Below are positions 1 to 36,169 of a DNA stretch of 36,169 bases, in pieces. The translations under genes were made by a program, and so were the position numbers. The notes under the pieces were generated by a model. The model did no database searches, was not told the DNA's origin, and was given only the letters and a program-made list of their open reading frames with translations. Source of the stretch: Gemmatimonadota bacterium. Lineage in GTDB: Bacteria; Gemmatimonadota; Gemmatimonadetes; Gemmatimonadales; GWC2-71-9. Position 1 is the stretch's first letter; the number at the start of each line of letters is the position of its first letter. Location: NCBI GenBank assembly GCA_003220985.1, contig QHTY01000147.1:1-36169 (forward strand), in the 5' to 3' direction.

Positions 1-1
1 G

Positions 2-139
2 CGGCTCAAGGGGAAGTGGCGCTGGCACGTGCTGGTGAAGTCCGCCGAGCCGCGCGTGCTCGGGCGCGTGGTGCGCGCGTGGCGCACGAAGGCGCATCGC
101 GCGGTAACGGTGGATCGCGATCCGCAGTCACTCTTGTGA
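2..139 (+). CDS. priA: Primosomal protein N' (PriA), C-terminal fragment, truncated at window start
   Basis: Frame 2 reads RLKGKWRWHVLVKSAEPRVLGRVVRAWRTKAHRAVTVDRDPQSLL*, resembling the PriA C-terminus (KWRW..VLVKS ... VDxDPQSLL). Absent from the ORF track because it has no start in the window. Confidence 0.75.
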   Translation, partial: RLKGKWRWHVLVKSAEPRVLGRVVRAWRTKAHRAVTVDRDPQSLL

Positions 140-172
140 AAGCCGTTTCACATCGGGTATTTTGACCCCCCT

Positions 173-1234
173 GTGAGTCGTCCGCGCTTTCAGTATCGAC
201 CACCGAACTTTGCCGCGCCGCCGCTGTCCGGCGCGCCCGACGCGAGGTTCATGTCCGCTCCCGCCGACGGGGTCCTTCCCGACGGTTTTTTTTCGACTAC
301 GAACCTGCCGACCTATGTGAAGCTGCCGAGCGGTTGGCGGCGGCCACGGCTGCCGCGCATGGATTGCGTGATCGTGCAGGCGGGGGGGACCGCTGACGAT
401 CTTGTCGTCGCCGAGCCACGCCGGGTGCGCCGCGGCGACAAGGTCGCGGTCGGAGCGGCGGAAGTGTCCCGCGAGCGGCCGGTGGATTACGGCGTGCTGG
501 CGCAGCTCTTAGGCGAAGAGAAGCAGCGCGGCGGCAAGATTCTCTGGGTCATCGGACCCGCGCTCGTGCATGCGCGCGCGCGGGAGGACATGATCTGGTT
601 CATCGACAACGGCTACTGCAACACGCTCCTCGGCGGCAACGCCGTCGCCGTACACGATCTCGAGGCCGCCATTTTCGGCACGACGCTGGGGATGTCGAGC
701 TCCGGTGAAAGCGTGGAAGGCGGGCACGGTCTGCACATGCGCGCGATCAACGCGATCCGGCGCGCGGGCTCGATCGAACAGGCGGTCGGGCAGGGCATCG
801 TGAAGAGCGGCATCATGCATGCCTTGGTGACGCACCGCATCCCGTTCGTGCTCGCCGGATCGATCCGCGACGACGGTCCGTTGCCGGACGTTATCCCCGA
901 CACGCTTGCCGCCCAGGACGCCATGCGGGCCCATACGGCGACCGCGACGTTCGCGATCTTCGTGGCGACCGCGCTCCACGCGATCGCGGTGGGGAACATG
1001 CTTCCCGCATTCGTGGACCCAGGCGTGACCGAAGACATTCGGCCCTTGACGACGATCTGCGTGGATCAAACCGAGTTCGTGGTCACCAAGCTGCGCGATC
1101 GCGGCACACACCAGGCCTACGGCGTCGTCACCAACGCGCAGGATTTCATGCATGTCCTGCGCTTCTATGTCGAGCGATGGCAGCAGGCGACGAGCCAGGT
1201 CCCGCCCCGGACTTCGGCCCAATCTTCCCGCTAG
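173..1234 (+). CDS. LOR/SDH-domain protein, ornithine cyclodeaminase-like (ArgZ/AgrE C-terminal / archaeal type)
   Basis: Long ORF with GFFSTTNLPTYVKL, NGYCNTLLGGNAVAVHDLEAAIFGTTLG and PLTTICVDQTEFVVTKLRDRGTHQAYGVVTN, as in the LOR/SDH conserved region. GTG start; ATG at 263 also possible. Confidence 0.75.
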   Translation: MSRPRFQYRPPNFAAPPLSGAPDARFMSAPADGVLPDGFFSTTNLPTYVKLPSGWRRPRLPRMDCVIVQAGGTADDLVVAEPRRVRRGDKVAVGAAEVSRERPVDYGVLAQLLGEEKQRGGKILWVIGPALVHARAREDMIWFIDNGYCNTLLGGNAVAVHDLEAAIFGTTLGMSSSGESVEGGHGLHMRAINAIRRAGSIEQAVGQGIVKSGIMHALVTHRIPFVLAGSIRDDGPLPDVIPDTLAAQDAMRAHTATATFAIFVATALHAIAVGNMLPAFVDPGVTEDIRPLTTICVDQTEFVVTKLRDRGTHQAYGVVTNAQDFMHVLRFYVERWQQATSQVPPRTSAQSSR

Positions 1235-1599
1235 CGGCGCCACCGGGGCAGGGTCCCGGCTGGGCGAAGCTCGCGGCCGCGGTCGAGGCACAGGTGCCGC
1301 CAGCCGAGATCGAGACGATCTATGTCTTCCGTCCGATCAAGCGGCAGGGGCGTGAGTGGGGCACGGCAGTCGTCACGCGCAAGAGTGGGTCCCCCGATGC
1401 ACGGTTGCGCGTCTACACGGCGAAATACATGCTCATCGTGCGCGGCAAGGACCGCGGGCAGACCAAGATCGAAGTGGTGGAAGTTGCGCTGAGTCCCGCT
1501 GCGGTGTTGGCGCAGGTTATGCAGGCGACGGTCGACCGGGGCGGTGATACGGAGCCGCCCGTCGAGCTGGGTCCCGCGGTCTGGTACGAAGGGAGGTAG
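1177..1599 (+). CDS. Conserved hypothetical protein
   Basis: 140-aa ORF between two functionally linked genes on the same strand; overlaps the upstream ORF by about 58 nt, so the start is uncertain. Confidence 0.6.
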
Positions 1600-1606
1600 T
1601 TCGAGG

Positions 1607-2167
1607 TTGATTGACGCCAGAATGTTCATCCCGACCAAGGCCTTTCTCACGAAGGGTGTCGGTCGGCACAAAGAAAAGCTCACCAGTTTCGAGATGGCGC
1701 TGCGCGATGCGCACCTTGCCAACTTCAATCTCGTGCGGGTGAGCTCAATTTTTCCCCCTCATTGCGAGTTGGTCGATCGCGAGGAGGGGCTGAGCATGCT
1801 GAAGCCCGGCCAAATTGTGTTCACCGTGGTGGCGGAGTCGGCGACGAACGAGCCCAGCCGCCTGGTGGCCGCTTCCATTGGACTCGCTTTGCCCGCCGAC
1901 GCCTCGCACCACGGCTACATCTCCGAGCACCACAGTTACGGCCAGAACGAGGTGGTCGCCGGCGAGTACGCCGAAGATCTGGCCGCCTCGATGTTGGGGA
2001 CCGTGTTGGGCGTGCCGTTCGACCCCGAGAAGGCGTGGGACGAGCGTCGCGAGCAATGGCTGCTCTCGGGCGAGATCGTGCGTACGATGAACGTGACGTC
2101 GACCGCGGAATGCGGGTCCGACGCACGATGGACCACCGTCGTCTCGGCGGTTGCGTTCTGCGGCTGA
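1607..2167 (+). CDS. Pyruvoyl-dependent arginine decarboxylase (PvlArgDC)
   Basis: [30 protein letters not shown]...[13 protein letters not shown] contains the VSS self-processing site; also [17 protein letters not shown] at 1607 follows GGGAGG at 1591; ATG at 1622 is the alternative start. Confidence 0.9.
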
Positions 2168-2168
2168 T

Positions 2169-2879
2169 GTGAGTGCCGTCGTCGCGTTCGCGGCCGGTCT
2201 GCTGAGCTTTCTGTCGCCGTGCGTCCTGCCGCTCATTCCGAGCTACGTCGGGTTTCTCACGGGGATGTCGGTCGAGGAAGCAGAGCGTCGGCGCGGCATG
2301 GCGCTGCTCCATGGACTGTGGTTCGTCGCCGGGTTTTCGCTGGTCTTCGTGCTGCTCGGGGCGGCGGCGTCGGCGGTGGGCCAGTTGCTCCGCGACTATC
2401 AGGTGTGGCTGGGACGGGTCGGCGGTGTGCTGCTGATTGCGTTCGGGATCTATTTGCTCGGGATCCTACGGCCCGCGTTGTTGATGCGCGAATGGCGCAT
2501 CCAGCTGGCCAACAAGCCGCTAGGCTACTTCGGCTCCGGCGTCGTCGGATTCACCTTCGGAGCCGCGTGGACGCCCTGCATCGGGCCGATTCTCGGCGGC
2601 ATTCTGACGCTCGCGGCCACGCAGACGGGCCTGGGTCAGGGGATGGGGTTGCTGGCGGTGTACGCACTCGGACTCGCTATCCCGTTCCTATTGACGGCGC
2701 TGGCGCTGGATCGATTCCTGGTCTGGTTTCAACGGTTCCGCCCCTACATAGTATGGGTGGACCGCATCGCGGGCGGCATGCTGATCGTGTTGGGCATCCT
2801 GCTCGTCACCGATAGCTTTACGCTGCTTGCCGGGTACTTACAGAGCCTGACGCCGCAGTTTTTGCGGGATCGGTTGTAG
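2169..2879 (+). CDS. ccdA: Cytochrome c biogenesis protein CcdA (DsbD transmembrane family)
   Basis: AAGLLSFLSPCVLPLIPSYVGFLTG...FGAAWTPCIGPILGGIL carries the paired Cys-Pro TM motifs. GTG at 2169 or TTG at 2151 as start. Confidence 0.9.
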   Translation: MSAVVAFAAGLLSFLSPCVLPLIPSYVGFLTGMSVEEAERRRGMALLHGLWFVAGFSLVFVLLGAAASAVGQLLRDYQVWLGRVGGVLLIAFGIYLLGILRPALLMREWRIQLANKPLGYFGSGVVGFTFGAAWTPCIGPILGGILTLAATQTGLGQGMGLLAVYALGLAIPFLLTALALDRFLVWFQRFRPYIVWVDRIAGGMLIVLGILLVTDSFTLLAGYLQSLTPQFLRDRL

Positions 2880-2987
2880 AATATGCGCTTGTGATTGCAA
2901 GGCTAAACCTGCGGCTCGGTTCACCGATCGTTGCCGAGTCGCGAGTTCACTCGCGCAATCAAAACGGACTGTCACCGAGAGGATGTT

Positions 2988-3761
2988 ATGACTCGTCTTG
3001 CGATTTTCGCGACCGCGATCGCTGTGGGCCTGGGCGCCTGTCAAAAAGGACAGGATCAGAGCCAGGCCAGCGATTCGACCGCCCGCAACCTGACGCTGGC
3101 GCCCGCCGAATCGACGGGGCAGATGCGCGACGTTGCAGACCAGCGGACAACCCCGCCGCCGGCGACGCGTAATCCCACGACCCGCACCAATCCACCTCCG
3201 GCGCCCCCGCGTCCGCCCGCTCCGCCCCCGATGGCGCGCTTGGGTGTCGGCACGAAGGTGGACATCGCCGCCACCGATACGATTACTTCGCGCACCGCGA
3301 AAGTCGGTGACGCGTTCGCCGCGCGCGTCGTGGAGGATGTCCGCAACGCCTCCGGTCGCGTCGTGATTCCGGCGGGCTCGGTCGTCAACGGCGAGATCGC
3401 CGACGTCAAACCGTCGCCCAATCCCAGTACGCCGGGGACCTTGACGCTGAGTGTCTCGAGCATCACTGTACGCGGCAAGTCGTATCCGATCGAGGCCTCG
3501 GTCGACTCGCTCGAGACGATTCACAAGGGCCGAGGGGTCACCTCGGGTGACGCGGCCAAGGTCGGAGCGGGCGCGGCCGCGGGCGCGATTCTCGGACGCA
3601 TCCTAGGCGGCAACAAGAAGGGCACGATCATCGGCGGCGTGGTGGGTGCAGCCGCCGGTGCCGGTGTGGCACACCAGACCAAGGACTCGGACATCGTCTT
3701 GCCGGCGGGGGCGCATATCATCATTCGGCTGACGAAGGAACTCGCGGTCACGGCATCCTGA
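2988..3761 (+). CDS. Lipoprotein with Pro-rich linker and C-terminal glycine-zipper segment
   Basis: MTRLAIFATAIAVGLGACQKG is a lipobox; PPPAPPRPPAPPP linker; AKVGAGAAAGAILGRILGGNKKGTIIGGVVGAAAGAGVA glycine zipper. ATG 2988 follows GAGAGG. Confidence 0.8.
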   Translation: MTRLAIFATAIAVGLGACQKGQDQSQASDSTARNLTLAPAESTGQMRDVADQRTTPPPATRNPTTRTNPPPAPPRPPAPPPMARLGVGTKVDIAATDTITSRTAKVGDAFAARVVEDVRNASGRVVIPAGSVVNGEIADVKPSPNPSTPGTLTLSVSSITVRGKSYPIEASVDSLETIHKGRGVTSGDAAKVGAGAAAGAILGRILGGNKKGTIIGGVVGAAAGAGVAHQTKDSDIVLPAGAHIIIRLTKELAVTAS

Positions 3762-3765
3762 CGCG

Positions 3766-4995
3766 GTGATCCGCACCAAGCTTTCTACGATGATGTTCCT
3801 CCAGTTCTTCATCTGGGGGGCATGGTACACGTCTATCGCCGTGTACATGACGAATCACGGCATGGCGACGCTGACCCACTGGCCGTACACGGTCAATCCC
3901 GTGGCGGCGATCGTCGCGCCGTTCTTCCTTGGCCTGGTGGCGGACCGGTACTTCGCGACGGAGAAAGTCCTCGCCACACTGCATCTGCTGGGTGGGCTGC
4001 TCCTTTTCGCCACGCCGCAATTCGCCGCCCAGCCCACCACGTTCATTCTGCTCCTGCTCCTCTATAACCTCTGCTACATGCCGACGCTGGGCCTGGCGAA
4101 CAGCCTCGCGTTCCATCACATCGAGTCGCAGGAGCAGCAGTTCCCGCTGATCCGCGTGTTCGGTACCATCGGATGGATCGTGGCCGGACTCTTCATCAGC
4201 CTGCTGCTCGGGAAGATCATGGGCGGCATTCCGGAACAGACGCCGCTGCCGCTGTACACGGCCGCGACGGCCAGCATCGTCCTCGGGCTCTTCTGTTTCA
4301 CGCTGCCGCACACGCCGCCGTCGGGGCGCGGCCAGCCCGTCTCGCTGCGCAGCATCGCGGGACTGGACGCGCTGAAACAGCTCGGCGACCGGCCATTCTA
4401 TGTGTTCATCATCGCCTCATTGCTGCTGTGCATCCCGCTCGCTGCGTACTACAACTTCACGCAGCTCTTCCTGGGGGCGGCCGGCGTGCAGAAGATCGCC
4501 GCCACGCAGACGGTGGGGCAGATCTCCGAGACGTTCTTCATGCTCATTATGCCGATGTTGTTCATGCGGCTCGGCGTGAAGAAGATGCTGATGATGGGCA
4601 TGGCCGCCTGGACGCTGCGGTACGCGCTCTTTGCACTGGCCGCTCCCGCTGCCGTGTTCTGGATGATACTGCTCGGCATCGCGCTCCACGGTCCCTGCTA
4701 TGACTTCTTCTTCGTGACCGGCCAGATCTACGTCGACAAGAAGTCGACGCCGGCGGTGCGCGGGCAGGCGCAAGGCTTTTTGGTGCTCGTGACCTACGGA
4801 GTGGGAATGCTGATCGGCGCGCAGATTGCGGGGAACGTCTACGATCGATTCCTGTCGGGCGCGACCGCCTTGACGCTTCCGCAGTGGCAGAGCTTCTGGT
4901 GGCTGCCCGCCGCCTTCGCCGCGGCAGTCCTGGTGTTCTTTACGGCGCTGTTCAAGGCGCCGGCTCGCGAGACCGCCTCTACTCCAACTCTCTGA
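3766..4995 (+). CDS. MFS transporter, nucleoside:H+ symporter (NHS) family-like
   Basis: 409-aa polytopic protein; MMFLQFFIWGAWYTSIAVYM and IRVFGTIGWIVAGL are typical of the NupG/XapB family. Confidence 0.8.
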   Translation: MIRTKLSTMMFLQFFIWGAWYTSIAVYMTNHGMATLTHWPYTVNPVAAIVAPFFLGLVADRYFATEKVLATLHLLGGLLLFATPQFAAQPTTFILLLLLYNLCYMPTLGLANSLAFHHIESQEQQFPLIRVFGTIGWIVAGLFISLLLGKIMGGIPEQTPLPLYTAATASIVLGLFCFTLPHTPPSGRGQPVSLRSIAGLDALKQLGDRPFYVFIIASLLLCIPLAAYYNFTQLFLGAAGVQKIAATQTVGQISETFFMLIMPMLFMRLGVKKMLMMGMAAWTLRYALFALAAPAAVFWMILLGIALHGPCYDFFFVTGQIYVDKKSTPAVRGQAQGFLVLVTYGVGMLIGAQIAGNVYDRFLSGATALTLPQWQSFWWLPAAFAAAVLVFFTALFKAPARETASTPTL

Positions 4996-5710
4996 GCCAG
5001 ATATTCCGATAACGCACCGGGTTGCCGTGATCCTGTAGTCGCAACGGCAATTTGTCCGGATGCGCCCGATACGGTGGCCTCGCCTGATTCGCCGTCGGCC
5101 CGACAAGCTCGAAGTTGTCTTGGATCAATACGCCATTCAGAAACACGGTCATGCGCGCCGGACGTTCGAGTGTGCCGTCCGCCTTGAAGTGCGGCCGATG
5201 GAAGATGACGTCATACGCCTGCCACTGGCCCGGCGGCCGGGTGGCGTTGACGAGCGGCGGGTTCTCGCCGTAGATCGCACCGGCCTGCCCGTCGGGATAG
5301 GTGTCGTTCTGATAGGAATCGAGGACCTGGAGCTCGTACCTCCCCATCAAAAAGATCCCGCTGTTGCCACGCTCCTGACTTTCGCCCTGCACGACCGCCG
5401 GCGTCGCCCACTCGATGTGCAGCTGCACGTCGCCGAAGCCGCGAGCGGAGACCAGCATGCCGGTTCCGGCCTTCACCTCGACGTAACCATCCTTCACCGT
5501 CCATTTCGCGGCCGTGCTGTCCTGCGCGCGCCACTGCGACAGGTTCGTCCCGTCGAACAGTACGATCGCGTCCTTCGGCGCCGGGGTGGGAGGGCGCTCA
5601 GGGCCAGGATCGACGACGGGAGGCCGAGGGCGGTCCATCGAGTGCTGCGGCCACTGCTGCTGTGTCTGTGCCATCAGCAACAAAGCTAGCGTGCCGATCA
5701 TGGCTTCCAT
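4979..5710 (-). CDS. DUF1080 (3-keto-disaccharide hydrolase / LamG-like) secreted protein
   Basis: IVLFDGTNLSQWRAQDSTAAKWTVKDGYVEV...GNSGIFLMGRYELQVLDSY...GAIYGENPPLVNATRPPGQWQAYDVIFHRP...NPVRYRNIWLRELE is diagnostic of DUF1080. Start at 5710 or 5701. Confidence 0.9.
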   Translation of the reverse strand: MEAMIGTLALLLMAQTQQQWPQHSMDRPRPPVVDPGPERPPTPAPKDAIVLFDGTNLSQWRAQDSTAAKWTVKDGYVEVKAGTGMLVSARGFGDVQLHIEWATPAVVQGESQERGNSGIFLMGRYELQVLDSYQNDTYPDGQAGAIYGENPPLVNATRPPGQWQAYDVIFHRPHFKADGTLERPARMTVFLNGVLIQDNFELVGPTANQARPPYRAHPDKLPLRLQDHGNPVRYRNIWLRELE

Positions 5711-6936
5711 GTTCCCTTCGCAACCGCGGGGACGAACGTCTCGACGCCTGAGCCGGGGAAGTCGAGTGTGCAGCCCTGCTCGGCGCTCATGTATGCGGTC
5801 ATCAGAACTTTCACGACCTGCAAGCCATCGTTGAAGGTGAGCGCGGGCGGCTGCTGGTTGAGAAACGCCTGTACGAAATGACGGTCCTCGGCCTCGTACC
5901 CATACGCCGCCGCCTCGTTCGCCACGACGGGCATCTGCCCGACTTCGGCGTTCTGTTTCTCGACCAGGTCTTCGCCAGCCTTGCCTTGCACCTCGCGGCT
6001 GAAGAACAGCTTGAGACCCGAGTCGAGCGAGTTCCACGACAACGAGTACTCGGGGCCCAGCAATTCGGCTGAGAGCCGCAGGCCGGCGCCGACGAAGCTC
6101 CAGGACGTCGTCGCTTCACCCAAGACGCGATGGCCGTCGTCAGTGGCGAAATCGATCACCACGCTCGCAAAATCTTCGGACGGCGTCTTCGCGTAATCCA
6201 CGTCCTGCCCCATCGCCTCGCTGAGCTTCTTGCTGTAGTGCGGGCGGGACCACTTCAGACTCGCGATGTGGGCCGTGATTTTCGCCGGCTGGACGGAGCT
6301 CCGCGGCTTCGCCGGATCGGTGAGGAGATGTTGGACCAGCAGCGACGAGTGACACATCATGTCGTTCAGCACGCCGCCCCCCTGTTGCGCGCCCTGCCAG
6401 AACCAGGGGGCATGCGGGCCGCTGTGCTCTTCCGCCGCGCGCGCCAGATAGGGCCGGCCGGTCAGCTTGGCGCCGCGCGCCCAGAGCAAGGTACGCCCCA
6501 CCTCGACCTGCGGCGAGAAGACCTGGTTCTCGAGGTATCCCGTCGGCAGGCCGACTTTCTTGACGAGCTCTACGACGCGTTTGGCTTCCGCGACATTGCG
6601 CGCCAGCGGCTTTTCACATGCGAGGCCGAGGAGCTTGCCCTTCCCGCGCTCGATCGTGCTCACCAGCTCTTCCACGTTGTCGATGCGAGCGTGATTGGGG
6701 CCGCAGAGCCAAATCGCGTCGATGGCCGGATCCTCGACCATCGCCGCGATGGACGGATACGGCTTGGCGTCGCCGACGCCCAGCTTTTGTGCGATCGTGG
6801 CCGTGGCGGCGGCGTTCTTCCGGTTGGGACTCCAGATGCCGAGGACGTCGGCGTCCCGGACGCCGACGAATCCCAGCAGGTGGAATTTGGCGTTGAAGCC
6901 GCTCCCCACGATCCCGATGCCAAGTCGTTTCGCCAT
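5698..6936 (-). CDS. Gfo/Idh/MocA family oxidoreductase
   Basis: N-terminal GIGIVGSGFNAKFHL Rossmann motif, ACEKPLARN motif, 412 aa. Confidence 0.9.
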   Translation of the reverse strand: MAKRLGIGIVGSGFNAKFHLLGFVGVRDADVLGIWSPNRKNAAATATIAQKLGVGDAKPYPSIAAMVEDPAIDAIWLCGPNHARIDNVEELVSTIERGKGKLLGLACEKPLARNVAEAKRVVELVKKVGLPTGYLENQVFSPQVEVGRTLLWARGAKLTGRPYLARAAEEHSGPHAPWFWQGAQQGGGVLNDMMCHSSLLVQHLLTDPAKPRSSVQPAKITAHIASLKWSRPHYSKKLSEAMGQDVDYAKTPSEDFASVVIDFATDDGHRVLGEATTSWSFVGAGLRLSAELLGPEYSLSWNSLDSGLKLFFSREVQGKAGEDLVEKQNAEVGQMPVVANEAAAYGYEAEDRHFVQAFLNQQPPALTFNDGLQVVKVLMTAYMSAEQGCTLDFPGSGVETFVPAVAKGTWKP

Positions 6937-7521
6937 TCAGTCCTCGTATTGGACGCCAAGTTTCTGCAGCGCTTCCGGAGGACAGCCCGCCCACTCCTGC
7001 ACGAATGTGTTGCCTCGATAGTCGAGATCGGCCACGCCGATCTTGCTGGACCAGAAGCCCGATGCCGTCATATCCCGGAACATGTTGAAGAAGGCGACCC
7101 CCTGGCTCACGTCCGGCTTCGCCTTCTTGGGCCAGGCAATGTCGTCGAGCACGGCGGTTTGTTGAGTCGGCGTCGCGGCGACGAACGTCTTGGCAAACCG
7201 CTCGGAGCACTCGTTGTCCAGCCAGGCGAGCCCGCCACGCATCGGCGTTTGACCGTCGGGCCGATCGTTCATCATGAAATCCATGAACTCGGGGACGCCG
7301 GCGTCGGTGGCGCTGCCTGAGCGCTCGTCCTTTGGAATGACCAGATCCGCGAGGACGCGCACCGTGTCCCACTCGTGGGGAGTAAAGAATGCCGGCGCGT
7401 ACGGCGCTTTTAGTGCCTCGCGCGCCAACCCTGCCGCCTTTGCCGCCTCTGCCGGTGTCCATTTGAAAGCAGCCGTGAGCGCGGCCATCGCCATCGCGCC
7501 GACGGCTTCGCGCCGCTTCAT
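6937..7521 (-). CDS. Gluconate 2-dehydrogenase subunit 3 family protein, probable Tat signal
   Basis: MKRREAVGAMAMAALTAAFKWTPAEAA then APAFFTPHEWDTVRVLADLVIPKDERSGSATDAGVPEFMDFMM. ATGA overlap with the upstream GMC gene. Confidence 0.88.
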   Translation of the reverse strand: MKRREAVGAMAMAALTAAFKWTPAEAAKAAGLAREALKAPYAPAFFTPHEWDTVRVLADLVIPKDERSGSATDAGVPEFMDFMMNDRPDGQTPMRGGLAWLDNECSERFAKTFVAATPTQQTAVLDDIAWPKKAKPDVSQGVAFFNMFRDMTASGFWSSKIGVADLDYRGNTFVQEWAGCPPEALQKLGVQYED

Positions 7522-9212
7522 AGGGTCCTCGCTTTCAGCTGTGCCGCGATGTAGTCGGACGTCCGCCAGGACAGCGCCATGATCGTCCAGGTGGGATTCT
7601 TGTCGGCTTGCGACGTGAACGGCGCGCCATCGGCCACGAAGAGATTCTTGACCTCGTGGGTCTGGCAATTCGAGTTCACGACCGAGGTCTTTGGATCGGC
7701 GCCCATGCGCGCGCCGCCCAATTCGTGGATGATCACGCCACCCGCCGCGATGCCGTAGCCATCTTCTTTGCTCGGCATATCCCCCCAGGGCGTGCCGCCC
7801 ATCTCCTTGATGAGCGCGCGGAAAGTCTCCTGCATGTGCTTCACCTGCAGGTGCTCGTGATCGGTGAACTGCCAATGGAAGCGCAGCACCGGGATCCCCC
7901 AGCGGTCTACGACTCTGGGGTCGATCTCGCAATAGCTGCCCTCGTTGGGAATCATCTCCCCACGGCCTGAGAAGCCGACATAGGCGCCATAGTAGCGGCG
8001 GTAGTCCGCCTTGAGCTGCTTGCCGTAGCCACCGCCGGGCGGGTAGTTCTGGATTCCGCCCAGAATGCCGTAGTCGGGCATGTCGGCGCCGCCCCAGACC
8101 TCGATGTGGTAGCCACGCGGGAAGTCGAGCTTCTTGTTGTCGAGCCACCACGGCATGTAGACATGCATGCCGCCGACGCCGTCGTGATTGTGGGGGATGT
8201 GGTCCATCAGCTTCGGAACGAATCCCCCGACATCCGTGCCGGTCGTGTCGGTGAGATATTTGCCCACCGTGCCGCTGGCATTCGCAAGCCCGTTCGGAAA
8301 TGACGGCGATTTCGAGTTGAGCAGCAGCCGGGAGGTTTCGCAGGCGCTGGCGGCCAGCACGACGACGCGGGCGTCGATGTGGTGCTCGCTGCCGTCTTTC
8401 GTGTCTATGTATGTGACGCCACTCGCGCGGCCGTCCCGGCCCAGCGTGACTTCGCGCGCCATCGCGTTGGTCAGCAGCGTGAGCTTGCCCGTCTTTAGCG
8501 CGGGGGCGATCAGCACGTTGGTCGACGAGAAGTTGGAATTCGTCTTACAGCCGCGGTTACACTGCCCGCAGTAATGGCACGCCGCGCGCCCGGGCAGCGG
8601 CCGGGTCAGGATCGAGAGGCGAGAAGGGACGCAGGTGACATTGAGCCGGCGCGCCGCCTGCTGCACGAGCAACTCGTAGCAGCGCGGCTTGGGCGGCGGC
8701 AGGAACAGGCTGTCAGGTGCGTTCGGGATGTTTTCTTTGCTCCCGAAGACGCCCACCAGCTGCTCGAGCTTCTCGTAGTAGGGCCGGACGTCGTCGTAGC
8801 TGATTGGCCAGTCGTCGCCCAGGCCGTCGAACGTCTTCGCCTTGAAGTCGCGCGGACCGAAGCGCAGCGAGATACGACCCCAGTGGTTCGTCCGGCCGCC
8901 AACCATTCGCGCGCGCCACCAGCGGAACCTGTTCCCCTGCGCGACGGTGTAGGGCTCCCCGGGGATTTCCCATCCACCGATGCAGCCGTCGAACTCACCA
9001 AAGGGCCGGTCTTTGGTGGAAGCGCCGCGGCGTGGCGACTCGTACGGCCAGGTCAACATCGCGGAGTCGGTCGTGTTGTCCCACGGACGGCCCGCCTCGA
9101 GCACGGTGACGTTGACGCCGGCGCGGGTGAGGGCGTATGCGGCCATCCCACCGCCGGCTCCGGAGCCGACGATGAGCACATCGGCCGGTGAGGCTTGGGT
9201 TGCAAAGCGCAT
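7518..9212 (-). CDS. GMC family FAD-dependent oxidoreductase (sugar dehydrogenase large subunit)
   Basis: VLIVGSGAGGGMAAYALTRAGVNVTVLEAG FAD-binding motif; C-terminal HELGGARMG...NPTWTIMALSWRTSDYIA; central CHYCGQCNRGC. Confidence 0.93.
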   Translation of the reverse strand: MRFATQASPADVLIVGSGAGGGMAAYALTRAGVNVTVLEAGRPWDNTTDSAMLTWPYESPRRGASTKDRPFGEFDGCIGGWEIPGEPYTVAQGNRFRWWRARMVGGRTNHWGRISLRFGPRDFKAKTFDGLGDDWPISYDDVRPYYEKLEQLVGVFGSKENIPNAPDSLFLPPPKPRCYELLVQQAARRLNVTCVPSRLSILTRPLPGRAACHYCGQCNRGCKTNSNFSSTNVLIAPALKTGKLTLLTNAMAREVTLGRDGRASGVTYIDTKDGSEHHIDARVVVLAASACETSRLLLNSKSPSFPNGLANASGTVGKYLTDTTGTDVGGFVPKLMDHIPHNHDGVGGMHVYMPWWLDNKKLDFPRGYHIEVWGGADMPDYGILGGIQNYPPGGGYGKQLKADYRRYYGAYVGFSGRGEMIPNEGSYCEIDPRVVDRWGIPVLRFHWQFTDHEHLQVKHMQETFRALIKEMGGTPWGDMPSKEDGYGIAAGGVIIHELGGARMGADPKTSVVNSNCQTHEVKNLFVADGAPFTSQADKNPTWTIMALSWRTSDYIAAQLKARTL

Positions 9213-9232
9213 GCAAGACTCCCGTGTCAGGT

Positions 9233-10960
9233 TCAGTAGCCGAGTGCACCGCCGGCGGAACGCGGGTCAGGCACACCAACCCATCCGCCCGCCGTGCGCT
9301 GTATGGCCTCCACGAGCCCCTGTCTACCGCGCCACGCGTCGATGCGATGTCCCATCGCCCGCAGCGCCTGGAGCGTCGCGTCGCTGAAACCTCCGTCCTC
9401 GTAGCGAATCACGTCGGGAAGAGCCTGGTGGTGGATCCGCGGTGCCGCCATCGCGGCACTCAGATCCATGCCTTGATCGAGGACATCGAGGATGACTTGA
9501 GCCACCGACGTGATGATCGTCGGACCCCCAGGCGTCCCGACCACCATTTCGAGCTGGCCACTCTTGTCGAGGACGATGGACGGCGTCATCGCCGAGAGCA
9601 TCCGCTTGCCGGGCTGGATGGCGTTGGCTTCGCCCTGCACGAGGCCGTACATGTTCGGCTTGCCGGGCGCCGAGGTGAAGTCGTCCATTTCATTGTTCAA
9701 GAGGAATCCGGCACCCGTGACGGTGACGCCGCTCCCGAACCCGCCGTTGAGCGTCGTGGTGACGGCCGCCGCGTTTCCCTGCGCGTCCACGATGGAGTAA
9801 TGCGTCGTGTTCATCCCTTCACGGCCCGTCGCGGCCGGCGGCGTGGGAGTCGCGTGCTGTGGATCGATCTGAGCCCGCAACGTGGCCGCGTACGGTTTCG
9901 AGAGCAAACGGTCGAGGGGCATGTCCACGAAGTCGGGGTCGCCCAGCCAGCGATTGCGGTCGATGAACGCTCGGCGCATCGCCTCGGTCAGGAGGTGTAC
10001 ATACGCCGGCGTCCCGAACCTGGGGATGGTGTCGAAGCCCTCGAGGATATTCAGGATCTCGCCCATCGTCACGCCGCCGGACGAGGGCGGCGGCATCGAG
10101 TAGATCGTAGAGCCGCGATAGGTGAGCCGCACCGGCGTACGCCACTTGGCCTGGTAGCGCCCCAAGTCTTCTTTCGTGATCAACCCCCCACCGCGGTGCA
10201 TCTCGGCGACGATCAGATCCGCGATCTGGCCGCGGTAGAAGACGTCAGGCCCGGAATCACTGATGAGCTGCAGCGTGCGCGCGAGGTCCGGTTGCTTCCA
10301 CGTGGTGCCGGGCGGGGGCGCGCTGTCGCCCGGCAAGAACTGCGTCCGGCTGGCGGGGAATCGCGCCAGCAGCTCCCGGTCGCCGGCGATGTTGCGGCTG
10401 CGATCCGCATCTATGACGTGGCCCCGTGCCAGCCGAATCGCGGGCGCCAGCAGCGTCGCCCACGGCAGCGAGCCGTAACGCTTCCAGGCCGCGTGGAGCC
10501 CCGCGACGCTTCCGGGGACGCCCGCGGCGAGGTGTCCGATGCGACTCTTGTCGGTGACATTCCCGGCGGAATCGACATACATGTCGCGGCTCGCGCCGGA
10601 CGGAGCCGCTTCGCGATAGTCGAGTGCCGCCACCTCGCCGGCGGCCGTGCGGTAGACGATGAACCCGCCGCCGCCGACGTTCCCCGCGACCGGATAGACG
10701 ACTTCCAGCGCGAACGCCACGGCTACCGCGGCATCGATGGCGTTCCCACCCTCCTTCAGGATCTCCACGCCGGCTTGTGTAGCGAGCGGATGGGCCGTGA
10801 CGACCATGGCATGAGGCGCCGTCACCGGCTGCGAGCGCAATGTCCACGTCGCGGGGATGATGGGGGCGCCGCGGATGACCGGCGCGGGCGTTTCTGGTGG
10901 ACGGACGCCGCCGCATCCGGCGGCCGCCAAGGCGATGATTACAGCGAGGATCTTTCGCAT
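9233..10960 (-). CDS. ggt: Gamma-glutamyltransferase, predicted lipoprotein
   Basis: GGNAIDAAVAVAFALEVVYPVAGNVGGGGF, nucleophile region NTTHYSIVDAQGNAAAVTTTLN, GKRMLSAMTPSIV; MRKILAVIIALAAAGCGG lipobox. Confidence 0.95.
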   Translation of the reverse strand: MRKILAVIIALAAAGCGGVRPPETPAPVIRGAPIIPATWTLRSQPVTAPHAMVVTAHPLATQAGVEILKEGGNAIDAAVAVAFALEVVYPVAGNVGGGGFIVYRTAAGEVAALDYREAAPSGASRDMYVDSAGNVTDKSRIGHLAAGVPGSVAGLHAAWKRYGSLPWATLLAPAIRLARGHVIDADRSRNIAGDRELLARFPASRTQFLPGDSAPPPGTTWKQPDLARTLQLISDSGPDVFYRGQIADLIVAEMHRGGGLITKEDLGRYQAKWRTPVRLTYRGSTIYSMPPPSSGGVTMGEILNILEGFDTIPRFGTPAYVHLLTEAMRRAFIDRNRWLGDPDFVDMPLDRLLSKPYAATLRAQIDPQHATPTPPAATGREGMNTTHYSIVDAQGNAAAVTTTLNGGFGSGVTVTGAGFLLNNEMDDFTSAPGKPNMYGLVQGEANAIQPGKRMLSAMTPSIVLDKSGQLEMVVGTPGGPTIITSVAQVILDVLDQGMDLSAAMAAPRIHHQALPDVIRYEDGGFSDATLQALRAMGHRIDAWRGRQGLVEAIQRTAGGWVGVPDPRSAGGALGY

Positions 10961-10988
10961 TCGTAATCTTATCGTCTAATTCTCCTCC

Positions 10989-11915
10989 ATGACAAACCTC
11001 GCTTTTCGGGACCCGCGGGCCACCGAGCAGCGCAATCCGCGTACCGAGCGCATCGATGTGGCCTCGAGTCTCGAGATCGTGGACCTGATGAATGGGGAGG
11101 ACGCGACGGTCGCGGGCGTCGTGCGCGGCGAACGCGAACGCATCGCGGCCGCCATCGACCTGATCGTCGAGGCATTCCGGGCCGGGGGCCGGCTGGTCTA
11201 CGTGGGTGCGGGGACATCCGGCCGTCTCGGCGTGCTCGACGCGACCGAATGCCCGCCGACATTTGGTGTGCCGCCGGCGATGGTGGTCGGCGTAATCGCG
11301 GGGGGCTACCCGGCGCTCGTGAAGAGCGCTGAAGGGGCGGAGGACGACGTCAATGCGGGTGGTGCGGCGATGGATACGGCGGGCGTCACGAATCGCGACG
11401 TCGTCGTCGGGATCGCCGCCAGCGGTACCACCCCGTACGTGCGTATGGCCCTATCCCGCGCGCAAACACTCGGCGCACGGACCGTCCTCGTCACCTGCTC
11501 GAAGCCACCGAAGGTCCTCGCCGAGACCTGCGACGTCGTCATCAACCCGATCACGGGGCCCGAGGTGCTGACGGGATCCACGCGCCTCAAGGCCGGCACC
11601 GCGACCAAGCTGGTCCTCAACACGCTGACGACGGGGGCGATGATCCGGCTGGGGAAGGTGTACGGCAACCTCATGGTGGACCTGGTCGCCTTGAGCGCCA
11701 AGCTGCACGACCGCGGCGAGCGGATCGTGATGGAGTGTTGTGGCGTGAGTCGCGAGGAAGCGCGCGAGGCGATCACGGGGGCGGGCGGGAGCGTCAAGCT
11801 CGCGATCGTGATGGCGCGTCGCAAGGTCAGCGCCGCAGAGGCGCGCCGGCTGCTCGAGGCGGCCGGCGGCTTCGTCCGTCCCGTCGTCGGCGATCCGCCC
11901 GCCGTGACGCGATGA
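10989..11915 (+). CDS. murQ: N-acetylmuramic acid 6-phosphate etherase
   Basis: TEQRNPRTERIDVASSLEIVDLMNGED, GRLVYVGAGTSGRLGVLDATECPPTFG, GIAASGTTPYV. Confidence 0.97.
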   Translation: MTNLAFRDPRATEQRNPRTERIDVASSLEIVDLMNGEDATVAGVVRGERERIAAAIDLIVEAFRAGGRLVYVGAGTSGRLGVLDATECPPTFGVPPAMVVGVIAGGYPALVKSAEGAEDDVNAGGAAMDTAGVTNRDVVVGIAASGTTPYVRMALSRAQTLGARTVLVTCSKPPKVLAETCDVVINPITGPEVLTGSTRLKAGTATKLVLNTLTTGAMIRLGKVYGNLMVDLVALSAKLHDRGERIVMECCGVSREEAREAITGAGGSVKLAIVMARRKVSAAEARRLLEAAGGFVRPVVGDPPAVTR

Positions 11916-13051
11916 GCGACACGCTCGCGGTCGGCGTGATGTCGGGGACATCGCTCGACGGGATCTCGACGGCCCTGGTACGACTGCGGGACGGTGCCGG
12001 AGGCGCGGAGCTCGTCGCCTTCCGCCAGGAGCCGTACAGCTCGGCGGAGCGGGGCGCAATCATCGACGCGATGGCACGCGGCACGCCGAAGGACGTGGCG
12101 TTTTTGCACGTCGCGCTGGGCGAACGGTTTGCCGCTGCCGTCCTCGGCTTGCTGGCGCAGGCGCGCGCGTCGCCCAAAGATCTGTCGTTTATCGCATCCC
12201 ACGGCCAAACGATCTGGCATGAGCCCGGGCGCGCGACGTTCCAGCTCGGCGACGCTGCCGTGCTGGCCGAGCGCGTCGGCGTTCGCGTGGTGAGCGATTT
12301 TCGCGCGCGCGACGTGGCGGCGGGAGGGCAGGGCGCGCCGCTCGTGCCGCTCGCCGATGTCATGCTGTTCGGGCATGAACAGCACGGGCGCTGGCTGCTG
12401 AACGTCGGCGGGATGGCGAATGTCACGTGGGTGCCGCGGCGCGGTGTGGCCGAGGGTGCGTTTGCGTTCGACACCGGCCCGGGCGTCGCCGTGATCGACG
12501 CGATCACGCGGCGCCTGGATCCGGACGCGCCGTACGACCGCGATGGCGAGCGCGCCCGCCGCGGCCGGCCGGTCGCTAAGCTCCTCGAGGAGCTGTTGGC
12601 GGATCCGTATTTCGATCAGCCGCCGCCCAAGAGCACGGGGCGCGAGCGGTTCGGGATCGATTACGCCGACAAGGTGCTCGCGCGTGTCAAGAAAGCCGGC
12701 GGCTCCGACAATGACGCGATCGCCACTGCGACGGCGCTCACGGCGGAATCGATCGGGCGGGCGATTGCGCGTTGGGGGGAAGGGAGAAGGGGGACGGGGG
12801 ACGGGGAAATCGCGGAGGTGGTGATCTCGGGTGGCGGCGCCAAGAATCCCGCGCTGGTCGAACGACTGGCCGCAAAGATCCAGCCGCGCCCCGTCGTGCT
12901 ATTCGATCAGCTGTTCTTCGACGGCGAGGCGAAAGAAGCGGTCGCGTTCGCGTTTCTCGGCATGCAGACCGTGTCCGGGAAGCCGGGCAATCTGCCGGCG
13001 GCGACGGGCGCGCGGGGACCGCGCGTGTTGGGACACATCACGCCCGCATGA
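11912..13051 (+). CDS. anmK: Anhydro-N-acetylmuramic acid kinase
   Basis: VGVMSGTSLDGIS, FIASHGQTIWHEP, DFRARDVAAGGQGAPLVP, NVGGMANVT, EVVISGGGAKNP. ATGA overlap with murQ. Confidence 0.97.
   Translation: MSDTLAVGVMSGTSLDGISTALVRLRDGAGGAELVAFRQEPYSSAERGAIIDAMARGTPKDVAFLHVALGERFAAAVLGLLAQARASPKDLSFIASHGQTIWHEPGRATFQLGDAAVLAERVGVRVVSDFRARDVAAGGQGAPLVPLADVMLFGHEQHGRWLLNVGGMANVTWVPRRGVAEGAFAFDTGPGVAVIDAITRRLDPDAPYDRDGERARRGRPVAKLLEELLADPYFDQPPPKSTGRERFGIDYADKVLARVKKAGGSDNDAIATATALTAESIGRAIARWGEGRRGTGDGEIAEVVISGGGAKNPALVERLAAKIQPRPVVLFDQLFFDGEAKEAVAFAFLGMQTVSGKPGNLPAATGARGPRVLGHITPA
12775..12809 (+). repeat. Period-7 micro-repeat (5 units) in anmK
   Basis: gggggaa gggagaa gggggac gggggac ggggaaa. 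Confidence 0.8.
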
Positions 13052-14490
13052 TTCTGCCTCCCCTCCCGCGTGCGCGCCTCGTGTGTCCGGCGCTGCGCTG
13101 GCGACGCGGCTCCTTCAAGTCCGAACGCACGAAAATCGAGCAAGCGCTGGCCGCTGGAGTGGGCGGATTCATTCTCTTTGGCGGCACGCGCGCCGCCGTG
13201 ACCGCGCTCGCGAGAGCACTGCGCGACGTTGCCGGCCGTCCACTGCTGCTCGGCTCGGACTTCGAGCGGGGGCCGGGGCAACAGGTGAAGGGTCTCACCG
13301 AGCTGCCGCCGCCCGCCGCGCTCGGGTATCTCAACGATCTCGATGCCACGTATGCCGCGGCGTCGATAACCGCCACCGAAGCGCGCGCGGTCGGGCTCAA
13401 CTGGATATTCGCGCCGGTCTGCGATCTCGACATCGAGCCGAAGAACCCGATCGTGCAGACGCGCTCGTTCGCTGCTGATCCGGAACGCGTGGCGGCGCAT
13501 GCGGCCGCCTGGATTCGTGGTTGCCAGGAACATGGGGCGCTTGCGTGTGCCAAGCACTACCCCGGACATGGGCGGACCACGACGGACTCGCACGAAGGCC
13601 TTCCCATTGTCGAGGCAATGGGTGACGACGTGCAGCGCACCGACGTCGCGCCGTTCAAAGCGGCCGTGGACGCCGGCGTTGGGAGTGTCATGCCGGCGTT
13701 CGTCGCCTACCCGCGCTGGGACGCGAGCGGCTCTGCCGCGACGTTCTCTCCGATCATACTCGGGTATCTGCGCGACACCCTGAGGTTCAGCGGGCTCACG
13801 GTAACGGATGCCTTCATCATGGGCGGCGCGACTGCGGCGGCGCCGGAGGGTGAAGCGGCAGCGGCGGCGATCGCCGCCGGGTGCGACATGCTGCTGTATC
13901 CGACGGATTGGGCTGGTGTCGTCCACGCGCTGGAAGGCGTCCCGGCTGCGAGGGCTGAGGAGGCACTGGCGAGATACGAGAAAAGCCTCGGGGAGTGGGG
14001 GATGGGGGACGCGGGACGGGTGGACGACGCGATGCTAGTCGAGCATCAGAAGTTCGCCGATAGTCTATCTGATCGAGCCGTTCATCTGATTCGTGGGACG
14101 TCGCCAGCGCTTTCGAAATCCCTTGCCGTCACGATTGTCGACGACGACGTCGGAGGTCCATACACGATCCCGCCGCGCGACGTGTTTGCCAAGACCTTAG
14201 CAACGCAGGGGGTACGGTTTCCCAGAAACCGGACACCTGACACCCGACACCTGATCCTCGTATACGCGGAGCCGAGATCGTGGAAGGGCCGCGCCGATCT
14301 GGGCGCGCAGTCAGTCGCGAAGCTCGAGCGGCTGGTGCCTGGGGCATCACTCGTGGTCTTGTTCGCGCATCCGCGGCTGGCTGCCCAAATCCCAGGTGAC
14401 GTGCCAGTCGTGTGCGCCTGGCATGGGCAGGCGTTGATGCAACGGGCAGCGGCGCGCTGGGTTCAAGCTGCCGGTGTACAGCGCGGATAG
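13048..14490 (+). CDS. nagZ: GH3 family beta-N-acetylglucosaminidase (NagZ-like)
   Basis: Contains CAKHYPGHGRTTTDSHEGLP (GH3 NagZ H/D motif); ATGA overlap with anmK; murQ-anmK-nagZ order. Has a C-terminal extension of about 150 aa. Confidence 0.9.
   Translation: MILPPLPRARLVCPALRWRRGSFKSERTKIEQALAAGVGGFILFGGTRAAVTALARALRDVAGRPLLLGSDFERGPGQQVKGLTELPPPAALGYLNDLDATYAAASITATEARAVGLNWIFAPVCDLDIEPKNPIVQTRSFAADPERVAAHAAAWIRGCQEHGALACAKHYPGHGRTTTDSHEGLPIVEAMGDDVQRTDVAPFKAAVDAGVGSVMPAFVAYPRWDASGSAATFSPIILGYLRDTLRFSGLTVTDAFIMGGATAAAPEGEAAAAAIAAGCDMLLYPTDWAGVVHALEGVPAARAEEALARYEKSLGEWGMGDAGRVDDAMLVEHQKFADSLSDRAVHLIRGTSPALSKSLAVTIVDDDVGGPYTIPPRDVFAKTLATQGVRFPRNRTPDTRHLILVYAEPRSWKGRADLGAQSVAKLERLVPGASLVVLFAHPRLAAQIPGDVPVVCAWHGQALMQRAAARWVQAAGVQRG
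13990..14024 (+). repeat. Period-7 micro-repeat (5 degenerate units) in nagZ
   Basis: ggggagt gggggat gggggac gcgggac gggtgga. Confidence 0.7.
14224..14258 (+). repeat. Period-7 micro-repeat in nagZ
   Basis: agaaacc ggacacc tgacacc cgacacc tgatcct. Confidence 0.7.
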
Positions 14491-15589
14491 GCGCGTGGAC
14501 CGCACCGAACCGCCGGAGGCGCGCAGCCACCACCTCGTGGATACTCTGCGGCTATGGACGTACCGTGTTCCGGCTACGCACGCGGCGGTCCTTCCGCCCC
14601 ACACGCAGCATCCCAATCCGCTGGTCATCGGTGATTCCGTCGTGGCGTCCGTGTTCTCCCCCGGCGCGATCTACTCTGTGCACAAGGCGACCGGCGAACT
14701 GCAGTGGTTTTCCCAGTTGGATGGTTTCGCCGGAGCACAAGTCGTCGCTGCTGATGGGTGGATCTTTGCGAAGTCCAGCAAGACGTTGTATTGCCTCGAC
14801 GCGGCGCAGGGCACTCGGCAGTGGTCTTTTTCCCCAATCCCGAACAGCCGGGAGACGATCTACTCCTGCCCGACATATCACCAGGCCCGAGTCTTCATCG
14901 GCGACCGTGCTGGCATGTTTCATTGTCTCGATGCGGCATCGGGCCGTTTGCTCTGGGCGAAGAAGGTCTCGACTGAGCGGAACAATCAAGTGAATGCGAC
15001 CGCCGCGATCCACGACGACATCGCGGTGATCGGGTGCAATGCGGGCCTCATCGCGGCATACGACATCCCGACGGGCCGTGAGCTATGGCAGCAGTCGATC
15101 GACGGGCCGTGCGTCGACGAGATCCTGGCACAAAGGGGCCAGGTCTTCGCAACAACGGCGGATTCGATCTACGCGCTGGATGCCGCCACCGGGGACATCG
15201 CGTTTCGCAGGCAATGGCCGTCGCTGCAGGTGCGGGCCGTCACGCTCTGCCGGGACTCTATCGTGAGCGTCCTCAGAGATCGGACGCGGCGTGACGCAGA
15301 GACACTGCGCGGGGCGCTGGTGGCGTTCAACGGGGCGAAAGACCTTTTCCACGTTCCGGCGGCCGAGTTCGTCGTCGCAATTCGTTTTCACGAGGGCTCG
15401 GGCCTGATATTCGAGACGCGGCTGGATGGGCTCGGAATCGTGGACCCTGCAACGGGCGGCCGGCTGCACAACATCCATCGCGACGACGATCTGTTTAGCT
15501 GCGGGCTGGTGGATGTCGACGCAGACAGGATCTACGCGATGGATATGGAGGGTACGATCTACGCGCTCCGATCGCCCATCGCCAGCTAA
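14474..15589 (+). CDS. PQQ-like beta-propeller repeat protein
   Basis: Repeated blades: SVHKATGELQWFSQL, YCLDAAQGTRQWSF, HCLDAASGRLLWAKKV, AAYDIPTGRELWQQSI, YALDAATGDIAFRRQW. Confidence 0.82.
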   Translation: MYSADRRVDRTEPPEARSHHLVDTLRLWTYRVPATHAAVLPPHTQHPNPLVIGDSVVASVFSPGAIYSVHKATGELQWFSQLDGFAGAQVVAADGWIFAKSSKTLYCLDAAQGTRQWSFSPIPNSRETIYSCPTYHQARVFIGDRAGMFHCLDAASGRLLWAKKVSTERNNQVNATAAIHDDIAVIGCNAGLIAAYDIPTGRELWQQSIDGPCVDEILAQRGQVFATTADSIYALDAATGDIAFRRQWPSLQVRAVTLCRDSIVSVLRDRTRRDAETLRGALVAFNGAKDLFHVPAAEFVVAIRFHEGSGLIFETRLDGLGIVDPATGGRLHNIHRDDDLFSCGLVDVDADRIYAMDMEGTIYALRSPIAS

Positions 15590-15590
15590 G

Positions 15591-17597
15591 CTACCGCTTC
15601 CGCACGATCGCCCGCGCCGGCGCTCCCTCGTGGCCTTTGACCTTGAGCGGTAAGACGATCAGATCGTAGTCGCCCGCCTGCACCGGTCGCAGGTCGAGTC
15701 CCTCCACGATGGGAATCCCGCGGCCCAGCAGAATCTGATGGGTCCGCGGCGCCGCCGCGCCGAACTGCTCGGCCGAGATGTAGTCCACGCCGACGAGCAC
15801 GACGCCGGCGTCCGCGAGGAGCTGCGCCGCGTCCGGAGCGATGTACGCGAAGTCCTTATGAAAGGCCGAGTCCATCCAGCTGCGCAGCGAGCTTCGCGTG
15901 CGGAACAACACACGCCTCGCGCCCCGCCAATCGTGCTTGGTGAGCTCCGCCGCGTCGATCGCCTGCACGCTGTCGGGGATGGCAATCACGCGTGCGGCGC
16001 CGATCAATGGCTCGAGCGCCACCTCATCGATGGGTGCACCGTTCGCGATGAAGTGCATCGGCGCGTCGATGTGCGTCCCACTGTGCGCGCCCAGCGAGTA
16101 GGCCGACAAGGTGAGCTTGTCGCCCTGCTTCATGTTCTTGAGAAAATCAAATCGCATCGGCGCATCGCCCTCGTAGATCGGCGTGCGCGCGGGATCGAGC
16201 GTCGCCGTCACATCGATCCATCCCTGCGCGCTCAGCTCCGGCTCGCGCGGCGCACACCCCGCCACCAAGCTGAGCAGCAACGTAAACCCTAATCCTGCGA
16301 TGCCGATGATCGTCTCGGCCACGGTCCATGTCTTCAGTGTCTGCGGCACAGTCATGTTGAAGAACTCCTTGATGAGCCAGAACCCCGCATCGTTCACGTG
16401 CGAAAGCACCAGCGAGCCGGCGCCCGTCGCGAGCACGAGCAGCTCGGCATTCGAGCCTGGAATCGCCGCCGCGATTGGCGCAACGATCCCCGCGCTCGTC
16501 GTCATCGCCACGGTCGCCGAGCCGGTGGCTACACGGATCAGTGCCGCAACGGTCCAGGCCAGGACCAGGGGCGAGGCGTGCGATCCCAGCGCGAGGTCGG
16601 CAACGGCTTTGCCCACTCCACTCTCGAGTAGCACGCGGTTGAAGCCACCGCCCGCGCCGATCACCAGCAGAATCGTGGCAGTGGGACCCAGGCAGTCATT
16701 CGCGAATTTGAGGATCTGATCGCGCGTAAAGTGCTGGCGGTATCCCAGCGACCAAAAAGAGAAGAGCAGGGCGATGAGCAGCGCGACGATCGGGCTGCCG
16801 ACGAAATCAATTGTTGCACGGATGGCGCTGGTTGTGTCGAGGGCGACGTCGGCGACACTCGCGGCGAGCATACCGATCACGGGCAGCAGCACCGTGAAGA
16901 GTGTGAGCCCGAAGCTCGGCATCTCGCGTGACGTGTCGCCGGACAACTGCGTGGCCATCGGATTGTGGGCGGGAAGCTGGATACGCGGCGTGATCCACGT
17001 GGCGAAGATCGGGCCCGCCAGCGCCGCGGTCGGCAGCCCGACCAGGATCGCATAGGCGATCGTGCGCCCGATGTCGGCGCGGTAGGCTTGGACCGCGAGC
17101 ATCGCCGCCGGATGCGGCGGCACCATTCCATGCACCACCGACAGCCCCGCGACCAGCGGAATTCCGATCTTCACGAGCGACAGTCCTGACCGGCGCGCAA
17201 TGGTGAATACCAGGGGAATCAGGAGCATGAAGCCCACTTGAAAGAACACGGGAATGCCGACGAGGAACGCGACGACCATGATTGCCCAGTGCACGCGTCG
17301 CTCTCCGAACAGCGCGATGAGCGTGGTCGCGATGCGCGCGGCACCGCCGGACTCCGCCATCATCTTGCCCAACATCGTGCCGAGGGCGACCACGACTGCG
17401 ACGAATCCCAGAACGCCACCGACGCCGTCCTGGAACGCTTTGACCACGGTGGAGAGCGGCATCCCCGCCGCTGCGCCCAGGCCAAGGGATACGACGACCA
17501 GCGCAACGAAGGGATGGAGTTTGAAGACCGCGATCAGGACGATCAGCGCAAGCACCGCCAGGAAGGCGTAGAGCAGCAGGAGCGTGTTTGGGCTCAT
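15591..17597 (-). CDS. Fusion protein: GntP-family gluconate:H+ symporter plus C-terminal cyclase/KynB-like (putative metal-dependent hydrolase) domain
   Basis: Residues 1 to about 450 are GntP-like (HPFVALVVVSLGLG...HVNDAGFWLIKEFFNMTVPQTLKTWTVAETIIGIAG). After LVAGCAPREPE comes a cyclase domain with SLGAHSGTHIDAPMHF. No stop between them. Confidence 0.85.
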   Translation of the reverse strand: MSPNTLLLLYAFLAVLALIVLIAVFKLHPFVALVVVSLGLGAAAGMPLSTVVKAFQDGVGGVLGFVAVVVALGTMLGKMMAESGGAARIATTLIALFGERRVHWAIMVVAFLVGIPVFFQVGFMLLIPLVFTIARRSGLSLVKIGIPLVAGLSVVHGMVPPHPAAMLAVQAYRADIGRTIAYAILVGLPTAALAGPIFATWITPRIQLPAHNPMATQLSGDTSREMPSFGLTLFTVLLPVIGMLAASVADVALDTTSAIRATIDFVGSPIVALLIALLFSFWSLGYRQHFTRDQILKFANDCLGPTATILLVIGAGGGFNRVLLESGVGKAVADLALGSHASPLVLAWTVAALIRVATGSATVAMTTSAGIVAPIAAAIPGSNAELLVLATGAGSLVLSHVNDAGFWLIKEFFNMTVPQTLKTWTVAETIIGIAGLGFTLLLSLVAGCAPREPELSAQGWIDVTATLDPARTPIYEGDAPMRFDFLKNMKQGDKLTLSAYSLGAHSGTHIDAPMHFIANGAPIDEVALEPLIGAARVIAIPDSVQAIDAAELTKHDWRGARRVLFRTRSSLRSWMDSAFHKDFAYIAPDAAQLLADAGVVLVGVDYISAEQFGAAAPRTHQILLGRGIPIVEGLDLRPVQAGDYDLIVLPLKVKGHEGAPARAIVRKR

Positions 17598-18097
17598 GCC
17601 GCGCGCTTCACCAAATCGGCGACGATCGCGTCAGGCGTCTCGCGGATATCGCACACCCACGTGTGCTCGTCCGGTGCCGGTTCTTCCAGTGTGGCGGCCT
17701 GGCTGTCGAGCAGGGCCGGCGGCATGAAATGACCGCGCCGGTTGGCCAGGCGTTCGGCGAGGATTGCGCGGGTTCCCTTGAGATAGACGAAGCGTACGTC
17801 CGCGGCACCAACGGAGCGCAGCAGGTCACGATAGCTGCGTTTGAGTGCCGAACACGCGACGACCAGACCCACGCCCGCGCGCCTTGCGTCGCGCAATCGA
17901 CCCGCGATCGCGAGTAACCAAGGGCGGCGGTCGTCATCGGTCAGCGGGATGCCAGCCGCCATTCGCTCGACATTTTGAGCCGGGTGCAGGTCGTCGCCTT
18001 CGAGGAACGCGAGCTGGAGCGCGCGCGCGAGCTTCGCTCCGACTGTCGTCTTGCCGGAGCCCGAGACGCCCATGATTACGTAGAGTCCAGTGTGCAC
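17594..18097 (-). CDS. gntK: Gluconokinase
   Basis: YVIMGVSGSGKTTVGAKLARAL...FLEGDDLHPAQNVERMAAGIPLTDDDRRPWL, VVACSALKRSYRDLLR. Overlaps the permease by 4 nt. GTG start at 18097 fits the conserved N-terminus. Confidence 0.95.
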   Translation of the reverse strand: MHTGLYVIMGVSGSGKTTVGAKLARALQLAFLEGDDLHPAQNVERMAAGIPLTDDDRRPWLLAIAGRLRDARRAGVGLVVACSALKRSYRDLLRSVGAADVRFVYLKGTRAILAERLANRRGHFMPPALLDSQAATLEEPAPDEHTWVCDIRETPDAIVADLVKRAA

Positions 18098-18171
18098 AGC
18101 GTGGCCCAATCCTATCCCGCTAATGGATTCGGTGCTACGCTTACCGCAACGCCTTCGCGGAGCGCGCAACG

Positions 18172-19074
18172 ATGCAGCTGGCGATGATCGGGTTGGGTCG
18201 CATGGGCGGGAACATGGTGCGGCGGCTGATTCAGGGCGGTCACGAGCTGATCGTCTACGACCAGAACGCGGAGGCCGTGAAGGCGTATGTCGGCAAGGGC
18301 GTCAGGAAGGCCGAAAACGTCGCCGACATCGCACGCCAGCTATCCCCTCGGCGCGTCGTCTGGGTGATGCTGCCAGCCGGCGCGCCGGTGCAGAGCACCA
18401 TCGAGCAGCTCGTGCCCCGACTCAGCCGCGGCGACATCGTCATCGACGGCGGGAACTCGAATTTCCGCGACTCACTGCGCCGCGCCGAGGCGCTTCAGGC
18501 CAAGGGCATCGAGTTCATCGACGTCGGCACGAGCGGCGGCATCTGGGGTCTCGAAGGCGGTTATTGTCTCATGATCGGCGCCTCGCCGGCGGCGTTCCGA
18601 CATTGCGATCCGGTTTTTCGGACGCTCGCGGCGCCCGACGGCTACGCCCACGTTGGTCCCCCCGGAGCAGGGCACTACGTGAAGATGGTGCACAACGGGG
18701 TCGAGTACGCCATGCTCCAGGCGTACGCCGAGGGGTATGAGATTCTGCACGCGTCGCAGGATTTCACGTTCGATTTGCGCCAGATTGCAAAGCTGTGGAA
18801 CCACGGGAGCGTGGTGCGCTCCTGGCTGAACGAGCTCGCCGAGCGGGCGCTGGCGCGCGACGGGCGGCTGTCCGGGATTCGTGGCTACGTTGAGGACTCC
18901 GGGGAAGGACGTTGGACAATCGAAGAGGCGCTGCGCTTGGACATGCCGGCGCCGGTCATCACGTTGTCGCTGCTCGCGCGGCTCAGGTCGCGCCAGGAGG
19001 AGTCGTTCGGTGCCAAGTTGATTGCCGCACTGCGCCATGAGTTTGGCGGACATGCGATAAAGGAGCCCGCGTGA
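18172..19074 (+). CDS. gnd: 6-phosphogluconate dehydrogenase, decarboxylating, short form
   Basis: MQLAMIGLGRMGGNMVRRL, VIDGGNSNFRDSLRRAE, FIDVGTSGGIWGLEGGYCLMIG, GAGHYVKMVHNGVEYAMLQAYAEG; about 300 aa as in short-form Gnd. Confidence 0.95.
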   Translation: MQLAMIGLGRMGGNMVRRLIQGGHELIVYDQNAEAVKAYVGKGVRKAENVADIARQLSPRRVVWVMLPAGAPVQSTIEQLVPRLSRGDIVIDGGNSNFRDSLRRAEALQAKGIEFIDVGTSGGIWGLEGGYCLMIGASPAAFRHCDPVFRTLAAPDGYAHVGPPGAGHYVKMVHNGVEYAMLQAYAEGYEILHASQDFTFDLRQIAKLWNHGSVVRSWLNELAERALARDGRLSGIRGYVEDSGEGRWTIEEALRLDMPAPVITLSLLARLRSRQEESFGAKLIAALRHEFGGHAIKEPA

Positions 19075-19469
19075 AATTCGTGCTCGTGATTTACAACGAC
19101 CCCAAGCTGTACGACGCGCTGCCCCAGACCGAAACGGATGGCATGATGCGCGACTGTCTCGCGCACGCCGACGAGCTCCACCAGGATGGGCGGCTCATCG
19201 CGTCTCAGATGCTCGAGGGCGCCGAGTCGGCGAAATCGGTGCGGATCCGAAACGGTCGTACCAAAGTCACGGACGGCCCGTTTAGTGAGGCCAAGGAGGT
19301 GCTGGGCGGCTTCAATCTGATCGAAGCGAAGGATATCGACGAGGCGGTGCGGATCGCCGCGGAGTTCCCCTGGGCGCGCACCGGCTGCGTGGAGGTTCGT
19401 CCGGTCCGCGATATCGCCGAGGTGCGGCGCCGCGTGGGTGCCCCCGCGGGCCACATGACGGCGCGGTAA
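19071..19469 (+). CDS. YCII-related (DGPF domain) protein
   Basis: TKVTDGPFSEAKEVLGGFNLIEAKDIDEAVRIAAEFPWA is the DGPF motif; GTGA overlap with gnd. Confidence 0.9.
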   Translation: MKFVLVIYNDPKLYDALPQTETDGMMRDCLAHADELHQDGRLIASQMLEGAESAKSVRIRNGRTKVTDGPFSEAKEVLGGFNLIEAKDIDEAVRIAAEFPWARTGCVEVRPVRDIAEVRRRVGAPAGHMTAR

Positions 19470-19485
19470 TTGGTAGGATGGCCTG

Positions 19486-19956
19486 ATGCGGGGCAGCGTT
19501 CTCCTTCTCGTCGGGTTGTTTCTCGTCGCAGCGGTGATTTTCGTCGCGATCCAAAAGCCACCCCCGCCCGTCACCGAGACACTGGGCCCCGCGCCCCCGC
19601 CCAGGCCGCTGCAGGCGGACGCCGAGGGGTACTACGAACCCGGCTATCAATTCACGGTAGCCGGTCGCCGCTTCACGCGTCTCACGCTCCATCCCGAGAC
19701 CTTTCTCACGTTCACGCGCAGCGGCACGCGGCATGAGGCGGGCTGCGTCGACCCCGTAATTCGGACCGAGCGCGTGCAGTTGCGCTGCGATCTCGAGCGA
19801 GTCGGTACGGTCATGATCGATGGCCGATTCCTCTCGCGATTTGCCACCACGCGCCTCGACTCCCCGGTCCTCTCCGTGTTCGTGACGATCCGCAATCAGC
19901 GGGGCGAGACCGTATACAGCGCGCGCGACACGTTCACGTGGCACCCGCCCCAGTAG
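19486..19956 (+). CDS. Hypothetical protein with N-terminal signal/anchor
   Basis: MRGSVLLLVGLFLVAAVIFVAIQKPPPPV anchor; co-directional with neighbours. Confidence 0.6.
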   Translation: MRGSVLLLVGLFLVAAVIFVAIQKPPPPVTETLGPAPPPRPLQADAEGYYEPGYQFTVAGRRFTRLTLHPETFLTFTRSGTRHEAGCVDPVIRTERVQLRCDLERVGTVMIDGRFLSRFATTRLDSPVLSVFVTIRNQRGETVYSARDTFTWHPPQ

Positions 19957-20924
19957 CGGAGGCGTCTTGTCGGGTGTGCCGGAGCGAGCCGGATGCCGCC
20001 GTCCGGCTGGAAGCGTCGTGGGTACTCGTCGGCCCTGACGATCCTGTGCGCGGTTATGCCTGCTTGGTCTTCGCCCGCCACGTGATCGAGCTCCATGACT
20101 TGACCGATGATGAGGGACCGGCGCTGATGCGAGACATTCGGAAAGTCTCGGGCGCCATCGCGCGAATCATGAACCCCGTCAAGATGAACTATGAAGTGCA
20201 CGGGAATACGGCACCGCACCTGCACGTGCACGTCTTCCCGCGCTACCGTGGTGACCAGTTTGAAGGCCGTCCGATCGACCCGCGCATCGCCAAGCGGCCG
20301 GCATACGCGCCTGGCGAATTCGAGCGTTTTCGCGAGCAGCTGGCGAATGACCTGATATCGGGTCGTGCCCGCATGGCGCCGCAGCCGACATTACAAACCG
20401 AACGTCTGCTGCTCAGACCGTTCGTGCTCGACGACGCACCAATCGTGCAGCGCCTGGTCGGTGCGCGGGAGATCGCCGAAACGACGCTGACGATCCCTCA
20501 TCCATACCTCGATGGCATGGCAGAGGCTTGGATCCGGACTCACCGCGCGGCGTGGGAGGCGCAGGACCGCGGTACCTTCGCGATCGTTTCCAACGCCGAT
20601 GGACTCGTGGGAGCGATTGGTTTGCATTTCAGACCGCCGCATCGCCGCGCGGAGCTCGGGTATTGGATTGGCCGCCCGTTTTGGAACCGCGGCTATGCAA
20701 CAGAGGCCGCGCGGGCGGTGATTCGCTTCGCGTTCGAGACCTTACCGCTCAATCGCATCCATGCGTCTCATCTGACGCGCAATCCCGCATCCGGCCGCGT
20801 CATGGTCAAAGCGGGTATGCAGTTCGAAGGGATCCTGCGACAGCATGTCATGAAATGGGACCGTCCCGAAGATCTGGCGGAATACGCGATTCTGCGGACG
20901 GTGTTCGAGGCTGCCGGCGCCTAG
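19938..20924 (+). CDS. HIT-domain / GNAT N-acetyltransferase fusion protein
   Basis: N-terminal half has the HIT motif PHLHVHVFPR; C-terminal half is RimJ/GNAT-like (TERLLLRPF...ELGYWIGRPFWNRGYATEAARAVIRFAFETLPLNRI). One continuous ORF. Confidence 0.87.
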   Translation: MAPAPVAEASCRVCRSEPDAAVRLEASWVLVGPDDPVRGYACLVFARHVIELHDLTDDEGPALMRDIRKVSGAIARIMNPVKMNYEVHGNTAPHLHVHVFPRYRGDQFEGRPIDPRIAKRPAYAPGEFERFREQLANDLISGRARMAPQPTLQTERLLLRPFVLDDAPIVQRLVGAREIAETTLTIPHPYLDGMAEAWIRTHRAAWEAQDRGTFAIVSNADGLVGAIGLHFRPPHRRAELGYWIGRPFWNRGYATEAARAVIRFAFETLPLNRIHASHLTRNPASGRVMVKAGMQFEGILRQHVMKWDRPEDLAEYAILRTVFEAAGA

Positions 20925-20967
20925 GGCGCTCTTGCGCGAGGAGTGGTATCGTTAGCAATTCTCCAGC

Positions 20968-21669
20968 ATGGCCGAGCGTCGCTACAACGATAAGGAAATC
21001 GCCGCGATCTTTCGGGCAGCGGCGGAAGCACAGCAGAACCCGCCGCACGACGTCCCGCGGGACGAGGGCTTGACCCTCGCCGATCTCCAGGCCATCGGTG
21101 GTGAGGTTGGCATTCCATCCGAAGCCGTCGCCCGGGCCGCGCAGGCGCTCGATGTGCGCCTCGACGCCAAGTCTCGCACGTTCCTCGGCCTGCCGATCGG
21201 CGTGGCTCGAACGGTTAACCTCAATCGCCGGCTGACGGACGAGGAATGGGAGCGCTTGGTCGTGCAGCTCCGCGAAGTGTTCAACGCACGCGGCCGCACT
21301 CGGAGCGATGGCGCGCTGCGGCAGTGGACCAACGGCAACCTGCAGGTCCTCCTCGAGCCCACCGCAACGGGTCACCGCCTGCGTTTCGGCACGATGCATG
21401 GCGCGGCGCGCGCGTCCATCGGCGCCGGGTTAGCGGCCCTCGGCGTGACCGCCACAATCGCGATTGTGACTGCGCTGGATGGCTCTTTCGTGAGCGCCAT
21501 ACCGGGCATGGCGTTCTTGCTGCTCGCCGGTTTGGGGATGATTACGAGTGGCGCACTGCGTCTGCCGCGCTGGGCGCGGCTGCGCGAGCGGCAAATGGAG
21601 GCGTTAGCGACGCGGGTCGCGCTGCCGCCGGGTTCGGAAACACCGCCGGCAGCGCTTCCGCCCAAATAA
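20968..21669 (+). CDS. Hypothetical membrane protein (two predicted TM segments)
   Basis: MAERRYNDKEIAAIFRAAAEAQ...; hydrophobic IGAGLAALGVTATIAIVTAL and AIPGMAFLLLAGLGMITSGAL. Confidence 0.65.
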   Translation: MAERRYNDKEIAAIFRAAAEAQQNPPHDVPRDEGLTLADLQAIGGEVGIPSEAVARAAQALDVRLDAKSRTFLGLPIGVARTVNLNRRLTDEEWERLVVQLREVFNARGRTRSDGALRQWTNGNLQVLLEPTATGHRLRFGTMHGAARASIGAGLAALGVTATIAIVTALDGSFVSAIPGMAFLLLAGLGMITSGALRLPRWARLRERQMEALATRVALPPGSETPPAALPPK

Positions 21670-22865
21670 CTACGGTCGGGGTTTAGCCGTCCGCTCACCG
21701 GAGCCCGAACTCGAGCTCGAACTCGTCGAGCTGAGCTGGTGGTGCTTCCGGTCGACCATCCGCTTGGAGTCACTTTCCCGAAGTCGCCAGACCGTGGCAT
21801 TGCATCCGCATTCGTGCCCGCGCCTTCCTTGTAACCCTGTCCGTTCACCACGCGCCCGTGCGCGCGCGCGCTCGGGGTGAACACGATCGTCACCGGATAG
21901 CCGCCCGGATACCACCCGTACCCGGATCCATATCCGTAGCCATATCCGGGGTAGAGCCGTGCGCAGTCGTACGGCGCATAGTTGTACAGCATGTAGTACA
22001 GGGAGCACGAATTCAGCGGCGTATACCCGTGCAGCGGGACTCCTCCTGCGTATCCCCCCCCACCCTGAGCTGCATTTGCCCGCGGCAGCCGCTCACCCGC
22101 GCGCGCCGTGGTGTTGATCGCGAACACTTTGGGATACGACAGCGCCACCATGAGATCGGTGACGCGCGCAGGCACGCCGGCGTCGGCGAGCCTGACGAGT
22201 TGCTTCGCGTCGAGCGTGAACGGCTCCCCCCGTTCGACGAGCCAGGTTTCGAGTACGGGGGTGTCCAGGTGCCGCGACGCTTCGATGACCTCATCAATCC
22301 CGACGGGCAGGGCGGCGGCGGCGCGTGCCTGCATGGTGGACGTGACATCCGTTGGCAGCGCATCCTTCACATCATCCGGCAAGGAGAACTCGCCCGACAC
22401 CTCGCGATAGCGCTGCGCTCGGACTCCCGTTTGCCCCTGGAGCGTCATACCCTGGATGTACAGCCACTCGTGACCATCGCTGGCCATGGCGATGAGGCCC
22501 GTGCCAAGCCGATCACCCGTGGGGCACGTGTCGCCCGAACGGAAGAAGAGACGCGCACCGCTGCTGGACCACTCGACACTCTGCCACCCGGTGCAATCAT
22601 CGTGGCGGGTCGCGACGCGCTCGCCGGTGGCGGCGATGGGCTCGCGAGTCACCACCTGCCCTTTGGTGATCGTGAGGAGATCGACCGTCGATGTGCCGGC
22701 GGCGGGCACGAGGCACACAAGAGATTTCGTCGACTCGATCGACTCCCAGCAGCCGAGATGGGCCAGCCAGCGCGAGTCGACCGCGGTCTTCTGCGCGCGG
22801 GCCGGCGTAGCGCCGGCAGCCAGAAGGGCGGCGACGACGAGCAGTGTTTGGATTCGCGTACGCAT
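21670..22865 (-). CDS. Secreted Gly/Tyr-rich hypothetical protein with an apparent frameshift near 21725-21745
   Basis: Signal peptide MRTRIQTLLVVAALLAAGATPARAQ; GYGYGYGSGYGWYPGGY region. The tracked ORF runs to 21372 antisense to the neighbour, but the alternative frame gives a Ser-rich tail SSTSSSSSSGSGERTAKPRP* ending at 21670, abutting the convergent stop. Confidence 0.6.
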
Positions 22866-22878
22866 GGGACGATCCTTC

Positions 22879-23628
22879 CTAGAGTCTAAGCGAAAGGCCC
22901 GCTGTCACCGCCAGGCCCGACAGGTCGATACGCTTGAAACCAACATAATCCCGGCCCATGGGTCCCCGGGCCCAGGTATACCGCGCCTCGCCATTCAGCA
23001 GGAGGAAGCGCCCCAGCCCCAAGTCCAGCCCTGCGAGTGCGTGCAGGACGGGTGTCCACGTTTTGGATTCGAACTCGTCCGGGAAGACATTGAGCGTCTG
23101 GAAGTCAACGAAGTCGCCGATTTGATGGAACCGGTACTGCATCAGGCCCGCTCCGAGACCCACGTAGGTCTCGCGTGCCGCGGGGATCCAGGCGAACCGT
23201 CCGATCGAGCGGCCGCGCGAGGAGAGGTAATGCCTGACGCCCACCGTGACCGGCACACGGCGCAACGACGTCCTCTGTTGGATCGGCTGGTTGTTCTGAT
23301 CGACCCAGTCGCGGAATTCGGAGAGGCGGGAGACGTTGCTAAAACCCACATCGACCACGAGATCGTTGGCCGGTGACACGCGCACGGCCACGTTAGTGCC
23401 GAACGTCGCCGAGTTGAAGTCGGAGCGGTCGATGGTGAGTTGTTTGGTGACGAAGTTGAAGATGTCCCCGCTCGCGAACGCGTGATCGAACCCGCCCCGC
23501 ACGGTCCACGTTGCGACCGGGACGTGAAACAGAAAGCCGTCGCCTGCACTTTGCGCGAGCGACGGCCGCGGGATCGTGGCGACCGCGGTGGCGGTCAGGA
23601 GTAGTACGGCGTAACGGGTACACGTCAT
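22879..23628 (-). CDS. Outer-membrane beta-barrel-like hypothetical protein
   Basis: Signal peptide ending PSLAQ; alternating-hydrophobicity strands; C-terminal LAVTAGLSLRL. Confidence 0.65.
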   Translation of the reverse strand: MTCTRYAVLLLTATAVATIPRPSLAQSAGDGFLFHVPVATWTVRGGFDHAFASGDIFNFVTKQLTIDRSDFNSATFGTNVAVRVSPANDLVVDVGFSNVSRLSEFRDWVDQNNQPIQQRTSLRRVPVTVGVRHYLSSRGRSIGRFAWIPAARETYVGLGAGLMQYRFHQIGDFVDFQTLNVFPDEFESKTWTPVLHALAGLDLGLGRFLLLNGEARYTWARGPMGRDYVGFKRIDLSGLAVTAGLSLRL

Positions 23629-23893
23629 GTGCCACCCCACCTTTCTCTCCCCTATTGTACCTACGCATGCGTTATGGCTCGCGTCAACTACCCGGAAGCG
23701 GATAGACGGGACATTATGATCTTTGGGGCGGGGTGTCGCGCCCTAGCCACAGGTCATTCCCGTCGGTCGCTAGCTCTGCAAGCTTGTCGCTCGCACGTGT
23801 CCCGGCATATTCAGCCCCTCACAGCATCCTCAGGGGAGCCTAGTCGGCCCGGCTGAGGTTAGAGAGGAGAAGGCAATCTCGCCTAGGGTGGGT

Positions 23894-24244
23894 ATGCCCA
23901 GCAGCGCGAGTTTTCGCACGTTCGTGATGGATCAACTGAGTCGCATCGTGTCGGAGGTGCGCGCGCGATCCATGTTCGGCGGCTTCGGCATTTACGCCGG
24001 CGACGTATTCTTCGCGCTCATTGCCAACGACACGCTCTATTTCAAGGTGGACGACTCCAATCGGCCCGACTTCGAAAAGCTGGGGATGAAACCGTTCCAG
24101 CCTTACGGGGAAGGGAGCGAAGCGATGAAGTACTATGCTGTGCCGGAGGACCTCCTCGAAGATCCTGACGCGCTGCGACCCTGGGCGGAGAAGTCCATTG
24201 CCGTCGCGGCGAAACAGAAGAAAGGAAAGCGGATCCGGAAATGA
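23894..24244 (+). CDS. TfoX/Sxy N-terminal domain protein
   Basis: VRARSMFGGFGIYAGDVFFALIANDTLYFKVDDSNRPDFEKLGMKPFQPY...MKYYAVPEDLLED is the TfoX_N signature. Confidence 0.88.
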   Translation: MPSSASFRTFVMDQLSRIVSEVRARSMFGGFGIYAGDVFFALIANDTLYFKVDDSNRPDFEKLGMKPFQPYGEGSEAMKYYAVPEDLLEDPDALRPWAEKSIAVAAKQKKGKRIRK

Positions 24245-25257
24245 ACTCTCTCGTCTTACTCCTTGCACTCGCCGCGCAGAATTCCGGGCCCTATCAAATA
24301 ACGCATACGTTTGTTCTGGGTGGCGATGGACGCTGGGACTACGTCACGCCTGATCCGGCGCATCACCGGGTCTTCATCGCGCGCCAGGACCGTTTCATGG
24401 TCGTGGACGCGCGGAGCGGCACGCTGCTCGGCGAAGTCTCGTCGATTCACGGGGCGCACGGCGTCGCTCTGGTTGAGGCCGCACACCATGGCTTCGCCAC
24501 GTCGGGCAACGACAGCTCCGTCGTGATGTTCGATCCCGCGACGTTCCAGGTGCTGAGTCGCATCCCGGCTGCCGAAGACGCCGACGCGATCGTGTACGAC
24601 CCGGTCTCGAATCGCGTCTTCACGTTCAACGGCGATGCGCATTCCTCGACGGTGATCGATCCCGGGCCTGGTCGGCTCGTGACCAACATCCCGCTCGGCG
24701 GCAAGCCGGAGTCCGGCGCGTTCGCCGGCGACGGCAAGGTGTACGTGAACATCGTCGACAACGGGGAAGTGGTGGAAATCGACGCCCGCGCGCTGACGGT
24801 TACGCGGCGGTGGTCGACCGCACCCTGCCAGCAGCCGGTCGCGATGGCGATCGACACGAAACATCATCGCTTGTTCAGCGGGTGCCGCAGCGGCGTGCTC
24901 GCGGTTTCGGACTACGAGGCCGGTCGAGTCGTTGCGACGGCGCCGATCGGCCAGGGTGTGGATGGTGCGGCGTTCGACGCGAGCACGAGCGACGTTTTCA
25001 CGTCGAACGCGGACGGAACGCTCACGGTGATCCATCAGGACGGGCCGGACCAGTATCGCGTCGTCGAGAACCTCCAAACGGCGCTGGGCGCGCGCAATAT
25101 GGGGCTCGACCCCACCACGCACCGGCTCTACGTCGTCTCGGCGAAGTTCGGACCGGTTCCCGCCGAATCAACGGCGGCGAACCCGCGCCGTCGTCCACCG
25201 GTACTGCCGGGATCCTTCAGCATGATGGTGGTCGAGCGCATCGCTCGGACGCCGTAG
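24241..25257 (+). CDS. YncE-like beta-propeller protein, secreted
   Basis: MNSLVLLLALAAQNSG leader; HHRVFIARQDRFMVVDARSGTLLGEV, SNRVFTFNGDAHSSTVIDPG, HRLFSGCRSGVLAVSDYEAGRVVATAPIGQGVDGAAFDAST repeats. Confidence 0.82.
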   Translation: MNSLVLLLALAAQNSGPYQITHTFVLGGDGRWDYVTPDPAHHRVFIARQDRFMVVDARSGTLLGEVSSIHGAHGVALVEAAHHGFATSGNDSSVVMFDPATFQVLSRIPAAEDADAIVYDPVSNRVFTFNGDAHSSTVIDPGPGRLVTNIPLGGKPESGAFAGDGKVYVNIVDNGEVVEIDARALTVTRRWSTAPCQQPVAMAIDTKHHRLFSGCRSGVLAVSDYEAGRVVATAPIGQGVDGAAFDASTSDVFTSNADGTLTVIHQDGPDQYRVVENLQTALGARNMGLDPTTHRLYVVSAKFGPVPAESTAANPRRRPPVLPGSFSMMVVERIARTP

Positions 25258-25876
25258 CCAGGACGGCGGAGACCCAACCTCTCGCTTCGACATCGCCGGC
25301 CCAAAGCGCCGGCCCGAGGGGCGAGCCCAGAAAGATCAACGTCCCACGCCCGCTCCCTCGCTTGAGCGCCACCGGAAGACGGTCGACCCATGCGATCCTC
25401 TCACCGGCTTGCCCGCCAAGCGGTACCACTCGGCTGAAGTCGCGGAGTTTGGCGGCGTAGGGCCAGAGGTAGTCGACGTACGGAGTCTGACGCGGCCAGA
25501 GCTGCACCGGCGGTTCGACGTTGATGTCGAAATAGTCTTGCAGCACCGTCCGCTCCGCGCAAAACGCTCGCTCATCGAGGAAGCCCGCGGCCGACTCGAG
25601 GATGGCGGTCGCCCCGGCGTGCAGGCACCTCACAATGGCCCGGGCCGCGAGCGGCGAGATCTCGAGTGCCGCCGGAACGAGCAAGACAGCGCAGGGCGGG
25701 ATGTCGGGCATGTCCGCGCGCACCACGCGCGGCTGGAACCCCGCCGCGTAGCCCGCCACCGACTCCCGCAGGCTATCGCGCTGCAGATCCAGTAGCACAC
25801 ACGGCACGCGACCTCGCAGGCGATTGCCGGCGCTCACCGCGGCTGCGGTGGTAGCGAGGAACTGCCGGCGCGTCAT
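25217..25876 (-). CDS. Hypothetical protein with Tat-like signal, amidotransferase/ThuA-like fold possible
   Basis: MTRRQFLATTAAAVSAG twin-arginine leader; CVLLDLQRDSL...AVLLVPAALEISPLAARAIVRCLHAGATAILESAAGFL. Confidence 0.55.
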   Translation of the reverse strand: MTRRQFLATTAAAVSAGNRLRGRVPCVLLDLQRDSLRESVAGYAAGFQPRVVRADMPDIPPCAVLLVPAALEISPLAARAIVRCLHAGATAILESAAGFLDERAFCAERTVLQDYFDINVEPPVQLWPRQTPYVDYLWPYAAKLRDFSRVVPLGGQAGERIAWVDRLPVALKRGSGRGTLIFLGSPLGPALWAGDVEARGWVSAVLATASERCARPPSC

Positions 25877-25882
25877 GTCCAC

Positions 25883-26722
25883 TCAAAGCCTGCCGGAGAT
25901 GAGGCGATCCATCGCTTGCGCGGTGTCGGAAAACTGCTGGTCCGGCGCGTAGCGATAGCGCGCTTCCATTTCCGCGATGAGCCAACCGTCGTACCCGACC
26001 TTCGTCAGCGCGGCGCGGATCGCGGGCCAGTTGTTGTCGCCCAGGAACAGATTGGTGTACACGCTCTGGTCGCCGCAGCGGCCGCGGTGCTTCAGGACGT
26101 CCTTCAGATGAATGCGCGTGATGCGGGGCCCGTGCATCTCGATCCACTGTTCCGCAAACCCGGTGTCGTGGATGTTGCCGACGTCGAGATGGATGCCGAC
26201 CGCGGGACTGTTCACATCGTTCAGGAATTGCCAGAACTCACGCGGGCTGATGAGGAACCGTTGCTCGGAGTTACAGTTCTCGCAGCCGATCTTGACGCCG
26301 GCGCGAGTGGCGGTCTCGCCCAGGGGCCGCAGCGCGTCCAGGCAGCGCTGGTACACTTCGTTGTACGGGACTTCATCGGTCACCAGCCCGGCGACCACCA
26401 GGATCGCGTCGCTGCCGAGCAATCTCGCGGTCTCGATCTGGCGCTCGATGATGCGCGCGGCTTGCGCTCGCACCCGAGGGTCGCGCGCCGACAGCGGCGA
26501 GCCCCAATGTAGTCCGGTCGAGACATTGGAGACCACGAGGCCGGCGTTTTCGACTTTGCGCCGCAGCTCGCGTACCTCGCTGTCGGAAGTGCTCATCTGA
26601 AACCACGGCACGTCGCCCAGCCACAGCTCGATGCCGTCGAACCCGGCTTTCTTGATCAGGTCGAGGCCGCGATCGAATCCCCAGTCCTTCGGGATCATGT
26701 TGTCGCCGATGGATTTTTTCAT
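25883..26722 (-). CDS. Sugar phosphate isomerase/epimerase (xylose isomerase-like TIM barrel)
   Basis: LDLIKKAGFDGIELWLGD, GVKIGCENCNSEQ, VGIHLDVGNIHDTG, RITRIHLKDVLKHRGRCG, YDGWLIAEMEARY. Confidence 0.87.
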   Translation of the reverse strand: MKKSIGDNMIPKDWGFDRGLDLIKKAGFDGIELWLGDVPWFQMSTSDSEVRELRRKVENAGLVVSNVSTGLHWGSPLSARDPRVRAQAARIIERQIETARLLGSDAILVVAGLVTDEVPYNEVYQRCLDALRPLGETATRAGVKIGCENCNSEQRFLISPREFWQFLNDVNSPAVGIHLDVGNIHDTGFAEQWIEMHGPRITRIHLKDVLKHRGRCGDQSVYTNLFLGDNNWPAIRAALTKVGYDGWLIAEMEARYRYAPDQQFSDTAQAMDRLISGRL

Positions 26723-26814
26723 GGGGCGATCATACTCCAAATGGATCGTGCCGCTAGCTCGCCGGAAGTCTCGGCGCGCCCTAAGTTGCTCCATCGTCTC
26801 AGCGTGAGGATTTC

Positions 26815-28251
26815 ATGCACCACCATGCCGCACGATTTGCCATCGCCGCGCTTGTCGCTTCGGCCCTCGCTTGCCGCAAGGAGGTGGCACCCGTGCCGCC
26901 GGCCGCGCCGCCCGCCGCGCTGCACGCGGCGCCGATCGACACTGCCTCCATCGACAGTGTGATCCGGGCGACGATGCATGACCGCGGACTCGTCGGCGTT
27001 TCGGTCGGGGTCGCCCAGGACGGCAAGATCGTCTTCTCGAACGGCTACGGCGTGCGTTCACTCAGCAAGCGGGCCCCGGTCGCTCTGGAGACGATGTTCG
27101 CAATCGGCTCGGTCACCAAACAGTTCACCTGCAGCGCCCTGCTGCTTCTCGCGCAGGAAAAGAAGCTGTCGCTGGGCGATCGGGTGTCGCAGTACATGCC
27201 GAATTTGACCAGAGCGGGCGACATCACGCTGCTCGAGCTGGGACAGCACGTCTCAGGATATCGGGACTACTATCCACTCGACTTCGTAGACCGCGAGATG
27301 CTGGAGCCGCGCGCTGCCGACAGCATTATCGCGGAGTACGCGACCCGGCCGCTCGATTTCGAGCCCGGCAGCCGCTGGTCCTACAGCAACACCAATTTCC
27401 TCATCCTCGGTCGAGTAATCGAAAAAGTGAGCGGCGAGTCATTCGGCACTTTCCTCCAGCGCCGAATCTTCACGCCGTTGAGTATGACGCACACGCGTTA
27501 CGACCCACCAGCCGGTGATTCGACTATGGCGAGCGGCTACACGTCGTTCGCGCTCGGCCCGCCAATGCCGGCAACACCGGAAGGTGCGGGCTGGGCGGGA
27601 AGCGCGGGTGCCATCTGGTCCACGCCGACGGATCTGCTGCAATGGGACATGGCGCTGATCGGGGGAAAGGTGCTCAACGCCGATTCGTACCGCATCCTCA
27701 CGACACCCCATCGGCTGCCCGACGGGCGCTCGACCGGTTATGGATGCGGCGAAGGCGTGAACGATCGCGGGGCAGCCGTGATCCTGCGGCATGGTGGTGC
27801 GGTGAGCGGGTTCGTCGCGCAGAACACGGTTATCCCGGCGACGCAGTCCGCGGTCGTCGTGCTCGCGAACACCGATTTTGCCGCGATCGATGAGATCAAC
27901 CAGGCGATCGTGCCGAAGCTCATGCCACAAGTCGATGTGCCCGCGATCCAGGGATTACCGCCGCTCGATGCGGCACGCGCCTTTCTCTCCGGCCTACGGC
28001 AGGGAACCGTCGACCGCTCGACGCTCGGTGACGACTTCAATGCCTTTCTGACGGCAGAGCTGCTGGCGTCTGCGCGTGCGTCGCTCGGACGCCTGGGGCC
28101 AATCACCGAGCTCAAGGTGACAAACAGGGTGGAGCGAGGGGGCATGGAGGTCGCCGTAGTGCAATTCAAGGTCGGGTCGGTCAATACTCAGGCGCTGATG
28201 TATCGCACACCCGACGGCAAGATTCAGGAGCTGCTCATGGGCCGTCAGTGA
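26815..28251 (+). CDS. Serine hydrolase (beta-lactamase / penicillin-binding protein-like family), lipoprotein
   Basis: MFAIGSVTKQFTCSALLLL (SxxK), WSYSNTNFLILGRVIEKVSG (YSN), lipobox ALVASALAC. Confidence 0.92.
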   Translation: MHHHAARFAIAALVASALACRKEVAPVPPAAPPAALHAAPIDTASIDSVIRATMHDRGLVGVSVGVAQDGKIVFSNGYGVRSLSKRAPVALETMFAIGSVTKQFTCSALLLLAQEKKLSLGDRVSQYMPNLTRAGDITLLELGQHVSGYRDYYPLDFVDREMLEPRAADSIIAEYATRPLDFEPGSRWSYSNTNFLILGRVIEKVSGESFGTFLQRRIFTPLSMTHTRYDPPAGDSTMASGYTSFALGPPMPATPEGAGWAGSAGAIWSTPTDLLQWDMALIGGKVLNADSYRILTTPHRLPDGRSTGYGCGEGVNDRGAAVILRHGGAVSGFVAQNTVIPATQSAVVVLANTDFAAIDEINQAIVPKLMPQVDVPAIQGLPPLDAARAFLSGLRQGTVDRSTLGDDFNAFLTAELLASARASLGRLGPITELKVTNRVERGGMEVAVVQFKVGSVNTQALMYRTPDGKIQELLMGRQ

Positions 28252-28649
28252 CGCGCGCCATTCGGATCATCCATCTGGCCCTCGTACTCGGTCTCGTGAT
28301 CGTCGCAGGTGTGTTTTACATCCTGCGGCAGCGTACGGGCCTGACGTTTGGGTTCGGGCCGTCCCTTGGCATGATCATGGCGGGCATCGGGCTGGTGAAC
28401 CTGACGATCGCGCTGGGCTTTTTGACGCCCAGATTCCCCGAGCGGCCCGCGGACCAAGCGCCCGACGATTATTGGGCACGGAGCGAGACGCGGGGTGCTG
28501 CGATCATCTTGTGGGCCCTGGTCGAGGCCGCCGCGCTACTCTCATGGTTGGGCTACTTACTGACGGGATCGCGGGTGGCGGCTGCCGTGGGTCTGCTCGC
28601 GATTCTAGCCCTCAGTCTGCTCCGTCCCGCGCGGTTCGAGGGCTCTTGA
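28248..28649 (+). CDS. Hypothetical membrane protein
   Basis: Hydrophobic segments IIHLALVLGLVIVAGVFYIL, LGMIMAGIGLVNLTIALGFL, IILWALVEAAALLSWLGYLL; GTGA overlap upstream. Confidence 0.65.
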   Translation: MTRAIRIIHLALVLGLVIVAGVFYILRQRTGLTFGFGPSLGMIMAGIGLVNLTIALGFLTPRFPERPADQAPDDYWARSETRGAAIILWALVEAAALLSWLGYLLTGSRVAAAVGLLAILALSLLRPARFEGS

Positions 28650-28703
28650 GAGAGAGGTAGGTGCTGGCCCTGCTGACCGTGCTCGTTGTTGGGCGAGCCG
28701 CGA

Positions 28704-30545
28704 TCAACGCTCCTGGTAGATCGGGAGCTCCACGTACGACGCCTGCGCTCCCGACCGGTAGATTCGGTGAGTCGCCGTCCTGAAGTCGCTTGCTTTCGCC
28801 TCGAAAATGTTGGGCACGAACGTCTGCGGGTTGCGATCGATGATCGGGAACCAGGTGCTCTGCACCTGGACCATGATGCGGTGGCCCTTCAGGAAGCGGT
28901 AATCCTGCGTATGTAGGTCCACCATGTACTCGAGCGCGCGATTGGGGACGATCGCCGCGGGCCGCTCGAAACCGGTGCGGAAGCGCCCGCGCAGCACGTC
29001 ATTCGCCACCATGAGCTCGTAGCCCCCCGTCACCCGGGGGGCCGCGGCATTCTCATAGTCTTCCGGATAGACGTCGATCAACTTCACGATCCAATCGGCA
29101 TCGCTGCCGGTCGTACTGGCGAAGAGGTGAGCGGTGATGGCGCCGCGAATCACGACGTCCTCCTCGAGCGGCGGCGTTTCCCAGCTCAGCACGTCGGGTC
29201 GGTGATCCACGAAGCGCTGATCCTGAAGCAGCCACGTGTACCAGCCGCTCCCTTTCGCGTAGTAGGTGGGCTGGATCGGCCGATTGCGATAGGGCACGGG
29301 ACTGGCGGGATCGGAGACATACCTGTCGAATGCCCCCCCCGGCGCGCGAGCGGCGGGAGCCGCGAAGCTCAGCCCACGATTCTCACGGAAATAGAGCCTG
29401 CGGCGAGTCACATGCGCCCGCGCCGGCCATGCGTCGTTGCGGACCCAGGTGTTCGCGCCGCTCTCGAACGTGAGCGCTTCGGGCAGGTTCAGCGGTCCTT
29501 TATCCTTGAGAAAGTGCGCGAAGAAGGGCGCCTGCACGCTGTCGCGGAAGTATTCGCCGGTGTTGCTCGCGAAGTCGATGTTGCCGAGCTGGCGTCCCGG
29601 GCCGCCCGCCCAGCCGCCGTGATTCCACGGGCCCACAACGAGGAAATTGACCCCGGCTGAGTCGCGCGGCTCCATCGCCTCGTAGATCTGAATTGGGCCG
29701 ACGAAATCTTCCTGGTCCCACCATCCCGCAACGTTGAGCGTCGGGACAGTCGTCTTGTGAAGGTACGTCGTCAGCGCCTGGACTTTCCAGAAATCATCGT
29801 GGTTCGGGTGCGCCACGAAGTTGTTCCAGCTCGGCAATTTGTCGTGCAGGTAGCGCGCGTTGGCATTGCGCAGCGGCCCCAGCTCGAGATACCAGTCGTA
29901 GGTGTCGTAGCGGCCGAAGTCGAAGGAGCTGTTGGTGTCCGACGCCTCGGTCAGCACCGCGTACTCAAAGCCGTAACTCAGCCGGAATGCGCCCTGATGG
30001 TGAAAGTCGTCGTTCAGGAACATGTCGTCGGGCGAGGCCTGTGGGGACGCGGCGCGCAGCGCGGGATGCGGATCGATGAGCGCCTCTCCCGTGGTCCAGC
30101 CGTCATAGGAGATCCCCAACATCCCCACGCGCCCGTTGTTGTTGGGAATGTTGTGAATCATCCAGTCGATCGTGTCGTACGCGTCGGTGCTTTCGTCGGA
30201 GCCGTGCGTCTGGCGGTGGTCCGGCTTGCGCTGCATCACGAACGTGCCCTCGGAGCCGAATCGCCCGCGGATGTCCTGGAAGGCGAAGAGGTAGCCCTCT
30301 TTCACCAGCGCCTGGTAATAGCTGCGGAACGCACCGTCCGCGTGTTCGATCCCGTACGGCGTGCGCGAAAAAATGATCGGCAGCGGCCCGGTGATGTTCC
30401 GAGGTACATACCAGGAGGTGTGGAGCTTCACGCCGTCGCGCATGGGAACCATTGCTTCGTGGCGATCGAAGGAGGTGGTATCCTGCGCAGCGACCTGAAC
30501 AGCGCAGACCATCGTGACGATGAAGAGACCGGCGACGCGGTGCAT
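28704..30545 (-). CDS. CocE/NonD family hydrolase (X-Pro dipeptidyl-peptidase S15-like), secreted
   Basis: MHRVAGLFIVTMVCAVQVAAQ leader; MVPMRDGVKLHTSWYVP, FAFQDIRGRFGSEGTF, NGRVGMLGISYDGWTT, C-terminal jelly roll HRIMVQVQSTWFPIIDRNPQT. Confidence 0.93.
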   Translation of the reverse strand: MHRVAGLFIVTMVCAVQVAAQDTTSFDRHEAMVPMRDGVKLHTSWYVPRNITGPLPIIFSRTPYGIEHADGAFRSYYQALVKEGYLFAFQDIRGRFGSEGTFVMQRKPDHRQTHGSDESTDAYDTIDWMIHNIPNNNGRVGMLGISYDGWTTGEALIDPHPALRAASPQASPDDMFLNDDFHHQGAFRLSYGFEYAVLTEASDTNSSFDFGRYDTYDWYLELGPLRNANARYLHDKLPSWNNFVAHPNHDDFWKVQALTTYLHKTTVPTLNVAGWWDQEDFVGPIQIYEAMEPRDSAGVNFLVVGPWNHGGWAGGPGRQLGNIDFASNTGEYFRDSVQAPFFAHFLKDKGPLNLPEALTFESGANTWVRNDAWPARAHVTRRRLYFRENRGLSFAAPAARAPGGAFDRYVSDPASPVPYRNRPIQPTYYAKGSGWYTWLLQDQRFVDHRPDVLSWETPPLEEDVVIRGAITAHLFASTTGSDADWIVKLIDVYPEDYENAAAPRVTGGYELMVANDVLRGRFRTGFERPAAIVPNRALEYMVDLHTQDYRFLKGHRIMVQVQSTWFPIIDRNPQTFVPNIFEAKASDFRTATHRIYRSGAQASYVELPIYQER

Positions 30546-30546
30546 G

Positions 30547-31986
30547 CTAGCGCGGCAGGTTGAGGCCGTGCAGGTAGTCCGAAACCAAATACGCGGGCAC
30601 CGCGAAGATGATCTTGCCGTTCGATTCCCGCTCGCCGCCGTACAACACGGCAATAACCTTTCCGTCGCGATCGAAAACCGGACTCCCCGATGAGCCGGGC
30701 GCCCCATAGGCGTCCACCTGTACGACCGACGTGAGCGACTTGCTCACGGTCCCCACCGTCAACGTGGGCTCGGCGATGGGCTGGCCGCCCTGCGACTCCA
30801 TCGGGAGATCGAAGCCCAGCGGATAGCCGAGGATCGCGACCGGATCGCCGCGCTCGAGTCCTTCGCGGCTCCGGGCGAGCCCAGCGACGCGCGGCGTGCC
30901 GCCTTTGATCAGCACCCGGAACACACCGACATCGGCGTCCGGCGCGACGCCGATCAGCTCGGCGCGCCAAAACTGCGTGCTGCCGGAGAAGATCACGCCG
31001 AGGCGCTGCGGCGTCTTCGTGCCGTCCTCGCCGGTCAGGATATGCTTGTTCGTGACCATCGTGCCCATCGAGTCGACCGAAAAGGCGGTGCCACTGAATC
31101 GCTCGCCGTCGGTGTACTCGACCAGCACGATGGCGACCGCGTTCTGATTGCGGTGTGAGATCGCGCGGTAATTGACCCCCCCGCCCACGGCGCCGGCCAG
31201 GGCGCGCTGCCGCCGCTCGGCGGCGTCGAGCTCGGTCCGCAGCCGTGTCACCGATGAGGCATCCCCACTCGACGCGTCGAGCTCGCGCCGCAGCCGCGCG
31301 GTCTCGTCTTGTGATGCCTTCAGGGCATCCCGCACGCCCTGCAGCTGGCTCTGAAACTCGGTCGTCAACGCACGCGACTCGCGCATCAGGGAGTCGGCCC
31401 GCAGTTGCAGCTGCAGCAGCTCGTTGGCGCGCCGGCGGCCATCCAGTTGCATCCACGTGAAACCGGTGACCACGAGCAGCAGCAGCGCGATGAGGATCTT
31501 GGTCGTGCGCCGCAGCTGCGCCGTCTGCCGCGCCACCTCGACCGCGATCCGCACGCCCGTACTTTGGCGCGGTGCACTCGCCCGCTGCGCGGGCGCTGCG
31601 GGAAACACGTCGCGCGGCGACGAGGTGCGCTCCGCCAGCGCTTCTGCCGCCGTCGTGGGCGGAAGATCGGTATCGGTCTCGATGATCGCGAACTCCAGCG
31701 CCGGCCCGTTCACGCCGAAGCCGATGACGTCGCCGCCCTTGAGCAGCGTGTCGCCGGTGATCCGCTGCCCGTTCACGAATGTTCCGTTGCGGCTGCCGAG
31801 ATCCTGCAGCACGAAGCCTTCGGTCTTGCGCACGATGGCGGCGTGGCGCGACGAGACGTCGAGGTCACGCTCGGCATCGAATCGCACATCGGAGAGCGGG
31901 TGACGGCCGAGCCCGATGTAACCCTTGCGGAAGGCTTCGACCTGTCCCGCCCGGGCACCGGAAAGAAACTTGAACTGGGCTTTCAC
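30547..31986 (-). CDS. FHA domain - TM - coiled coil - trypsin-like serine protease
   Basis: GTG start in a GTGA overlap. FHA: GLGRHPLSDVRFD..VSSRHAAI..LQDLGSRNGTFVNG; TM ILIALLLLVVTGFTWM; triad regions VTNKHIL, APDADVGVFRV, GAPGSSGSPVFDRDG. Confidence 0.9.
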   Translation of the reverse strand: MKAQFKFLSGARAGQVEAFRKGYIGLGRHPLSDVRFDAERDLDVSSRHAAIVRKTEGFVLQDLGSRNGTFVNGQRITGDTLLKGGDVIGFGVNGPALEFAIIETDTDLPPTTAAEALAERTSSPRDVFPAAPAQRASAPRQSTGVRIAVEVARQTAQLRRTTKILIALLLLVVTGFTWMQLDGRRRANELLQLQLRADSLMRESRALTTEFQSQLQGVRDALKASQDETARLRRELDASSGDASSVTRLRTELDAAERRQRALAGAVGGGVNYRAISHRNQNAVAIVLVEYTDGERFSGTAFSVDSMGTMVTNKHILTGEDGTKTPQRLGVIFSGSTQFWRAELIGVAPDADVGVFRVLIKGGTPRVAGLARSREGLERGDPVAILGYPLGFDLPMESQGGQPIAEPTLTVGTVSKSLTSVVQVDAYGAPGSSGSPVFDRDGKVIAVLYGGERESNGKIIFAVPAYLVSDYLHGLNLPR

Positions 31987-33020
31987 TGATTCCGGGTGAA
32001 GTACCAGATCACGGCGGCGGCGACGGCGAGCGCCGCGAGCACGATGATTCGCGTGCCGGGATTGTGCTTCTCCCGGTTCGGGACGGGCGGGCGGCTGCCC
32101 TTGTAGACCGGCACCGGCTCCGTACTGGTCTCGGTGTCGATCAGCGGGTAGACCTGATGGCCGACGTCCGCTTGCTGCCCGCCATCCGAGGAGCGCAGGC
32201 CGTCGCCGTCGAAGCGCGCGATGACGACGGTGATGTTGTCCGGCCCGCCGCGTTCGTTGGCGAGCGCGATCAGCTTGTCGCACGCCGCGCTCAGCTCGGG
32301 CGTCGTGGTGACGACCTGCGCGATCTCTTCCTTCTTGACCTGGCCCGACAGCCCGTCCGAGCAGAGCACGAGGACGTCGCCGCGACGCACCTCCTGGTGC
32401 GTCAGGTCGACCTTCACCTTGGGATCGGGGCCCAGGGCCTGGAGGATGATGTTGCGGCGCTCGCTCTGCGCCGCTTCTTCTTCGGTCAGCTCGCCCGCTT
32501 CGACCAGGCGTTGCATCAACGACTGATCCTTGGTGATCTGGTGCGCCTCGCCGCCGCGGATGAGATAGGCGCGGCTGTCGCCAACCTGCGTGAGATAGAG
32601 GTGATCGTGGAGCACGCCCGCGGCCGTGGTGGTCGTCCCCATACCGCGCACTTCCGGATGCGCTCTGGCGTGCGCGTGGATACTGGCGTTGGCGACTTCG
32701 ACCGCCTCTTTCAGGCGGTATGCGAAGCGCTGCGGCGTCACTTCGTGTTCGGCGTTCCAGGTCTTCACGAGGTGCGCGTAGATCGTGTCGGTGGCCATCT
32801 CGCTTGCCAGCTCACCGGCCGCCGCGCCTCCCATGCCGTCGGCGACCACGAACAGGGTGCCGCGCGGGCCGATGTCGTGCTGCCGCACATCCGGAAGCAG
32901 CGAGGCGGCTTTGCGCGTCAGGTCTGCGACGAGGAAACGGTCCTCGTTGTGGTCGCGCGTGCGCCCGAGGTCGGTCTTGCCGAAGACTTCGACGCGGATG
33001 GCCTTGTTTCGACCGAACAT
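31983..33020 (-). CDS. PP2C-type Ser/Thr protein phosphatase with C-terminal TM
   Basis: GRTRDHNEDRF, LFVVADGMGGAAAGELAS, TQVGDSRAYLIRGG, LVLCSDGLSGQV, GGPDNITVVIARF; tail IIVLAALAVAAAVIWYF. ATG 33020 overlaps the kinase stop. Confidence 0.95.
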   Translation of the reverse strand: MFGRNKAIRVEVFGKTDLGRTRDHNEDRFLVADLTRKAASLLPDVRQHDIGPRGTLFVVADGMGGAAAGELASEMATDTIYAHLVKTWNAEHEVTPQRFAYRLKEAVEVANASIHAHARAHPEVRGMGTTTTAAGVLHDHLYLTQVGDSRAYLIRGGEAHQITKDQSLMQRLVEAGELTEEEAAQSERRNIILQALGPDPKVKVDLTHQEVRRGDVLVLCSDGLSGQVKKEEIAQVVTTTPELSAACDKLIALANERGGPDNITVVIARFDGDGLRSSDGGQQADVGHQVYPLIDTETSTEPVPVYKGSRPPVPNREKHNPGTRIIVLAALAVAAAVIWYFTRNQ

Positions 33021-34504
33021 CAGTCCCGACACTGGCCGATCAGGCCTGAGTAGGTGTTGTCCGCGGGGTCGAGCTGATTCGCCGTTCGGATGTAGCGACA
33101 GCCCGTGGGGCGGTCCTTCAGGTTAAAGTACGCCTGGCCGACGACAAAGGCCGCGTATGCCTTGTCTTTCACCGACATCCGGGGCGCCGTGTAAAACTTC
33201 AGCGCCGAATCGCGGACCATCCCGGCAGTATTGCTGTCGAGTTTCACGAGGAATAGGTCATCTAATGCGTTGCGCGCCATCAGCACGTTGATTCGCGACT
33301 GCGCCCTTGGGGCGGGCGGAGGCGCGGCGGGTGGCACCGCGGGGCGGTCCTTGCTGCCACCGTTCAAGGCGACCCACGCCCCTCCCGCCCCAAGAATCAC
33401 GACCACGCCAACCAATGCAGGGACGAGCGAGCGCTTTTTAAGCGGTGTGACCTTCCTCGCCGAGATCCGCTGGGTGGCTCCGCTCGTGTCGAGGAGCTGG
33501 GTCGTTGCATCTGCATCGCCCAGCGACCGCGTGTGCGGAAGCGCTCCCGTCGTGGGGCGCCCCGTGACGGCCGCGACATCGGCGGCGAATTTCACGACAG
33601 TCTGATAGCGCTGGGCGGGCGTCCGTGCGAGCGCGGTGTCGAGCACGGTCTGCAGTCCTGCGGGAAAGGAGAGGTCGGGCCGCGCCGCGGCGAGCTTCGT
33701 CGGCTCGTCGGTCAGGCGCTTGATCATCGTCTCCTGCACCGACGTCGCCTGGAATGGCAGTCCTCCGGTCAGCGTCCGAAAGAACACGAGCGCCAGCGAG
33801 TACAGATCGCTCCGGCCGTCGAGCGGGTCGCCCGACAACTGTTCGGGGCTCATGAACTCGGGTGTTCCGACGACCAGGCCGGTCTTGGTGACCTTCTGGC
33901 CGGCTTGATCGCCACCCACGGCTTTTGCGATCCCGAAGTCTACGACCTTCACCGTGTCGCCGCCGCCTTTGCGTCCGGTCAACATGATGTTGTCGGGCTT
34001 TAAATCGCGATGGACAATGCCGAGATCATGCGCGGCCTGGAGTGCCTCCGCGGTCTGCAGAAAAATCGCGGTTGCGCGGGGCAGGGGCAGCGCACCGTCG
34101 CGCTCGAGCACGTCGGTCAGCGGCTCACCCTCGATGAACTCCATGGCGAGGTAGATCAGCCCGTCGGGCGTTTCGCCGAAGTCGTAGATCGCGCAGACGT
34201 TGGGATGGTTGATGCGGCTGGCGTTCGCTGCCTCCCGGTTGAAACGCGCGACGGCATCGGGATCGTGTACCATCGAGGGGTTCATCACCTTGATGGCGCT
34301 GCGCCGTCCCATCTTCACATGTTCGGCGAGGTAGACCTGACCCATGCCGCCCTCGCCGAGTTTCTTGACGACGTGGTAGCGATCAGCGACGACCTGACCG
34401 ACGAGATCATTCGCCGGCGCCGCGGATCGCAGCGTCTGCCCATCGTTCGGACAGAACTTCACGTCAGCGGCGTACTCGGTGGAGCAAACGGGGCAGATCT
34501 TCAT
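33020..34504 (-). CDS. Ser/Thr protein kinase (Pkn2-type) with N-terminal zinc ribbon and C-terminal TM/extracytoplasmic region
   Basis: CPVCSTEYAADVKFCPNDG zinc ribbon; YHVVKKLGEGGMGQVYLAEHV, IVHRDLKPDNIML, VVDFGIAK, GTPEFMSPEQL; TM LVPALVGVVVILGAGGAWVAL. Confidence 0.96.
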   Translation of the reverse strand: MKICPVCSTEYAADVKFCPNDGQTLRSAAPANDLVGQVVADRYHVVKKLGEGGMGQVYLAEHVKMGRRSAIKVMNPSMVHDPDAVARFNREAANASRINHPNVCAIYDFGETPDGLIYLAMEFIEGEPLTDVLERDGALPLPRATAIFLQTAEALQAAHDLGIVHRDLKPDNIMLTGRKGGGDTVKVVDFGIAKAVGGDQAGQKVTKTGLVVGTPEFMSPEQLSGDPLDGRSDLYSLALVFFRTLTGGLPFQATSVQETMIKRLTDEPTKLAAARPDLSFPAGLQTVLDTALARTPAQRYQTVVKFAADVAAVTGRPTTGALPHTRSLGDADATTQLLDTSGATQRISARKVTPLKKRSLVPALVGVVVILGAGGAWVALNGGSKDRPAVPPAAPPPAPRAQSRINVLMARNALDDLFLVKLDSNTAGMVRDSALKFYTAPRMSVKDKAYAAFVVGQAYFNLKDRPTGCRYIRTANQLDPADNTYSGLIGQCRD

Positions 34505-35487
34505 GCCGAGACGACCGCCCCCCCCCCCGGGAGCTCGATGCGCAGGAGCTTGTCACCGACCATGATGCGCGAACCGTGTTGCAGCGGCATCACGCCGCGA
34601 GCCGCGATGGCCACACCGTTGCGGCTATGGTCGTCCACCACAACGAAATCCGCATCTTCGGAGCGCACCGTCGCGTGTTGCGCGCTCATCGAGGGATCGT
34701 ACGGGAAAATCCAGTCACCACGCTCGCGGCCGATGTGAATGTCGCGGCCGGGTGAGAGCTGGATGACGTCGCGCGAGCTGCCGTCGGTGCGCAGCTGCGT
34801 GAGGCTGGCGATGTCGGCGCTCGGCACCATGCTGCCCATGCGCTTCGTCGCATCCGCTTCGGCGGTGTGTGGACCGGGATAGCCGAGCCGCTTGAAGCGC
34901 AGCACCTGTGAACCGATGAGAATCAGGTCACCGTCGGTCAGGCGATACGGTTCTTCGAGAAAGACCCAGGTGCCGTTGCGACTGCCAAGGTCGCGCACCT
35001 CGAGTCGTCCTTCCTCCCACGACAGTTTGGCATGGAGCGGAGAGAGGAACTGATCTTCTGGGAAGCGGACGTCGCCTTCGGTGCGGCCGATCGTCGTGGA
35101 CGGCTGTTTGCGGACGAAACGCGCCACCTCGGTGGCCATCTCGGAAACCAGAACCAGTGTCAGGGAGTAATCGGAGCGTCTGTCGGGAATGGTCCGGCGG
35201 TCGTGTGCTGCTCCCCCCCCCCCAACCGCCCCCGCGCCTCCTGCGCCCGTGCTGTGCCCGGCGGGGACGGATCCGCACAGTGGACAGGGACCATCCAGCG
35301 GGGCACCGCCCCCCGCCTCTGGACCGCTCGTGCGAGAAACCAAACTCGCCCCACCACTCCCGCCTCCACCGGAGGCGACGGCAGCGCGGGCGGCCGCCGC
35401 TTTGGTCAGCGGCTTGCCGCAATCAGAGCAGAATTGCGCGCCGGCATCGTTCTGCCGGCCGCAATATTGGCAAGCGCCCAGGGCCAT
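34501..35487 (-). CDS. Zinc-ribbon, double FHA-domain protein
   Basis: CQYCGRQNDAGAQFCSDCGKPL; FHA1 TTIGRTEGDVRFPEDQFLSPLHAKL..VRDLGSRNGTWVF; FHA2 IHIGRERGDWIFPYDPSMSAQHATV..VDDHSRNGVAIA. ATGA overlap with the kinase. Confidence 0.93.
   Translation of the reverse strand: MALGACQYCGRQNDAGAQFCSDCGKPLTKAAAARAAVASGGGGSGGASLVSRTSGPEAGGGAPLDGPCPLCGSVPAGHSTGAGGAGAVGGGGAAHDRRTIPDRRSDYSLTLVLVSEMATEVARFVRKQPSTTIGRTEGDVRFPEDQFLSPLHAKLSWEEGRLEVRDLGSRNGTWVFLEEPYRLTDGDLILIGSQVLRFKRLGYPGPHTAEADATKRMGSMVPSADIASLTQLRTDGSSRDVIQLSPGRDIHIGRERGDWIFPYDPSMSAQHATVRSEDADFVVVDDHSRNGVAIAARGVMPLQHGSRIMVGDKLLRIELPGGGAVVSA
34518..34528 (-). repeat. 11-nt poly-G (coding strand) tract near the 3' end of the FHA gene
   Basis: Plus strand gaccgcccccccccccggga; 11 C counted at 34518-34528. 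Confidence 0.9.
35213..35223 (-). repeat. 11-nt poly-G (coding strand) tract in the FHA gene linker
   Basis: Plus strand gctgctcccccccccccaaccgcc; 11 C counted at 35213-35223. Confidence 0.9.
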
Positions 35488-35532
35488 AAAGTTAGGTGGC
35501 CCAATCTATTGCTGAACGCTAGCTTGCGCCAC

Positions 35533-35727
35533 ATGCGCCTCGCTCGGATCGCGCTCCTCGTTGCGGCGACGGGCTGCGCGGCTTCCACCGCAGCCCGTCG
35601 CGCGTCTTCCCCGACCGCACCGGTCCCCAGTTCACGCGAGATGCTGTTGTCTCCCGAAGGCCGGCTTCGATACGCGCGCGGCGTCGTCCGTGGCATCGAA
35701 GACTGCTTACGCGAGATGGCGAAATGA
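35533..35727 (+). CDS. Small secreted/lipoprotein-like hypothetical
   Basis: MRLARIALLVAATGCAASTAARR... lipobox-like; ATGA overlap with the downstream CDS. Confidence 0.5.
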   Translation: MRLARIALLVAATGCAASTAARRASSPTAPVPSSREMLLSPEGRLRYARGVVRGIEDCLREMAK

Positions 35728-36169
35728 ACGTGCGTCGTGCGTCGTGCGTCGTCCTGTTGCTGGTCGCGCGCCCAGCATTGGCGCAGGATCCCTCCGGCAC
35801 CTGGCGTACACTCCACACGCAGCACTTTCGCGTCCATTTTCGGCCCGTCTATCGCGGGCGCGCCGTGGAAGCGGCGCGCGAAGCCGAGCGCGCGTACAGG
35901 CTGCTGTCGAGTGAGCTGCACCCACCGCGGGGCGTTATCGACGTGACGCTCTCTGACGACGTCGATGCGGCGAACGGCTTCACGACCGTCTTCCCGTCGA
36001 ATCGCTTCACGATTTTTCTCACCCCGCCGGTCACCGACCCCGGGTTGCAGAACTACGACAGCTGGGAACGACTCGTGATCGTGCACGAGTTGACGCATGT
36101 GTTCCATCTCGACCGATCCCGAGGACTGTGGGGGACGCTGCAATCGATATTCGGTCGCCTGCCCGGATT
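35724..36169 (+). CDS. Secreted HExxH zinc metalloprotease (peptidase MA-like), truncated at window end
   Basis: MNVRRASCVVLLLVARPALAQDPSGTWRTLHTQHFRVHF...WERLVIVHELTHVFHLDRSRG. Frame open to the window end, so missing from the ORF track. Confidence 0.8.
   Translation, partial: MNVRRASCVVLLLVARPALAQDPSGTWRTLHTQHFRVHFRPVYRGRAVEAAREAERAYRLLSSELHPPRGVIDVTLSDDVDAANGFTTVFPSNRFTIFLTPPVTDPGLQNYDSWERLVIVHELTHVFHLDRSRGLWGTLQSIFGRLPG
35730..35750 (+). repeat. Perfect heptamer tandem repeat (GTGCGTC)x3 in a signal-peptide coding region
   Basis: gtgcgtc gtgcgtc gtgcgtc directly after ATGAAC. Confidence 0.9.

Follow-up and report, generated by a model that had tools for sequence, protein, structure and literature searches.

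Fused permease and hydrolase genes at the locus

The window, the whole 36,169-nucleotide stretch of Gemmatimonadota DNA that was analysed, contains a 668-residue open reading frame that starts with ATG, has no internal stop and runs from a GntP-family permease directly into a cyclase-family hydrolase (Table 1). The first-pass annotation had described this uninterrupted frame from the sequence, and the translation and Pfam matches on both halves bear it out. The GntP_permease profile (PF02447) spans residues 7–445 with 544 bits against a cut-off of 22.5, and the permease scores 490 against a cut-off of 293 with the NCBIfam model TIGR00791. The cyclase profile (PF04199) matches residues 461–610, the core of that domain, with 76.9 bits against a cut-off of 23.1. 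The junction reads GFTLLLSLVAGC followed by APREPEL, the end of the last permease helix and the linker giving LLLSLVAG/CAPREPEL (a slash marks a predicted cut here and below), with the LVAGC motif and its Cys448 exactly as first quoted.

The fused frame shares a four-nucleotide overlap (ATGA) with gntK, and gnd lies next to gntK in divergent orientation, confirming the two linkages proposed earlier. On the other side, a gene for a PQQ-type beta-propeller protein (PF13360; window 14474–15589, plus strand) converges on the fused gene, their stop codons being 1 nt apart. anmK and a GH3 (NagZ-like) gene, which probably form a pair for peptidoglycan recycling, adjoin the locus (window 11735–14490, plus strand).

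Table 1 Features of the fused locus and its neighbours in the window
Feature	Position	Strand	Basis
Fused ORF, 668 aa: GntP-family permease and cyclase-family hydrolase	15591–17597	−	Open frame; fusion in 7 other genomes
Permease part, residues 1–447 (product predicted after a cut between Gly447 and Cys448)	16257–17597	−	PF02447 and TIGR00791 above cut-off; length comparison
Last permease transmembrane segment, model helix 417–446, proposed type II signal peptide	16260–16349	−	AlphaFold2 model, hydropathy
Lipobox LVAG/C, residues 444–448 (Cys448 codon 16254–16256)	16254–16268	−	Gly-Cys in 11/11; homologous to lipobox Cys of separate cyclases
Variable linker after Cys, APREPELSAQG (10–15 residues among homologues)	16221–16253	−	Alignment; low-confidence stretch in model
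Cyclase / kynurenine-formamidase-like hydrolase domain, residues 460–668	15594–16220	−	PF04199; Foldseek to KynB 4cog
Presumed metal-binding motif HSGTHIDAPMH (H505, H509, D511, H515; with H620 and E632)	16053–16085	−	Invariant in 26 homologues; common to KynB
Possible internal ribosome-binding site and start, AAGGAG-TTCTTCAAC-ATG (Met415)	16353–16370	−	Sequence
gntK (gluconokinase-like), exact start uncertain	17594–18169	−	Same order in relatives
gnd-type 6-phosphogluconate dehydrogenase, divergent	18172–19074	+	Pfam; beside gntK in relatives

Conservation of the fusion

The first-pass annotation had named recurrence in other genomes as a check on the fusion, and a search recovered the same architecture in seven more. 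The GntP permease–cyclase fusion is thus present in eight species-level Gemmatimonadota genomes from two genera, at 82–88% identity, the carriers being a group of uncultured soil bacteria. It is full length and free of stops in G001, G002, G006, G007 and G008 from the window's genus and in G104 from the second genus, and in G005 it spans the junction at a contig edge. Three genomes of the window's genus had no strong match to the locus, only distant cyclase paralogues, and no fusion outside the two genera was found among 288 genomes of the order and 395 sampled across the phylum at the thresholds used. In the fused genes dN/dS is about 0.12 for the permease and about 0.11 for the cyclase, indicating that both halves are under purifying selection.

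Because the window comes from a fragmented metagenome-assembled genome (340 contigs, 82% complete), an assembly or sequencing artefact could in principle have deleted a stop codon between two genes. The chance of this is negligible: the eight separately assembled species genomes share this in-frame junction while differing at synonymous sites, which rules out an assembly error, and no stop or frameshift was seen at the junction in the other fusion-carrying genomes.

Origin from neighbouring genes

At ten loci in related genera, permease and cyclase are encoded by two adjacent genes, the permease gene first. All ten have gntK upstream of the permease, which gives the order gntK–gntP–cyclase; gnd is found beside gntK in relatives. 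The unfused permeases are 446–448 residues long (five measured) and end where the lipobox of the fusion starts. The separate cyclases bear lipoprotein-type signals of their own, such as ALALLA/CSPRA and VLGAVA/CAPSQ, and a lipobox cysteine is visible in 14 of the 16 separate cyclase genes. The separate cyclase of an acidobacterium (L076) resembles a signal peptidase I substrate. At L070 (4877–5654), an otherwise normal separate cyclase has Trp at the position of the lipobox Cys (VVAW, TGG for TGC), either because lipidation was truly lost or because of a sequencing error.

Residues after the cysteine agree between unfused and fused proteins, with CSPRE in both L060 (separate) and L055 (fused), a match which argues that Cys448 is the old lipobox cysteine. 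Judged from these alignments, the fusion appears to have replaced the signal peptide of the cyclase by the last transmembrane segment of the permease while retaining the acylatable cysteine, and the simplest account is a deletion that took out the stop codon of the permease, the DNA between the genes and the hydrophobic segment of the cyclase itself. In the permease tree, the fused genes form one clade (90/96) beside the separate L060 and L061. In the cyclase DNA tree, L057, L060 and L061 fall among the fused rows and a single clade is disfavoured (p-AU 0.0185), whereas with the permease and cyclase data joined a single origin is not rejected (p-AU 0.442). One fusion followed by losses would be the simplest story, with recombination or a second fusion event also possible.

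A conserved lipobox at the junction

The hydrophobic segment at residues 417–446 is followed by LVAG/C, which fits the lipobox pattern [LVI][ASTVI][GAS]C. The signal peptide of a canonical lipoprotein precursor lies at the N terminus; here the segment is internal, after 416 permease residues, and would be N-terminal only in three fusion-derived loci described below (L053, L054 and L056) or if Met415 serves as a start. The Gly-Cys pair is kept in 11 of 11 sequences (8 fused and 3 fusion-derived), among which all four codons are used for the Gly and both for the Cys with zero amino-acid changes. The positions directly before the pair remain hydrophobic or small, and the linker behind it varies in sequence and in length, from 10 to 15 residues. 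This codon-level pattern indicates that selection maintains the lipobox. As a chance control, we looked for lipobox-like patterns at the ends of non-first transmembrane segments in 43 polytopic proteins from the fetched DNA; in this small set, scored by simple hydropathy, the pattern occurred in 7 of 293 segments, all seven belonging to the fusion protein, and in 0 of the 286 others. Together with the codon-level conservation, this rules out a chance lipobox. Each of the ten genomes of the genus has genes for the enzymes Lgt and LspA.

The same conservation bears on whether the hydrolase simply stays attached. In an uncleaved tether, the cyclase would remain covalently on the permease at the periplasmic face, the lipobox being a relic, or lipidated but uncut. 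Transporters fused to an extracytoplasmic partner exist among the OpuABC-type ABC transporters, and the fused protein would gain directly by channelling a metabolite from the hydrolase into the permease. However, a relic should hardly hold Gly-Cys invariant while linker residues change and gain insertions and deletions, and the fusion-derived loci kept the lipobox when the permease was lost. The retained Gly-Cys makes the tether less likely, and we regard it as rather improbable.

Topology of the last transmembrane segment

The AlphaFold2 model of the fusion has a mean pLDDT of 91.7, with a last permease helix at residues 417–446 and a low-confidence linker. Foldseek matches the permease part to VcINDY and TRAP SiaQM and the cyclase part to KynB 4cog, with a TM-score of 0.92 by target; model and matches put the permease in the VcINDY-like fold. 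The C terminus of VcINDY lies on the periplasmic face (PMC9098524); ArsB, also a transporter of the inverted-repeat type, has its C terminus on that face too (PMC13381914). K410 and K422 precede the last helix of the fusion, consistent with an N-in/C-out orientation, and by analogy with VcINDY, on which the orientation of the GntP segment rests, this would be the topology in vivo.

If the C terminus instead lay inside, import would be coupled to cytoplasmic hydrolysis, and most characterised kynurenine formamidases are indeed cytoplasmic. This arrangement is very improbable, as the separate homologues carry lipoprotein signals, positive charges stand before the last segment, and the C terminus of VcINDY-type proteins is periplasmic.

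Permease loss with the predicted signal retained

In L053, L054 and L056 the body of the permease has been lost and part of its C-terminal end is kept before the cyclase. L053 starts MTVRLCFTLLLSLLMG/C and L054 starts MTVRLGFTLLLGLVAG/C, both with AAGGAG upstream, whereas in L056 a GTG start that overlaps gntK precedes TWLIKEFFNMTVPQTLKTCTLLALVVG/C. The cysteine stands at position 17, 17 and 29, respectively, and each of these N termini is a plausible lipoprotein signal peptide of type II. The three cyclases are still under purifying selection. Taken together, these loci suggest that the end of the permease can act as a type II signal, at any rate in an N-terminal position, and that the cyclase is maintained as a lipoprotein in this lineage.

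L053 and L054 have similar unrelated DNA upstream of the cyclase, with an open frame apparently antisense to another gene; because this DNA is common to both, the deletion of the permease is probably older than their split. The L056 locus is clearly of Gemmatimonadota type yet is filed under a betaproteobacterial metagenome-assembled genome, and its contig is probably mis-binned. Elsewhere, L057 has a scrap of permease C terminus (VAGLCFTMLLSLVM, then TAA) some 130 bases ahead of the cyclase domain, and its cyclase is intact, separate and equipped with its own lipoprotein signal, another case of permease loss with the cyclase kept. At L069 (4240–5636) the cyclase directly follows gntK with no permease between them, a gene order indicating that, at this locus, several lineages can dispense with the permease yet retain the cyclase.

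A proposed lipoprotein-type polyprotein or an internal start

We lean slightly towards the view that the fused gene encodes a polyprotein of two former operon neighbours, cut by Lgt and LspA between Gly447 and Cys448 into a permease and a cyclase lipoprotein. The last permease segment, oriented N-in/C-out, would take the hydrolase through the inner membrane and expose LVAG/C; after acylation of Cys448 by Lgt, LspA would cleave just ahead of this residue, leaving a 447-residue permease of ancestral length in the inner membrane and the cyclase lipoprotein on the periplasmic side. Residue +2 is Ala, Ser or Thr, so the cyclase lipoprotein would likely be sorted to the outer membrane. A single translation event would yield both proteins in equal amounts. 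Lipidation, cleavage, outer-membrane sorting and the substrate are steps that we infer from these comparisons. Against such processing, a segment packed among the other helices of a transporter may be out of reach of Lgt and LspA, and an invariant Gly-Cys would also be expected if only a shorter product starting at Met415 were processed.

That shorter product is central to a serious alternative or addition to cleavage. The cyclase lipoprotein might also, or mainly, be made from an internal start at Met415, the last permease segment then acting as an ordinary N-terminal signal peptide and the lipoprotein arising without any cut of a polyprotein, with the 668-residue product minor or tethered. 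AAGGAG stands 9 nt before the ATG and is found at all eight fused loci and all three fusion-derived ones; L053 and L054 kept both AAGGAG-ATG and the lipobox though the permease was lost. However, a conserved peptide, KEFFNM, together with the use of GAG for 83% of Glu codons in the fused genes, would explain the AAGGAG without any role in initiation; GAG is also found here in the unfused L060, L073 and L043, a minority of unfused genes. Moreover, L056 retains its GTG start where the ancestral permease gene began. We assign the nested gene a minor but real share of the probability.

The comparative evidence, which lay beyond the reach of the first-pass annotation, strongly supports the core of its proposal that the last permease segment is an internal lipoprotein signal for a periplasmic cyclase: separate ancestral lipoprotein genes, an invariant cysteine, permease-less descendants and the periplasmic C terminus of structural relatives all point this way. 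Its further suggestion, release by LspA, stands as a prediction. The cyclase-family hydrolase was formerly a lipoprotein and probably still is one. We put at about even the chance that the last segment of a polytopic transporter is processed as an internal type II signal and that later deletions freed the same helix as a signal peptide. To our knowledge, no such two-in-one precursor has been reported for the lipoprotein pathway, and our search of the open literature found no precedent for an internal lipobox or for signal peptidase II cutting a polytopic protein.

Function of the hydrolase

The cyclase half contains the family motif HxGTHxDxPxH. Its six conserved positions, the four in the motif together with H620 and E632, are presumably metal ligands, as in the KynB family; they are invariant in 26 homologues and common to KynB. 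With the arylformamidase equivalog model TIGR03035 the protein scores 144.7 bits, below the cut-off of 223.05.

An operon with gntK and gnd is consistent with gluconate:H+ symport by GntP, and the conserved gntK–gntP–cyclase order in distant relatives argues for sugar-acid metabolism and backs the link to gluconate first drawn from the window. The hydrolase would probably produce or release a sugar acid, for instance by hydrolysing a lactone, which GntP would then import and GntK phosphorylate. It may plausibly help to supply gluconate or lactone, with a lactone as the putative substrate. Of the ten genomes of the genus, just one has a strong SGL-type gluconolactonase match, versus GSDH-type sugar dehydrogenase matches in all ten, which makes a periplasmic lactonase a reasonable guess but only that.

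Relation to known systems

Bradyrhizobium FbcH, the cytochrome b/c1 polyprotein, contains a polytopic protein and a periplasmic partner in one chain that is cut by signal peptidase at an internal signal. The fusion has the same layout, although its cleavage is predicted, and it differs in having a lipobox for Lgt and LspA and a hydrolase lipoprotein as partner, where FbcH has a signal peptidase I site and a c-type cytochrome. In OpuABC-type ABC transporters, a C-terminally fused substrate-binding domain stays tethered. Both these proteins and the fusion place a former extracytoplasmic lipoprotein after the last transmembrane segment of a transporter, but the OpuABC domain binds substrate, whereas the fusion retains the lipobox cysteine and joins an enzyme to a secondary GntP symporter. 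With the GntP gluconate:H+ symporters (PF02447, TIGR00791) the fusion shares a full-length permease domain; its unfused relatives stop at about residue 446, and the fusion adds a 221-residue extension. With KynB 4cog and isatin hydrolase (PF04199) the cyclase shares the fold and the presumed ligand set H, H, D, H, H, E, but it falls below the arylformamidase cut-off, is apparently exported and belongs to a gluconate operon.

By definition and in prediction methods, lipoprotein signals are features of the N terminus. If the polyprotein reading is true, the lipoprotein machinery can work inside polytopic proteins, and prediction restricted to the N terminus overlooks such lipoproteins. The relatives of the fusion form a natural series, from separate genes through fusion to loss of the permease with reuse of its end as a signal, which bears on how signal peptides and membrane helices interconvert.
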